A stretch of 54,136 nucleotides of DNA, taken from positions 1-54,136 of the forward strand of contig BJGV01000008.1 of the NCBI GenBank assembly GCA_014190895.1, read 5' to 3'. Origin of the DNA: Nitrosomonadaceae bacterium (GTDB taxonomy: Bacteria; Pseudomonadota; Gammaproteobacteria; Burkholderiales; Nitrosomonadaceae). The position numbers and the translations under genes were made by a program. The notes under the pieces are model-generated. The model ran no database searches. It was not told the origin of the DNA and saw only the letters and a list, made by a program, of their open reading frames with translations. Below, in pieces: positions 1 through 54,136 of this stretch (the first letter of the stretch is position 1; every line of letters begins with the position of its first letter).

Positions 1-806
1 ATTCCGGCTATGGTGGTAGGGCAAGCAGAAATTGCTTGGATCATGTGTTTTAAACCCTCTTCAATACGTTTTGCAATGTCTATTTCTCCCTGGCGCGTCA
101 GTAAATCTACCGAGCCCATTTCACGCATATACATACGAACTGGATCAGTAGTTCGACCAAAATCTGAGTCTGTAGTATTAATTCTCTCATGAGCCTCTTC
201 TAGGGCGTCTTCATCGGTTATGACCGTTGTGACCTCTGACAACAGCAAAGTTTCTGCATCTGGCGCCTCTTCATGGACAGAGATGCCCATGTCATTCATT
301 ACACTAATAATATTCTCTATTTGCTCAGTATCTAGCATATCATCCGGCAGATGATCATTGATTTCAGCATAAGTCAGATACCCACGCTCCTTGCCCTGGG
401 TGATTAGATTCTTAAGACGTATGCGTCGATCTTCAAGCTCTTTTGATTCGAGTAAACCTTTACCAACACTTTTTACTTTGGATGCGACCACTTTCTTTAG
501 AGACCGGGGCTTTTCTTTATTTTTTGCAAATGATTTCAGTACCTTGGGCAGTATAGCCACTTTAGCAATAACAACTTTTCTAACAAGAATAGGTGTTTTA
601 ACGGCTGATTTAAGAATCTTTACAGTCTTCTGTGTTATTTTTTTTATAGGCTTACTAACCACTGTTTTCGTTTTTAATATCGGCTTTGCCTTTGTCTTTA
701 CTATTCCTTTTGCTGTATTCCGAGTCCCGTCCTTGGCTGACGGAGCTATAGCTATTGCCTTTTTCGAAATTCCAGATCTTGTATTAACTACTTTTTCTCC
801 TGCCAT
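1..806 (-). CDS. rpoD: RNA polymerase primary sigma factor RpoD (sigma-70), N-terminal part only
   Basis: The first 268 codons of the housekeeping sigma factor are visible; the gene runs off the left edge. The ATG at 804-806 is preceded by GAGG seven bases upstream. Residues 1 to about 120 form a lysine- and alanine-rich, low-complexity extension of the kind seen in betaproteobacterial RpoD. Region 1.1 follows (RRIRLKNLITQGKERGYLTY, then LPDDML and NDMGI), and region 1.2 lies near residue 225 onward (DPVRMYMREMGSVDLLTRQG). Regions 2 to 4, which bind core enzyme and promoters, are outside the window. It is the last gene of the rpsU-yqeY-dnaG-rpoD operon, 51 bases after dnaG. Identification is secure; the length of the complete protein cannot be seen. 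Confidence 0.95.
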   Translation of the reverse strand, partial: MAGEKVVNTRSGISKKAIAIAPSAKDGTRNTAKGIVKTKAKPILKTKTVVSKPIKKITQKTVKILKSAVKTPILVRKVVIAKVAILPKVLKSFAKNKEKPRSLKKVVASKVKSVGKGLLESKELEDRRIRLKNLITQGKERGYLTYAEINDHLPDDMLDTEQIENIISVMNDMGISVHEEAPDAETLLLSEVTTVITDEDALEEAHERINTTDSDFGRTTDPVRMYMREMGSVDLLTRQGEIDIAKRIEEGLKHMIQAISACPTTIAG

Positions 807-857
807 GTTAATCCTCGAATAAACAATGTGACATTATGCCATAATTTAACTATTTTT

Positions 858-2633
858 TTAGCTTCTTTTCTTAGGAAAAATAGTCAACTGTTGTAACTCA
901 TACTTCTCTTCAAAAGTCAAAGTACTCAGAGATCTACTGTGTAATTCTGCCATACGCTGCTTACGTTGTATTTCTTGTAGTAGAACTAACGCGCCAGTAA
1001 ATTCCGCCTCCAGATCTATGTCTTTATCCCAAACAAGGGTTGCACTCCCGGCTTTTTCTAATAACGCACAATAAGGACTATCGTGGAAATATGTAATAGC
1101 TGATGGTATTGAAGTGCTCGCTGTAACATGAGAATGAGTAGTAATGAATTCAGTTAAGGCCCTTAAGGTTTCTATTTCTTGAATATTTTCTCCGCAATCT
1201 ACAAATAGTGCTCTATCTAATCGAGAAACGTAAGTCGGATCATATAACAGTATCTGTATCAACCAGTAACAGGGTGAAATAGGTCTTGGTCGCAATGTCC
1301 GCTCTCTAAACCGCAAGGATGGAGTGTGTTTAATTTTTAATAGACTTTCTAAATCTCTTTGACTGATACCACTGAGTTCAGCCAAACGCTTTAGCAACAT
1401 CAGTCCGAAAAATGGCGCATTGATTTGCGCTAGCAAAGGTTTTGTATCTTCCACTAATTTTGCTCGTCCCTCACTGGTTTGCAAATCAACCCGTGATGAC
1501 AGTTCTTTGAAAAGGAAAACAGATAAAGGTAAGGCTTGTTTTAGAAGTCCTTCAAATATTTCCCTGCCAAATTCTCGAATATAGCTATCCGGATCTTCAC
1601 CTTCTGGTAAAAAAAGAAAACTAATATTTTTACCGTCTGCAATTTGAATTAAACTGTTTTCTAATGCACGCCATGCCGCTTTCCGACCAGCATGATCGCC
1701 ATCAAAACAGAAAACTACGTTATCAGTCTGGCGCAGAAGTTTCTGTACATGATAAGGTGTGGTGGCAGTTCCTAGTGTAGCTACAACATGCTCAATACCA
1801 TTTTGTGAGAGAGCTACCACGTCCATATACCCTTCAACTACTATGACTAGTCCAGCCTCGCGGATTGCTCTGCGTGCGGCGAACAGATTATAAAGCTCTC
1901 GACCTTTTTCAAACAATTGGGTTTCGGGAGAATTAAGATATTTTGGTTCACCTTGTTTTAAGATTCGCCCACCAAATCCTACAATTTTTCCCCTCTGATT
2001 GAGGATTGGAAACACTATACGGTCACGAAAACGATCGTAACGTTTTCCATCCTCACTCTCAATTACCACCCCTATGTCAAGTAATATTTTCGCCTGGTAA
2101 TCAGGAAATACTGTGGCCAGATTCTGCCAACCAGTAGGCGCATAACCAATAGCAAAACGAGCTGCAGTCTCGCCCGTTAAACCTCGTTCTTTTAGATAGG
2201 CAATAGCATGTCCAGAATATTTCAGTTGCTCCCTGTAAAATTTTGTAACGACATCTATTGCCCTGAATAGCTCTTGTAAAGAATCTCCCGTACCGTCCTC
2301 GCTACCCCTTAATCCATTTATTCCAGACTTCTCAAGCAGTCTCTGAGCGGGGACTTGCATTCCAAAACGAGCTGCAAGATCATTTATTGCTTCAACAAAA
2401 TCCATACCACCATATTCCATCATAAAACTAATGGCACTACCATGTGCACCACAACCAAAACAGTGATAAAACTGCTTACTCTGACTCACCGTAAAAGAAG
2501 GGGTCTTCTCGCCGTGGAATGGGCAGCAAGCAATATAATTCGTTCCTGCTTTCTTAAGCGGCAAGAGATGTTCAATAACATCAACTATGTCTACGTGATT
2601 GAGTAAATCCTGAATGAACGATTGGGGAATCAT
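858..2633 (-). CDS. dnaG: DNA primase DnaG
   Basis: Synthesises the RNA primers for lagging-strand replication together with DnaB helicase. The 591-residue protein has the three usual parts. An N-terminal CHC2 zinc finger has ligands at about C37, H40, C58 and C61, in the context CPFHGEKTPSF and FYHCFGCGAHG. A TOPRIM catalytic core has VVEGYMDVVAL (acidic E267) and CFDGDHAGRKAA (D311 and D313). A more divergent C-terminal helicase-binding domain follows. Length is normal for proteobacteria. It lies between yqeY and rpoD on the same strand, as expected for the macromolecular-synthesis operon. The ATG has only a weak ribosome binding site, which may help to keep primase levels low (inference). 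Confidence 0.97.
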   Translation of the reverse strand: MIPQSFIQDLLNHVDIVDVIEHLLPLKKAGTNYIACCPFHGEKTPSFTVSQSKQFYHCFGCGAHGSAISFMMEYGGMDFVEAINDLAARFGMQVPAQRLLEKSGINGLRGSEDGTGDSLQELFRAIDVVTKFYREQLKYSGHAIAYLKERGLTGETAARFAIGYAPTGWQNLATVFPDYQAKILLDIGVVIESEDGKRYDRFRDRIVFPILNQRGKIVGFGGRILKQGEPKYLNSPETQLFEKGRELYNLFAARRAIREAGLVIVVEGYMDVVALSQNGIEHVVATLGTATTPYHVQKLLRQTDNVVFCFDGDHAGRKAAWRALENSLIQIADGKNISFLFLPEGEDPDSYIREFGREIFEGLLKQALPLSVFLFKELSSRVDLQTSEGRAKLVEDTKPLLAQINAPFFGLMLLKRLAELSGISQRDLESLLKIKHTPSLRFRERTLRPRPISPCYWLIQILLYDPTYVSRLDRALFVDCGENIQEIETLRALTEFITTHSHVTASTSIPSAITYFHDSPYCALLEKAGSATLVWDKDIDLEAEFTGALVLLQEIQRKQRMAELHSRSLSTLTFEEKYELQQLTIFPKKRS

Positions 2634-2799
2634 TTATTAAGAAGAACCTCAAGATTATTCAAGTAAAATTTGAGCAGAGAAAGTACTGTCAATTTCTTAA
2701 TTATCAAATACCCCGTTCACTCAGAATCTCAGAATACAAGGAAAGATGAAAAGAATTAAATAAGATATCTTTACCAAGATCGACGGGGACCAATTGGAA

Positions 2800-3246
2800 T
2801 TAGGTGAGTAGTTTTGTTTTGAGTAATGCAGATACTTTGCCCATATCAGCACGTCCAGCGAGCGTGACTTTAAGTATGGTCATCACTTTTCCTATGTCTT
2901 GTTGTCCTTGAGCTCTAGTAGAAGCGATGGCCTCAACTATTTCTTTATTTATTTCAATATCACTTAATACCTGTGGCATATAGGTCTGCAAAATATCAAT
3001 CTCATATTTCTCAATATCTGCTAGATCCAGACGTTTTGCAGCCTCATATTGAATGATTGAATCTCTGCGTTGTTTAAGCATTTTTTCAATAACTACAATT
3101 ACTGCAATATCATCTAGATCAATACGATTATCTACTTCACGTTGCTTAATAGCGGCCTGTAATAAGCGAATGGCGTCTCGTCTTCGCCCATCGCCTGCAC
3201 GCATCGCGGCTTGCATATCCCCGGTAATTTTCTGTTTCAAACTCAT
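2800..3246 (-). CDS. yqeY: GatB/YqeY domain-containing protein
   Basis: A 148-residue protein of the YqeY family, which resembles the C-terminal tail of the GatB subunit of the tRNA-dependent amidotransferase. It opens with SLKQKITGDMQAAMRAGD and has the family segments RRRDAIRLLQAAIKQREVD and GQQDIGKVMTILK, plus a long internal helical region. The role is not established; a tRNA-binding or amidotransferase-linked role is suggested by homology only. Its position between rpsU and dnaG is conserved in many proteobacteria, so it is most likely cotranscribed with both. Gaps to the neighbours (152 bases to rpsU and 166 to dnaG) are long for an operon but show no obvious terminator. Confidence 0.93.
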   Translation of the reverse strand: MSLKQKITGDMQAAMRAGDGRRRDAIRLLQAAIKQREVDNRIDLDDIAVIVVIEKMLKQRRDSIIQYEAAKRLDLADIEKYEIDILQTYMPQVLSDIEINKEIVEAIASTRAQGQQDIGKVMTILKVTLAGRADMGKVSALLKTKLLT

Positions 3247-3398
3247 AATAGACGTTATCTATCTTATCTTCTAAAGAACGTTATGAAGACTATGTAATCC
3301 CAGAATTTTTTTAGAATCAAACTGATTAAACTATTGCGTGCTAGGATAAAATTTGAACCCTTGTTTAAAAAAACATTTGTTACGTGGTACATTAATAG

Positions 3399-3611
3399 CT
3401 AATAGAGTTTTGGTGGAAGTAATTGGCTACGTAAACGCTTATAAGTTCGTTTAACTGCAGCGGCAAATTTACGTTTGCGTTCAGCGGTAGGTTTCTCATA
3501 AAATTCTCGAGCACGTAACTCAGTGAGCAAACCGGTTTTTTCTATGGTACGTTTAAAACGTCGCATAGCAACTTCAAATGGCTCGTTTTCTTTAACCTTA
3601 ATAATAGTCAT
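3399..3611 (-). CDS. rpsU: 30S ribosomal protein S21
   Basis: Small-subunit protein S21 (70 residues), which helps translation initiation near the 3' end of 16S rRNA. It starts [20 protein letters not shown] and ends in a very basic tail ([17 protein letters not shown]), as S21 does. The ATG is preceded by AAGGAATAAG, a good Shine-Dalgarno sequence. It is the first gene of the rpsU-yqeY-dnaG-rpoD operon and is divergent from tsaD, the same arrangement as rpsU and tsaD in E. coli. A sigma-70-like promoter lies in the shared 109-base gap. Confidence 0.97.
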
Positions 3612-3672
3612 AAAAATCTTATTCCTTTTAAAACATAAATATATAAAAAATATGGCGTATGCAAGAATGTAT

Positions 3673-3702
3673 ATTATATATCACTCTGAATCTTTATTGT
3701 AA
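3673..3702 (-). promoter_or_regulatory. Predicted sigma-70 promoter of the rpsU-yqeY-dnaG-rpoD operon
   Basis: On the minus strand TTACAA (3697-3702) is followed after 18 bases by a perfect TATAAT (3673-3678), about 60 bases upstream of the rpsU start codon. The match is by eye. The flanking sequence is AT-rich, so other hexamers in this gap could also serve. Confidence 0.45.
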
Positions 3703-3720
3703 GAGACCTCTATCACCCTA

Positions 3721-4749
3721 ATGCTTGTACTTGGTATTGAAACATCCTGCGATGAAACCGGCATTGCGCTTTACCATAATAAGCAAGGCCTGCTTAGTCA
3801 CGCACTGTATTCACAGATAAGAATGCATAGTGAATATGGCGGAGTAGTGCCAGAACTTGCTTCACGTGATCATATTCGACGAGTGCTGCCCCTTATTAAA
3901 CAAGTCTTAACAACAGCAAAACTCAATCTCAAAGATCTCGATGCCATCGCTTACACTCAAGGACCTGGGTTAGCAGGCGCTCTGCTAGTAGGTGCAAGTA
4001 TTGCCAATGCACTTAGTTTCTCACTTAAAATTCCAGCAATAGGTATCCATCATCTTGAAGGTCATCTTCTATCTGCAATGTTGTCTACTCATGCTCCAAT
4101 ATTCCCATTTGTAGCATTACTAGTCTCTGGTGGTCACACCCAACTGATGGAAGTGAGGGGTCTGGGGTTATATAAGTTATTAGGTGAAACCCTAGATGAC
4201 GCCGCAGGAGAGGCATTCGACAAGACGGCAAAATTATTAGGATTGGGTTACCCTGGGGGGCCTGCACTATCAGAACTTGCTGATACGTTCTACAAATTTA
4301 ATAAGATAGAGCGCTTCAAGCTTCCCCGCCCAATGCTTCATAGTGGCGACCTTAATTTTAGCTTTAGTGGCTTAAAAACTGCGGTACTAACATTAGCTCA
4401 TAAACATGAACTAACTCAACAGACTAAGGCCGAAATAGCTTTCGCTTTCCAGAAAGCTATGGTGGATGTGTTGACAGAAAAATCACTCGCGGCATTGGCA
4501 CAAACTGGCCTTACACAATTGGTAGTCGCCGGTGGTGTGGGCGCTAATCGGCAGTTGCGCAACAATCTTGATTATCGCGCAGAAAAGATAAGAGCTGTTG
4601 TTTTCTACCCTGAATTTAAATTTTGTACAGACAACGGTGCTATGATTGCCCTTGCAGGGCTAATGCGGTTGCAAAAATTGGGAATTCAAAATAAACCGCT
4701 TAAATATAGTTTCACGGCAACACCAAGATGGGATCTAGAAATGTTATAA
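3721..4749 (+). CDS. tsaD: tRNA N6-adenosine threonylcarbamoyltransferase TsaD
   Basis: Catalytic subunit of the complex that transfers the threonylcarbamoyl group to A37 of tRNAs reading ANN codons, working with TsaB and TsaE (TsaC makes the substrate). The 342-residue length is typical. The protein starts [18 protein letters not shown]. The iron-binding HxxxH is H111-H115 in [13 protein letters not shown]. The ASKHA nucleotide-binding signature VSGGHTQL follows near residue 135, and CTDNGAMIA is near the C terminus. It is divergent from rpsU and convergent with plsY. No strong ribosome binding site precedes the ATG. Confidence 0.97.
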
Positions 4750-4939
4750 CTAAATTTCCCTTTCTCCTTAATGTATTTCTCTGTGGTAGGTCTAGTTAAT
4801 TCGTATTCTGTTGATTAGTACGTTTCAAAATCCAGCATTATCAATTTCATTTTTATTCTTAAACAATCCAAAATATAAGTTTATCTACCCTTATCCCTGT
4901 ATCATCCAGACCCTCTTTATGGAGTTTATGGATAGATCT

Positions 4940-5548
4940 CTACAGTATGTTAATTCTGTCGATTCTTGCTTCTTTACCCGCAAGTAACCTACTGATATTT
5001 GATTTATGTCGCCATATAAGCAACAACGACATAATCAGAATTACCAAAATACTGGCCTCAAAATCTAAAAACATCCAAGCATAGACCGGTGCCATAATTG
5101 CTGCAACCAATGCTGACAAAGAAGATATGCGCCAGATTATCATTACCAGAATCCAAGTTGCTATCGCCAGTAATCCCACCCAGAGACTTAATCCTAACAA
5201 TACACCAACTGCTGTTGCTACACCTCTGCCGCCCTTAAAACATAGAAATACTGAAAATATATGTCCAAGAAAAACTGCTAGCGACACCGCGACAATCACT
5301 TCTTTCCCCAATCCAAAGATAGGTACAAAATGTTGTGCTAACACTACCGCCAGCCAACCTTTACCAGCATCGCCCATTAATGTCAGTAAAGCAATTGCTC
5401 CCTTACCGCTACGTAACACATTGGTTGCACCTGGGTTTCTTGAGCCATAAGCACGTGGATCAGGCAATCCAAAAATCCGACTCGTGACTACCGCAAAGGG
5501 AATGGATCCAAGTAAGTAGGCCAGCAATATGAAGGCTATTATCGTCAT
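4940..5548 (-). CDS. plsY: Glycerol-3-phosphate acyltransferase PlsY
   Basis: Inner-membrane enzyme (202 residues) that transfers the acyl group from acyl-phosphate to glycerol-3-phosphate, the first step of phospholipid synthesis in the PlsX/PlsY route. About five hydrophobic segments are visible. The conserved loops are GSRNPGATNVLRSG near residues 36-49 and GHIFSVFLCFKGGRGVATAVG near residues 95-115, which hold the phosphate and substrate-binding glycines. It is convergent with tsaD and divergent from folB, so it is probably transcribed alone. The tsaD-plsY-folB neighbourhood is also found in other proteobacteria. Confidence 0.96.
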   Translation of the reverse strand: MTIIAFILLAYLLGSIPFAVVTSRIFGLPDPRAYGSRNPGATNVLRSGKGAIALLTLMGDAGKGWLAVVLAQHFVPIFGLGKEVIVAVSLAVFLGHIFSVFLCFKGGRGVATAVGVLLGLSLWVGLLAIATWILVMIIWRISSLSALVAAIMAPVYAWMFLDFEASILVILIMSLLLIWRHKSNISRLLAGKEARIDRINIL

Positions 5549-5657
5549 TGTAATTATTGCTATCTCTATAAATAAAATAAGATCTTTATTGATTCTACGT
5601 TAAAATTATTTGTTAATGGACCACTCTAGGGACAATTCACACAACAAATTAGGACAA

Positions 5658-6023
5658 ATGGACATTATTTTTCTACATGAATTTAGAATTAAGATCCTGA
5701 TCGGAATCTATCCGTGGGAGCGCCAAATAGCACAAACGATTCGGCTTGATCTAGAAATTGCTCTGCCAACGAGCTCTTCTTGTCAGACAGATAATTTTAA
5801 AGATGCTCTGGATTACTCTCTTATTATCAAGCGTATCAAAGAAACTCTAACACAGAAAGAATTTTCCTTGTTAGAAGCCTTGGCCGAACACATTGCTCAA
5901 ATTATTTTGATAGAATTCAAATCCCCATGGGTAAAAGTCAGTGTAGCTAAATTAAATGCAGTAAGAGACATCAAGGAATTAGGTGTATGCATTGAACGAG
6001 GAAACAAGGTATTGCAAGAGTAA
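5658..6023 (+). CDS. folB: Dihydroneopterin aldolase FolB
   Basis: Converts 7,8-dihydroneopterin to 6-hydroxymethyl-7,8-dihydropterin in folate synthesis; the next enzyme, FolK, is encoded at 51762. I take the ATG at 5658 (121 residues) because the family begins at MDIIFLHEFRIKILIGIYPW and AGGA stands just upstream. The open frame extends to an earlier ATG at 5610, which would add 16 unconserved residues. Conserved features are the IGIYPWERQ motif, the substrate-anchoring Glu in LLEALAEHIA, and the C-terminal segment KLNAVRDIKELGVCIERG. It faces hemD tail to tail. Confidence 0.93.
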   Translation: MDIIFLHEFRIKILIGIYPWERQIAQTIRLDLEIALPTSSSCQTDNFKDALDYSLIIKRIKETLTQKEFSLLEALAEHIAQIILIEFKSPWVKVSVAKLNAVRDIKELGVCIERGNKVLQE

Positions 6024-6073
6024 TGTGGATCGCCTTTGTTGAGATCTGATTAAGTAGACACTCTAAATTTGTT

Positions 6074-6844
6074 CTAACTCTTAACCTCAAGAAGCGCAGA
6101 AATGAGACCATCATCACCTGGTTTAGTTTCGATCACATTCCGAAAACCAAGACCTTCTGTAATAAATTTAATACGTCTGTGACTTGCATATACTGGTAAC
6201 GGAATCAATAAACGCTGGAAATCGGGTGCGGATACTTGGGTTACCAGATTCATTGCGGAAATACTACTCATAATTGAAACAGCGTTGATTTTCTTAGTAA
6301 TCAGAAGTTCAAGTAATTCTGAGGAGAATCCTTTGGGAGCTCGGCGTTGATAGGCGCTAATAATTTCTACCAGGGCACCCCGCTTCACTAACTCTTTATA
6401 CAACAACTCTCGTCCACCGTTCCCACGAAATATTAATATACGCCGACCCCTAACGCACTCTGATTGTAAGTCAGGTAGTTTAAGTAAACCTTCGCTATCG
6501 AAACTCTCTAAAGGTATCTGTACATTACTAATACCATATAAATTGAGTTCCTTAGCGGTGCCAGATCCAGGAACAAATACTTTGACAGAGGGAGGAATAT
6601 CTATGTCAATAGCACACGTTACCCCCACTGCACTAGGACTAACAAAAATTATTGCATAGGCATCAGTTAACGAGATAAGCGCCGCTCTCAGTGACACCAA
6701 ATCTTCTGATGGTTCAATAATAACAGTGGGAAATACAAATGGTGTTGCACCAAGGGCAATCAACCGTAGAGCGGTGCGAGTAGCTGGAATGATTGGACGT
6801 GTAATTAATACGCCTATGCCCGTTAGTGGGCCAGAAATCTCCAA
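6074..6844 (-). CDS. hemD: Uroporphyrinogen-III synthase HemD
   Basis: Cyclises hydroxymethylbilane to uroporphyrinogen III, with inversion of ring D, in heme and siroheme synthesis. The 256-residue protein has the two-domain HemD pattern: GVLITRP at the start, IIFVSPSAV near residue 65, GSGTAKEL near residue 93, RRILIFRGNGGRELL near residue 135, and a C-terminal Rossmann-like half (NAVSIMSSISAMN). It starts with TTG at 6842-6844; GAGGGAG lies about ten bases upstream, and no in-frame ATG fits the N terminus. It follows fbpC by 17 bases on the same strand and is probably cotranscribed with the iron importer. In many proteobacteria hemD follows hemC; hemC is not in this window. Confidence 0.93.
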   Translation of the reverse strand: MEISGPLTGIGVLITRPIIPATRTALRLIALGATPFVFPTVIIEPSEDLVSLRAALISLTDAYAIIFVSPSAVGVTCAIDIDIPPSVKVFVPGSGTAKELNLYGISNVQIPLESFDSEGLLKLPDLQSECVRGRRILIFRGNGGRELLYKELVKRGALVEIISAYQRRAPKGFSSELLELLITKKINAVSIMSSISAMNLVTQVSAPDFQRLLIPLPVYASHRRIKFITEGLGFRNVIETKPGDDGLISALLEVKS

Positions 6845-6861
6845 GGTGACACTCCCTCTAA

Positions 6862-7941
6862 TTATAGTGCAACTTGACTAAATGCAATCACATGATTCGC
6901 TTCTAACCTTATACCAATGCCTTCTCCGATAGCATGATTATGATGACTGGCAACCAAGGACAGCACGGTACCTCCACCAGACAAACGCAAGGTGTATAAA
7001 ATCTCAGCTCCGCGAAAAATTTTATGTATTACTATTGCCCTTAAAGGGCTGATATCATCATGTACGATATCATCTGGACGCATTAGTACATCAACTTCAG
7101 ACCCTTCGCTATATATATAAGAATTCAGTGCAGTGTCTTGGTGCAACATATTAACCATTAAGATTCCTAGTTCAGTTTCCACCTGATAGCGATTAAGCAT
7201 TTTACCAGTGAGAAATACCCCCTGTCCGACAAAATCTGCGACAAAGCGACTGACTGGAGAGTGATAAAGATTATAAGCAGTATCCCACTGTTGAATTTTA
7301 CCTTGATGCATAACGCCAATTTTATCTGCAATAGCAAAGGCTTCGTTCTGATCGTGCGTCACCAGAATAGTAGTAGTGCCTTGATCTTTTAGAATACTTC
7401 GTATTTCTAAACTCAAGCGTTCACGTAGACTTACGTCAAGATTAGAAAAGGGCTCGTCTAGTAACAATAAATTGGGTCGTGGAGCCAGTGCACGAGCCAA
7501 CGCTACCCGCTGTTGTTGACCACCGGAGAGTTCGTGAGGATATTTGTCTGCCACATTAACAAGACCTACAATTTCTAGTAATTCAGTCACACGTGATGTG
7601 CGCATTGTAAAATGCATGCGATGCAAACCAAAACGAATATTAGCAGCAACAGTTAAATGCGGAAATAACGCATAATCTTGAAATACCATGCCAATATTCC
7701 GTTGCTCGGGCGACACAGAAAAACCAACGCTACTTATTTTCGTGTCACTTAGTAAAATTTCTCCTGCTGATAGTGTCTCAAATCCAGCAATACACCTTAG
7801 CACCGTGGTTTTTCCGCATCCACTAGATCCCAATAAACAACCAATCTCACCTTTCTCAAGAGAAAGGGACAGATTGCTAATTACTGTCTGCGCGCCGAAA
7901 GTCTGATAGATACCCACTAGTTGAAGTAATGCTGTGCTCAT
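6862..7941 (-). CDS. fbpC: Ferric iron ABC transporter, ATP-binding protein (FbpC/AfuC type)
   Basis: ATPase of a binding-protein-dependent Fe3+ importer, 359 residues. Visible motifs are Walker A GSSGCGKTTVLR near residue 37, the Q-loop MVFQDYALFPHLT, the ABC signature LSGGQQQRVALARA, Walker B LLLLDEPFSNLD, and the switch His in ILVTHDQNEA. A C-terminal regulatory domain of about 110 residues is of the TOBE type. It begins 4 bases after fbpB and follows fbpA-fbpB in order, so the three genes form one transport operon. Assignment to iron rather than another oxyanion or metal rests on the neighbouring binding protein and the fused permease. Confidence 0.92.
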   Translation of the reverse strand: MSTALLQLVGIYQTFGAQTVISNLSLSLEKGEIGCLLGSSGCGKTTVLRCIAGFETLSAGEILLSDTKISSVGFSVSPEQRNIGMVFQDYALFPHLTVAANIRFGLHRMHFTMRTSRVTELLEIVGLVNVADKYPHELSGGQQQRVALARALAPRPNLLLLDEPFSNLDVSLRERLSLEIRSILKDQGTTTILVTHDQNEAFAIADKIGVMHQGKIQQWDTAYNLYHSPVSRFVADFVGQGVFLTGKMLNRYQVETELGILMVNMLHQDTALNSYIYSEGSEVDVLMRPDDIVHDDISPLRAIVIHKIFRGAEILYTLRLSGGGTVLSLVASHHNHAIGEGIGIRLEANHVIAFSQVAL

Positions 7942-7945
7942 AAAA

Positions 7946-9634
7946 TTATTGCTCGGTTTTTTTCATAAGCATCATTATCGGAAAAATTCCCGCTAATACC
8001 AAAGTCACAGCAGGCAGAGCAGCTTGCTCCCATTCTCCCTCTGAGGTCATTTCAAAGATTCGTATTGCCAAAGTATCCCAATCAAAAGGCCTGGTCATAA
8101 GAGTAATAGGCATTTCTTTCATCACATCTATAAATACCAGTACAGCAGCAGTAAATATTCCACTTTTAAGAACCGGAAAATGGATATATTGCAACATTTT
8201 AAACCCATCAATACCCAGTCCCATCGAGGCCTCATCAATATTACTAGTAATACGCTGCATAGAACTATCTATAGAATTATAACCGACCGCAAGAAACCGA
8301 ATTGCATAAGCAAACAACATGGCCAAAAGAGTACCTTGAAAAAAAGATCCTATTTCTATGCGAAATAGCTGCATAATTATTCTGCCAAACCACTGATCTA
8401 ACCATGCAAATGAAATAAAAATTCCAATCGCTAGCACAGTTCCAGGCAAAGCATAGCCAATAGTGGCAATACGCACTGCGATGTTAGTCGCTGAATTAGA
8501 ATGACGTCTGGCCCCATAGATTATCGATAACGCAACGCAACAAATAAGTATGGCAGAGAATCCAGATAACAACAGGGAATGCCAGAGAAGCTCAAAATAG
8601 TGTTGATTAAAATTCCTTGTGAAAGCATGCGACGCCCAAATAATGAGCTGTGCAATCGGTAACAGAAATGCAAAAAATAATACGCTAAAAGAGAGATAAG
8701 TTACGCTCCAAGCACGCCAACCTACCAGAACGATGCGAACTATCTGTCCGCTCTGTTTCGTTTCTGAATAGCGCATACGCGCACGAAATCTCTGCTCTAT
8801 AATAATTAACACAAAAACAATTACAATTAATAATGATGCAAGTTGGGAAGCCGCGGAAAAAGAGAACATACTGAACCATGCTTTATAAATTGCAGTAGTG
8901 AGAGTGTCATAATTAAATACCGCTACCGCACCAAAATCTGCCAATGTTTCCATCAAAACCAACATCATGCCACTTATAATCCATGGCCGCGCCATTGGTA
9001 GCGTTACCTTAAAAAATCCTTGTATGAGATTTAACCCTAGAGACTGAGAAACTTCTAGCGAACGTTTTCCTTGGGTAAGAAAAGCATTACGAGCCAATAA
9101 ATAAATATAAGGATAAAACGCAAGGATCATAATAATAATAATACCCATTCTGCTACGTATATCTGGAAACCAAGACACATTGGATCCAAACCAAGAACGT
9201 AATAAAGTTTGCACTGGACCAGTGAAATCAAATATACCCAGCGCAACAAATGCAGTTACATATGCGGGAATAGCGAGTGGTAGCAATAAAGCCCAAGAGA
9301 ATATTCTACGTCCAGGGAACTCACATACTGCGGTGAACCAGGCAAGACTAACCCCTAGAAGCGCGGATCCAGAAGTGACTCCTAATGTTAACCAGCATGT
9401 GTTAATTAGTAGATTAAGAAGAGTAGTTTCTATTAAGTGCTGCCAAATATCATTCGTGGGAGAAAGAAATGATGAGACGACAACAACGCCTACAGGAATT
9501 AGTACCAGCGTGGCCACAAAAAAGGGGATCAAGCGCCAACTGAGTATTGTATGGTAAGTAGAAAACAACAAATAAAAGGGGATAATTCCTGTCCTTTTTT
9601 GCTCTTTCTTTTTATTAAACACCGAATTTATCAC
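7946..9634 (-). CDS. fbpB: Ferric iron ABC transporter, fused permease (FbpB/AfuB type)
   Basis: Inner-membrane permease of 562 residues made of two binding-protein-dependent permease domains in tandem, with about twelve hydrophobic segments. This double arrangement is typical of FbpB-type iron permeases. Each half carries an EAA-like loop that contacts the ATPase: one near residue 195 (SLEVSQSLGLNLIQGFFKVT) and one near residue 470 (NIDEASMGLGIDGFKMLQYI). It lies between fbpA (10 bases upstream) and fbpC (4 bases downstream). Periplasmic iron delivered by FbpA would be moved to the cytoplasm by this protein using ATP hydrolysed by FbpC. Confidence 0.93.
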   Translation of the reverse strand: MINSVFNKKKEQKRTGIIPFYLLFSTYHTILSWRLIPFFVATLVLIPVGVVVVSSFLSPTNDIWQHLIETTLLNLLINTCWLTLGVTSGSALLGVSLAWFTAVCEFPGRRIFSWALLLPLAIPAYVTAFVALGIFDFTGPVQTLLRSWFGSNVSWFPDIRSRMGIIIIMILAFYPYIYLLARNAFLTQGKRSLEVSQSLGLNLIQGFFKVTLPMARPWIISGMMLVLMETLADFGAVAVFNYDTLTTAIYKAWFSMFSFSAASQLASLLIVIVFVLIIIEQRFRARMRYSETKQSGQIVRIVLVGWRAWSVTYLSFSVLFFAFLLPIAQLIIWASHAFTRNFNQHYFELLWHSLLLSGFSAILICCVALSIIYGARRHSNSATNIAVRIATIGYALPGTVLAIGIFISFAWLDQWFGRIIMQLFRIEIGSFFQGTLLAMLFAYAIRFLAVGYNSIDSSMQRITSNIDEASMGLGIDGFKMLQYIHFPVLKSGIFTAAVLVFIDVMKEMPITLMTRPFDWDTLAIRIFEMTSEGEWEQAALPAVTLVLAGIFPIMMLMKKTEQ

Positions 9635-9644
9635 CTTTTGCGCT

Positions 9645-10658
9645 TTATCGATAACCAGCTCGGTCCATTAACTTTACCGCTGTCGTTTGCAGCTCTCCAG
9701 TGATTGCCACATTCATCTGATTATGCTTAAAATTACCCCACGCCGATACTATTGGATCTGGTTTAATTTCTGGGTTAGCTGGGTACTCCATGTTTAAATC
9801 AGCAAATAAATGCTGTGCTTTTTTAGATGACAGAAACTCTAGCAGTTTAATTGCAGCTCGCTCATTCCGAGTATTCTTGATAATGCCAGCACCAGAAATA
9901 TTAACATGAACGCCAGTGCTGGTTTGGTTGGGCCAAAAAATTGCTAACGGAAGAGCTGAATTTTTCTCAATTAAACGCCCATAATAATAGGTATTAACTA
10001 GGGTTACATCACATTTTCCTGCGGCAACAAATTCCATGGCTTTGGTATCGTCGGATAATGGATCGATAGCAAGATTATGAACCCAGCCCTTTATAATTTG
10101 CTCAGTCTTTACTTCACCATGTTCAGCAATCATCATTGCCACCAGTGATTGGTTATATATTTTTTTAGATGTTCGTAAACATAGTCGTCCTCTCCACTTT
10201 GGATCAGCAAGATCTTCATAGGTAGAAAGATCGGAGGATTTTACTTTCTGTGTATTGTAGACAATAGTACGAGCACGTACAGAAAATCCGAACCACTGCC
10301 TCTGTGGGTCTCGTAAATAATCTGGAATATTTTTTTCTAACGTTTCTGACTGCACCTCCTTTAAAAGTCCTTCACGCGCAGCCTCCCACAGATTACCAGC
10401 ATCTGAGGTAATTAACATATCGGCAAGCGTATTCTTTCCCTCCGTTTTTAAGCGCGCAAGAAGTGCACCCTCTTTGTCAGTAACAAATTTAACAAGGATG
10501 CCAGTATCTTTAGTAAAAACATCGAATACCGGTTTAATTAACTGTTCAATACGTGCAGAAAAAACAACTATTTGTTCAGCATGGACTACATTTGTACCAA
10601 ACAAGGTCACGCAGCAAAAAATTACAGTAAAGTAATAATCAAAATAATTTCTCAACAT
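9645..10658 (-). CDS. fbpA: Ferric iron ABC transporter, periplasmic substrate-binding protein (FbpA/FutA type)
   Basis: Class II periplasmic binding protein of 337 residues with a signal peptide; predicted cleavage follows VVHA at residue 27. The mature protein starts EQIVVFSARIE, as FutA/FbpA proteins do. The segment VNTYYYGRL (Y224-Y226) holds the tyrosines that coordinate Fe3+ in this family, and GFSVRARTIVYN near residue 124 is also typical. The ATG is preceded by AAGGA ten bases upstream. It is first in the fbpA-fbpB-fbpC-hemD set, behind a 388-base non-coding stretch that should hold its promoter. I could not find a convincing Fur box, so iron control is expected but not shown. Confidence 0.93.
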   Translation of the reverse strand: MLRNYFDYYFTVIFCCVTLFGTNVVHAEQIVVFSARIEQLIKPVFDVFTKDTGILVKFVTDKEGALLARLKTEGKNTLADMLITSDAGNLWEAAREGLLKEVQSETLEKNIPDYLRDPQRQWFGFSVRARTIVYNTQKVKSSDLSTYEDLADPKWRGRLCLRTSKKIYNQSLVAMMIAEHGEVKTEQIIKGWVHNLAIDPLSDDTKAMEFVAAGKCDVTLVNTYYYGRLIEKNSALPLAIFWPNQTSTGVHVNISGAGIIKNTRNERAAIKLLEFLSSKKAQHLFADLNMEYPANPEIKPDPIVSAWGNFKHNQMNVAITGELQTTAVKLMDRAGYR

Positions 10659-11046
10659 TATTATTTTATCCTTAGAGCATAAGTATGGGTAACTGGAATT
10701 ATCGTACTAAGAAAAATACTGATTACTAGCAAGTAACGTTGCCCTAATTTCAGATAACTTACTAATTATTGGTTTAAATTCTACTAATCTACGCTATATA
10801 TAAACTTTGGGTAGAGACTAATAAAGTTTAATTTCCCGCAAAAGGTTTAACCGCTCCCTCATCCTCATGGAAATTATAGATCTAGATTAATTCATGGTTT
10901 CTTTTATCAGAGTTATTTTATCGAGTACAGGTGCACATAAACATGTCGTAACTAAGAGAATGGTACGCGGCTTTTTCTAAAAAAGTTAAGAGGGCTATAA
11001 TATCTATTAATCTTGTAGCAAAGTCTATTTGCAGAACCGACTTTAC
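10659..11046. other. Gene-free stretch between fbpA and clpA
   Basis: 388 bases between the start of fbpA and the end of clpA, both on the minus strand. It must contain the fbpA promoter and perhaps the end of the clpA transcript. A short AT-only hairpin at 10971-10985 (CTTTTT, CTA, AAAAAG) is the only structure I noticed. I see no open frame with a ribosome binding site, no tRNA-like segment and no clear Fur operator. Confidence 0.5.
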
Positions 11047-13305
11047 TTATGAGACAAATATAGTTTCTTCTTCAAACTGGAGCTCCACTTTGCCATGAAT
11101 ATTTACATCTACGGTTACTTTACCCCCGTTAGCAAGCCGTCCAAATAATAATTCATCTGCTAAGATTCCACGGATAGTGTCTTGAATAAGCCGCGCCATG
11201 GGGCGCGCACCCATAAGAACATCAAATCCATTTTTGACGAGATATTCTTTTAATCGATCAGTGAATATTGCTTCCACTTTCTTCTCATGTAATTGCGTCT
11301 CTAATTGCATAAGGAGTTTATCTATTACACGCAGAATAACATCTCTTTCTAAAGATGCAAAAGAGATAATCGCATCTAACCGATTTCTAAACTCAGGTGA
11401 AAATATCCGTTTAATGTCCTCTATTTCATCACCCATCTGGCTCGATTTAGAAAAACCAATGGGAATCTTGGCAAGTGATGCGGCGCCGGCATTAGTTGTC
11501 ATAATAATTACTACGTTACGGAAGTCTGCTTTGCGTCCATTGTTGTCTGTCAAGGTCCCGTGGTCCATAACCTGCAATAAGATATTAAAGATATCTGGAT
11601 GAGCCTTCTCGATCTCATCCAGTAACAACACCGAATATGGTTGTTTAACAATAGCCCCGGTAAGCAAACCCCCTTGATCGAATCCAACATAGCCCGGTGG
11701 TGCCCCGATTAAACGTGAGACAGTGTGTCGTTCCATATATTCAGACATGTCGAAACGGTGTAAATGAATACCCATTACATAAGCTAATTGACGCGCTACC
11801 TCAGTTTTACCAACTCCAGTTGGGCCGGAAAAAAGGAATGAACCCACTGGCTTTTGTGAATTACCCAAACCACTCCTGGCCATTTTTATGGCAGATGAAA
11901 GAGTATCAATCGCCAAATCTTGACCAAATACCATGGACTTTAAATCACGATTAAGCGTTCTGAGCATACTGCGGTCGTCGCCAGAAACCGTCTGTGACGG
12001 AATATGTGCAATTTTGGCAACAACTTTCTCTATCTCATGCCTACCAATAATCTTACGCTGTTTTGATTTTGATAGAATACGCTGAGCGGCTCCTGCTTGA
12101 TCAATCATATCTATGGCTTTATCCGGTAGATATCGATCATTAATGAAACGTGCCGATAACTCTGCTGCGGTAACAAGTGCAATGGAAGTGTATTTAACGC
12201 CATGATGCTCTTCGTAACGAGATCTTAAACCTCGTAAAATAGCAACGGTCTCTTCCACACTGGGTTCTGGCACATCAATTTTATGGAAGCGCCGCGATAA
12301 AGCACGATCTTTCTCAAAAATTCCACGATATTCACTGTAAGTGGTAGCACCAATACATTTTAACCGACCAGTGTTAAGAACTGGTTTTAGTAGATTGGAT
12401 GCATCAACACTACCACCAGAAGCTGCACCGGCACCAATTAGAGTGTGGATCTCATCTATAAACAGAATAACGTTTGGGTTATCGAGCAATTGCTTTAATA
12501 ATGTTTTCAAACGTTGTTCAAAATCCCCGCGGTACTTTGTGCCCGCTAATAATGCACCCATATCTAGCGCATACACCTGATGCTGAATAAGGGCATCAGG
12601 CACGTCATTTTTGACAATCCGCCACGCTAATCCCTCAGCAATAGCGGTCTTACCTACCCCTGCCTCACCCACCAATAACGGATTATTTTTACGACGGCGA
12701 CACAATGTCTGCATAACCTGTTGCAATTCCTCTCTGCGTCCAATTAATGGATCAATTTTACCCGCTAATGCCTGAGTGTTAAGATTAATGATATAACTTT
12801 CAGGTCCGCTACCTGCGCTTGCATCTCCTGCAATGTTCCCCTCACTTTCAGCTTCGACACTCTCATTTGGCAGTTTTTCCCCGATACCATGAGATATATA
12901 ATTCATTACCTCTAGTCGAGTTATGCCTTTCTGATTCAAGAAATAAACTGCGTGAGAATCTTTCTCACCAAATATTGCCACTAAAACATCGGCACCGGTA
13001 ACTTCTTTCTTACCGGAAGATTGAACATGCAAAATCGCGCGCTGGATTACGCGTTGAAACCCCAATGTGGGCTGAGTATTTACATCACCATTGCCACCAA
13101 TAATTGGCGTATTTTCATTAATATGCACCGTTAAAATTTTACGCAAATCATCAATGTCAACTGAACAAGCCCGCAATATCTCTGCGGCAGTTGGGTTATT
13201 GAGCATCGATAGTAATAAACTCTCCACTGTAATAAATTCATAACGTTTTTTTCTTGATTCAACAAATGCTATGTGCAAGCTCACCTCTAGCTCTTGAGCA
13301 ATCAT
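11047..13305 (-). CDS. clpA: ATP-dependent Clp protease ATP-binding subunit ClpA
   Basis: Hexameric AAA+ unfoldase that feeds substrates to ClpP, 752 residues. A Clp N-domain repeat covers about residues 1-140, followed by two ATPase modules: Walker A GEAGVGKT (213-220) with Walker B FIDEIHTLIGAG, and GPTGVGKT (494-501) with LLLDEIEKAHPD. The loop IPIGFSK at about 614-620 carries the IGF tripeptide that docks on ClpP and separates ClpA from ClpB. The start codon is one base after the clpS stop, with GGAGGG inside the clpS end, so translation is probably coupled. clpP is not in the window. Confidence 0.96.
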   Translation of the reverse strand: MIAQELEVSLHIAFVESRKKRYEFITVESLLLSMLNNPTAAEILRACSVDIDDLRKILTVHINENTPIIGGNGDVNTQPTLGFQRVIQRAILHVQSSGKKEVTGADVLVAIFGEKDSHAVYFLNQKGITRLEVMNYISHGIGEKLPNESVEAESEGNIAGDASAGSGPESYIINLNTQALAGKIDPLIGRREELQQVMQTLCRRRKNNPLLVGEAGVGKTAIAEGLAWRIVKNDVPDALIQHQVYALDMGALLAGTKYRGDFEQRLKTLLKQLLDNPNVILFIDEIHTLIGAGAASGGSVDASNLLKPVLNTGRLKCIGATTYSEYRGIFEKDRALSRRFHKIDVPEPSVEETVAILRGLRSRYEEHHGVKYTSIALVTAAELSARFINDRYLPDKAIDMIDQAGAAQRILSKSKQRKIIGRHEIEKVVAKIAHIPSQTVSGDDRSMLRTLNRDLKSMVFGQDLAIDTLSSAIKMARSGLGNSQKPVGSFLFSGPTGVGKTEVARQLAYVMGIHLHRFDMSEYMERHTVSRLIGAPPGYVGFDQGGLLTGAIVKQPYSVLLLDEIEKAHPDIFNILLQVMDHGTLTDNNGRKADFRNVVIIMTTNAGAASLAKIPIGFSKSSQMGDEIEDIKRIFSPEFRNRLDAIISFASLERDVILRVIDKLLMQLETQLHEKKVEAIFTDRLKEYLVKNGFDVLMGARPMARLIQDTIRGILADELLFGRLANGGKVTVDVNIHGKVELQFEEETIFVS

Positions 13306-13306
13306 A

Positions 13307-13618
13307 CTAAGTACCCTCCATCACACACTTGAGCGGATGCTCATGATGTCTAGAAAATTCAATAACCTGTCTAACTTTTGTGATAGCTATATCACTGAAA
13401 TAAATACCACATATGCCTATCCCATCTGTATGAATCTGAAGCATAACTTGCATTGCCTGTTCCTGACTCATGGAGAAAAAGATCTGCAACACTTTCACTA
13501 CGAAATCCATGGGTGTAAAATCATCATTTAATAAAATTACTTTGAACATTGGTGGCGGCCTAAGTTCACTCCTCTCTAATTCCAGCACGGCCTCGTCATG
13601 ACAATCTTTTACTATCAT
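13307..13618 (-). CDS. clpS: ATP-dependent Clp protease adaptor ClpS
   Basis: A 103-residue adaptor that binds the ClpA N-domain and delivers N-degron substrates. The core begins at [20 protein letters not shown]; the paired acidic residues after the Asn and the hydrophobic pocket residues match ClpS. The C-terminal half has [20 protein letters not shown] and ends near [10 protein letters not shown]. It precedes clpA by one base, the common proteobacterial pair. It is divergent from cspA. A sigma-32-like sequence lies about 100 bases upstream. Confidence 0.96.
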
Positions 13619-13713
13619 TATTTTTTCTTATATTAATCAATAGAGATGAGTGGGGTATTCTGTTATCGTAATCTAATTATAGTTGTAACAAAATTCTAAA
13701 GCACTTTAAAAAA

Positions 13714-13745
13714 GAATGGGGCACTATTTGAATTTAAACTTCAAT
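13714..13745 (-). promoter_or_regulatory. Possible sigma-32 (heat-shock) promoter of clpS-clpA
   Basis: On the minus strand TTGAAG (13739-13744) is followed after 17 bases by CCCCAT (13716-13721) continuing TCT, a good match to the RpoH -10 element CCCCATnT. The -35 half deviates from CTTGAAA in its last base. It lies about 95 bases ahead of clpS. The match is by eye. Confidence 0.35.
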
Positions 13746-13772
13746 ATAGAAATATAGCATAATCATAATTAC

Positions 13773-13801
13773 TTGACTTGGTAGCTTGGGGTGTGTATAA
13801 G
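13773..13801 (+). promoter_or_regulatory. Predicted sigma-70 promoter of cspA
   Basis: TTGACT (13773-13778) and TATAAG (13796-13801) are separated by exactly 17 bases. Transcription from about 13808 would give an untranslated leader of roughly 105 bases, in keeping with the long leaders of cold-shock genes. Confidence 0.6.
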
Positions 13802-13842
13802 AGTCATTGGCGTTTGTCTTCAAGTTTTTTGTAGCATAGGTT

Positions 13843-13912
13843 ACGGCCGTTTGCGATCTTGAAACTCAAACAGTGTTCGGGTTTCCGGCCCGTTTTTTAA
13901 TAGGATAGTAAA
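13843..13912 (+). promoter_or_regulatory. Structured 5' leader of cspA (possible thermosensor or attenuator)
   Basis: Two local hairpins can form. GTTTG (13849-13853) can pair with CAAAC (13867-13871). CGGG (13878-13881) can pair with CCCG (13889-13892), and the latter is followed directly by six Ts (13893-13898), like a weak terminator. An alternative long-range pairing joins ACGGCC (13843-13848) with GGCC-C-GT (13887-13893, one bulge) and would exclude the second hairpin. AGGA at 13902-13905 is the ribosome binding site. The mutually exclusive pairings suggest regulation by temperature, but folding was done by eye. Confidence 0.4.
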
Positions 13913-14116
13913 ATGGCATCAGGTACAGTAAAATGGTTCAATGATTCAAAGGGTTTTGGTTTTATCACTCCAGATGATGGTAGCGAAGATTTATTTGCAC
14001 ACTTCTCCGCAATTAACATGTCAGGATTCAAAACTCTCAAAGAAGGTCAAAAAGTGAGTTTCGAAATTACCCAAGGACCAAAAGGAAAGCAAGCATCAAA
14101 TATTCAAGCTGCCTAA
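13913..14116 (+). CDS. cspA: Cold-shock protein, CspA family
   Basis: A single cold-shock (OB-fold) domain of 67 residues that binds single-stranded RNA and DNA and acts as an RNA chaperone. RNP1 is [11 protein letters not shown] and RNP2 is DLFAHFSAI; the start [18 protein letters not shown] and the end [13 protein letters not shown] are typical. AGGA stands seven bases before the ATG. It is monocistronic, with its own promoter and long leader, and ends at a strong palindromic terminator shared with icd. Family membership is certain; whether it is cold-induced or constitutive cannot be told from the protein. Confidence 0.96.
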
Positions 14117-14142
14117 TAGTCGTAGATTGATACGATTTTAGA

Positions 14143-14199
14143 CTCATTAACTAAAAACCCCTTTGTCGTTTAACGACAAAGGGGTTTTTAGTTAATGAG
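14143..14199. terminator. 57-base perfect palindrome, bidirectional terminator between cspA and icd
   Basis: Two perfect 28-base arms flank a single central T at 14171. The GC-rich core (CCCCTTTGTCG with CGACAAAGGGG) is flanked by AAAAA on one side and TTTTT on the other, so it reads as a Rho-independent terminator on both strands. It lies 26 bases after the cspA stop and directly abuts the icd stop codon at 14201. Confidence 0.9.
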
Positions 14200-14200
14200 A

Positions 14201-15457
14201 TCAAATCATGCGTTCGACTATCGCCTGACCAAATGCAGAACAAGATACTTCTTTTACTCCAGACATCTGTCGAGCAAAGTCGTAAGTCACAATCTTATCC
14301 TGAATAGTTTTCTCCATTGCATGAATGATTAAGTTTGCTGCCTCAGTCCATTGCATATGTCGCAACATCATCTCTGCTGATAAGATAATAGATCCAGGAT
14401 TAACCTGATTCTTGCCGGCATACTTTGGTGCCGTACCGTGAGTCGCCTCGAACATTGCAGTTGAATCACTAAGATTGGCACCTGGAGCTATACCAATACC
14501 GCCCACTTGAGCCGCTAAAGCATCGGAAATATAATCCCCATTCAAATTTAATGTGGCGATCACATCATATTCTTCTGGACGCAGAAGAATTTGTTGCAGA
14601 AAAGCATCTGCAATCATATCTTTTATGATAATTCCACCGTTTTTTTTCGGCAATTTCATCCATGGCCCTGCATCAAGTAACTCAGCATCAAATTCTTTTA
14701 CTGATAATGCGTAACCCCAATTCTTAAAGGCTCCCTCAGTAAATTTCATAATATTACCCTTATGTACTAAGGTAACTGATTTTCTTCCATTATCTATCGC
14801 ATATTGAATTGCTTTACGCACTAATCGCTCGGTACCGTCTCTCGATACCGGTTTAATGCCAATTCCAGATGTTTGTGGGAAGCGTATTTTTTTGACGCCC
14901 ATGTCGTTTATCAAATAATCAATTATCTTTATTGCCTCTTTTGACTCGGCTTCCCATTCTATTCCGGCGTAAATATCTTCAGAATTTTCACGGAAAATAA
15001 CCATATCCGTTTTTTCAGGATTCTTTAGCGGACTAGGCACGCCCGAGAAATAACGTATCGGCCTAAGGCATATGTATAAATCTAATTCTTGACGTAACGC
15101 AACATTAATTGAACGAATGCCCCCGCCTATGGGTGTTGTCAATGGGCCTTTAATAGAGATCACATACTCTTTCGCAGCTTCCAATGTTTCATTTGGCAAC
15201 CATAAATCCTTGCCGTATACTTTTGTAGCTTTCTCACCAGCATAAATTTCCATCCAATAAATTTTTCGCTTATTGCCGTAGGCTTTACTTACAGAAAAAT
15301 CTACAACTCTTTGCATCACTGGAGTGATATCCACACCAATGCCATCACCCGTAATATACGGAATAATTGGATAATCTGGCACACTCAAAGATGAATCCTT
15401 GTTAACAATAATTTTTTCGCCCTCAAACGGTATCTTAATGTGTTGATACTTCTGCAT
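14201..15457 (-). CDS. icd: NADP-dependent isocitrate dehydrogenase
   Basis: Oxidative decarboxylation of isocitrate to 2-oxoglutarate in the TCA cycle, 418 residues, the usual length of the E. coli-type NADP enzyme. Conserved segments are [12 protein letters not shown] near residue 36, the substrate loop around residue 105 ([20 protein letters not shown], which includes the serine that is phosphorylated in enteric enzymes), [14 protein letters not shown] near residue 150, [19 protein letters not shown] with the Mg-binding aspartates, and [16 protein letters not shown] near residue 339. GGAG precedes the ATG by eight bases. It converges with cspA across the palindromic terminator. Confidence 0.96.
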
Positions 15458-15697
15458 AAAGTCTCCAAGAGTATTGTTAGTATTTTTAGATCAGAACACC
15501 ATGTTGCAATATTCTACCCGTGTTTTAGTAGAAAACAGAGATACCTCTCAATGATGGAGGCGTCCCAATTTTGAATCAACCTCCAGGCTGATGAAGAATA
15601 GTGTCTTTTAACTGACAACGAAGCATGTTAAAATTTATACTAATTCCTTTCTATATTTTTATGTCTACTTCTAGAGGAACGCACGACATGAAAACCA

Positions 15698-16065
15698 ATG
15701 ATTACTGTTGCCACAGTTATTGAGCGAAATAAAAAATCTTCATTGGCGAGGGATGCGGAACTACTGACAACGTTCAACTTAATCGGCCTATTAAGCACTT
15801 AGAACCCGATGAGTCCATTCTTCATAATGCCACTTTAATGAGAATTTTCTGACAGTACTCTCATATTAATGACACCACTTACCTACATTTTTCCTATTCC
15901 GGTAACGCCACTCACCATATCTCCAAACATATATTAGATGAAGCTATAATATATGTAACATGACTTGAAATAAATCAAATTCATGAGCGCGTTCATCAGC
16001 ATCGCAGTTCCTTAGTTATGAGATGTACAGAAAATTATTTGGTTAATAAATATTATTTCTCATAA
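15698..16065 (+). pseudogene. nudJ: Decayed NudJ-like Nudix hydrolase (phosphatase) gene
   Basis: The remnant starts MITVATVIERN (frame at 15698), loses one base in the A-run at 15731-15736, and continues in a second frame from 15736: IFIGEGCGTTDNVQLNRPIK, then HLEPDESIL. About 20 residues carrying the Nudix box helix (RExxEE) are missing. The frame continues through two in-frame TGA codons (15850 and 15961; the second replaces an expected Trp), with NDTTYLHFSYSG, LDEAIIYVT, then [16 protein letters not shown], and ends at TAA 16063-16065. These blocks match the NudJ-type protein encoded directly upstream of mnmA in betaproteobacteria. It cannot give an active enzyme. The 240 bases before it, after icd, hold nothing I recognise. 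Confidence 0.8.
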
Positions 16066-16090
16066 ACCTTTACTCATTGCAATTAGACTA

Positions 16091-17170
16091 ATGATCAAAA
16101 AACGTGTTGTAGTGGGCATATCTGGCGGAGTTGACTCGTCTGTGGCGGCGCTAATTCTTAAACAACAGGGCTACGATGTAATTGGTTTGTTTATGAAAAA
16201 TTGGGAGGACGAAGATACTACAGAGTACTGTTCATCGCGACAAGATTTTATCGATGCTGCGTCGGCAACTGATATCATTAACATTCCTTTAGAAATAGTA
16301 AATTTTTCTACTGAATATAAAGAACGAGTATTTGGTCACTTTCTTGCCAAGTACAGAGCAGGTCAGACTCCAAACCCAGATATACTGTGTAATTCTGAGA
16401 TCAAGTTTAAAGCATTTCTAGATTATGCTGTTACTCTTGGCGCCGATTATATTGCCACCGGTCACTATGCCAAAATACGAGAAGTGGGTCGTACTTTTCA
16501 ATTACTAAAAGGTGAGGATGGCAACAAAGACCAGAGTTATTTTCTTTATCGTCTTAATCAAAAACAATTAGCAAAAACACTATTCCCTATAGGTCATCTC
16601 TATAAAAGCGAAGTACGCAGAATTGCTCAGGACTTTAAATTATCTAATTTTGCCAAGAAGGATAGTACAGGCATCTGTTTTATTGGTGAGCGTCCATTTC
16701 GGGATTTTCTTGGCCGTTATCTGCCACATAACCCAGGGGAGATAAAAACTCTGGAGGGTATGGTGATTGGAGAGCATGCCGGTCTGATGTATCACACAAT
16801 TGGTCAACGACAAGGATTAAGAATTGGTGGAACCAAGGGGGGAAATGATGAGCCATGGTATGTGTCAGGTAAGGACATAAAACATAATATTTTAACTGTA
16901 GTACAGGGTCATAATCACCCAAAATTATTCCAACAAACTATTACCGCCACTGATTTAACATGGATAAACGGTGAAGAACCTAAACAACAATGGGTTTATA
17001 CTGCTAAAATCCGTTACCGTCAACCCGATACGCCCTGTTCTATTACAGATATTAAGAATGGGAAGTGTAGTATTGAATTTGCTCAACCGCAATGGGCGAT
17101 AGCGCCAGGACAATCAGTGGTGATCTACGAAAGCAAGGTCTGTTTAGGTGGAGGGGAGATTGAAAGTTAA
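16091..17170 (+). CDS. mnmA: tRNA-specific 2-thiouridylase MnmA
   Basis: Thiolates uridine 34 of tRNA-Lys, -Glu and -Gln, using sulfur relayed from IscS through the Tus proteins. The 359-residue protein starts with the PP-loop ATP site [15 protein letters not shown]. The catalytic cysteine pair is in [12 protein letters not shown] (about C101) and [10 protein letters not shown] (about C196). TGHYAKI near residue 125 and a C-terminal beta-barrel follow ([26 protein letters not shown]). It starts 25 bases after the nudJ remnant, whose loss has left mnmA without an obvious ribosome binding site. Confidence 0.97.
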
Positions 17171-17259
17171 AGTGTAAAGAATTTAAAACATATCGATCTT
17201 TGATCACCTGACATACGTTTCAATAGTCTACGGACCTATGCTAGAATCAGACAATATAA

Positions 17260-18672
<1,413 letters not shown>

Positions 18673-18762
18673 CTTTTACTTCTTTATTCTACTGACTCTC
18701 GGGTCTACTATCATTCCGAAGAGAACGCTCCATTAAAGCCCGCATTTAATTTCCTTTCCGAT

Positions 18763-18790
18763 CTTGAAATTAGAAAAAACATCCCAATTA
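18763..18790 (+). promoter_or_regulatory. Predicted sigma-32 (heat-shock) promoter of grpE-dnaK-dnaJ
   Basis: CTTGAAA (18763-18769), a perfect RpoH -35 element, is followed after 13 bases by CCCAATTA (18783-18790), close to CCCCATnT. It lies 28 bases ahead of the grpE start. No CIRCE inverted repeat (HrcA operator) is visible in front of grpE, dnaK or dnaJ, so heat control appears to be by sigma-32. Confidence 0.6.
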
Positions 18791-18817
18791 TCTTTACACA
18801 GAAATTAGGAGAACACT

Positions 18818-19396
18818 ATGCAAAATTCACAGGATATTCAATCAGATAGTCCAGAACTAACAGTCGGTTTAGAGGAGACTTCTACGTCAGAAATTTCTGA
18901 GCACCATGTTACGGAATCATCTGTAGAAACCATGCCCGATCTAGAACAACTACTAGAAAAAACTAAACTTGATGCCGCTGAAAATTATGATGCTTGGCTG
19001 CGTGCCAAGGCTGATGTAGATAATATGCGAAAACGTGCTCAAGTCGACATTAGTAATGCCCATAAATATGCTATCGAAAATTTCTCTACTGAATTACTTA
19101 TGGTGATGGATAGCCTAGAAGCTGCTCTAGCAGTGAAGGACGCAGCCGTTGCAGACTTTAAAAACGGGATGGAATTAACACTTAAACAGCTCACCACTGT
19201 TTTTGATAAGTTTAATATTAAAACAATTAATCCGAATGGTGAAAAATTTGATCCTCATCAACATCAGGCCGTATGCACAGTAGATTCTGACCTACCTCCT
19301 AACGTCGTAACGCATGTGATGCAAAAAGGCTACATTCTGAATGACCGAATCATCCGCCCCGCATTAGTGACGGTTTCTAAATCTAAAGGGGCTTGA
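18818..19396 (+). CDS. grpE: Nucleotide exchange factor GrpE
   Basis: Releases ADP from DnaK and so drives the chaperone cycle. The 192-residue protein has an acidic, disordered N terminus of about 40 residues, a long coiled-coil helix (about 42-90, with LRAKADVDNMRKRAQVDI), a short helical region, and the C-terminal beta domain ending GYILNDRIIRPALVTVSK. A strong ribosome binding site (AGGAGA) precedes the ATG. It is first in grpE-dnaK-dnaJ, behind a predicted heat-shock promoter. Confidence 0.96.
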   Translation: MQNSQDIQSDSPELTVGLEETSTSEISEHHVTESSVETMPDLEQLLEKTKLDAAENYDAWLRAKADVDNMRKRAQVDISNAHKYAIENFSTELLMVMDSLEAALAVKDAAVADFKNGMELTLKQLTTVFDKFNIKTINPNGEKFDPHQHQAVCTVDSDLPPNVVTHVMQKGYILNDRIIRPALVTVSKSKGA

Positions 19397-19478
19397 AATT
19401 CAAGATTAGATCCCCATTTTAAATACTAAATAAATTATCTCTATATGCAGTATTAAACCAAAAAAGGACTAGAGGATT

Positions 19479-21398
19479 ATGGCAAAAATTATTGGCATTG
19501 ATCTTGGTACCACCAATTCATGTGTAGCTGTCATGGAAAATGGAAAACCCAAGGTAATAGAAAACTCTGAGGGAACGCGTACCACTCCCTCTATTGTTGC
19601 TTATACTGAGGACGGTGAGATTTTAGTCGGCGCTTCCGCAAAACGTCAGGCAGTAACTAACCCAAAAAATACTTTGTTTGCCGTAAAACGATTGATTGGC
19701 CGTCGTTTTAACGAAGAAATGGTACAAAGAGATATTAAAATGGTTCCTTACAGCATTGTTAAAGCTGATAATAATGATGCTTGGATAGAAGTACGTGGCA
19801 GGAAGATTGCACCGCCAGAGATATCTGCACAAGTACTAATAAAAATGAAAAAAACTGCAGAAGATTATTTAGGAGAAACGGTCACTGAAGCAGTCATTAC
19901 CGTTCCTGCCTATTTTAATGATTCACAACGTCAAGCGACAAAAGATGCTGGGCGTATAGCTGGGCTAGAAGTTAAACGTATCATTAATGAACCAACTGCA
20001 GCGGCGTTAGCTTTCGGTATGGACAAGAAAGAGGGAGACCGCAAGGTAGCAGTTTACGACCTAGGTGGCGGCACCTTTGATATTTCTATCATTGAAATTG
20101 CAGAAGTTGATGGTGAGCACCAGTTTGAAGTTCTCGCTACTAATGGCGACACCTTTCTTGGTGGAGAGGACTTTGACGCACGCGTAATTGAATATCTTGT
20201 AGACGAATTTAAGAAAGAGAGCGGCATAGATCTTAAGAAAGATATGCTTGCACTACAGCGTCTAAAAGATGCAGCAGAGAAAGCTAAAATTGAACTCTCC
20301 TCTAGCCAACAAACTGAGGTTAACCTACCTTACATAACAGCAGATGCTTCCGGTCCTAAACACCTGGCAATTAAAATTACCCGTGCTAAGTTAGAAAGTT
20401 TAGTAGAGGAATTAATTCAGCGAACTATCGAACCTTGTCGAACCGCTATTAAAGATGCTGGAATAAAAATTTCCGATATTGAAGATATTATTCTAGTGGG
20501 CGGACAAAGTCGTATGCCAAAAGTACAAGAGAAAGTTAAAGAAATTTTTGGTAAAGATCCCAGAAAAGACGTGAACCCGGATGAGGCAGTTGCAGTAGGT
20601 GCGGCTATTCAAGGGGGGGTATTACAAGGTGAAGTCAAAGATGTCTTGTTATTAGACGTTACCCCACTATCATTAGGTATTGAAACCTTGGGTGGCGTGA
20701 TGACTAAACTTATCCAAAAAAATACCACTATCCCAACCAAAGCAAAACAAGTTTTTTCTACTGCTGATGATAATCAATCAGCAGTAACCATCCATGTTTT
20801 ACAGGGTGAACGAGAGATATCTTCTGGTAACAAAAGTCTAGGGCAGTTTAATCTAAGCGACATTCCTCCGGCACCTAGAGGTATGCCACAAATTGAGGTG
20901 GCATTTGATATTGATGCCAATGGTATACTGCATGTATCGGCCAAAGACAAGGCTACCGGTAAAGAAAATAAAATTAAAATCCAGGCAAGTTCTGGATTGT
21001 CAGATGAAGAAGTGCAACGCATGGTAAAAGATGCCGAGGCCCATGCCGAAGAAGATCGAAATGCATTAGAACTTGTTACAGCCCGTAATCAATGTGATGC
21101 GATAATTCATTCAGTCAAAAAAACTCTTAAAGAGCACGGTGATAAATTTGATAATGATGAAAAATTAGAAATAGAAAATACACTAAAAAATGCTGAAGAA
21201 GCTCTTAAATCAAGCGATAAAAATGCCATTGAAAAAGAAACTCAAACGTTAACTGAAATTTCACAGAAATCTGCAGAGAAAATATATGCACAAGAGCAAT
21301 CTCAACCGGGAAGAAATACAGATTCACATGATAGCAATGATGAAAAACCAATTGACGGGGAAGTAGTGGATGCAGAATTCGAAGAAATAAAAAAATAA
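19479..21398 (+). CDS. dnaK: Molecular chaperone DnaK (Hsp70)
   Basis: ATP-driven protein-folding chaperone, 639 residues. The ATPase domain shows the three Hsp70 signatures: [18 protein letters not shown] at the start, [16 protein letters not shown] near residue 193, and [13 protein letters not shown] near residue 339. The linker and substrate domain begin at [19 protein letters not shown] near residue 388. The C-terminal lid ends in the acidic tail [20 protein letters not shown] lies just before the ATG. It follows grpE by 82 bases and precedes dnaJ by 161 bases; both partners are needed for its cycle. Confidence 0.98.
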
Positions 21399-21559
21399 AA
21401 ACCAGGTTAATGCGGTCGTTCTGCTTTATATTTTTCTAAAAATTTTAGTTACGAAAAGTAAATCGTATACCTTCCGCTTTCCTTGGTAAGAAATATATCT
21501 AATTTACAACTGAAATTCATCCAATGATTGCTGTTGCAATATAGCTAAGAAAATTTAAT

Positions 21560-22657
21560 ATGAGCAAACGTGATTACTACGAAATACTAGAAATCAATCG
21601 CAATTCAGAAGATGATGAAATCAAGAAGGCTTATCGCAAGTTAGCGATGAAGCATCATCCTGATCGCAATCCAAACAATCCAAAATCAGAAGAACGTTTT
21701 AAAGAGGCCAAAGAAGCCTACGAAATACTTTCTGATCCCAATAAACGAGCATCCTATGATCAACATGGCCATGCTGGACTAGACGCTAATACAGGTGGCC
21801 AAGGATTTGCCGATACATTTGGTGATATCTTTGGTGATATTTTTGGCGCGCGCGGAGGAAACTCTAATATTTATCGTGGCGCTGATTTACGCTACAATTT
21901 ACAAATTACCTTAGAACAAGCGGCTCGCGGAACTGAAACTAAAATTCGTATTCCTACTATGGAGACCTGTAAACCTTGTAATGGTAATGGGAGCAAACCT
22001 GGTACTTCTCCAATCACCTGCCCCACTTGTAATGGTCAAGGGCAAGTCAGAATGCAACAGGGATTCTTCTCAATTCAGCAGGCCTGCCCAAAGTGCCATG
22101 GCAAAGGAAAGTTCATAAATAGTCCGTGCTTAACATGCAGTGGCGCAGGGCGTATTAAGCAACATAAAACATTGTCAGTTAAGATTCCTGCGGGAGTAGA
22201 CGAAAATGACCGCATTCGTTTATCTGGAGAAGGCGAGGCTGGGGTTAATAGTGGCCCATCAGGAGATCTGTATGTGGTTATTAATCTGTTGCCTCATGCC
22301 GTTTTTCAACGAGACCATAATGATTTGCATTGCGAGATGCCAATTAGCTTCACCACCGCTGCACTAGGTGGAGAAATTGAAATTCCCACACTCGAGGGTC
22401 ACGCTAAAATCAAGATACCGGCAGAAACCCAAAGCGGTAAAGTTTTTCGCTTACGAGGGAAAGGAATTAAAGGTGTGCGCACCCAAACTATTGGTGATTT
22501 ACAGTGTCACATGGTGGTAGAGACGCCAGTGAAACTTACTACTCGTCAGAAAGAGTTATTGCAAGAATTTGAATCCATTAGCCAAGAAGACTGCTCCCGT
22601 CATAATCCCCGCGCGAAATCGTGGATGGATAAAGCGCGTGAATTTTTTTCCGAATGA
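21560..22657 (+). CDS. dnaJ: Molecular chaperone DnaJ (Hsp40)
   Basis: Co-chaperone that delivers unfolded proteins to DnaK and stimulates its ATPase. The 365-residue protein has a J domain (residues 1-70) with the HPD triad in MKHHPDRNP, and a Gly/Phe-rich linker ([19 protein letters not shown]). Four CxxCxGxG zinc-binding repeats cover about residues 137-200 ([32 protein letters not shown]). The C-terminal substrate-binding domains follow. This is the full type I DnaJ layout. It is last in grpE-dnaK-dnaJ and faces the Nudix gene tail to tail with only 21 bases between them. Confidence 0.97.
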
Positions 22658-22678
22658 GTCAAGCCGACTTGCAAGTTA

Positions 22679-23239
22679 TTACCAGTCACCGCGCAATAAC
22701 TTCTCGAGCCAAAATATCCCTGATATGGTCTTAGTATCCGTAATTTTTCCTGTTCTAATCCACTCTAAAGATTTTTTTAATGTTAATACAAAGGTCTCCA
22801 GATTCTCCCCATCATCAAGACATGCGCCCTTAAAAGTAAGTTCTTTCGCTAGGTAATACACTAATTTCTCGTTAGAGTAACTAATACATGGGTGCAAAGT
22901 AGCAAGATAAAACCAATTCGCTGCTATATAACCTGTTTCTTCTAATAATTCACGTTGTGCGCATAACAGCGGATCCTCATTAGGATTAATTTTACCCGCG
23001 GGTAGTTCGTAAAAATCCTGACTTAATGGATAACGGTATTGGCGCTCTAATACTAAATCGCCATTTTCTAACAGAGGAATAATCACTACTCCGCCAGGAT
23101 GGGCAACATACTCTCTCAATGCTAATTTACCATCAGGTAATTTAACCTGATCTAGATACACTTTTAATAAACGGCCCTCAAATGCAAGTTGGCTACTGAT
23201 CTGTTCTTCTCTAAAATCAGAGGATGATGATTTGAGCAT
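22679..23239 (-). CDS. Nudix hydrolase, ADP-ribose pyrophosphatase type
   Basis: A 186-residue Nudix enzyme. The Nudix box is complete: G82, E88, R96-E97, E100-E101 and G103 in the pattern GX5EX7REUXEEXGU. Upstream YELPAGK and the preceding VVIIPLLENGDLVLERQYRY are typical of the NudF/ADP-ribose pyrophosphatase group, which splits ADP-ribose into AMP and ribose-5-phosphate. The Pro downstream of the box in LHPCISYSNEKLVYYLAK also fits that group. The substrate is inferred from these features only. It converges with dnaJ and is divergent from the TIR-like gene, sharing a 252-base intergenic region with it. Confidence 0.88.
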   Translation of the reverse strand: MLKSSSSDFREEQISSQLAFEGRLLKVYLDQVKLPDGKLALREYVAHPGGVVIIPLLENGDLVLERQYRYPLSQDFYELPAGKINPNEDPLLCAQRELLEETGYIAANWFYLATLHPCISYSNEKLVYYLAKELTFKGACLDDGENLETFVLTLKKSLEWIRTGKITDTKTISGIFWLEKLLRGDW

Positions 23240-23440
23240 AATTTAAGTATTACAATAAAAAATAATTATTCTGCAGTATTATATAATAAATCCCACAAAC
23301 CCAATAAATAGCAATATGTAAGGAAATACGCAAAAAGTTACATTGTTGCAATGAGCCGCTCCTCGTATCTCTTAAGTTTCTTTACAAACAATGCTTAACC
23401 AATGAATCTAGAAAACGAGTATCATGAGCCAATAGAATTT

Positions 23441-23486
23441 TTGCTTGTTAATTAATTACCCTGCAATAATAGTGTCTTAAGGAGAG
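23441..23486 (+). promoter_or_regulatory. Possible promoter and strong ribosome binding site of the TIR-like gene
   Basis: TTGCTT (23441-23446) is followed after 18 bases by AATAAT (23465-23470), which is preceded by TGC, an extended -10 motif. AAGGAGAG (23479-23486) lies five bases before the ATG at 23492 and is among the strongest Shine-Dalgarno sequences in the window. The leader would be only about 15 bases. Confidence 0.4.
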
Positions 23487-23491
23487 ACTGA

Positions 23492-23878
23492 ATGGCCCCA
23501 ACAAATCAAATCTTCATCAGCTTTGCACTCAAAGATATTAATTTTCGTGATCTACTCGTCGAACAATTGAGTAACAAAGAAACGTTATACTCGTTTGTAG
23601 ACATGCCTGTAAAACAATCCTGGGAAACAGTTTGGAAAGAAGATTGTAGATCGAAAATTAAAAAATGCGACGGTGTAATTGCCCTAATTACAAAGAATAT
23701 AATCAGAGCAGATGGCCAGCTTTGGGAATTAAATTGTGCCTATGATGACAGAGTACCCGTACTCTTACTTTATGGGGAATCTGAAAAGCTACCGAAAAAA
23801 CTCCCTCCGCCTGTGAGTGACAGAGAGATTTTGTTATGGACTTGGCCTAACATTGAAACGTTTCTTAATAGGCTATAG
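23492..23878 (+). CDS. TIR-like domain protein (ThsB / DUF1863 type), stand-alone
   Basis: A 128-residue protein consisting of one TIR-like (MTH538/DUF1863, Thoeris ThsB-type) domain. Recognisable elements are the first strand IFISFALKD (residues 7-15), the loop FVDMPVKQSWETVWKEDC (35-52), the strand CDGVIALITKN (59-69), and GQLWELNCA (75-83) with the acidic residue E79 at the place of the catalytic Glu of TIR NADases, then VPVLLLYG. There is no signal peptide or membrane segment. Members of this family serve as sensors of phage infection that make NAD-derived signals for ThsA, but no ThsA or other effector is seen here. It has its own promoter and very strong ribosome binding site, and stands back to back with an ADP-ribose-type Nudix gene. 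Fold assignment is fairly sure; function is open. Confidence 0.8.
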   Translation: MAPTNQIFISFALKDINFRDLLVEQLSNKETLYSFVDMPVKQSWETVWKEDCRSKIKKCDGVIALITKNIIRADGQLWELNCAYDDRVPVLLLYGESEKLPKKLPPPVSDREILLWTWPNIETFLNRL

Positions 23879-24492
23879 AGAAAATAGAGTCAACTAAGGA
23901 AGTAGAAAATACGAAGATTCTTGGTTGGTAGGATGTGGGTCATTCAAGGTCTTCTTCCTTACTCTCTTTTTTTCTCCAGTTCTCTCATCTGTAGCATTTT
24001 GAATCCACTCACTTAAAATCATCTATCACAAGTGTTTGTCATTTATTTAATACGGGTGAATTTTGAAGTGCGTCAATTTGTCACATTACAGAATCTCCGA
24101 ATTAGCGGTAGTCTACCTCTTCATCTCCACTTTATTTTATGATGATGCCATCGATTGATGTAGTTTAGAGATCATTACTTACATTACACTATCCAGTAAA
24201 TTTATATAACACTAGTTACAGTATAATGTTATGTCTATCATTATGAACCCTAATCTCATTTATATAGAAGATATCGATTATGGCTATTAATTATGTCAAA
24301 GAGCTTGGTATCATATGCACATTAAATTAAATACTCAACATATTATCGATTGCTCTCCGTTACTTGGATTTTTCTAAACATTTGATATATGCCTAATTAA
24401 GTTGAACAAAGATACCTTCCTGCATTAATTTCACTCAATCTGAAATTTAGATTCCTTTTATCAATTAGAAATAAACTTAAATACACCCTTTA
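23879..24492. other. 614-base gene-free stretch between the TIR-like gene and the RND efflux operon
   Basis: No open frame with a ribosome binding site is present, and no RNA gene is recognised. A 6-base inverted repeat, ATAACA (24206-24211) and TGTTAT (24227-24232), overlaps a TATAAT (24222-24227) and resembles an operator over a promoter. It is followed by a 19-codon frame beginning at 24232, interrupted by a stop and continuing for about 24 codons, which may be decayed coding sequence. A promoter for the efflux genes (for example TTGAAC near 24400) could lie in the right half. Confidence 0.4.
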
Positions 24493-25737
24493 ATGAAAGA
24501 TATTTCTCAAACACCACCCGCCCCATCTGCCAAGCGAAGCATGGGAATCAAGATGATTGGAATCCTGCTCGCCTCTCTAATTATGCTGACCTTAATCTGG
24601 CGTAGCCAAAATACTGGGACCAATACAAAGAATCCGGAGATCGGGGCAATCCAGGTGCTGAGTACAGTGGTCTCGCAAAATGATGTGTTAGTCAAACTTT
24701 CGGCTAATGGTACCGTGTCTGCTCAGCAAACGGTTGATGTTCGTCCTCAGATTAGCGCTACGATGAAGATGGTGCATATCAGAGAAGGGCAATTCGTAAA
24801 TAAGGGTGACAAGTTATTTACTCTTGATGCGCGTACTGAAAACGCTAATCTGAATAAAGCAGAAGCGCAATTAGTAAAATCTCATGCGGATTTATTAAAT
24901 GCAGAGCGCAATCTCAAGCGCCAACACGAACTATTCCAACAGAAATTTATTTCGCAATCCGCACTTGATATAGCGCAAAATCAAGTGGATGGGTTGCGGG
25001 GTCAATTTGGATTTGATAAAGCTACTGTTCAAGCGAATCGGGTAATGCAAAGTTTCAGCGAGATCTACGCACCGATCTCCGGACGTACCGGTGTAATTCC
25101 GGTATATCCAGGCAGTCTAGTACAGCCAAACAGCGCTGTTATAGGTAGTCTAATACAGCCAAGTAGCGCTATTCTTGTAAGTATTACACAAATTGATCCA
25201 ATTAATATTAGTTTCACATTACCGGAACGTGAACTTGCAACTTTACAGCAAGCATTTACTAAGGGTGAGATATCTGTCAGCGCAGAACTAGATCTAATAG
25301 GGGGAAAAACTCAATATGGAAAATTATTATTCATTGATAATACGATTGACGTAGCAAGCGGGAGTATTCGTCTTAAAGCTGAATTCCCAAATGCGGAAAG
25401 GCATCTATGGCCTGGTATGTTTGTTACGGTAACACTTGCACCTCGTAAATTAAAAGACGCCATTACCGTACCCGTGCAGGCAGTACAAACTGGTCCAGAG
25501 AGTAAATTTCTTTACATAATAGAAGAAAATAACAAGGTAAGGATTCTGCCAATCAGTGTGCGCCTAATTCAAGATAAGCTCGCTATAATAGAGGGGGCAA
25601 AACCAGGCATACGAGTTGTTCTGGAAGGTGCACAGAATCTCAGGCCAGGTAGCATAGTGACAGAAACAGGAAATAGCAAAAATGCTAACGAATCTTTGAT
25701 TCAGAGTGTCTCTAACGCAAGTAATAAGACGAACTAG
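24493..25737 (+). CDS. RND efflux system periplasmic adaptor subunit (membrane fusion protein)
   Basis: Adaptor of 414 residues that links an inner-membrane RND pump to an outer-membrane channel. A signal anchor or membrane segment covers about residues 18-37. The lipoyl halves are at about 70-105 (VRPQISATMKMVHIREGQFV) and 190-235 (IYAPISGRTGVIPVYPGSLV). A coiled-coil hairpin lies between them (about 112-170), followed by beta-barrel and membrane-proximal domains. The MdtA/AcrA type is clear; the exporter's substrate is not. Residues 207-228 are an 11-residue tandem repeat absent from the usual family pattern. Its TAG stop overlaps the GTG start of the pump gene by one base. No good ribosome binding site precedes the ATG. 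Confidence 0.92.
   Translation: MKDISQTPPAPSAKRSMGIKMIGILLASLIMLTLIWRSQNTGTNTKNPEIGAIQVLSTVVSQNDVLVKLSANGTVSAQQTVDVRPQISATMKMVHIREGQFVNKGDKLFTLDARTENANLNKAEAQLVKSHADLLNAERNLKRQHELFQQKFISQSALDIAQNQVDGLRGQFGFDKATVQANRVMQSFSEIYAPISGRTGVIPVYPGSLVQPNSAVIGSLIQPSSAILVSITQIDPINISFTLPERELATLQQAFTKGEISVSAELDLIGGKTQYGKLLFIDNTIDVASGSIRLKAEFPNAERHLWPGMFVTVTLAPRKLKDAITVPVQAVQTGPESKFLYIIEENNKVRILPISVRLIQDKLAIIEGAKPGIRVVLEGAQNLRPGSIVTETGNSKNANESLIQSVSNASNKTN
25111..25176 (+). repeat. Diverged 33-base tandem duplication inside the efflux adaptor gene
   Basis: Codons 207-217 (GSLVQPNSAVI) and 218-228 (GSLIQPSSAIL) are consecutive copies, at 25111-25143 and 25144-25176. The DNA copies differ at several bases, so the duplication is not very recent, and the reading frame is kept. 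Confidence 0.85.
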
Positions 25738-28700
25738 TGACAAATCTTTCCGAGTTGTGTATTCGCCGTCCGATTATGACGGTACTGCTATCAGCCTCCA
25801 CTGTAATATTTGGCATTGTTGCCTATGCTGGTCTACCTATTGCAGCGCTGCCAAGTTATGATTCCCCCACTATCTCAGTTAGTGCATCACTCCCTGGAGC
25901 AAGTCCAGGAGCCATGGCCTCATCAGTAGCCACACAACTTGAACGTCAATTTTCTACTATCTCCGGTCTCTCAATTATCAGTTCAACAAGTACGCTAGGA
26001 AATACTTCTATCACGTTAGAGTTTGACCAAAATCGTAATATTGACAGCGCCTCTGTTGATGTACAAGCAGCTTTGTTACGTGCGCAACGTTCTCTACCGG
26101 TCGAAATGACCTCTCCACCATCATACCGTAAGATCAACCCAGCCGACGCGCCCATTATTTTTCTCTCTTTGACATCACCTTCAATGTCACTCTCAGATTT
26201 GAATAGTTTTGCTGAAAATCTTATTTCACCGACACTATCTACAATTTCTGGCGTAGCACAAGTTCAAATTAATGGGCAAAAAAAATATGCTGTTCGTGTT
26301 CGTATCAACTCAGAAGCTCTTGCGGCACGTAATTTAACTGTTGATGATATTGCTTCCGCACTCAACAGTGCTAATGCTAACTCTCCGATTGGTACGCTTG
26401 AAGGACCGCGCCAAACTCTTACTATTGAGGCTAATCGTCAACTTAATAATGCGGCGGCTTTTGCTAATCTAGTAGTAGCTACCGCTCCAAACGGTAATCC
26501 CGTGAGACTCTCAGAAGTGGCGATAGTTGAAGACAGTGTGGAATCAGTCAAAACAGCTAGCTGGACTAATGATGAGCGCTCTATTACGCTTTCTGTGCAA
26601 CGTCAACCCAACAGCAATACCGTGGCAACAGTAGATGCTATTAAAAAAATACTGCCTAAACTTATCGCTCAAATGCCCCTATCAGTTAAACTTGATTTAG
26701 TCAGTGATCGTTCGATCTCTATTCGTGACTCTATTCGTGACGTACAGACTACGTTAGCAATTACCGTTATTTTAGTTGTATTTGTAATTTTTTTATTTCT
26801 CCGAAAACCCACCATCACTTTTATTCCTGTCTTATCCTTGCCAATTTCATTATTAGGTACAGTGGCATTAATAAAATTCTTTGGTTATAGCCTAGATAAT
26901 ATTTCACTGCTCGCCATCACGCTTGCAGTTGGTTTAGTTGTAGATGATGCCATAGTAGTGCTTGAGAATATCGTACGTCACGTCGAAAAAGGAGTTCCGC
27001 CATTACAAGCTGCGCTACAAGGATCGAAAGAGGTGAGTTTCACTATCATTTCAATTTCTATCTCACTAGTTGCCGTTTTCATTCCTATTTTTTTTATGCC
27101 AGGCGTGATTGGGTTATTGTTTCATGAGTTCGCTGCTGTAGTAGGAATCGCTGTGCTAGTATCGGCTGTGGTATCTCTTACGTTAATTCCAATGATGGCT
27201 AGCCGGTACCTCACATCTCATGAGGACAAAAAACATAGTAATAAATTGACGAAATGGTTTGAGCGTGGATTTAATGAAGTACTCTTATCATATGAACGTG
27301 CACTAGATTTAGCGTTATATCACAGGAAAATAGTTCTTGGAATCGCAGTTGGTACTTTTATTGCTAGCGGTGTACTATTTACAATTATTCCAAAAGGATT
27401 TTTTCCTAATGAAGACATTGGTCAAGCACTAATTACAGTGGAAGCAGTTGAAGATATTTCCTTTCCAGCTATGGCTAATTTGCTACAACGCACTAGTCAT
27501 GTAATACGGAATAATCCCTCAGTTGATACCTTGATTGTCTATGCTAGCAATAGCCACAGTGGTCGTCTCTTTATGACTCTCAAACCACGTAATGAGCGCC
27601 TCCCTATGAACACGATACTTGAAAGTTTACGCCAAGATGTACGTGTTATACCTGGCATCAATGTTTTTATAAATCCAATTCAGAATCTTAGACTTGGTGG
27701 TCAAATTAGCAAGAGTCGTTATCAGTACGTTATGCGGAGCATACATGCCGAGGATCTACATGCAACAGCCGAGGGCCTTATGTCACGCATGCGAGAGGAT
27801 AATATATTTCGTGATGTCACAAGTAACTCTCAATTAAAAGGTTTACAGGCACGTCTTAATATTAATCGCGATAAAGCAAATCTACTTGGTGTCCAAATCT
27901 CGGGTATACGTTCCGCACTTTATAGTGCTTTTGGTGAGCGTCAAGTTTCAACAATCTACACATCAAGTGATAGCTATCAAGTTATTATGCAAGTAGCGGA
28001 CGAGTATCGTGCTGACGAAAGTGCTTTCGATAAAATATATATTCGTGGAAAAAATAATACACTAGTTCCACTATCAAGCGTTGCATCAGTTGAACGTGAG
28101 ATTGGACCTATATCCGTCAATCACGCTGGCCAACTCGCGGCTCTAACAATCTCATTTAATCTTGCGCCAGGAATTGCACTTGGCGAAGCCACAAAACGTA
28201 TAGATCAGTTTAAACAAAACCTTAATATGCCAGTAAGCATTCTCACAAATTATGCTGGAGACGCTGCGGCTTTCCAAGCTTCTCAGGGTAGCCAAGTAAT
28301 ACTTATCTTTGCAGCATTACTTGTGATTTATGTGTTGCTTGGCGTACTGTATGAGAGTTACATTCACCCAATCACAATTCTTTCTGGATTGCCATCAGCC
28401 GCAGTTGGAGCATTGGTAATGTTGTGGCTGTTTAATATAGAACTTTCTATTATCGCAATTATTGGTATTCTGATGCTCATTGGGATTGTTAAAAAAAATG
28501 CAATCATGATGATAGATTTTGCACTGGATGCGCAGCGTAATAATGGCATGGTTCCATATGAAGCAATTCGTACCGCTTGTTTGCTACGTTTCCGTCCGAT
28601 CACGATGACCACTCTGGCAGCGCTTATGGGTGCGATACCCATTGCTATGGGTTTGGGTGCGGGTGCTGAATTACGTCAACCTCTAGGACTCACGGTAGTC

Positions 28701-28790
28701 GGTGGATTATTATTTTCACAAATTATCACACTCTTTATTACGCCGGTAATTTATCTTTATCTAGATCGTTTTTCTAAAAAATCTCTATGA
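25737..28790 (+). CDS. Efflux RND transporter permease subunit (MdtB/MdtC-AcrB type, HAE1 family)
   Basis: Proton-driven inner-membrane exporter of 1017 residues with the typical twelve-helix, two-repeat layout: one helix, a large periplasmic loop, then six helices, twice. The proton-relay aspartates are D403-D404 in VGLVVDDAIVVLEN of helix 4. The start LSELCIRRPIMTVLL, the signature LPIAALPSYDSPTISVSASL near residue 33, and GIVKKNAIMMIDFAL in the second half place it in the HAE1 multidrug group, near MdtB/MdtC. The GTG start at 25737 shares its first base with the adaptor stop (TAGTG), so translation is coupled. No TolC-like outer-membrane gene follows; serB converges. The channel must be encoded elsewhere. 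Confidence 0.94.
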   Translation: MTNLSELCIRRPIMTVLLSASTVIFGIVAYAGLPIAALPSYDSPTISVSASLPGASPGAMASSVATQLERQFSTISGLSIISSTSTLGNTSITLEFDQNRNIDSASVDVQAALLRAQRSLPVEMTSPPSYRKINPADAPIIFLSLTSPSMSLSDLNSFAENLISPTLSTISGVAQVQINGQKKYAVRVRINSEALAARNLTVDDIASALNSANANSPIGTLEGPRQTLTIEANRQLNNAAAFANLVVATAPNGNPVRLSEVAIVEDSVESVKTASWTNDERSITLSVQRQPNSNTVATVDAIKKILPKLIAQMPLSVKLDLVSDRSISIRDSIRDVQTTLAITVILVVFVIFLFLRKPTITFIPVLSLPISLLGTVALIKFFGYSLDNISLLAITLAVGLVVDDAIVVLENIVRHVEKGVPPLQAALQGSKEVSFTIISISISLVAVFIPIFFMPGVIGLLFHEFAAVVGIAVLVSAVVSLTLIPMMASRYLTSHEDKKHSNKLTKWFERGFNEVLLSYERALDLALYHRKIVLGIAVGTFIASGVLFTIIPKGFFPNEDIGQALITVEAVEDISFPAMANLLQRTSHVIRNNPSVDTLIVYASNSHSGRLFMTLKPRNERLPMNTILESLRQDVRVIPGINVFINPIQNLRLGGQISKSRYQYVMRSIHAEDLHATAEGLMSRMREDNIFRDVTSNSQLKGLQARLNINRDKANLLGVQISGIRSALYSAFGERQVSTIYTSSDSYQVIMQVADEYRADESAFDKIYIRGKNNTLVPLSSVASVEREIGPISVNHAGQLAALTISFNLAPGIALGEATKRIDQFKQNLNMPVSILTNYAGDAAAFQASQGSQVILIFAALLVIYVLLGVLYESYIHPITILSGLPSAAVGALVMLWLFNIELSIIAIIGILMLIGIVKKNAIMMIDFALDAQRNNGMVPYEAIRTACLLRFRPITMTTLAALMGAIPIAMGLGAGAELRQPLGLTVVGGLLFSQIITLFITPVIYLYLDRFSKKSL

Positions 28791-28802
28791 TAATTTAAAT
28801 TA

Positions 28803-28820
28803 AGAGTTTGTAAAAACTCT
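28803..28820. terminator. Possible AT-rich hairpin between the RND pump gene and serB
   Basis: AGAGTTT (28803-28809) and AAACTCT (28814-28820) form a 7-base-pair stem with a GTAA loop in the short gap between two convergent genes. There is no clear T-run, so termination is uncertain. Confidence 0.3.
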
Positions 28821-28845
28821 AAACATGAATCTTAATGTGATGCAG

Positions 28846-29676
28846 TTATTCGAATAAATTAATTATTCCGTCTAAGCCCACATAATTAATTATATGAGTA
28901 GCATTTCTCTGAATAATTGGTTTAGCGTGATAAGCTATACTTACTCCTGCTTCTGCCAACATTTGCAGATCGTTAGCACCGTCACCAATGGCAATTGACT
29001 GATTCTTCCTAAGATTTAATTCTTTGCAGATATTTCTCAGTATCTCAGATTTTTTCTGTGCATCTATAATTTCTCCTAATACCTTACCAGTAAACTTACC
29101 ATTTGCGATTTCAATCCTATTAGCAAAAGCATAATCTAATCCTAATTTTTTTTTCAATCGATCGGTAAAGAAAGAAAACCCGCCAGAAATGAGAATAATT
29201 TTTATGCCCATTAATTTCATTTCCCTTAGCATTCTCTCTGCACCAGAATTTAATTTAATTCGCTCATCATAAACTTTCTCTAATACGCCCTGATTTAAAC
29301 CTTTGAGTAGAGTCACACGTTGCCGAAAACCTTCTGAAAATTCAATTTCACCGCGCATTGCGCTGGCTGTAATCTTTGCTACTTGTGACTTAATACCGTG
29401 CATATCAGCCACCTCATCTATAGATTCAGCATTAACAAGAGTTGAGTCCATGTCTATTGCCACAAGACCAAAATCAGCAAGTCTCAACAATGGTTTGACA
29501 AAAGAGAAGTCAAGTTTAGCGCTTGAACAAAATTCCGGTATCTCATGTTGTTGGCTTGCGTCTATTAATCGAAAAGCCTGATCGGTAATTTTTACAATCC
29601 TTTTTGCTCCAGAGAATTTTTTTAGTTTTACTAAGTCACTAGTTTCGATCTCTAATCCCTGAATAATAAGATTCAT
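28846..29676 (-). CDS. serB: Phosphoserine phosphatase SerB
   Basis: HAD-superfamily phosphatase of 276 residues catalysing the last step of serine synthesis. The nucleophile motif is VAIDMDSTLVNAESIDEVA, with D75 and D77. HAD motif II is IILISGGFSFFTD near residue 168, and motif III is IAIGDGANDLQMLAEAG near residue 228. The N-terminal 70 residues are not a clear ACT domain, as in other betaproteobacterial SerB proteins. It converges with the efflux operon and lies 115 bases downstream of mfd on the same strand order (mfd is transcribed away from recJ, serB ahead of it). Confidence 0.95.
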   Translation of the reverse strand: MNLIIQGLEIETSDLVKLKKFSGAKRIVKITDQAFRLIDASQQHEIPEFCSSAKLDFSFVKPLLRLADFGLVAIDMDSTLVNAESIDEVADMHGIKSQVAKITASAMRGEIEFSEGFRQRVTLLKGLNQGVLEKVYDERIKLNSGAERMLREMKLMGIKIILISGGFSFFTDRLKKKLGLDYAFANRIEIANGKFTGKVLGEIIDAQKKSEILRNICKELNLRKNQSIAIGDGANDLQMLAEAGVSIAYHAKPIIQRNATHIINYVGLDGIINLFE

Positions 29677-29772
29677 GCTGTCAATTCCTGTAAATAAAAT
29701 ATAACAATTTTAGTCACGTTTATCACGTAATTATGAAACAGATTCTATTAAAATAGAGCCGATCTAATAATT

Positions 29773-29788
29773 ATTGAGGGTGCTCAAT
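29773..29788 (-). terminator. Possible hairpin just after mfd
   Basis: ATTGAG (29773-29778) and CTCAAT (29783-29788) form a 6-base-pair stem with a four-base loop, three bases after the mfd stop codon. No T-run follows on the minus strand, so it is a weak candidate. Confidence 0.25.
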
Positions 29789-29791
29789 TTA

Positions 29792-32700
29792 TTAAATTTT
29801 TAATGTGCTTAACTCATTAATTAAGTTTTTTATACGCACTACACGTTCTGTAACGTCTACAATCTTCGATTCAATTCTTAAACGATCTGGGCCAGATAAT
29901 CGGTACTCACTATCATTCTGAACAAGAGTAATAAGTTTAACCACATCCAGATGAGGATCTGGAACAAATTGAAATAAAATACTGTCTACATTAGCATCTA
30001 TACGCCTAATACCGAGAGGTTTAGCTATAATACGGAGATAGTGGCAGTCTAATAATGTTTTAACTGGAGCCGGTAACAAACCAAAACGATCGATTAATTC
30101 TTGTTGCATATCATCCAACTGATTACAATCTCTGCAGTTAGCCATGCGCTTATATAAAATTAAACGCTCGTGTACATCATTGCAATAATCATCCGGCAAT
30201 ACGGAAGGTGCGTGTAAATTAATTTCAGTTGTAACGCCTAATGGATTTTGCATATCTGGTTCACGGCCATCTTTCAAAGACTTTACGGCGGTATCTAGCA
30301 TGACAGTATAGAGATTAAAACCTATCTCTTGCATTTCACCACTTTGCGATTCTCCCAAAACTTCGCCTGCACCACGAATCTCTAAATCATGCATGGCAAG
30401 GTAATAACCTGCCCCTAATTCTTGCATTACCTGAATAGCGTCAAGACGTTTTTTAGCCTGAGTTCCCAGAGCTTCTTCCTCTGGTACCAACAAGTATGCA
30501 TATGCTTGGTGATGAGAGCGCCCGACTCGTCCACGTAACTGATGTAATTGAGCTAAACCAAATTTGTCTGCGCGATTAATAACAATAGTGTTGGAACTTG
30601 GGACATCAATCCCAGTTTCAATGATAGTGGTGCAAAGTAATAAATTAAATTGTTGGTGATAAAAGTTTTTCATTACATGTTCTAGATCACGCTCGCGCAT
30701 CTGCCCATGAGCAACACAGATATGTGCCTCTGGTAATAATTTTACAAGCTTGTCATACATAGACTGTATGGTATCTACATTATTATGTAGGAAATAAATT
30801 TGCCCACCACGCTTCAATTCTCGCAAACATGCTTCGCGAATAATTCCTTCAGAAAAATGACTTACAAAAGTCTTAATGGAAAGTCGTCTATACGGTGCAG
30901 TAGCAATCACCGAGAAATCACGCAAGCCTTCTAATGACATGGCAAGAGTACGGGGAATTGGAGTGGCTGTAAGTGTCAGCACATCTACTTCAGAACGAAG
31001 ATTCTTAAGTTGCTCTTTCTGACGAACGCCGAATCGGTGCTCTTCATCAATAATTACCAATCCAAGATTTTTGAATTGCACACTTTTTTGAATTAATTTG
31101 TGTGTGCCAATAACTATATCTACAGATCCCTGAGCTAGCCCTGCTAATACCTGAGTTTGTTCTTTTGCTAAACGAAAGCGTGATAATTCAGCTATTTTTA
31201 CCGGCCATTGGTCAGCAATTAATCCAAAACGATCAGAAAAATTTTGGAAATGTTGTTCTGCCAATAATGTAGTAGGAACTAATATTGCCACTTGTTTACC
31301 GTCAGCAATAGCAATAAAAGCTGCTCGCAATGCTACTTCAGTTTTACCAAAACCTACATCGCCACAGATTAATCGATCCATCGGTTGACCTGAAGTCATA
31401 TCTTTAATCACTGCATTAATCGCAGCTGCTTGATCAGGGGTCTCCTCAAAACCAAATCCTTCAGAAAATGCTTCATAGTCATGTTGCTTGAAACTAAAAG
31501 CATGACCTAAACGAGCTGTTCTTTGAGCATAGAGATTAAGTAATTCTGCGGCGGTATCGCGTACTTGTTGCATCGCTTTGCGCTTGGCTTTATCCCATTG
31601 CCCGCTACCAAGCTTGTGCAATGGAGCAGATTCTTTTGCTACACCACTGTATCGTCCGATAAGGTGCATTTGTGAAACTGGCACATAAAGTTTATCGCCA
31701 CCGTCATATTCTAGAGATATAAATTCACTCAGTTGAGCAAGTTCTAGGTGATCAAAATCTATATCCACCAAGCCTAAGTAACGACCAACGCCGTGTTGCT
31801 CATGAACCACCGGATCACCAATTTTTATTTCAGACAGATCACGTAGCATTGTGTCTGCTGTCGGACTGATTATCTTAGATCGACGCTTGTATTGTCCAGG
31901 AACATGAGTTGCGTAGAGATCATTCTCGGTAATGAAGGCTAATTTAACATCTGATAAAATAAATCCATCATGAAGCTGAGCTACACTGAGCATCAAAGCT
32001 TTATTACTTACTAAGAATTGCGCATAATCAATACAGTAATCTGGGTATAAATCATACTGTCTGAAATAATCTGCAATTAATTCTCGTCTCCCTAGACTTT
32101 CCGCTAAAATCAATATACGTCCGCCTAGGAGTGTAAATTCAAGAATAAATTTAGCAAGATTCTTAGTTGGATTGCTAGCATGTCGATTAACTCGAATAGA
32201 TGGTAATTGACTTGATATGTCTTTAACTTTATATTTTTTTTCATGCTTATAAAATTGAATTTCAATACGCGGGTATAGTTTGAGTGCGCAAAAAAAATCT
32301 TCTGCAGTCAAGAAAAGATCTCTTGGCGCTAACAAAGGTCGATTACTGTCACCTCGTAGTAGCAAATAACGAGATTGAGTATCTCGCCAAAAATCTTCTA
32401 TTGTTGAGTGGATATCATGATGCAAGCATATCAACGCGGACTGTGGAATATATTGAAATAGTGTAGCGGTTTGTTCGAAGAATAGCGGGAGGTAATATTC
32501 AATGCCTGTAGGTATAATTCCCTGATTTATATCTTTGTAAATACGGCTTTTTGATGGATTGCCATCAAATTTTTCACGAAAATTACTACAAAAAAGAGTG
32601 CGACCAGCTTTATCAAAAGAAAATTCATGAGCAGGTAACAATCTTATCTCATCAACTGGGTAAATACTTCTTTGGGTGTCAATATCAAAAGTGTGTATGG

Positions 32701-33265
32701 TTTCTATTTCCCTGTCTAAAAGATCTATACGGTAAGGTAACGGACTGCCCATCGGAAACAAATCAATTAATCCGCCTCGTATGCCGTATTCCCCAGGTGC
32801 AAGCACTTGAGTCACATGCGTATATCCAGCAAGAGTCACTTGTTCGCGCAACATTTCTAAATCAAGTATTTCACCTCGTTTAAGAAAAAAAGTGTGGGCA
32901 GCAAGATACTCTCGCGGTGGCATACGATAGATGGCAGTAGTAATAGGGGTAAGCAATATGTCACAAGCACCGTTCATAATCTGATAAAGCGTAGCCAATC
33001 TCTCTGAAACTAAATCATGATGGGGTGAAAGTGCGTCGTAGGGTAGTGTTTCCCAATCAGGTAAAAGATGAATCTTAAGATTGGGTGCGAAAAATGGAAT
33101 CTCTTCTAATAATCTTTGTGCAGCTAAGGCGCTTGCTGTAAAAACAACAATGGGTCTCAATTGCTCTGTTGCTAATTTTGCAAGAGCGAATGCATCATCA
33201 GAGCCATTGGAATGTTGATAACGGACTATTGATTTAGGCGAAAAAAAATTATCCTTGGGTGACAT
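29792..33265 (-). CDS. mfd: Transcription-repair coupling factor Mfd
   Basis: ATP-driven translocase that removes RNA polymerase stalled at DNA lesions and recruits UvrA; 1157 residues, full length. A UvrB-like N-terminal module covers roughly residues 1-340 (PDWETLPYDALSPHHDLVSE). A CarD-like RNA-polymerase interaction domain lies near 480-545 (GDPVVHEQHGVGRYLGL). The RecG-like motor has Walker A GDVGFGKTE (635-643), DEEHRFG (740-746) and TATPIPRTLAMS. The TRCF C-terminal domain, which masks UvrA binding, ends the protein. It stands between serB and recJ on the minus strand, with 144 bases to recJ. Confidence 0.97.
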   Translation of the reverse strand: MSPKDNFFSPKSIVRYQHSNGSDDAFALAKLATEQLRPIVVFTASALAAQRLLEEIPFFAPNLKIHLLPDWETLPYDALSPHHDLVSERLATLYQIMNGACDILLTPITTAIYRMPPREYLAAHTFFLKRGEILDLEMLREQVTLAGYTHVTQVLAPGEYGIRGGLIDLFPMGSPLPYRIDLLDREIETIHTFDIDTQRSIYPVDEIRLLPAHEFSFDKAGRTLFCSNFREKFDGNPSKSRIYKDINQGIIPTGIEYYLPLFFEQTATLFQYIPQSALICLHHDIHSTIEDFWRDTQSRYLLLRGDSNRPLLAPRDLFLTAEDFFCALKLYPRIEIQFYKHEKKYKVKDISSQLPSIRVNRHASNPTKNLAKFILEFTLLGGRILILAESLGRRELIADYFRQYDLYPDYCIDYAQFLVSNKALMLSVAQLHDGFILSDVKLAFITENDLYATHVPGQYKRRSKIISPTADTMLRDLSEIKIGDPVVHEQHGVGRYLGLVDIDFDHLELAQLSEFISLEYDGGDKLYVPVSQMHLIGRYSGVAKESAPLHKLGSGQWDKAKRKAMQQVRDTAAELLNLYAQRTARLGHAFSFKQHDYEAFSEGFGFEETPDQAAAINAVIKDMTSGQPMDRLICGDVGFGKTEVALRAAFIAIADGKQVAILVPTTLLAEQHFQNFSDRFGLIADQWPVKIAELSRFRLAKEQTQVLAGLAQGSVDIVIGTHKLIQKSVQFKNLGLVIIDEEHRFGVRQKEQLKNLRSEVDVLTLTATPIPRTLAMSLEGLRDFSVIATAPYRRLSIKTFVSHFSEGIIREACLRELKRGGQIYFLHNNVDTIQSMYDKLVKLLPEAHICVAHGQMRERDLEHVMKNFYHQQFNLLLCTTIIETGIDVPSSNTIVINRADKFGLAQLHQLRGRVGRSHHQAYAYLLVPEEEALGTQAKKRLDAIQVMQELGAGYYLAMHDLEIRGAGEVLGESQSGEMQEIGFNLYTVMLDTAVKSLKDGREPDMQNPLGVTTEINLHAPSVLPDDYCNDVHERLILYKRMANCRDCNQLDDMQQELIDRFGLLPAPVKTLLDCHYLRIIAKPLGIRRIDANVDSILFQFVPDPHLDVVKLITLVQNDSEYRLSGPDRLRIESKIVDVTERVVRIKNLINELSTLKI

Positions 33266-33409
33266 TTTATTTGATCATAGAGATTAATTAAAACAACATC
33301 TATCTAACTTACTACCTCAGAAATTAAACATTACGCACCAACTATTAAATTTAACTTTTTTATTAAACCAGTATTAGTATTTCTGTAGGTATGCACTTAC
33401 ATGACACGC

Positions 33410-35173
33410 TCATTGTATAGCTGGAGTCCAGTGATCCAAAATAAGCTGTAATTTAGCTTCGCCACTGTACTCGTTAACTTTCATTTGATAAATAGCATCT
33501 ATGATTCTTGGAAGAGGAGGGGTGTGATAAAAGAATAACATTCCATCATAAATATAATTAGATTTATTATTTTCTGTATCTAATATCCGCTTTCTCAGTT
33601 TTAATTTGAGATGTTTGTCGCCTACTATTCGCTGATTTTCTACATAAAAATGAGCCTGAAATGTAGGGTACGGAAACCCTTGTCCCCAAACCTGATCAGC
33701 CAATCGCTTTGCCAATTCTATGTTAATTTCTGATTCATCGAGATTCCCATCTGTTTCTATAACGCGCATAAGATCAGCTGGGGTTAATAATGCTTTAGTT
33801 ACTTCTTCGAAAGCATCACGGAATCTGGAAAAATTACTTGCGCTAATAGTTAATCCGGCTGCTGCTGAGTGACCACCAAATTTAAGTAATAAACCGGGGT
33901 GACGTTTAGAAACCAAGTCCAGTGCATCACGTAAATGAAAGCCATGAATAGATCGACCAGAACCTTTTATTTCATCATTATTGCCAGGAGCAAATACAAT
34001 GACAGGACAATGAAACTTATCTTTAATGCGTGATGCGAGTATGCCAATCACACCTTGGTGCCAATTAGGATTAAATAAACTTAAACTAAGGGGAGCATTA
34101 GTTTCACTTTCTAAGCACTCTTTTTCAGTAATTTTTTCTAACATAGTTAACGCATCATCTCGCATACTCTCCTCAATTACTCGACGTTGACGGTTCAAAG
34201 CATCTAGCTGTAAAGCAATTTGTTCAGCGCGATACAAATCGTCAGTGATAAGACATTCAATGCCTAGCGCCATATCATCAAGTCGCCCTGCAGCATTTAA
34301 TCTAGGGCCTAGCAAAAATCCAAGTTCGTAAGTAGACGTCTGTTTGAAATTTCTTTTTGCTACTTGAAGAAGGGCGCTGATGCCTGCACAACTTTTCCCT
34401 TTACGAATACGCTGCAAACCTTGCTGTACCAAAATTCTATTATTATCATCAAGCCTTGCTACATCGGCTACGGTCCCAAGCGCCACTAGATCAAGTAAAT
34501 TGGAAAGATTGGGCTCTCTCTTTGTGGAAGCAAATGCTCCTCGTTTCCGTAATTCAGCTCTAAGTGCAAGCATAAGATAAAACATTACACCCACTCCAGC
34601 TATGCTCTTACTTGAAAAATTACAGCCAGGTTGGTTAGGATTTATAATAAAGAAAGCATCTGGTAACACATCTCCCGGTAAGTGATGATCGGTGATGAGT
34701 ACCTGCATACCAAGACGATTGGCTTCGGACACACCCTCCACACTAGCAATTCCATTATCAACCGTAATAAGCACATCAGGGTATGCTGCAGTATTATTGG
34801 CAGCAAACTGCACAATTTCTGGTGTCAAACCATAGCCGTATTTAAAACGATTAGGTACAAGATAATCTACTATCGCACCAAATTCTCTTAACGCACGTAT
34901 ACCTACAGCGCATGCAGTAGCTCCATCAGAATCGTAATCGGCTATGATCAAAAGACGTTTTTCTGCGGCAATAGCATCGGCAAGAAAAGCTGCCATTAGC
35001 GAATTATTTCTCAAATTTTCATATGGAATTAATCGGGATAGATCTGTCTCAAGTTGATCGGGATTAACAATACCACGTGCTGCATAAATACGAGCCAACA
35101 CGGGATGGCAATTATGTTGAATTAGTGCATTGAAAGCTTGTGGAACATAATTTCGAACGGTGATTTTTTGCAT
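33410..35173 (-). CDS. recJ: Single-stranded-DNA-specific exonuclease RecJ
   Basis: 5'-to-3' single-strand exonuclease of the RecF recombination and mismatch-repair pathways, 587 residues. The DHH phosphoesterase motifs are IIADYDSDGATACAVG near residue 75, DVLITVDNGIAS near residue 133, and the DHH itself in VLITDHHLPGD near residue 159. The DHHA1 domain has KFGGHSAAAGLTI near residue 430. A C-terminal OB-like domain follows. It is 75 bases downstream of the COG4255-type gene, an arrangement I associate with betaproteobacteria, and the two are probably cotranscribed. Confidence 0.97.
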   Translation of the reverse strand: MQKITVRNYVPQAFNALIQHNCHPVLARIYAARGIVNPDQLETDLSRLIPYENLRNNSLMAAFLADAIAAEKRLLIIADYDSDGATACAVGIRALREFGAIVDYLVPNRFKYGYGLTPEIVQFAANNTAAYPDVLITVDNGIASVEGVSEANRLGMQVLITDHHLPGDVLPDAFFIINPNQPGCNFSSKSIAGVGVMFYLMLALRAELRKRGAFASTKREPNLSNLLDLVALGTVADVARLDDNNRILVQQGLQRIRKGKSCAGISALLQVAKRNFKQTSTYELGFLLGPRLNAAGRLDDMALGIECLITDDLYRAEQIALQLDALNRQRRVIEESMRDDALTMLEKITEKECLESETNAPLSLSLFNPNWHQGVIGILASRIKDKFHCPVIVFAPGNNDEIKGSGRSIHGFHLRDALDLVSKRHPGLLLKFGGHSAAAGLTISASNFSRFRDAFEEVTKALLTPADLMRVIETDGNLDESEINIELAKRLADQVWGQGFPYPTFQAHFYVENQRIVGDKHLKLKLRKRILDTENNKSNYIYDGMLFFYHTPPLPRIIDAIYQMKVNEYSGEAKLQLILDHWTPAIQ

Positions 35174-35248
35174 GCAAGATGTTGATTACACAAAGACAAT
35201 GGATAGGATTAACTTTAGTAGAATCTAAGCTATGAGAGCAGTGTTAAT

Positions 35249-36319
35249 TTAATCAGCATAGATTGATAACGATTTATTCGTACGCCAGAATTTCCATAGA
35301 CTATTACTGACTATAGAAAAATTCTTAACTCTATTCTGATCAGTAGTTGTAATTATTAGTTGATCCAACTCGCCGTTTTTTAATGACAATAACAGGGGCG
35401 CAAACCAATTCACCTCCAAATTCTTTATACTCTCTTGCCAACCATGGATATCTTCATACTGCACTCTCCCATGCAGAGTGTTTATCATAACAAGATGGCT
35501 GCCGGATATGGCTAATTGTGACCATTTATCTACATAATCTGAGAGAGTATTGTAATTTATACCAGAGATTGATGCCAAACTACGACAGAATGTATCGTTG
35601 CTCCATATATGTGTATATGGGCAATTAAATGACTGCGGCATAATTCCCCCGCCCCAGAACCAAACACTATTGATAGGTAGCTCGCCGCGCGCTTCCCGTG
35701 CCTGGTTAAGAGGGTGCTCATGCAGTAGCATTTGAATTTCATTGGAGATATTATTCCACGTCATACTGTCTGCTCCAGATGGCATGAAATCATTTATATC
35801 TTTGCCAGCAACTTCATCGAGAGAACAAGTCATGAGATTTGGTACATGTGCTAAATGCAGATACCAGCGATCAGAATGTATTGATTGGAAAAATATCTTA
35901 CCTTGTTCGGTGTCACTCGATAAAGAATGATATCGATTATTAGAGAAATGATAATTTAGTGCGCTAACAAATTGATTTGCCTCATCTATTGAGATCTCAA
36001 AAATTTGACTATCAGCCAATATAATATCATTGCGTTCAATACGCAGGTGTACTGGGTCAGCTCGCAGCCAATATCCATCTTTCGCTTGCGCCTCTTTTGC
36101 ACCGTCTACCTGGAGCGTAATGATCGCCACAGGCCAATCATTTTGTTTTACTACGCCAAAGGCACTGCATAACCATGCTTCTGTTCCCTGAGACTTTTCA
36201 TCAGAGAATGAACCTTTAGCTAACAAAGTTTCAAGTGCTGGCAATGATAATTCTCGATAAATCTCCGGTGTCAATAATTCTGATCGCAATAAATCAGGAA
36301 TAAAAATATGTACACTCAT
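35249..36319 (-). CDS. Conserved betaproteobacterial protein of unknown function (COG4255 type, often labelled phosphoglycerate mutase-like)
   Basis: A 356-residue cytoplasmic protein with no signal peptide or membrane segments. I choose the ATG at 36317-36319 (MSVHIFIPDLL) rather than the upstream in-frame TTG, which would add five residues. Recognisable parts are LPALETLLAKG, a histidine/tryptophan-rich middle (SDRWYLHL), and the segment LPINSVWFWGGGIMPQ near residue 220, which is the best-conserved block of this family. Databases sometimes label it a phosphoglycerate-mutase-related or regulatory protein, but I see no metal-binding motifs that would support this. It lies directly upstream of recJ. 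Function unknown. Confidence 0.75.
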   Translation of the reverse strand: MSVHIFIPDLLRSELLTPEIYRELSLPALETLLAKGSFSDEKSQGTEAWLCSAFGVVKQNDWPVAIITLQVDGAKEAQAKDGYWLRADPVHLRIERNDIILADSQIFEISIDEANQFVSALNYHFSNNRYHSLSSDTEQGKIFFQSIHSDRWYLHLAHVPNLMTCSLDEVAGKDINDFMPSGADSMTWNNISNEIQMLLHEHPLNQAREARGELPINSVWFWGGGIMPQSFNCPYTHIWSNDTFCRSLASISGINYNTLSDYVDKWSQLAISGSHLVMINTLHGRVQYEDIHGWQESIKNLEVNWFAPLLLSLKNGELDQLIITTTDQNRVKNFSIVSNSLWKFWRTNKSLSIYAD

Positions 36320-36396
36320 CACCAAACGATACAAGTGAACAAGTAGTTGATATGATTACAGATTAGGTCCATATTAATATAGTGAGTGAATATAAA

Positions 36397-36705
36397 TCAG
36401 ATCCTCAGTCGTTCAACTACACGGCCATTCTGCAGATGCTCTTCAATAATTTCATCGATATCTTTCTTATCTACATAGGTGTACCAAATTTCTTCTGGAT
36501 AAATCACTATTACCGGGCCATCATTACAACGATCAAGACAGCCAGCCAAATTAATTCGTACTTCACCCTTGCGATTAAGCTTTAGATTCTTGATGCGATC
36601 TTTGGCATAATCAAGTATTTCTTTAGCACCGTGATTGTTGCAACATGATGCTTCTGCCTCACGCTGATTAACACAAAAGAATACATGCTGTTTGTAATAA
36701 CTCAT
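36397..36705 (-). CDS. Thioredoxin-like [2Fe-2S] ferredoxin
   Basis: A 102-residue protein of the thioredoxin-fold [2Fe-2S] ferredoxin family. The cluster cysteines are C11 in FFCVNQR, C21 or C22 in SCCNNHG, C56 and C60 in LAGCLDRCNDGP. The C-terminal part (VIVIYPEEIWYTYVDKKDIDEI) is the usual family ending. It probably acts as a small electron carrier; the partner is not known. It lies between the polyamine importer genes (117 bases upstream) and the COG4255-type gene on the minus strand, and may be expressed with the importer. Confidence 0.9.
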   Translation of the reverse strand: MSYYKQHVFFCVNQREAEASCCNNHGAKEILDYAKDRIKNLKLNRKGEVRINLAGCLDRCNDGPVIVIYPEEIWYTYVDKKDIDEIIEEHLQNGRVVERLRI

Positions 36706-36822
36706 AAGTAAATGATACGCAATAACATAAAAGTGTTCAACTCTAGTTGTGTTTAGCGGATAAAAACGTACGCGGTTTATGGTAGTTTAGGATGCAACCT
36801 TGGCTAGATGTAAACTGACCTG

Positions 36823-37941
36823 CTATCTCAATTTTATCTCGGTCCATATACGACCAAGCAAACGTCGCTGGTTACGGTTAAAATCTCGTAACATCTCCAG
36901 CCGCGTGAAAGACTCTTGATCTGGAAATATTGCCTTATTCTCAATAATATCTTTTCTTATAGATTGGATTGCATGTGTATTTGGATTACCAGAACCAATT
37001 AAATTAGTCAATTCTGCAGAATTTTTTCCATCCAGCATAAATTCGATGAATTGATAAGCAAGATCAGGACGAGAACCATCTTTATGTAACACAATGCTGT
37101 CAAGCGATAATACTGCTCCTTCCTTAGGTATCCGGTAGATAATATTAAATTTACGTCCCGTATTTTTAGCATCTAACGCCGCCTGGAATATGTCATTAGA
37201 ATAGCCATGTACTACCCATAAATTACCAACCGCCAACTCTTTTACATAACTAGCATTACTAAAAGCCGCCCAATAAGGTTTCGCGCGTGCAATTAATTCT
37301 TGGGCTTTTTTCCAATGTTTTTCGTCGGTATCGTTAACAGGGTAGCCCAAATATCTTAACGCAATAGCCATTAGTTCTCGCTGACTATCTAAAACAGTCA
37401 CGCGCCCTTTAATTTTCTCAAGATACTGTGGCTCAAAAATAATTGCCCAGGTATCCGTGGGCAGATTCAGTTCCTGTATAATTTTTTGATTAAAACCCAA
37501 TAAAGTCAAAGTATAAGCATAAGGGATAGAGTATTTATTACCTGGATCAAATGAAGAATTGAGATAACGAGGATCTATATTCTTAAAGCTGGGTAATAAT
37601 TTTTTGTCTAAAGGTTTCAGAGCGCCCTGACGAATTAAAGTCTCTACAGCATTTCCTGTTGGCACGATAATATCGTAACCAGTCGCACCAGCTACTAGCT
37701 TTGCTAACATTTCTTCATTATCTGAATAGTAGTCCTGCGAAAGCTCGCAATTGCAATACTGTTCAAATCGTTCTACCGTATCTGCGGAAATGTAATTGTT
37801 CCAATTAAACAAATACAAAACATTTTTTTCCTTAGCAACCACAGTTGTATTTATTTTTTGATCGGCCTGACTTGGAAAAGATAGTACCAATGACTGCAGA
37901 AATATCACCGCTATTGCTGAAATAAATCTACGTGGATTCAT
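36823..37941 (-). CDS. potF: Polyamine ABC transporter substrate-binding protein (PotF/PotD type)
   Basis: Periplasmic binding protein of 372 residues for putrescine or spermidine. A signal peptide with probable cleavage after SQA (about residue 26) is visible. The mature protein has YLFNWNNYISADTVERFEQY, the polyamine-binding start of this family. YDIIVPTGNAVETLIRQGAL near residue 105 and the central WVVHGYSNDIFQA fit PotF/PotD. The start overlaps the end of potI by 14 bases. It is last in the order ATPase, permease, permease, binding protein. Which polyamine is taken up cannot be decided by eye. Confidence 0.9.
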   Translation of the reverse strand: MNPRRFISAIAVIFLQSLVLSFPSQADQKINTTVVAKEKNVLYLFNWNNYISADTVERFEQYCNCELSQDYYSDNEEMLAKLVAGATGYDIIVPTGNAVETLIRQGALKPLDKKLLPSFKNIDPRYLNSSFDPGNKYSIPYAYTLTLLGFNQKIIQELNLPTDTWAIIFEPQYLEKIKGRVTVLDSQRELMAIALRYLGYPVNDTDEKHWKKAQELIARAKPYWAAFSNASYVKELAVGNLWVVHGYSNDIFQAALDAKNTGRKFNIIYRIPKEGAVLSLDSIVLHKDGSRPDLAYQFIEFMLDGKNSAELTNLIGSGNPNTHAIQSIRKDIIENKAIFPDQESFTRLEMLRDFNRNQRRLLGRIWTEIKLR

Positions 37942-38722
37942 TATTTTTTCTTACATACAAAAAACTAGAACTAAGTTTGATCCCAATAATAATCGTAAAT
38001 AACGTCAATAGCATCAACAGGGTAGAAATGGCATTTACTTCCGGGGTTACTGCAACTTTTATCATGGTATAAATCTGAATCGGCAGAATTGGATCACCCA
38101 CACCTTTGGTAAAAAAAGTGATAATAAAATCATCAATAGACAATGTAAATGACATTAATGCTCCCGCAATCATTGCTGGCATTATTAGTGGCAATGTAAC
38201 GAGATGGAAGCATTGCCAAGAGGATGCACCCAAATCACGAGCCGATTCAAAGATACTCTCATCCATATCTTGCAATCTAGATTTCACTATAATAGCCACA
38301 AAGCCAATACAAAATGTAGTGTGCGCAATGATAATCGAAACCATTCCAAGTGTCAGATTCAGAACCTGTAGAAAAAATAATAGTAACGATACGCCGAGCA
38401 AAATTTCTGGCATCGCTATCGGTGCAAAGAATAATATGGACAACACTCTAAGTTTATACCGATGTATTGCTAGACCAGCCATAGTACCAAGTATCGTGGC
38501 ACCAAAACTTGAGCTGATGGCAATAATAAGAGAATTGCATACAGCAATAAGCATTTCTTTATTGTTAAATAAAGCCTCGTACCAAGATAAAGTAAAGCCC
38601 ACCCATTCGGTGTTAAGCTTAGAGTCATTGAATGAATATATGACCACAATAGCAAGCGGAATATAGAGAAAAATATAAACCAGAGCTCCTGCAATCCATA
38701 GTTTAGAGTGACTATGTCGCAT
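37928..38722 (-). CDS. potI: Polyamine ABC transporter permease (PotI/PotC type)
   Basis: Inner-membrane permease of 264 residues with about six hydrophobic segments. The start LWIAGALVYIFLYIPLAIVV and FNDSKLNTEWVGFTLSWYEAL are typical of PotI/PotC. The EAA loop that contacts the ATPase reads FESARDLGASSWQCFHLVTL, near residue 160. It overlaps potH by 11 bases and potF by 14, so the four genes are surely one transcription unit with coupled translation. Confidence 0.92.
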   Translation of the reverse strand: MRHSHSKLWIAGALVYIFLYIPLAIVVIYSFNDSKLNTEWVGFTLSWYEALFNNKEMLIAVCNSLIIAISSSFGATILGTMAGLAIHRYKLRVLSILFFAPIAMPEILLGVSLLLFFLQVLNLTLGMVSIIIAHTTFCIGFVAIIVKSRLQDMDESIFESARDLGASSWQCFHLVTLPLIMPAMIAGALMSFTLSIDDFIITFFTKGVGDPILPIQIYTMIKVAVTPEVNAISTLLMLLTLFTIIIGIKLSSSFLYVRKNNEST

Positions 38723-39617
38723 AATTTCTTTTTCTTAATCGACGTAAGAAATATGCACCTAACCCGATAATCAATAATATTGTCAGTGCTAACATAATTG
38801 ATAACACTGCTCCGAATGGCCAATCACGGGTGCTAATAAATTGATCTTTAATCAGGTTACCAATAAGAATATCACCAGTACCTCCAAGTATATCTGGTAC
38901 CGCAAACATGCCCAACGCCGATATAAACACTAATACGATGCCTGAAGACACTCCAGATATAGACAATGGCCAAGTAATATACCAAAAACATTTCCAGTGA
39001 CTAGCACCAAGATCCTGTGCCGCATCTAACAGGATTGGATCATGCTTCTCTAGGTTGATATAGAGCGGCAAGATCATGAATGGTAGATGCACATAAACCA
39101 TGCCCAGTAAAACTGCAAAAGGTGAAAATAGAAATATTACAGGAGAAATGCCGACTAAATTCAAAATGAGATTTATAAAATAACTAAGTACTGATTCAGG
39201 GTCGAGAATAATTACCCAAGCATAAATACGAATAAGAAAATTACTGGCAAAAGGGAGCACCACTAATAACAACATTATATTGCGAAGGCGTTCCTTACTG
39301 CGTGCAATTAACAACGCAAGTGGGTAAGACATAATCAAACAAATCAGCGTAGTAACTACAGCCACCTGAAGGGATTTGATAAATACTCTAACATAGAGAG
39401 TATCACTAAAAAAAAACTGATAGGCTTCTAGGGTCAGCCCATGCTCGACATCAACTGTTCCCATAGGAGCAATTAAAGGTGCTAGACCACCGAATTCTCC
39501 TGGGAAGCGAAACGAAGTAAAAACTATTATTAAACTAGGTGCAATAAAAAATAATAGTAAAAACAGTAGTGGTACTCCGCTTAATAACCACCTGACAATA
39601 TTTTTTTCTTTAATCAT
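38712..39617 (-). CDS. potH: Polyamine ABC transporter permease (PotH/PotB type)
   Basis: Inner-membrane permease of 301 residues with about six hydrophobic segments, partner of PotI in the channel. The EAA loop reads LLDAAQDLGASHWKCFWYIT, near residue 196. The segment FASNFLIRIYAWVIIL near residue 122 is typical for PotH/PotB proteins. It overlaps potG upstream by 8 bases and potI downstream by 11. Confidence 0.92.
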   Translation of the reverse strand: MIKEKNIVRWLLSGVPLLFLLLFFIAPSLIIVFTSFRFPGEFGGLAPLIAPMGTVDVEHGLTLEAYQFFFSDTLYVRVFIKSLQVAVVTTLICLIMSYPLALLIARSKERLRNIMLLLVVLPFASNFLIRIYAWVIILDPESVLSYFINLILNLVGISPVIFLFSPFAVLLGMVYVHLPFMILPLYINLEKHDPILLDAAQDLGASHWKCFWYITWPLSISGVSSGIVLVFISALGMFAVPDILGGTGDILIGNLIKDQFISTRDWPFGAVLSIMLALTILLIIGLGAYFLRRLRKRNYAT

Positions 39618-40695
39618 TCAGAAACAGGCCCACATCAGACTCCCAAACAATTACTACTAAATCGCCTATTTCGAAACGCTTAATCTCTCTTGGTGCGGAA
39701 TTGGGTAACAAAATTTCAACTCTAGTACCATTAGAAAACTCTACAACGTAAGTTGTAACATCGCCCGCATAGAGCAGGCTTTTAATTTGACCAGAGAAAT
39801 GATTCTTTGAATTCACTTCTTCCGAATAAATCATAATTCGCATTTGTTCTGGACGAATTGCCATAAATCCTTTATCACCAATCTTAACCCCCTCTTTATT
39901 AGGAATAACTACCTGGCCCAATTCAGGAATAAGGAGTCTTAAATATGGGGGAATAATCTCTAGTACTTGAGCATCCATAATATTAATCTTGCCAAGAAAA
40001 TCTGCAACAAAACGATTTCTAGGAAAATTATAAATCTTAGAGGGCGTATCAATTTGTTCAACACCACCTTGATTCATTACCACAATTCGATGAGATAAAG
40101 TCAATGCCTCATTCTGAGAATGGGTAACAAACACAAATGCAATTCCTGTTTCTTTTTGTAAATTAATAAGTTCAATCTGCATCTCTTCTCGTAATTTTAG
40201 ATCCAATGCACCAAGTGGTTCATCTAGCAGTAACAAACGGGGGCGACTAATTAGTCCTCTAGCAAGCGCCACTCGTTGCCTCTGCCCTCCCGATAATTCA
40301 TGTGGAAAACGATTACCAAGATTAAAGAGGCGAACATCGTCTAAGGTTTTTATAACTCTAGATCTTATTTCATCTAACTTTTTTCCAGCTATCTTTAAAG
40401 GGAAGGCGACATTATCCGAAACCGTCATATGCGGAAACAGAGCATAAGTCTGAAAGACGGTATGAATAGGGCGTTTTTCTGATGGCATACCAACCATATC
40501 TTTTCCATCAAGTAAAATCTGCCCAGAATCGGGTAAATCGAAACCAGCTATCATTCGCAATAAAGTAGTCTTGCCGCAGCCAGAGGGTCCCAATAGAGTA
40601 AAGAATTCACCTGTCTCAATACTAATACTAATGTTGTTTACTGCGATGAAGTTGCCAAAACATCGGGTCACGCCACGAATTTCAAGTAACGCCAT
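39610..40695 (-). CDS. potG: Polyamine ABC transporter ATP-binding protein (PotG/PotA type)
   Basis: ATPase of the polyamine importer, 361 residues. Walker A is GPSGCGKTTLLR near residue 38, the Q-loop is TVFQTYALFPHMT, the ABC signature is LSGGQRQRVALARG, Walker B is LLLLDEPLGALD, and the switch His lies in VFVTHSQNEA. The C-terminal TOBE domain includes MAIRPEQMRI near residue 283. It is first of four overlapping genes and starts 80 bases downstream of ubiB on the same strand, so its promoter lies in that gap or it is read through from ubiB. Confidence 0.93.
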   Translation of the reverse strand: MALLEIRGVTRCFGNFIAVNNISISIETGEFFTLLGPSGCGKTTLLRMIAGFDLPDSGQILLDGKDMVGMPSEKRPIHTVFQTYALFPHMTVSDNVAFPLKIAGKKLDEIRSRVIKTLDDVRLFNLGNRFPHELSGGQRQRVALARGLISRPRLLLLDEPLGALDLKLREEMQIELINLQKETGIAFVFVTHSQNEALTLSHRIVVMNQGGVEQIDTPSKIYNFPRNRFVADFLGKINIMDAQVLEIIPPYLRLLIPELGQVVIPNKEGVKIGDKGFMAIRPEQMRIMIYSEEVNSKNHFSGQIKSLLYAGDVTTYVVEFSNGTRVEILLPNSAPREIKRFEIGDLVVIVWESDVGLFLND

Positions 40696-40775
40696 AACTT
40701 TTTTATTTAAGAAATTGGAATTTTACGGAAATTAATTATAGCTTTACAAAGTCACTCCTCTTGGTACTATCACTA

Positions 40776-42284
40776 CTAAAATTGTAAAAATAATAATAGT
40801 ACTAAGAAAAAAGTAAAGACAGTAAGTAAATAGCCTTGCCACCTCATTCTCCTTATCAACTCATTCATCTTTTTCTCGGTCTCCTGGGTACGATCTTCGT
40901 TCAAGGTACGATACAATAAACGTGGAAATTGCGGGAACATCACCGCCCAATCAGGCGCTTCTTTACTCAAGCGTCGCACTAATCCACGCCAACCAATTTG
41001 CTCTGACATCCAATTTTCGAGATACGGTTTCGCGGTTGTCCACAAATCAAGATCCGGATCAAGATCACGTCCCAATCCTTCTATATTTAACAATGTTTTC
41101 TGTAACATGACTAATTGTGGCTGAATTTCAACATTGAACTGACGTGAAGTCTGAAATAAACGTAACAGTATGCGACCAAAAGAAATGTCTTTTAATGGTC
41201 TATCGAAGATGGGCTCGCATACGGCGCGTATGGCAGTCTCAAAATCATCTATTCGTGTATCTTTTGGGGCCCAACCAGCCTCGACATGTGTTTGTGCTAC
41301 ACGCTTGTAATCACGGCGGAAAAAAGCTAAAAAGTTTTGCGCCAGGTAATTTTTATCCTCATCGGTGAGCGTGCCCATGATACCGAAATCAACAGCAACA
41401 TAACGGCCATTCATATCAACAAAAATATTGCCTGGGTGCATATCGGCATGAAAATATCCATCTCGAAATACTTGGGTAAAGAAGATCTCTAACCCCACAC
41501 GCGCAAGTTTTTGAATATCTACACCAAGTCCACGCAGTATCGAAACATGGCTAATAGGGGTACCTTCTACGCGTTGCATAACCATAACTCCAGAGTAACA
41601 ATAATCCCAATACACTTCTGGAACTAATAGTAACGGAGAGTTAAGAAAATTTTTTCGCAATTGACTACAATTAGATGCCTCGCGCATAAGATCAAGTTCG
41701 TCACTTAAATGTCGTGCAAATTCTGTTACTACTTCACGTAGTTTTAAACGTTTACCATCAGACCAGAAAATTTCTATTAGCCATGCTACAATTTCCATCA
41801 ATGCAACATCATGCGAAATTATTAGAGCAATGTTAGGGCGCAACACTTTTACCGCAACTTCTGTGCCATCGTGTAGAACTGCGAAATGTACCTGAGCGAC
41901 TGACGCGCTAGCTATTGGCTTAATATCAAAATATGAAAATACTTCGTTGATTGGTCTTTTATAGATGCGTTCTAACGTTGCAAGAGCAAGATCAGAGGAG
42001 AAAGGGGGAACTTGATCTTGAAGTTTAGCTAATTCATCCGCAATATCTTGTGATAACAAATCTCGACGAGTAGAGAGCATTTGGCCAAACTTGATAAAAA
42101 TTGGTCCCAATGCTTCCAATGCCATGCGTAAACGCTGAGCACGCGGTTGTTCTAAGCTGCGTCGAAATGGTACTAGCCTGATAAAACTCCTTAGTAATTG
42201 CATCCGTTTGTGGCTGAGAAAAAATTCTTCTAAACCAAAACGGAATGCTACAATTATTATTTTAAAGAAACGAAAAAAATGCAT
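40776..42284 (-). CDS. ubiB: Ubiquinone biosynthesis regulatory protein kinase/ATPase UbiB
   Basis: Atypical kinase-like ATPase needed for ubiquinone synthesis, 502 residues. The KxGQ motif [15 protein letters not shown] is at about 62-75 (KFGQ 64-67). The Ala-rich nucleotide loop is [12 protein letters not shown] near residue 118, and the invariant Lys is in [10 protein letters not shown]. The catalytic-loop equivalent is [14 protein letters not shown] near residue 285, and the metal-binding Asp is in VAVDFGIMG. One or two hydrophobic C-terminal segments ([18 protein letters not shown]) anchor it to the membrane. It follows ubiJ by 27 bases, the usual ubiJ-ubiB order. Confidence 0.96.
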
Positions 42285-42311
42285 TTTTAATAAAAAGTTA
42301 TTTTCTGTAAA

Positions 42312-42917
42312 TTAAATATTTTTTAAACGAGATCTTACAGAAATCCTGTTATCTAGGTCATCTAAACGTTGCTCTAGTCTCTCCGTATCAACCTGGAATG
42401 CATCTATTTCCTCTTTGAACTGAAGCACATGAACAAATTTGGTCAATAATTCCGTCTCTTCCAACCAGTATTCTGTTGCTGATTGCTGTAGATTATGAAT
42501 CGTTTCATTATGCCACCAAGTAAATTTTTCGCTCATGCGAATTGCATAATTAGTAAGAATATCACCCACAATCCAGACAAAACTCTTCTCTGCATTCCAG
42601 TATAAATTTTTACTTATATTAATAAACTCTTCAGCAAAAACGTTATCTCCTGAAATATTTATCGTACGAAAAAAATTCTTATCGTGGACAAACAAACGTG
42701 GCAAAAAACTAGGTGTCAGGGTAACGATAGCATCTGCAAGAATGTCATCTTTTATAAATAACAAATCACCATCAGCCTGTACAGTCAAGAAAATGTCTGG
42801 AAAAAATGGGGTGCATAAGCGCATAGTCTTACCAGAGAATGCTTGGAGTCTTTTGCACACCGAATTTTCTTTGTGCAATAAGTGATTAAGTTGATTTATT
42901 TTATCGATGGCTAACAT
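42312..42917 (-). CDS. ubiJ: Ubiquinone biosynthesis accessory factor UbiJ
   Basis: A 201-residue accessory protein of the Ubi metabolon with an SCP2 lipid-binding domain over about residues 15-115 (LQAFSGKTMRLC, LTPSFLPRLF, INISGDNVFAEEF). A helical C terminus (EEIDAFQVDTERLEQRLDDL) follows. It is thought to bind the hydrophobic polyprenyl intermediates. It directly precedes ubiB. In many proteobacteria ubiE comes first (ubiE-ubiJ-ubiB); here ubiE is absent and hisD lies upstream instead. Confidence 0.88.
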   Translation of the reverse strand: MLAIDKINQLNHLLHKENSVCKRLQAFSGKTMRLCTPFFPDIFLTVQADGDLLFIKDDILADAIVTLTPSFLPRLFVHDKNFFRTINISGDNVFAEEFINISKNLYWNAEKSFVWIVGDILTNYAIRMSEKFTWWHNETIHNLQQSATEYWLEETELLTKFVHVLQFKEEIDAFQVDTERLEQRLDDLDNRISVRSRLKNI

Positions 42918-43062
42918 GATGGGCTAAAGAAATTTTTGGGTTCACAATTTCACGCTGCTTACCTACATTCGATTTTTCATTTAGAAGTCTTGCCTCGACA
43001 TCAATAGCAGCCAATTCAAAACTAAAATTAGCCAACATTAATACAGTCGGTGCTTTTCTCAT
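42901..43062 (-). CDS. Small hypothetical ORF (53 codons) overlapping the ubiJ start
   Basis: An ATG at 43060-43062 is preceded by AGGG seven bases upstream, and the frame runs 53 codons to TAA at 42901-42903, overlapping the first 17 bases of ubiJ. The product (MRKAPTVLMLANFSFELAAI and onward) is slightly basic, without a convincing membrane segment, and matches nothing I recognise. It could be a real small gene coupled to ubiJ, a leader, or the stump of a lost gene, since ubiE or further his genes would be expected here. The rest of the hisD-ubiJ gap holds nothing recognisable. Confidence 0.3.
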   Translation of the reverse strand: MRKAPTVLMLANFSFELAAIDVEARLLNEKSNVGKQREIVNPKISLAHHVSHR

Positions 43063-43220
43063 AAAAAAACCCTAAAAAATTTTATACGGTTTAAAGTATA
43101 ACACTATCAAACGTAATCTGAACTTCCGCAGATTGGATTGCAGAAATATTTTCTGTAAAGAACACAATAAAGATTGCTATAAAGAATCTAGTGAAGATGA
43201 ATATCCTTAACAAAATATCT

Positions 43221-44534
43221 TTATAATTTCTTGCTTTTCTTATAGCGATACTCAGCTGACATCGCATGTGCATGTAAACCTTCCCCATAAGCTAAAATAG
43301 AGGCAATTTTACCAAGTTTTTTTGCACCTTTTTTTGACACCTGAATAAGGCTGCTTCGCTTCTGAAAATCATACACACCCAATGGCGATGAAAAACGTGC
43401 GGTACCAGAAGTAGGTAAAACATGATTAGGTCCGGCACAATAATCTCCTAGGGCCTCTGAAGTATATTGTCCGAGAAAAATTGCACCAGCATTCTTAATT
43501 TTCTTAACCCATTTCTCAGGTTGTTTAACCGATAATTCCAAGTGTTCTGGTGCGATATGATTTGCTATGATACAAGCTTCATCAAGATTTTGTACTTGAA
43601 TTAACGCACTACGATTCTCGAGTGATGCGGATATTATAGCTCTACGTGGCATTGCTTCTAATCTCTGATTAATACTTGCAGCTACTGCATCAATAAATGC
43701 GGCATCTGGTGATAACAGAATCGCCTGGGCTAATTCGTCATGCTCAGCTTGGGAAAATAAATCCATTGCAATCCAATTTGGATCAGTCATGCCATCACAA
43801 ATCACTAGAATCTCAGATGGGCCGGCTATCATATCTATACCCACCACACCAAATACTTGGCGCTTTGCTGCTGCTACATAAGCATTACCAGGACCAACAA
43901 TTTTATCTACTCGTGGTATAGTTTCTGTGCCATACGCCAAAGCTCCAATGGCCTGAGCGCCGCCAATAGTGAACACACGGTCTACCCCACAAACTAATGC
44001 TGCTGCCAGTACTAAATCATTCTGTTTACCGTCGGGAGTTGGCACCACCATGATAAGTTCGCTCACACCCGCTACCTTGGCAGGAATTGCGTTCATTAAT
44101 ACCGATGAAGGGTAAGAAGCTTTTCCACCGGGAACATATAATCCGACACGATTAAGAGGTGTTATTTTCTGACCAAGCACTGTACCGTCAGACTCGGTGT
44201 AACTCCAGGACTGCAAAGACTGTTTCTTATGATAAGCGCGCACCCGAGCAACAGCTTGTTTTAAAGCTTTCCTCTGGATTGCTGGAAGTTCATCCAAGGC
44301 CTGCTGTAAGCGTTCTCTGGGTAATTCGAGTTCTGATACCGAGATCACATTAAGATGATCAAAGAAACGTGTATACCTAAGCAAGGCCTCATCGCCGCAC
44401 TTTTGTATATCTATGAGAATATCAGCGACTGTCTTGTCTACTGTGATATTCTGCGCACTATCAAAAGATAATAATTGATTTAATGCCGTATTGAATGCGA
44501 CATCAGCAGAAGACAGTCGTTTAATTCGATTCAT
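43221..44534 (-). CDS. hisD: Histidinol dehydrogenase HisD
   Basis: Zinc- and NAD-dependent enzyme that oxidises histidinol to histidine in two steps; 437 residues, normal length. Conserved blocks are [20 protein letters not shown] near residue 135, the family signature [15 protein letters not shown] near residue 238, [13 protein letters not shown] near residue 262 with zinc ligands, [14 protein letters not shown] near residue 330, and the C-terminal [20 protein letters not shown]. It follows hisG by 23 bases. No hisC or later his gene follows, so the his cluster is interrupted here. Confidence 0.97.
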
Positions 44535-44557
44535 AAAAACGGATTTTCATTGTTATA

Positions 44558-45226
44558 TTATAGATTTTTATGTGCCGTACTATTCTCTTTGACTATTGCT
44601 GAAAAAATTTCTAACATTGGTTGTATAATTTTTCGTTTTAACTTCAGTGCTGCTTGGTTAATAATTAGGTGCGCTGAGATCGGCATGATTTCCTCAACCG
44701 CTACAAGATGATTGGCTTTTAAAGTGTCTCCACTGGAAACTAAGTCGACAATCGCGTCAGCCAATCCCACGAGCGGTGCAAGCTCCATTGAACCATAGAG
44801 TTTAATTAGATCAACATGCATAGACTTTCCGGCAAAGTGTTCATGTGCTATACGTACATACTTAGACGCGATACGTAATCTTGCCCCATAACGCACGGCA
44901 GATTCGTAATCGAAATTGTCACGAACCGCTACCATCATACGACAGCAGGCAATGTTTAAATCAAGTGGCTGATAAAGACCTGCACCGCCGTGCTCTAATA
45001 ACACATCTTTGCCAGAAATTCCTATATCTGCGGCTCCATGTTGTACATAAGTTGGCACATCCGAAGCACGTACAATAATAAATTTCACATCCGTGCGATT
45101 AGTAGCCAGAATCAATTTTCTTGATGTTTCCAAGTCATCAAGTAAAAAAATTCCTGCTGCCCTTAACAGTGGCGCAGTCTCTTCAAAAATGCGACCCTTT
45201 GACAGAGCAATAGTAATGCCAGCCAT
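44558..45226 (-). CDS. hisG: ATP phosphoribosyltransferase HisG, short form
   Basis: First enzyme of histidine synthesis, condensing ATP with PRPP. At 222 residues it lacks the C-terminal regulatory domain of the long form and so should need a HisZ subunit, not seen in this window. Typical blocks are [15 protein letters not shown] at the start, [15 protein letters not shown] near residue 66, and [19 protein letters not shown] near residue 155, the PRPP-binding region. It lies between murA (61 bases upstream) and hisD (23 bases downstream), a common betaproteobacterial order. Confidence 0.96.
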
Positions 45227-45287
45227 AGTAGAACTCCATTAAAAAATATTTAAACTTGATAAGGTGATTTTTAATAATTAACATTCT

Positions 45288-46921
<1,634 letters not shown>

Positions 46922-46957
46922 GTGGCAAAAAATACTTATACATTTCGGGAGATTAGA

Positions 46958-47356
46958 ATGAAAAAAACAACTATCCAGACTACTGATGCACCTCAGGCTA
47001 TCGGTACGTACTCTCAAGCAATCTGTGTCAGTGGAGGAGATACGATTTATCTTTCTGGTCAAATTGGACTGGATCCAACTACTATGCAAATGGTGAGCGG
47101 TATCGAGTCTCAAATTCAACAGGTATTTTTGAATCTAAAAGCAATCACAACTGCTGTTGGAGGCAATTTAAGTCACATTGTAAAATTAAACATCTACTTA
47201 ACAGACCTCGATAATTTTTCTGAAGTAAATAGAATTATGGCTGGTTATTTCGGCCAGCCATACCCGGCTAGAGCAGTAATAGGTGTGGTAGCTCTCCCAC
47301 GAGGAGGCCTGGTAGAAATGGATGCAGTCATGGTACTAGAGAGGGATGTAAAATAG
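46958..47356 (+). CDS. ridA: RidA family protein (reactive intermediate/imine deaminase)
   Basis: Hydrolyses reactive enamine/imine intermediates released by PLP enzymes such as threonine dehydratase. I choose the ATG at 46958 (132 residues), with GGGAG six bases upstream; an in-frame GTG at 46922 would add 12 residues foreign to the family. Family features are [12 protein letters not shown] near residue 11, [10 protein letters not shown] near residue 31, and the substrate-binding Arg in [20 protein letters not shown] near residue 103. Its stop overlaps the GTG start of recG by one base (TAGTG). Confidence 0.94.
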
Positions 47357-49443
47357 TGAAAAAGATAAAAATGCATTCTCTTATTACCGATAATTTTACT
47401 ACTAAGGCGGCACAAGAGAAATTTTCAAAAATTGGAATCAGTCATGGAATTGATTTGTTGTTACATTTTCCGCTACGTTACGAAGATGAAACTCATCTTT
47501 ACCCTATTGATAGTTTATCAGAAGGTACGATTATACAAATTGAAGGCATTATCATCCGTAATACAGTTATGTATCGTCCTAAGCGACAACTGGTTCTTAA
47601 AATAAAGGATGACAGTGGATCAATTTTTGTACGTTTTATTAATTTTTACAGTAGTCAAATAAAAACATACGCCGTGGGTAAACGGCTGCGTTTGTTGGGG
47701 GAAGTTCGATTAGGAGTTTTTGGTGCTGAAATGGTGCATCCAAAATGTCGTGTTGTACGCGAAGGTGAGTTATTACCGGATCTTTTGACGCCGGTCTATC
47801 CGACCACTGCCGGACTTTCTCAGAGAACAATCCGCAAATTGATTCAAAAAATATTAATTTGCAGTGATTGGGAACACAATTTACCAGAGATCTTGCCAAA
47901 AGAGATTCTTAAGAATTATCAATTACAAGGTTTAAAGGAAAGCGTGATGTTCTTACATCAGCCATCACCGAATACAGCAACTCAGTCACTTCATGAACGC
48001 ACTCACCCCGCATGGCAACGTATCAAATTTGATGAATTACTCGCGCAACAACTGTCTATGCGCTTACATTACCAACAACGACGTAGTCACACGGCACCTG
48101 CATTACCAGCAAAAAATAAATTAACAAAGGCACTATTAGAATCCCTCTCTTTCAGCCTTACCAGAGCTCAAAAAGAGGCATTTTCAGAGATTAGCAAAGA
48201 CCTTTCTGCGGCCTATCCAATGCAACGTTTATTACAGGGAGATGTTGGTAGCGGTAAGACCATAGTTGCAACGTTAGCTGCGTTACAAGCTATTGAGAAC
48301 GGTTATCAGGTAGCGATTATGGTGCCTACCGAGATTCTGGCTGAACAGCACTATCAGAAACTCTCTGGTTGGTTAGAACCCATATTTCTTTCTTTAGGTA
48401 TGACAATTGTGTGTTTATTTGGTAATCAAAAAAAGAGTCAGCGAAAAGCTGCTCTTATTGCCATTGCTAAAGGTAATGCTATGCTCTCCATTGGTACACA
48501 TGCGTTATTCCAAGAACAAGCGGAATTCAATAACTTAGGACTTGCGATCATTGATGAACAGCACCGTTTCGGCGTCAATCAAAGACTGGCCTTACGTGCA
48601 AAAAGTGCCAAAATTAATTTGACCCCACACCAACTAGCAATGAGTGCAACACCTATTCCACGAACCCTAGCAATGAGTTATTACGCTGATCTCGATGTAT
48701 CAGTAATAAATGAACTGCCTCCTGGCAGAACTCAAATAACAACTAAATTATTTTCTAACACTCGTCGTGAAGAAGTAATTTCCCGTATTAAAGAAGCCTG
48801 CGATGAAGGGAAACAAGCTTATTGGGTATGTCCACTCATTGAAGAATCCGAAACTTTACAACTTAGAACTGCTTTAGAGACTTATGCAACATTAAGTCTA
48901 ATTTTTACAAACTTGAGAATTGGTATAGTACATGGACGGCTTCCATCACAAGAAAAATTAGCAGTCATGGAACTATTCAGACAAGGGGATATTCAATTAC
49001 TAATTGCAACAACAGTAATTGAAGTGGGTGTAGATGTGCCCAATGCTTCCATAATGGTAATTGAGCATGCTGAACGTATGGGCTTATCACAATTACATCA
49101 ATTGAGAGGGCGCATAGGACGGGGTATAGATGCTAGTATATGTATACTGCTGTACCAGAAACCACTATCAATTACTGCAAAAGAAAGACTTAAGATTATT
49201 TTTGAAAATACAAATGGCTTTGAAATTGCGCGACATGACCTGCGTTTACGCGGTCCGGGTGAATTTCTTGGCGCTCGTCAGAGTGGCGAGACTATGTTAC
49301 GTTTTGCCGATACAGAACGAGATGAAAATCTATTGAATAATGCTTGCGATGCCGCAGAAAAAATACTATGTAATGACCCTGATTTAGCAAAAAATCATAT
49401 CCGACGATGGTTAAAGGGAAAGGGGGAATATTTACAAGTATAA
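47356..49443 (+). CDS. recG: ATP-dependent DNA helicase RecG
   Basis: Branch-migrating helicase that remodels stalled forks and Holliday junctions, 695 residues. The N-terminal wedge (OB) domain covers about residues 50-150 (LLHFPLRYEDET at its start). The motor has Walker A GDVGSGKTIVATLAAL (from 295), Walker B IIDEQHRFGVNQR, TATPIPRT-like SATPIPRTLAMSYYADLDVS, and motif VI QLRGRIGRG. The TRG motif near the C terminus (RHDLRLRGPGEFLGARQSG) is present. The GTG start at 47356 shares a base with the ridA stop, so recG is translationally coupled to ridA. Confidence 0.97.
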   Translation: MKKIKMHSLITDNFTTKAAQEKFSKIGISHGIDLLLHFPLRYEDETHLYPIDSLSEGTIIQIEGIIIRNTVMYRPKRQLVLKIKDDSGSIFVRFINFYSSQIKTYAVGKRLRLLGEVRLGVFGAEMVHPKCRVVREGELLPDLLTPVYPTTAGLSQRTIRKLIQKILICSDWEHNLPEILPKEILKNYQLQGLKESVMFLHQPSPNTATQSLHERTHPAWQRIKFDELLAQQLSMRLHYQQRRSHTAPALPAKNKLTKALLESLSFSLTRAQKEAFSEISKDLSAAYPMQRLLQGDVGSGKTIVATLAALQAIENGYQVAIMVPTEILAEQHYQKLSGWLEPIFLSLGMTIVCLFGNQKKSQRKAALIAIAKGNAMLSIGTHALFQEQAEFNNLGLAIIDEQHRFGVNQRLALRAKSAKINLTPHQLAMSATPIPRTLAMSYYADLDVSVINELPPGRTQITTKLFSNTRREEVISRIKEACDEGKQAYWVCPLIEESETLQLRTALETYATLSLIFTNLRIGIVHGRLPSQEKLAVMELFRQGDIQLLIATTVIEVGVDVPNASIMVIEHAERMGLSQLHQLRGRIGRGIDASICILLYQKPLSITAKERLKIIFENTNGFEIARHDLRLRGPGEFLGARQSGETMLRFADTERDENLLNNACDAAEKILCNDPDLAKNHIRRWLKGKGEYLQV

Positions 49444-49543
49444 AATATCCATAAAATCACAAGCTCACAATCTATCATAAGTACTACAAACTAAAAAATA
49501 TCAGAGTCTAATTACTTTAATCGACGTAATCGGATGTTAATGT

Positions 49544-50329
49544 ATGATTCTAGAAACAAAAAATCTAACTCTCGGGTATCCAGAGAAATTTCTATGCCAT
49601 GACCTAAATATCGTTATTAATTCTGGCGAATTTTGGGCAATACTTGGTCAAAATGGCTGCGGTAAAACCACTTTAATAAATACTTTAAGCGGTTTACGCT
49701 TTACTGATGCTCATCATAATACTAGCGTGACGGTGGACGGAAAAACACTGCGAAACTGGTCACGATATGAACTTGCAAGCAGGCTTGGTACCCTATTACA
49801 AGAAGAACCTGGTGAGTTCTGGGGGGATGTTGTCGAATATGTTTCGCTAGGTCGATACCCTCATCTCAAAAAATTATCTAATTGGAAGAATGCTGATCAA
49901 GAGATTGTTACCCAGGCTATGGAAAAAGTGGAACTGACTAACCTTGCTCGCCATCCTTTCAATACACTGTCTAGCGGTGAACGTCAACGTGCACGTATTG
50001 CGTTGTTGTTAGCGCAGTCACCGCATTGTTACCTACTAGACGAACCATTACAGTATCTCGATCTGCGTCATCAACTTCTTAACATGATGTTATTCAAGGA
50101 ACTTGTTGTACAAGGTGGTGCAGTAATGATGGTATTACATGATACTACCTGGGTCAGCCGTTATTGTGATCACGTATTAATGTTATTTGAGAATGGCGAA
50201 ACCTTATCTGGTTTAACAAAGGAAATATTAACTCGAAATAACCTTGAATCACTCTATCAGTGTCATTTAGATACATTTAATGTAGATCATGCGCGTCATT
50301 TCATACCGAAAACCTCACCAGGTGTATAA
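49544..50329 (+). CDS. Orphan ABC transporter ATP-binding protein (BtuD/FecE-like)
   Basis: An ABC ATPase of 261 residues closest in character to the vitamin B12/iron-siderophore group (BtuD, FecE). Walker A is GQNGCGKTT (35-43), with Q-loop LGTLLQEE, signature LSSGERQRARIALLLAQ, Walker B CYLLDEPLQYLD, and switch His VLHDTTW. No permease or binding-protein gene lies near it, so it must work with subunits encoded elsewhere or be a leftover of a lost transporter. It lies between recG (100 bases) and pcnB (38 bases) on the same strand. The substrate cannot be told. Confidence 0.85.
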   Translation: MILETKNLTLGYPEKFLCHDLNIVINSGEFWAILGQNGCGKTTLINTLSGLRFTDAHHNTSVTVDGKTLRNWSRYELASRLGTLLQEEPGEFWGDVVEYVSLGRYPHLKKLSNWKNADQEIVTQAMEKVELTNLARHPFNTLSSGERQRARIALLLAQSPHCYLLDEPLQYLDLRHQLLNMMLFKELVVQGGAVMMVLHDTTWVSRYCDHVLMLFENGETLSGLTKEILTRNNLESLYQCHLDTFNVDHARHFIPKTSPGV

Positions 50330-50367
50330 TTTACAAACTAATACCCCTCTCCCCTTTATACTTTGCA

Positions 50368-51705
50368 ATGGCCCATAAACCTCTCTGTCACGTTTTTACC
50401 GATGATCCAAACATCTCTATTCCAAATTTAATTGCTACGCTAAGTGTTATTCCGTTAGAACAGCATGGCATTACCCGCAACAGAATTAGTCCTTGTGCCT
50501 GTAAAATTATATCTAATTTACAACAAGCCGGTTACCTTGCCTTCGTAGTTGGCGGCGCAGTACGTGACTTATTGCTAGGATTGGAACCAAAAGACTACGA
50601 TGTTGCTACAAATGCCACCCCTGAAGAAGTGCGAATCTTATTTCGTCGCTCACGTATCATAGGTCGTCGTTTCCGTCTGGTACATGTAATGTGCGGCAAA
50701 GAAACTGTTGAGGTATCAACATTTCGTGGTAACTTACCTGTCGATAAAAAAAATACAATAAAGGAAGATGCTGATGAGCATGGTCGCCTTCTTTCTGACA
50801 ATATATTCGGCAGTCAAGAAGAGGATGCTATGCGACGAGATTTCACTGTTAATGCATTATTCTACAATCCAGCTAGTGAGGAGATTTTAGATTATCTAAA
50901 CGGTTTTAATGACATTAAGGCAAGACAGTTACGCATCATTGGCGACCCTTTGCAACGTTATCGTGAAGATCCTGTACGAATGCTACGGGCAGTAAGATTC
51001 GTTGTTACGCTTGACATAAAAATGGATGCTGATACTGTCGCGCCTATCTGCAATCTTGCCCCATTATTACAGAATGTTCCGTCATCGAGATTATTCGATG
51101 AAATATTGAAATTATTACTCTCCGGTCATGCATTAACCTGCATGCTAGATTTATATGCACATGGGTTACATCATGACTTACTTCCAACGCTAGATCTATT
51201 AATGCAGCAAACGTCAGGAGGACATTTCATAACTCTTGTGCTCAAAAATACTGATGACCGCGTAAAACAGAATAAATCAGTATCCCCAGGTTTCTTATTC
51301 GCGGCTTTACTGTGGCATGAAGTATTAAAAATATGGAACTCACGACAAACGATGGGAGAAAAATCTATTCCAGCGCTACATAAAGCAATGAGCGATGTAC
51401 TGATAGCACAAAATAAAAAACTGACAATTCCCCGACGATATAATGCCATCATGCAAGAAATATGGGTCATGCAACCACGTTTTCTTCTAAGAAAAGGTCG
51501 CAGACCTTTTCGTTTAATAGAACACCCACGTTTTCGTGCAGCCTATGATTTTATGCTGTTACGTTGCGAGAGTGGCGAGATAGATAAGAGTCTGAGTCAA
51601 TGGTGGGAAACTTTCTTAAACGCTAATTTTAAGGAACAAGAGGCTATGTTACTCGAGGATATTGGAACAAAGAAACAAAGAAAAATCGTGAGTACTGTAA
51701 AATGA
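50368..51705 (+). CDS. pcnB: Polynucleotide adenylyltransferase PcnB (poly(A) polymerase I)
   Basis: Adds poly(A) tails to RNA 3' ends and so promotes decay. The 445-residue protein has a 35-residue N-terminal extension, then the family start EQHGITRNRISPCACKII. The nucleotidyltransferase core has FVVGGAVRDLLLG near residue 55 and the catalytic aspartates in LEPKDYDVATNATPEE. The RNA-binding region is RRDFTVNALFYNP near residue 157 and GDPLQRYREDPVRMLRAVRF near residue 192. A basic C terminus follows. It belongs to the pcnB class rather than the CCA-adding class by its N terminus and its place in front of folK. Start of the pcnB-folK-panB-panC string. Confidence 0.94.
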   Translation: MAHKPLCHVFTDDPNISIPNLIATLSVIPLEQHGITRNRISPCACKIISNLQQAGYLAFVVGGAVRDLLLGLEPKDYDVATNATPEEVRILFRRSRIIGRRFRLVHVMCGKETVEVSTFRGNLPVDKKNTIKEDADEHGRLLSDNIFGSQEEDAMRRDFTVNALFYNPASEEILDYLNGFNDIKARQLRIIGDPLQRYREDPVRMLRAVRFVVTLDIKMDADTVAPICNLAPLLQNVPSSRLFDEILKLLLSGHALTCMLDLYAHGLHHDLLPTLDLLMQQTSGGHFITLVLKNTDDRVKQNKSVSPGFLFAALLWHEVLKIWNSRQTMGEKSIPALHKAMSDVLIAQNKKLTIPRRYNAIMQEIWVMQPRFLLRKGRRPFRLIEHPRFRAAYDFMLLRCESGEIDKSLSQWWETFLNANFKEQEAMLLEDIGTKKQRKIVSTVK

Positions 51706-51761
51706 TAATTAACCGCATGAAAGATCTTGATAATCTAATCTTAGGTGCGTTGGAGTAATTG

Positions 51762-52262
51762 ATGCTGGGTAGTAAACCGAGATCAATGTGCCATGTTTTT
51801 ATTGCATTAGGTAGTAATTTGGAGGATCCAGCTCTCCAAGTACGACGAGGATTAACTAAACTGACGCAGCTTCCTAGAAGTCGTTTATTAATAAAATCTT
51901 CGCTTTACCGAAGTGCGCCAATAGGAGAAATTAATCAACCTGATTTTGTCAATGCTGTGGCAAAAATTGAAACTAATCTTGCCCCGCATAATCTACTTGA
52001 ATCTCTTCTCAAGATAGAGCAACAGCAAAAACGTATACGGATATTTCCCAATGGACCGCGTACACTCGATCTAGATATACTATTGTATGGTAACTTAGAG
52101 TGTCATGAGCATTTCCTAATTCTGCCTCATCCACGAATGCATCAGCGAGCTTTCGTATTGTGGCCACTCATGGAAATTGAGCCAAATTGTCACATTCCTG
52201 GTCATGGTCCCGTTGCCAAGTTACTAACTAAATGTCTAAAACAGAAAATCAGGAAAGAGTGA
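51762..52262 (+). CDS. folK: 2-amino-4-hydroxy-6-hydroxymethyldihydropteridine pyrophosphokinase FolK
   Basis: Pyrophosphorylates 6-hydroxymethyl-7,8-dihydropterin in folate synthesis, the step after FolB (5658). I choose the ATG at 51762 (166 residues), with GGAG six bases upstream; the ATG at 51786 directly before CHVFIALGSNLEDP is also possible. Family motifs are FIALGSNL, SLYRSAPIG near residue 47, and GPRTLDLDILLYG near residue 96, with the Mg-binding Asp pair, then LPHPRMHQRAFVLWPLMEI. It lies between pcnB and panB, the usual order in betaproteobacteria. Confidence 0.95.
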   Translation: MLGSKPRSMCHVFIALGSNLEDPALQVRRGLTKLTQLPRSRLLIKSSLYRSAPIGEINQPDFVNAVAKIETNLAPHNLLESLLKIEQQQKRIRIFPNGPRTLDLDILLYGNLECHEHFLILPHPRMHQRAFVLWPLMEIEPNCHIPGHGPVAKLLTKCLKQKIRKE

Positions 52263-52341
52263 GAATTAATACAATCAAAAACGTATCACTCGATATACGA
52301 TTCATCAGTATATTTTAATACAAGAATTTAAAGGTTTTACT

Positions 52342-53133
52342 ATGAAAATCACACAGAGTACCCTGCAAAAAATGTACGTAAATAAAGAGAAGATATCTGC
52401 TCTAACTTGTTATGACGCAAGTTTTGCGACTCTACTAGAAAACGTCGGTATCGATATTTTACTGGTGGGTGATTCTTTGGGAAATGTATTGCAAGGAGCG
52501 GATACCACATTGTCAGTCACTCTAAAAGATGCGATTTATCATACTCGTTGTGTGGCAAACGGATCTAGCAAAGCATTAATTATGGTGGACATGCCTTTTG
52601 GCACATTCCAGATAACTCCAGAAAATGCTTTCAAAAATGCAGCCCAACTAATGGCAGCAGGCGCTGAGATAGTTAAAATTGAAGGTGGCCGAATCATGGC
52701 GAAGACGGTTGAGTTTCTGTCTCAAAGGGGTATTCCAGTATGTTCTCATATTGGCCTCATGCCACAATCTGTACATCAATTAGGTGGCTATACGGTACAA
52801 GGGAAAACTGTTCGTCAAGCAAAACAACTACTAGAAGATGCCGTCTTATTAGAGGAAGCAGGGGCAAGTATGTTGCTAATGGAGCTCATTCCTAGCTTAC
52901 TTGCAAAAAAAATAACCGAGAGACTTTCTATTCCAACAATTGGTATTGGTGCAGGTATAAATTGTTCAGCGCAAATTTTAGTTCTATATGACATGTTAGG
53001 AATTTCTACTAACAAAGAGAAGAGATTTATAAAAAACTTCATGATAGGTGCAAATAGTATTCAAAACGCAGTAAAAAATTATATAGACGAAGTTAAAGCT
53101 GGGGAATTTCCAGGGCCGGAACATGAATTCTAA
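52342..53133 (+). CDS. panB: 3-methyl-2-oxobutanoate hydroxymethyltransferase PanB
   Basis: First step of pantothenate synthesis: transfers a hydroxymethyl group from methylene-THF to 2-oxoisovalerate, giving ketopantoate. The 263-residue protein has ALTCYDASFATLLENVGIDI near residue 19, the Mg-binding VGDSLGNVLQGADTTLSVTL near residue 44, GGYTVQGKT near residue 151, and IPTIGIGAGINCSAQILVLY near residue 195. The usual QGHDSTLPVT motif reads QGADTTLSVT here, a small departure. It precedes panC by 14 bases. Confidence 0.95.
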   Translation: MKITQSTLQKMYVNKEKISALTCYDASFATLLENVGIDILLVGDSLGNVLQGADTTLSVTLKDAIYHTRCVANGSSKALIMVDMPFGTFQITPENAFKNAAQLMAAGAEIVKIEGGRIMAKTVEFLSQRGIPVCSHIGLMPQSVHQLGGYTVQGKTVRQAKQLLEDAVLLEEAGASMLLMELIPSLLAKKITERLSIPTIGIGAGINCSAQILVLYDMLGISTNKEKRFIKNFMIGANSIQNAVKNYIDEVKAGEFPGPEHEF

Positions 53134-53147
53134 TTAACAAACTAAGC

Positions 53148-53984
53148 ATGGAAATTATTACCGATATACTATCTCTGCATGCACGTTTAAAGAAAGAATC
53201 TTGTATTGCTTTCATTCCAACTATGGGCAATCTTCACGCAGGTCATCTATCATTAGCAAAAATAGCCAGGAAGAAAGCCAGTTGTGTAGTAGTAAGTATT
53301 TTTGTAAATCGCTTACAATTCTCTGAAATAAAGGATTTTAATAAATACCCGCGCACTTTTGAGAGTGATTCCAAGTTACTCATAAATGAAAACGTTAACG
53401 TATTATTTGCCCCTCATGAAAGTGATTTATTTCCCCTAAAGCAAGAGTTTTTTGTAGAACCCCCATTGTTTGCAAATATACTAGAGGGAGAATTTCGTCA
53501 TAATTTCTTTCGTAATGTAGCCACGATAGTCTTAAAATTTTTTAATCTCATACATCCCCAGATCGCATTATTTGGAAAAAAAGACTACCAGCAGCTAAAA
53601 ATCATATCTGCAATGGTGCAACAGCTAAATCTACCCATTGAAATTATTGCAGGTGAAACTATTCGTACACAAGATGGCCTAGCATTAAGCTCTCGCAATC
53701 TCTATCTGAGCACGGATGAACGCTCAAAAGCTACACGTCTATATCAGGTTTTATTAGAAATAAAAATTCAGGTAGAAAGCGGTAGTAAAGATTTTCAAAG
53801 CTTACAAAACAAGGCGAGAGAAATTTTAAAAAACCGTGGTTGGGAAGTTGATTACATTGCGCTACATCAACGCAACACATTAGCTCCGGCACAAGCAAAT
53901 GTTCAAGATCTGGTGGTATTGGGAGCTGCCCGATTGGGGAATACAAGATTAATAGATAACTTAGAGATATCGACTAAAATTTAA
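53148..53984 (+). CDS. panC: Pantoate-beta-alanine ligase PanC (pantothenate synthetase)
   Basis: Joins pantoate and beta-alanine with ATP to make pantothenate; 278 residues. The HxGH-type ATP site is PTMGNLHAGHLSLAKIA near residue 25. The pantoate-binding Gln is in VNRLQFSEIKDFNKYPRTFE, the ATP-binding Lys-Asp pair is in ALFGKKDYQQLKII near residue 143, and LSSRNLYLS is near residue 183. The normally well-kept RPGHFxGV segment reads RHNFFRNV (near residue 120), and VNPLQF reads VNRLQF, so the protein is divergent although the catalytic residues are in place. It is the last gene of pcnB-folK-panB-panC. Confidence 0.93.
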   Translation: MEIITDILSLHARLKKESCIAFIPTMGNLHAGHLSLAKIARKKASCVVVSIFVNRLQFSEIKDFNKYPRTFESDSKLLINENVNVLFAPHESDLFPLKQEFFVEPPLFANILEGEFRHNFFRNVATIVLKFFNLIHPQIALFGKKDYQQLKIISAMVQQLNLPIEIIAGETIRTQDGLALSSRNLYLSTDERSKATRLYQVLLEIKIQVESGSKDFQSLQNKAREILKNRGWEVDYIALHQRNTLAPAQANVQDLVVLGAARLGNTRLIDNLEISTKI

Positions 53985-54023
53985 ATTAATCGAACTAACC
54001 CTCTCTTTCTATTTTTCCGCTTT

Positions 54024-54072
54024 AAAAAAACCGACCTACCATCCCATCTTACAACAGGAGGTAGATCGGGTT
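54024..54072 (-). terminator. Rho-independent terminator of a minus-strand gene at the right edge
   Basis: AACCGACCTACC (54029-54040) pairs with GGTAGATCGGGTT (54060-54072) with one bulge and one mismatch around a 19-base loop. On the minus strand the stem is followed by seven Ts (complement of 54024-54030). It may also stop the panC transcript, but the T-run is only on the minus-strand side. Confidence 0.6.
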
Positions 54073-54083
54073 GTGTAGCTAGC

Positions 54084-54136
54084 CTACTTTAGAGCTTGGT
54101 GAAGACAGGTATCACAGCCCCAGCTATGCTGTTGAC
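54084..54136 (-). CDS. Possible C-terminal end of a gene running off the right edge
   Basis: The terminator just downstream implies a minus-strand gene ending here. Two frames are open to the window edge. One ends at TAG 54084-54086 with the tail QQHSWGCDTCLHQALK; the other ends at TAA 54089-54091 with the tail VNSIAGAVIPVFTKL. I cannot decide between them from so few codons, and neither tail is recognised. Confidence 0.25.
   Translation of the reverse strand, partial: QQHSWGCDTCLHQALK

Follow-up and report, generated by a model that had tools for sequence, protein, structure and literature searches.

In the stretch of DNA analysed here (the window, 54,136 nucleotides, spanning positions 1-54,136 on contig 8 of its genome), the copy of nudJ that stands before mnmA is almost certainly a true pseudogene, lost in the lineage that led to this genome and kept as a gene in the six sampled genomes of the same genus. 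The pseudogene occupies 15683..16065 of the forward strand, from the ancestral start position to an early TAA, with homology trailing to about 16077. Similarity over the length of NudJ and a position flanked by icd and mnmA, which relatives share, identify the remnant as a NudJ orthologue by descent, while the uninterrupted frame with a start codon and the complete Nudix box that mark a functional NudJ are both missing from it. In addition, the combination that defines a pseudogene was found, namely disabling lesions, relaxed constraint and intact orthologues in relatives.

Homology, position and lesions of the nudJ remnant

A translated search of the whole window with NudJ proteins (tblastn), a check akin to the BLASTX comparison proposed in the sequence-only reading of this DNA, gave matches from 15760 or 15781 to 16050-16077 for the eight queries listed of 67 run (E 2.9e-20 to 2.4e-15), the best of these eight being the NudJ of the same-genus genome G003. 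When the broken frame was crossed by frameshift-aware alignment, 15692-16056 scored 196 against this same protein, compared with a mean of 30 and a maximum of 42 for 40 mononucleotide shuffles of 15458-16090. Aligned in this way with the NudJ proteins of five relatives, the remnant had 44-53 identical residues among 135-137 aligned positions, gaps counted. No open reading frame of at least 60 aa (ATG, GTG or TTG start) was present inside 15458-16090 on either strand. The claim that a NudJ pseudogene precedes mnmA was borne out by the tblastn matches, the alignment across the broken frame, the lesions and the relaxed constraint.

Since no NCBIfam family exceeded its curated cut-off with the NudJ proteins of two relatives, the name NudJ is based on a phmmer match to a PDB NudJ together with synteny. 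The intact NudJ of G004 matched E. coli NudJ (YmfB; PDB 3dku, also 3shd, 4nfw and 4nfx) over query residues 3-145 with a phmmer E of 3.9e-24; by contrast, the copy in the window is interrupted and is missing the catalytic half of its Nudix box. The best PDB match of a relative's intact NudJ was 2b0v, a 'NUDIX hydrolase' that we take to come from Nitrosomonas europaea (E 1.7e-57, residues 1-148), and this protein is intact whereas the window copy is a pseudogene.

Both neighbours of the remnant are intact. Downstream lies mnmA (16091..17170, forward strand), as we named it, presumably encoding tRNA 2-thiouridylase, with 69-76% identity to the MnmA of matched family genomes, and upstream, in divergent orientation, lies a gene that we take from its sequence to be icd, for isocitrate dehydrogenase (14201..15457, reverse strand), matched at 82-83% identity by ORFs in four relatives. 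In relatives, icd, nudJ and mnmA follow each other in the same order; in the six same-genus genomes 3 or 4 bases separate the nudJ stop from the mnmA start downstream of it, and the gap is 4 nt at 23 of 36 listed family loci. The description of nudJ as the usual upstream partner of mnmA holds within the family, where the two genes adjoin in 31 of the 33 other genomes that have both (they are apart in G013 and G016), but the picture outside it is mixed, as no NudJ was found by pattern within up to 800 bases before mnmA (fewer at contig ends) in 41 of 80 named loci. In E. coli, too, nudJ presumably adjoins mnmA. The available excerpt of a study places E. coli nudJ near purB, at about 1,800 bp (PMC12359138).

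A DNA alignment with the six same-genus genomes, each of which encodes an intact NudJ of 148 aa, revealed a total of seven lesions on the forward strand of the window copy: loss of the start, four stops (three TGA and one TAA), one frameshift and one 45-nt deletion. The ancestral start codon position (15683..15685), the column of ATG in all six genomes, now reads ACG, and it is followed by an in-frame TGA (15689..15691) at the codon for Trp3, which is a Trp codon in 6/6 relatives. A frameshift of net +2 nt (equivalent to -1 modulo 3) was placed by MAFFT and by frameshift-aware alignment in the interval of about 15730..15760, within which its exact place is ambiguous. The junction of the 45-nt in-frame deletion lies at 15834..15835, a placement uncertain by a few bases. 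Two further in-frame TGA codons (15850..15852 and 15961..15963) were present in both the DNA and the frameshift-aware alignments, the second of them where the aligned relatives have a Trp codon, and the early TAA (16063..16065) stands seven codons ahead of the relatives' stop in the DNA alignment. The Nudix box has the motif GX5EX7REUXEEXGU; the deletion takes out its REU-EE half, including the catalytic glutamates, and in the remnant the RETLEETGY part is gone and the leading G replaced.

Among the lesions named in the sequence-only reading, the Nudix-box deletion was recovered in the alignments with relatives, and the two internal TGA codons (15850 and 15961) are both real, but the lost start, the TGA at 15689 and the TAA had been overlooked. 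The proposed N terminus, 'MITVATV', had to be abandoned, as its ATG at 15698 falls on the codon for Asn5. A one-base loss in the A-run at 15731-15736 is one possible placement of the shift, which then needs one extra codon, but both MAFFT and the frameshift-aware alignment set the shift further on.

Relaxed constraint and alternative explanations

Constraint was compared at sites that are invariant in the six same-genus relatives, and each count left out the columns in which the tested row has a gap. The remnant keeps 66/88 of these sites at codon position 1 (0.75), 72/103 at position 2 (0.70) and 21/36 at position 3 (0.58), while mnmA of the same genome keeps 242/270, 289/305 and 48/83, respectively, and six intact NudJ genes from outside the genus keep 75-90/99, 99-111/115-116 and 14-24/45. 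At position 2 the five controls from other family members keep 103-111/116 and the Methylovorus NudJ (L056) 99/115. At position 1 the most distant intact control keeps 75/99 (0.76) and the others 80-90/99, so that the remnant is barely lower than the former and the case for relaxed constraint rests on position 2. Our analysis demonstrated that protein-level constraint on the remnant is largely relaxed, with third positions kept as in mnmA. The second position is still kept above the third (0.70 vs 0.58), which suggests that selection still acted on nudJ along part of the branch.

The remnant might instead have been retained because it serves mnmA as regulatory leader, promoter or small RNA, an explanation that we consider unlikely. 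It would fit the loss of a close upstream cistron of mnmA, and the best promoter-like site (15612-15641, 10 of 12) precedes the remnant, which may therefore be transcribed and may still form part of the mnmA transcript leader. On the other hand, the window has no Rfam match at gathering scores, the four promoter-like sites compare with 2.7 (sd 1.6) in shuffles, terminator-like sites were not found, and the residual similarity to nudJ is what ancestry alone predicts. Two specific candidates were rejected on these grounds, a known structured RNA replacing nudJ and a promoter or terminator within the remnant itself, where nothing exceeded chance. The pseudogene probably persists just because its deletion has yet to happen.

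It is very improbable that the gene is intact and the lesions are artefacts of sequencing or assembly. The draft genome is split into 25 contigs, and single lesions could be assembly errors, but the start loss, four stops, frameshift and 45-nt deletion all fall in one gene, the neighbouring genes have full-length homologues in relatives, and 31/103 invariant second positions are changed, compared with 16/305 in mnmA. The copy has decayed and does not owe its state to a few sequencing errors. That the gene functions under a changed code with TGA read as Trp is scarcely conceivable: two of the three TGA codons (15689 and 15961) do stand at Trp codons of relatives, but TGA ends 6 of 37 window genes (hand-picked from the ORF list, with some ORFs left out), which hold 112 TGG codons, the frameshift, start loss, TAA and Nudix-box deletion stay under any code, and the deletion of the catalytic glutamates speaks against a working enzyme. 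Having lost its start and its catalytic glutamates, and with four stops and one shift in its frame, the nudJ pseudogene would give no NudJ product.

NudJ in relatives and gene loss in the genome

A NudJ match at E 1e-10 or better was found in 117 of 125 family genomes, the present one included. This genome has the only match interrupted by stops; the matches in 116 of the other 124 are free of them. Seven of the eight family genomes without a NudJ match are at most 83% complete and the eighth, G102, is 95% complete. Within the genus, 6/7 other genomes have NudJ without stops, and in the seventh (G001, 72% complete) neither NudJ nor MnmA was matched. Absence of NudJ recurs in the order outside the family, where among 24 genomes four (G038, G045, G052 and G057) had no NudJ match at E 0.001 and another, G054, had a weak match only (7e-4).

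A NudJ protein search of the whole genome found no other NudJ copy; apart from the wreck it gave one weak match (E 8.8e-4), to a Nudix gene at window positions 22868-23014 that was also weakly matched in the tblastn of NudJ proteins. A functional NudJ copy that had moved elsewhere was rejected on this result. The genome contains five intact Nudix genes, which from their sequences look like other types than NudJ.

The draft genome comprises 1,321,229 bases and is rated 99.97% complete. The best named matches of its MnmA are Nitrosomonas records (70-74%), from which, together with the MnmA identities within the family, we take the family to be Nitrosomonadaceae. In the MnmA tree it has an end branch of 0.55, compared with a median of 0.074, and stands beside Nitrosomonas rows and not with its assigned genus, at a fork with 93/91 support that is not starred (one gene). 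Since this tree of a single gene with a long branch sets the genome apart from its assigned genus, the branch that carries the nudJ loss is uncertain.

The neighbourhood was compared with eight stretches (up to 20 kb each) from five same-genus genomes (G002-G006), which hardly cover the window outside 858-36,334. Most of the larger ORFs between these positions have homologues in the stretches, largely in the same order, and of the relatives' ORFs only nudJ, in five stretches, matches the window outside homologous ORFs at a tblastn E of 1e-6. At E 1e-5, no window match was found for several genes of the relatives, among them the following (here and below, the names other than mnmA were given by us from sequences): a presumed glutathione-S-transferase-like gene between mnmA and the presumed purB (window 17170-17272), a 342-aa gene beside the presumed hemD, and a presumed dicarboxylate-transporter-like gene after the presumed TIR-like gene. 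About 6 kb of the relatives' DNA that includes the transporter-like gene has no window match, at 23878-24493. The TIR-domain-like small protein (23492-23878) reached 27.4 bits for PF13676, just under the 28-bit cut-off, and has homologues in four same-genus genomes (58-74% identity). ORFs 391-822 and 42312-42917 have no Pfam match, and the former, which overlaps an opposite-strand frame matching a relative's ORF, is probably spurious.

The relatives may have gained the genes missing from the window; if these genes were lost here, clean deletion outnumbers decay. The idea of ongoing loss in a tight genome finds partial support: nudJ was the sole wreck found against the eight stretches, and several genes carried there by relatives are unmatched in the window. 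Single-gene pseudogenes occur in shrinking bacterial genomes, and the present case resembles them in being one recognisable wreck amid genes whose order is otherwise conserved.

No match was found in this 99.97%-complete genome to AmoA (PF02461), AmoB (PF04744) or the HAO multihaem family (PF13447). All three families are present in the same-genus genomes G001 and G006, some of them in G002, G003 and G005, and none in G004 (87% complete) and G007 (79% complete). Multi-copy operons such as amo/hao are often lost from binned drafts, and their absence is for this reason just suggestive. The small genome, the long branch and the lack of an Amo/HAO match are more interesting than the pseudogene itself. 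A wider scenario, in which nudJ decayed in a shrinking lineage of the Nitrosomonas family that has lost ammonia oxidation and is maybe host-dependent, and in which NudJ loss could shift nucleotide pools and the mutation spectrum, is speculative and in our view rather doubtful. Our literature search found no paper joining nudJ, pseudogene and mnmA, and, judged by title and the start of the abstract, nothing fitting on reduced or endosymbiotic Nitrosomonadaceae among the matches listed.

Consequences of nudJ loss

According to the available excerpt of the E. coli study, NudJ hydrolyses HMP-PP and TPP in vitro as well as DMAPP and nucleoside di- and triphosphates, with GDP preferred (PMC12359138), and GDP also appears as a NudJ substrate in an excerpt of a second paper (PMC5158307). 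The suggestion that the loss may matter for thiamin found no support as a deficit: the genome has the ThiC, ThiD and ThiE families (PF01964, PF08543 and PF02581), HMP-PP can for this reason probably be made in this organism, and NudJ breaks down HMP-PP and TPP instead of producing them, so that nudJ loss is expected to spare thiamin synthesis. By analogy with E. coli, where in the excerpted text deletion of nudJ can lower the mutation rate 6-fold with a spectrum biased towards A to C (PMC12359138), loss of nudJ might here alter nucleotide pools or the rate of mutation.

We infer that NudJ, as an enzyme that clears metabolites and makes none, became dispensable in a fast-evolving lineage with a small (1.32 Mb) genome. 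The loss as such is that of an ordinary, lineage-specific pseudogene, with nothing unusual about it. Since nudJ deletion can lower the mutation rate and shift its spectrum in E. coli (PMC12359138, excerpt), natural losses of nudJ are candidates for comparative tests of this effect. In this organism the nudJ remnant records a single step in the loss of genes from a small genome and, set against the stop-free matches in 116 of 124 other family genomes, suggests that NudJ is dispensable in this lineage.
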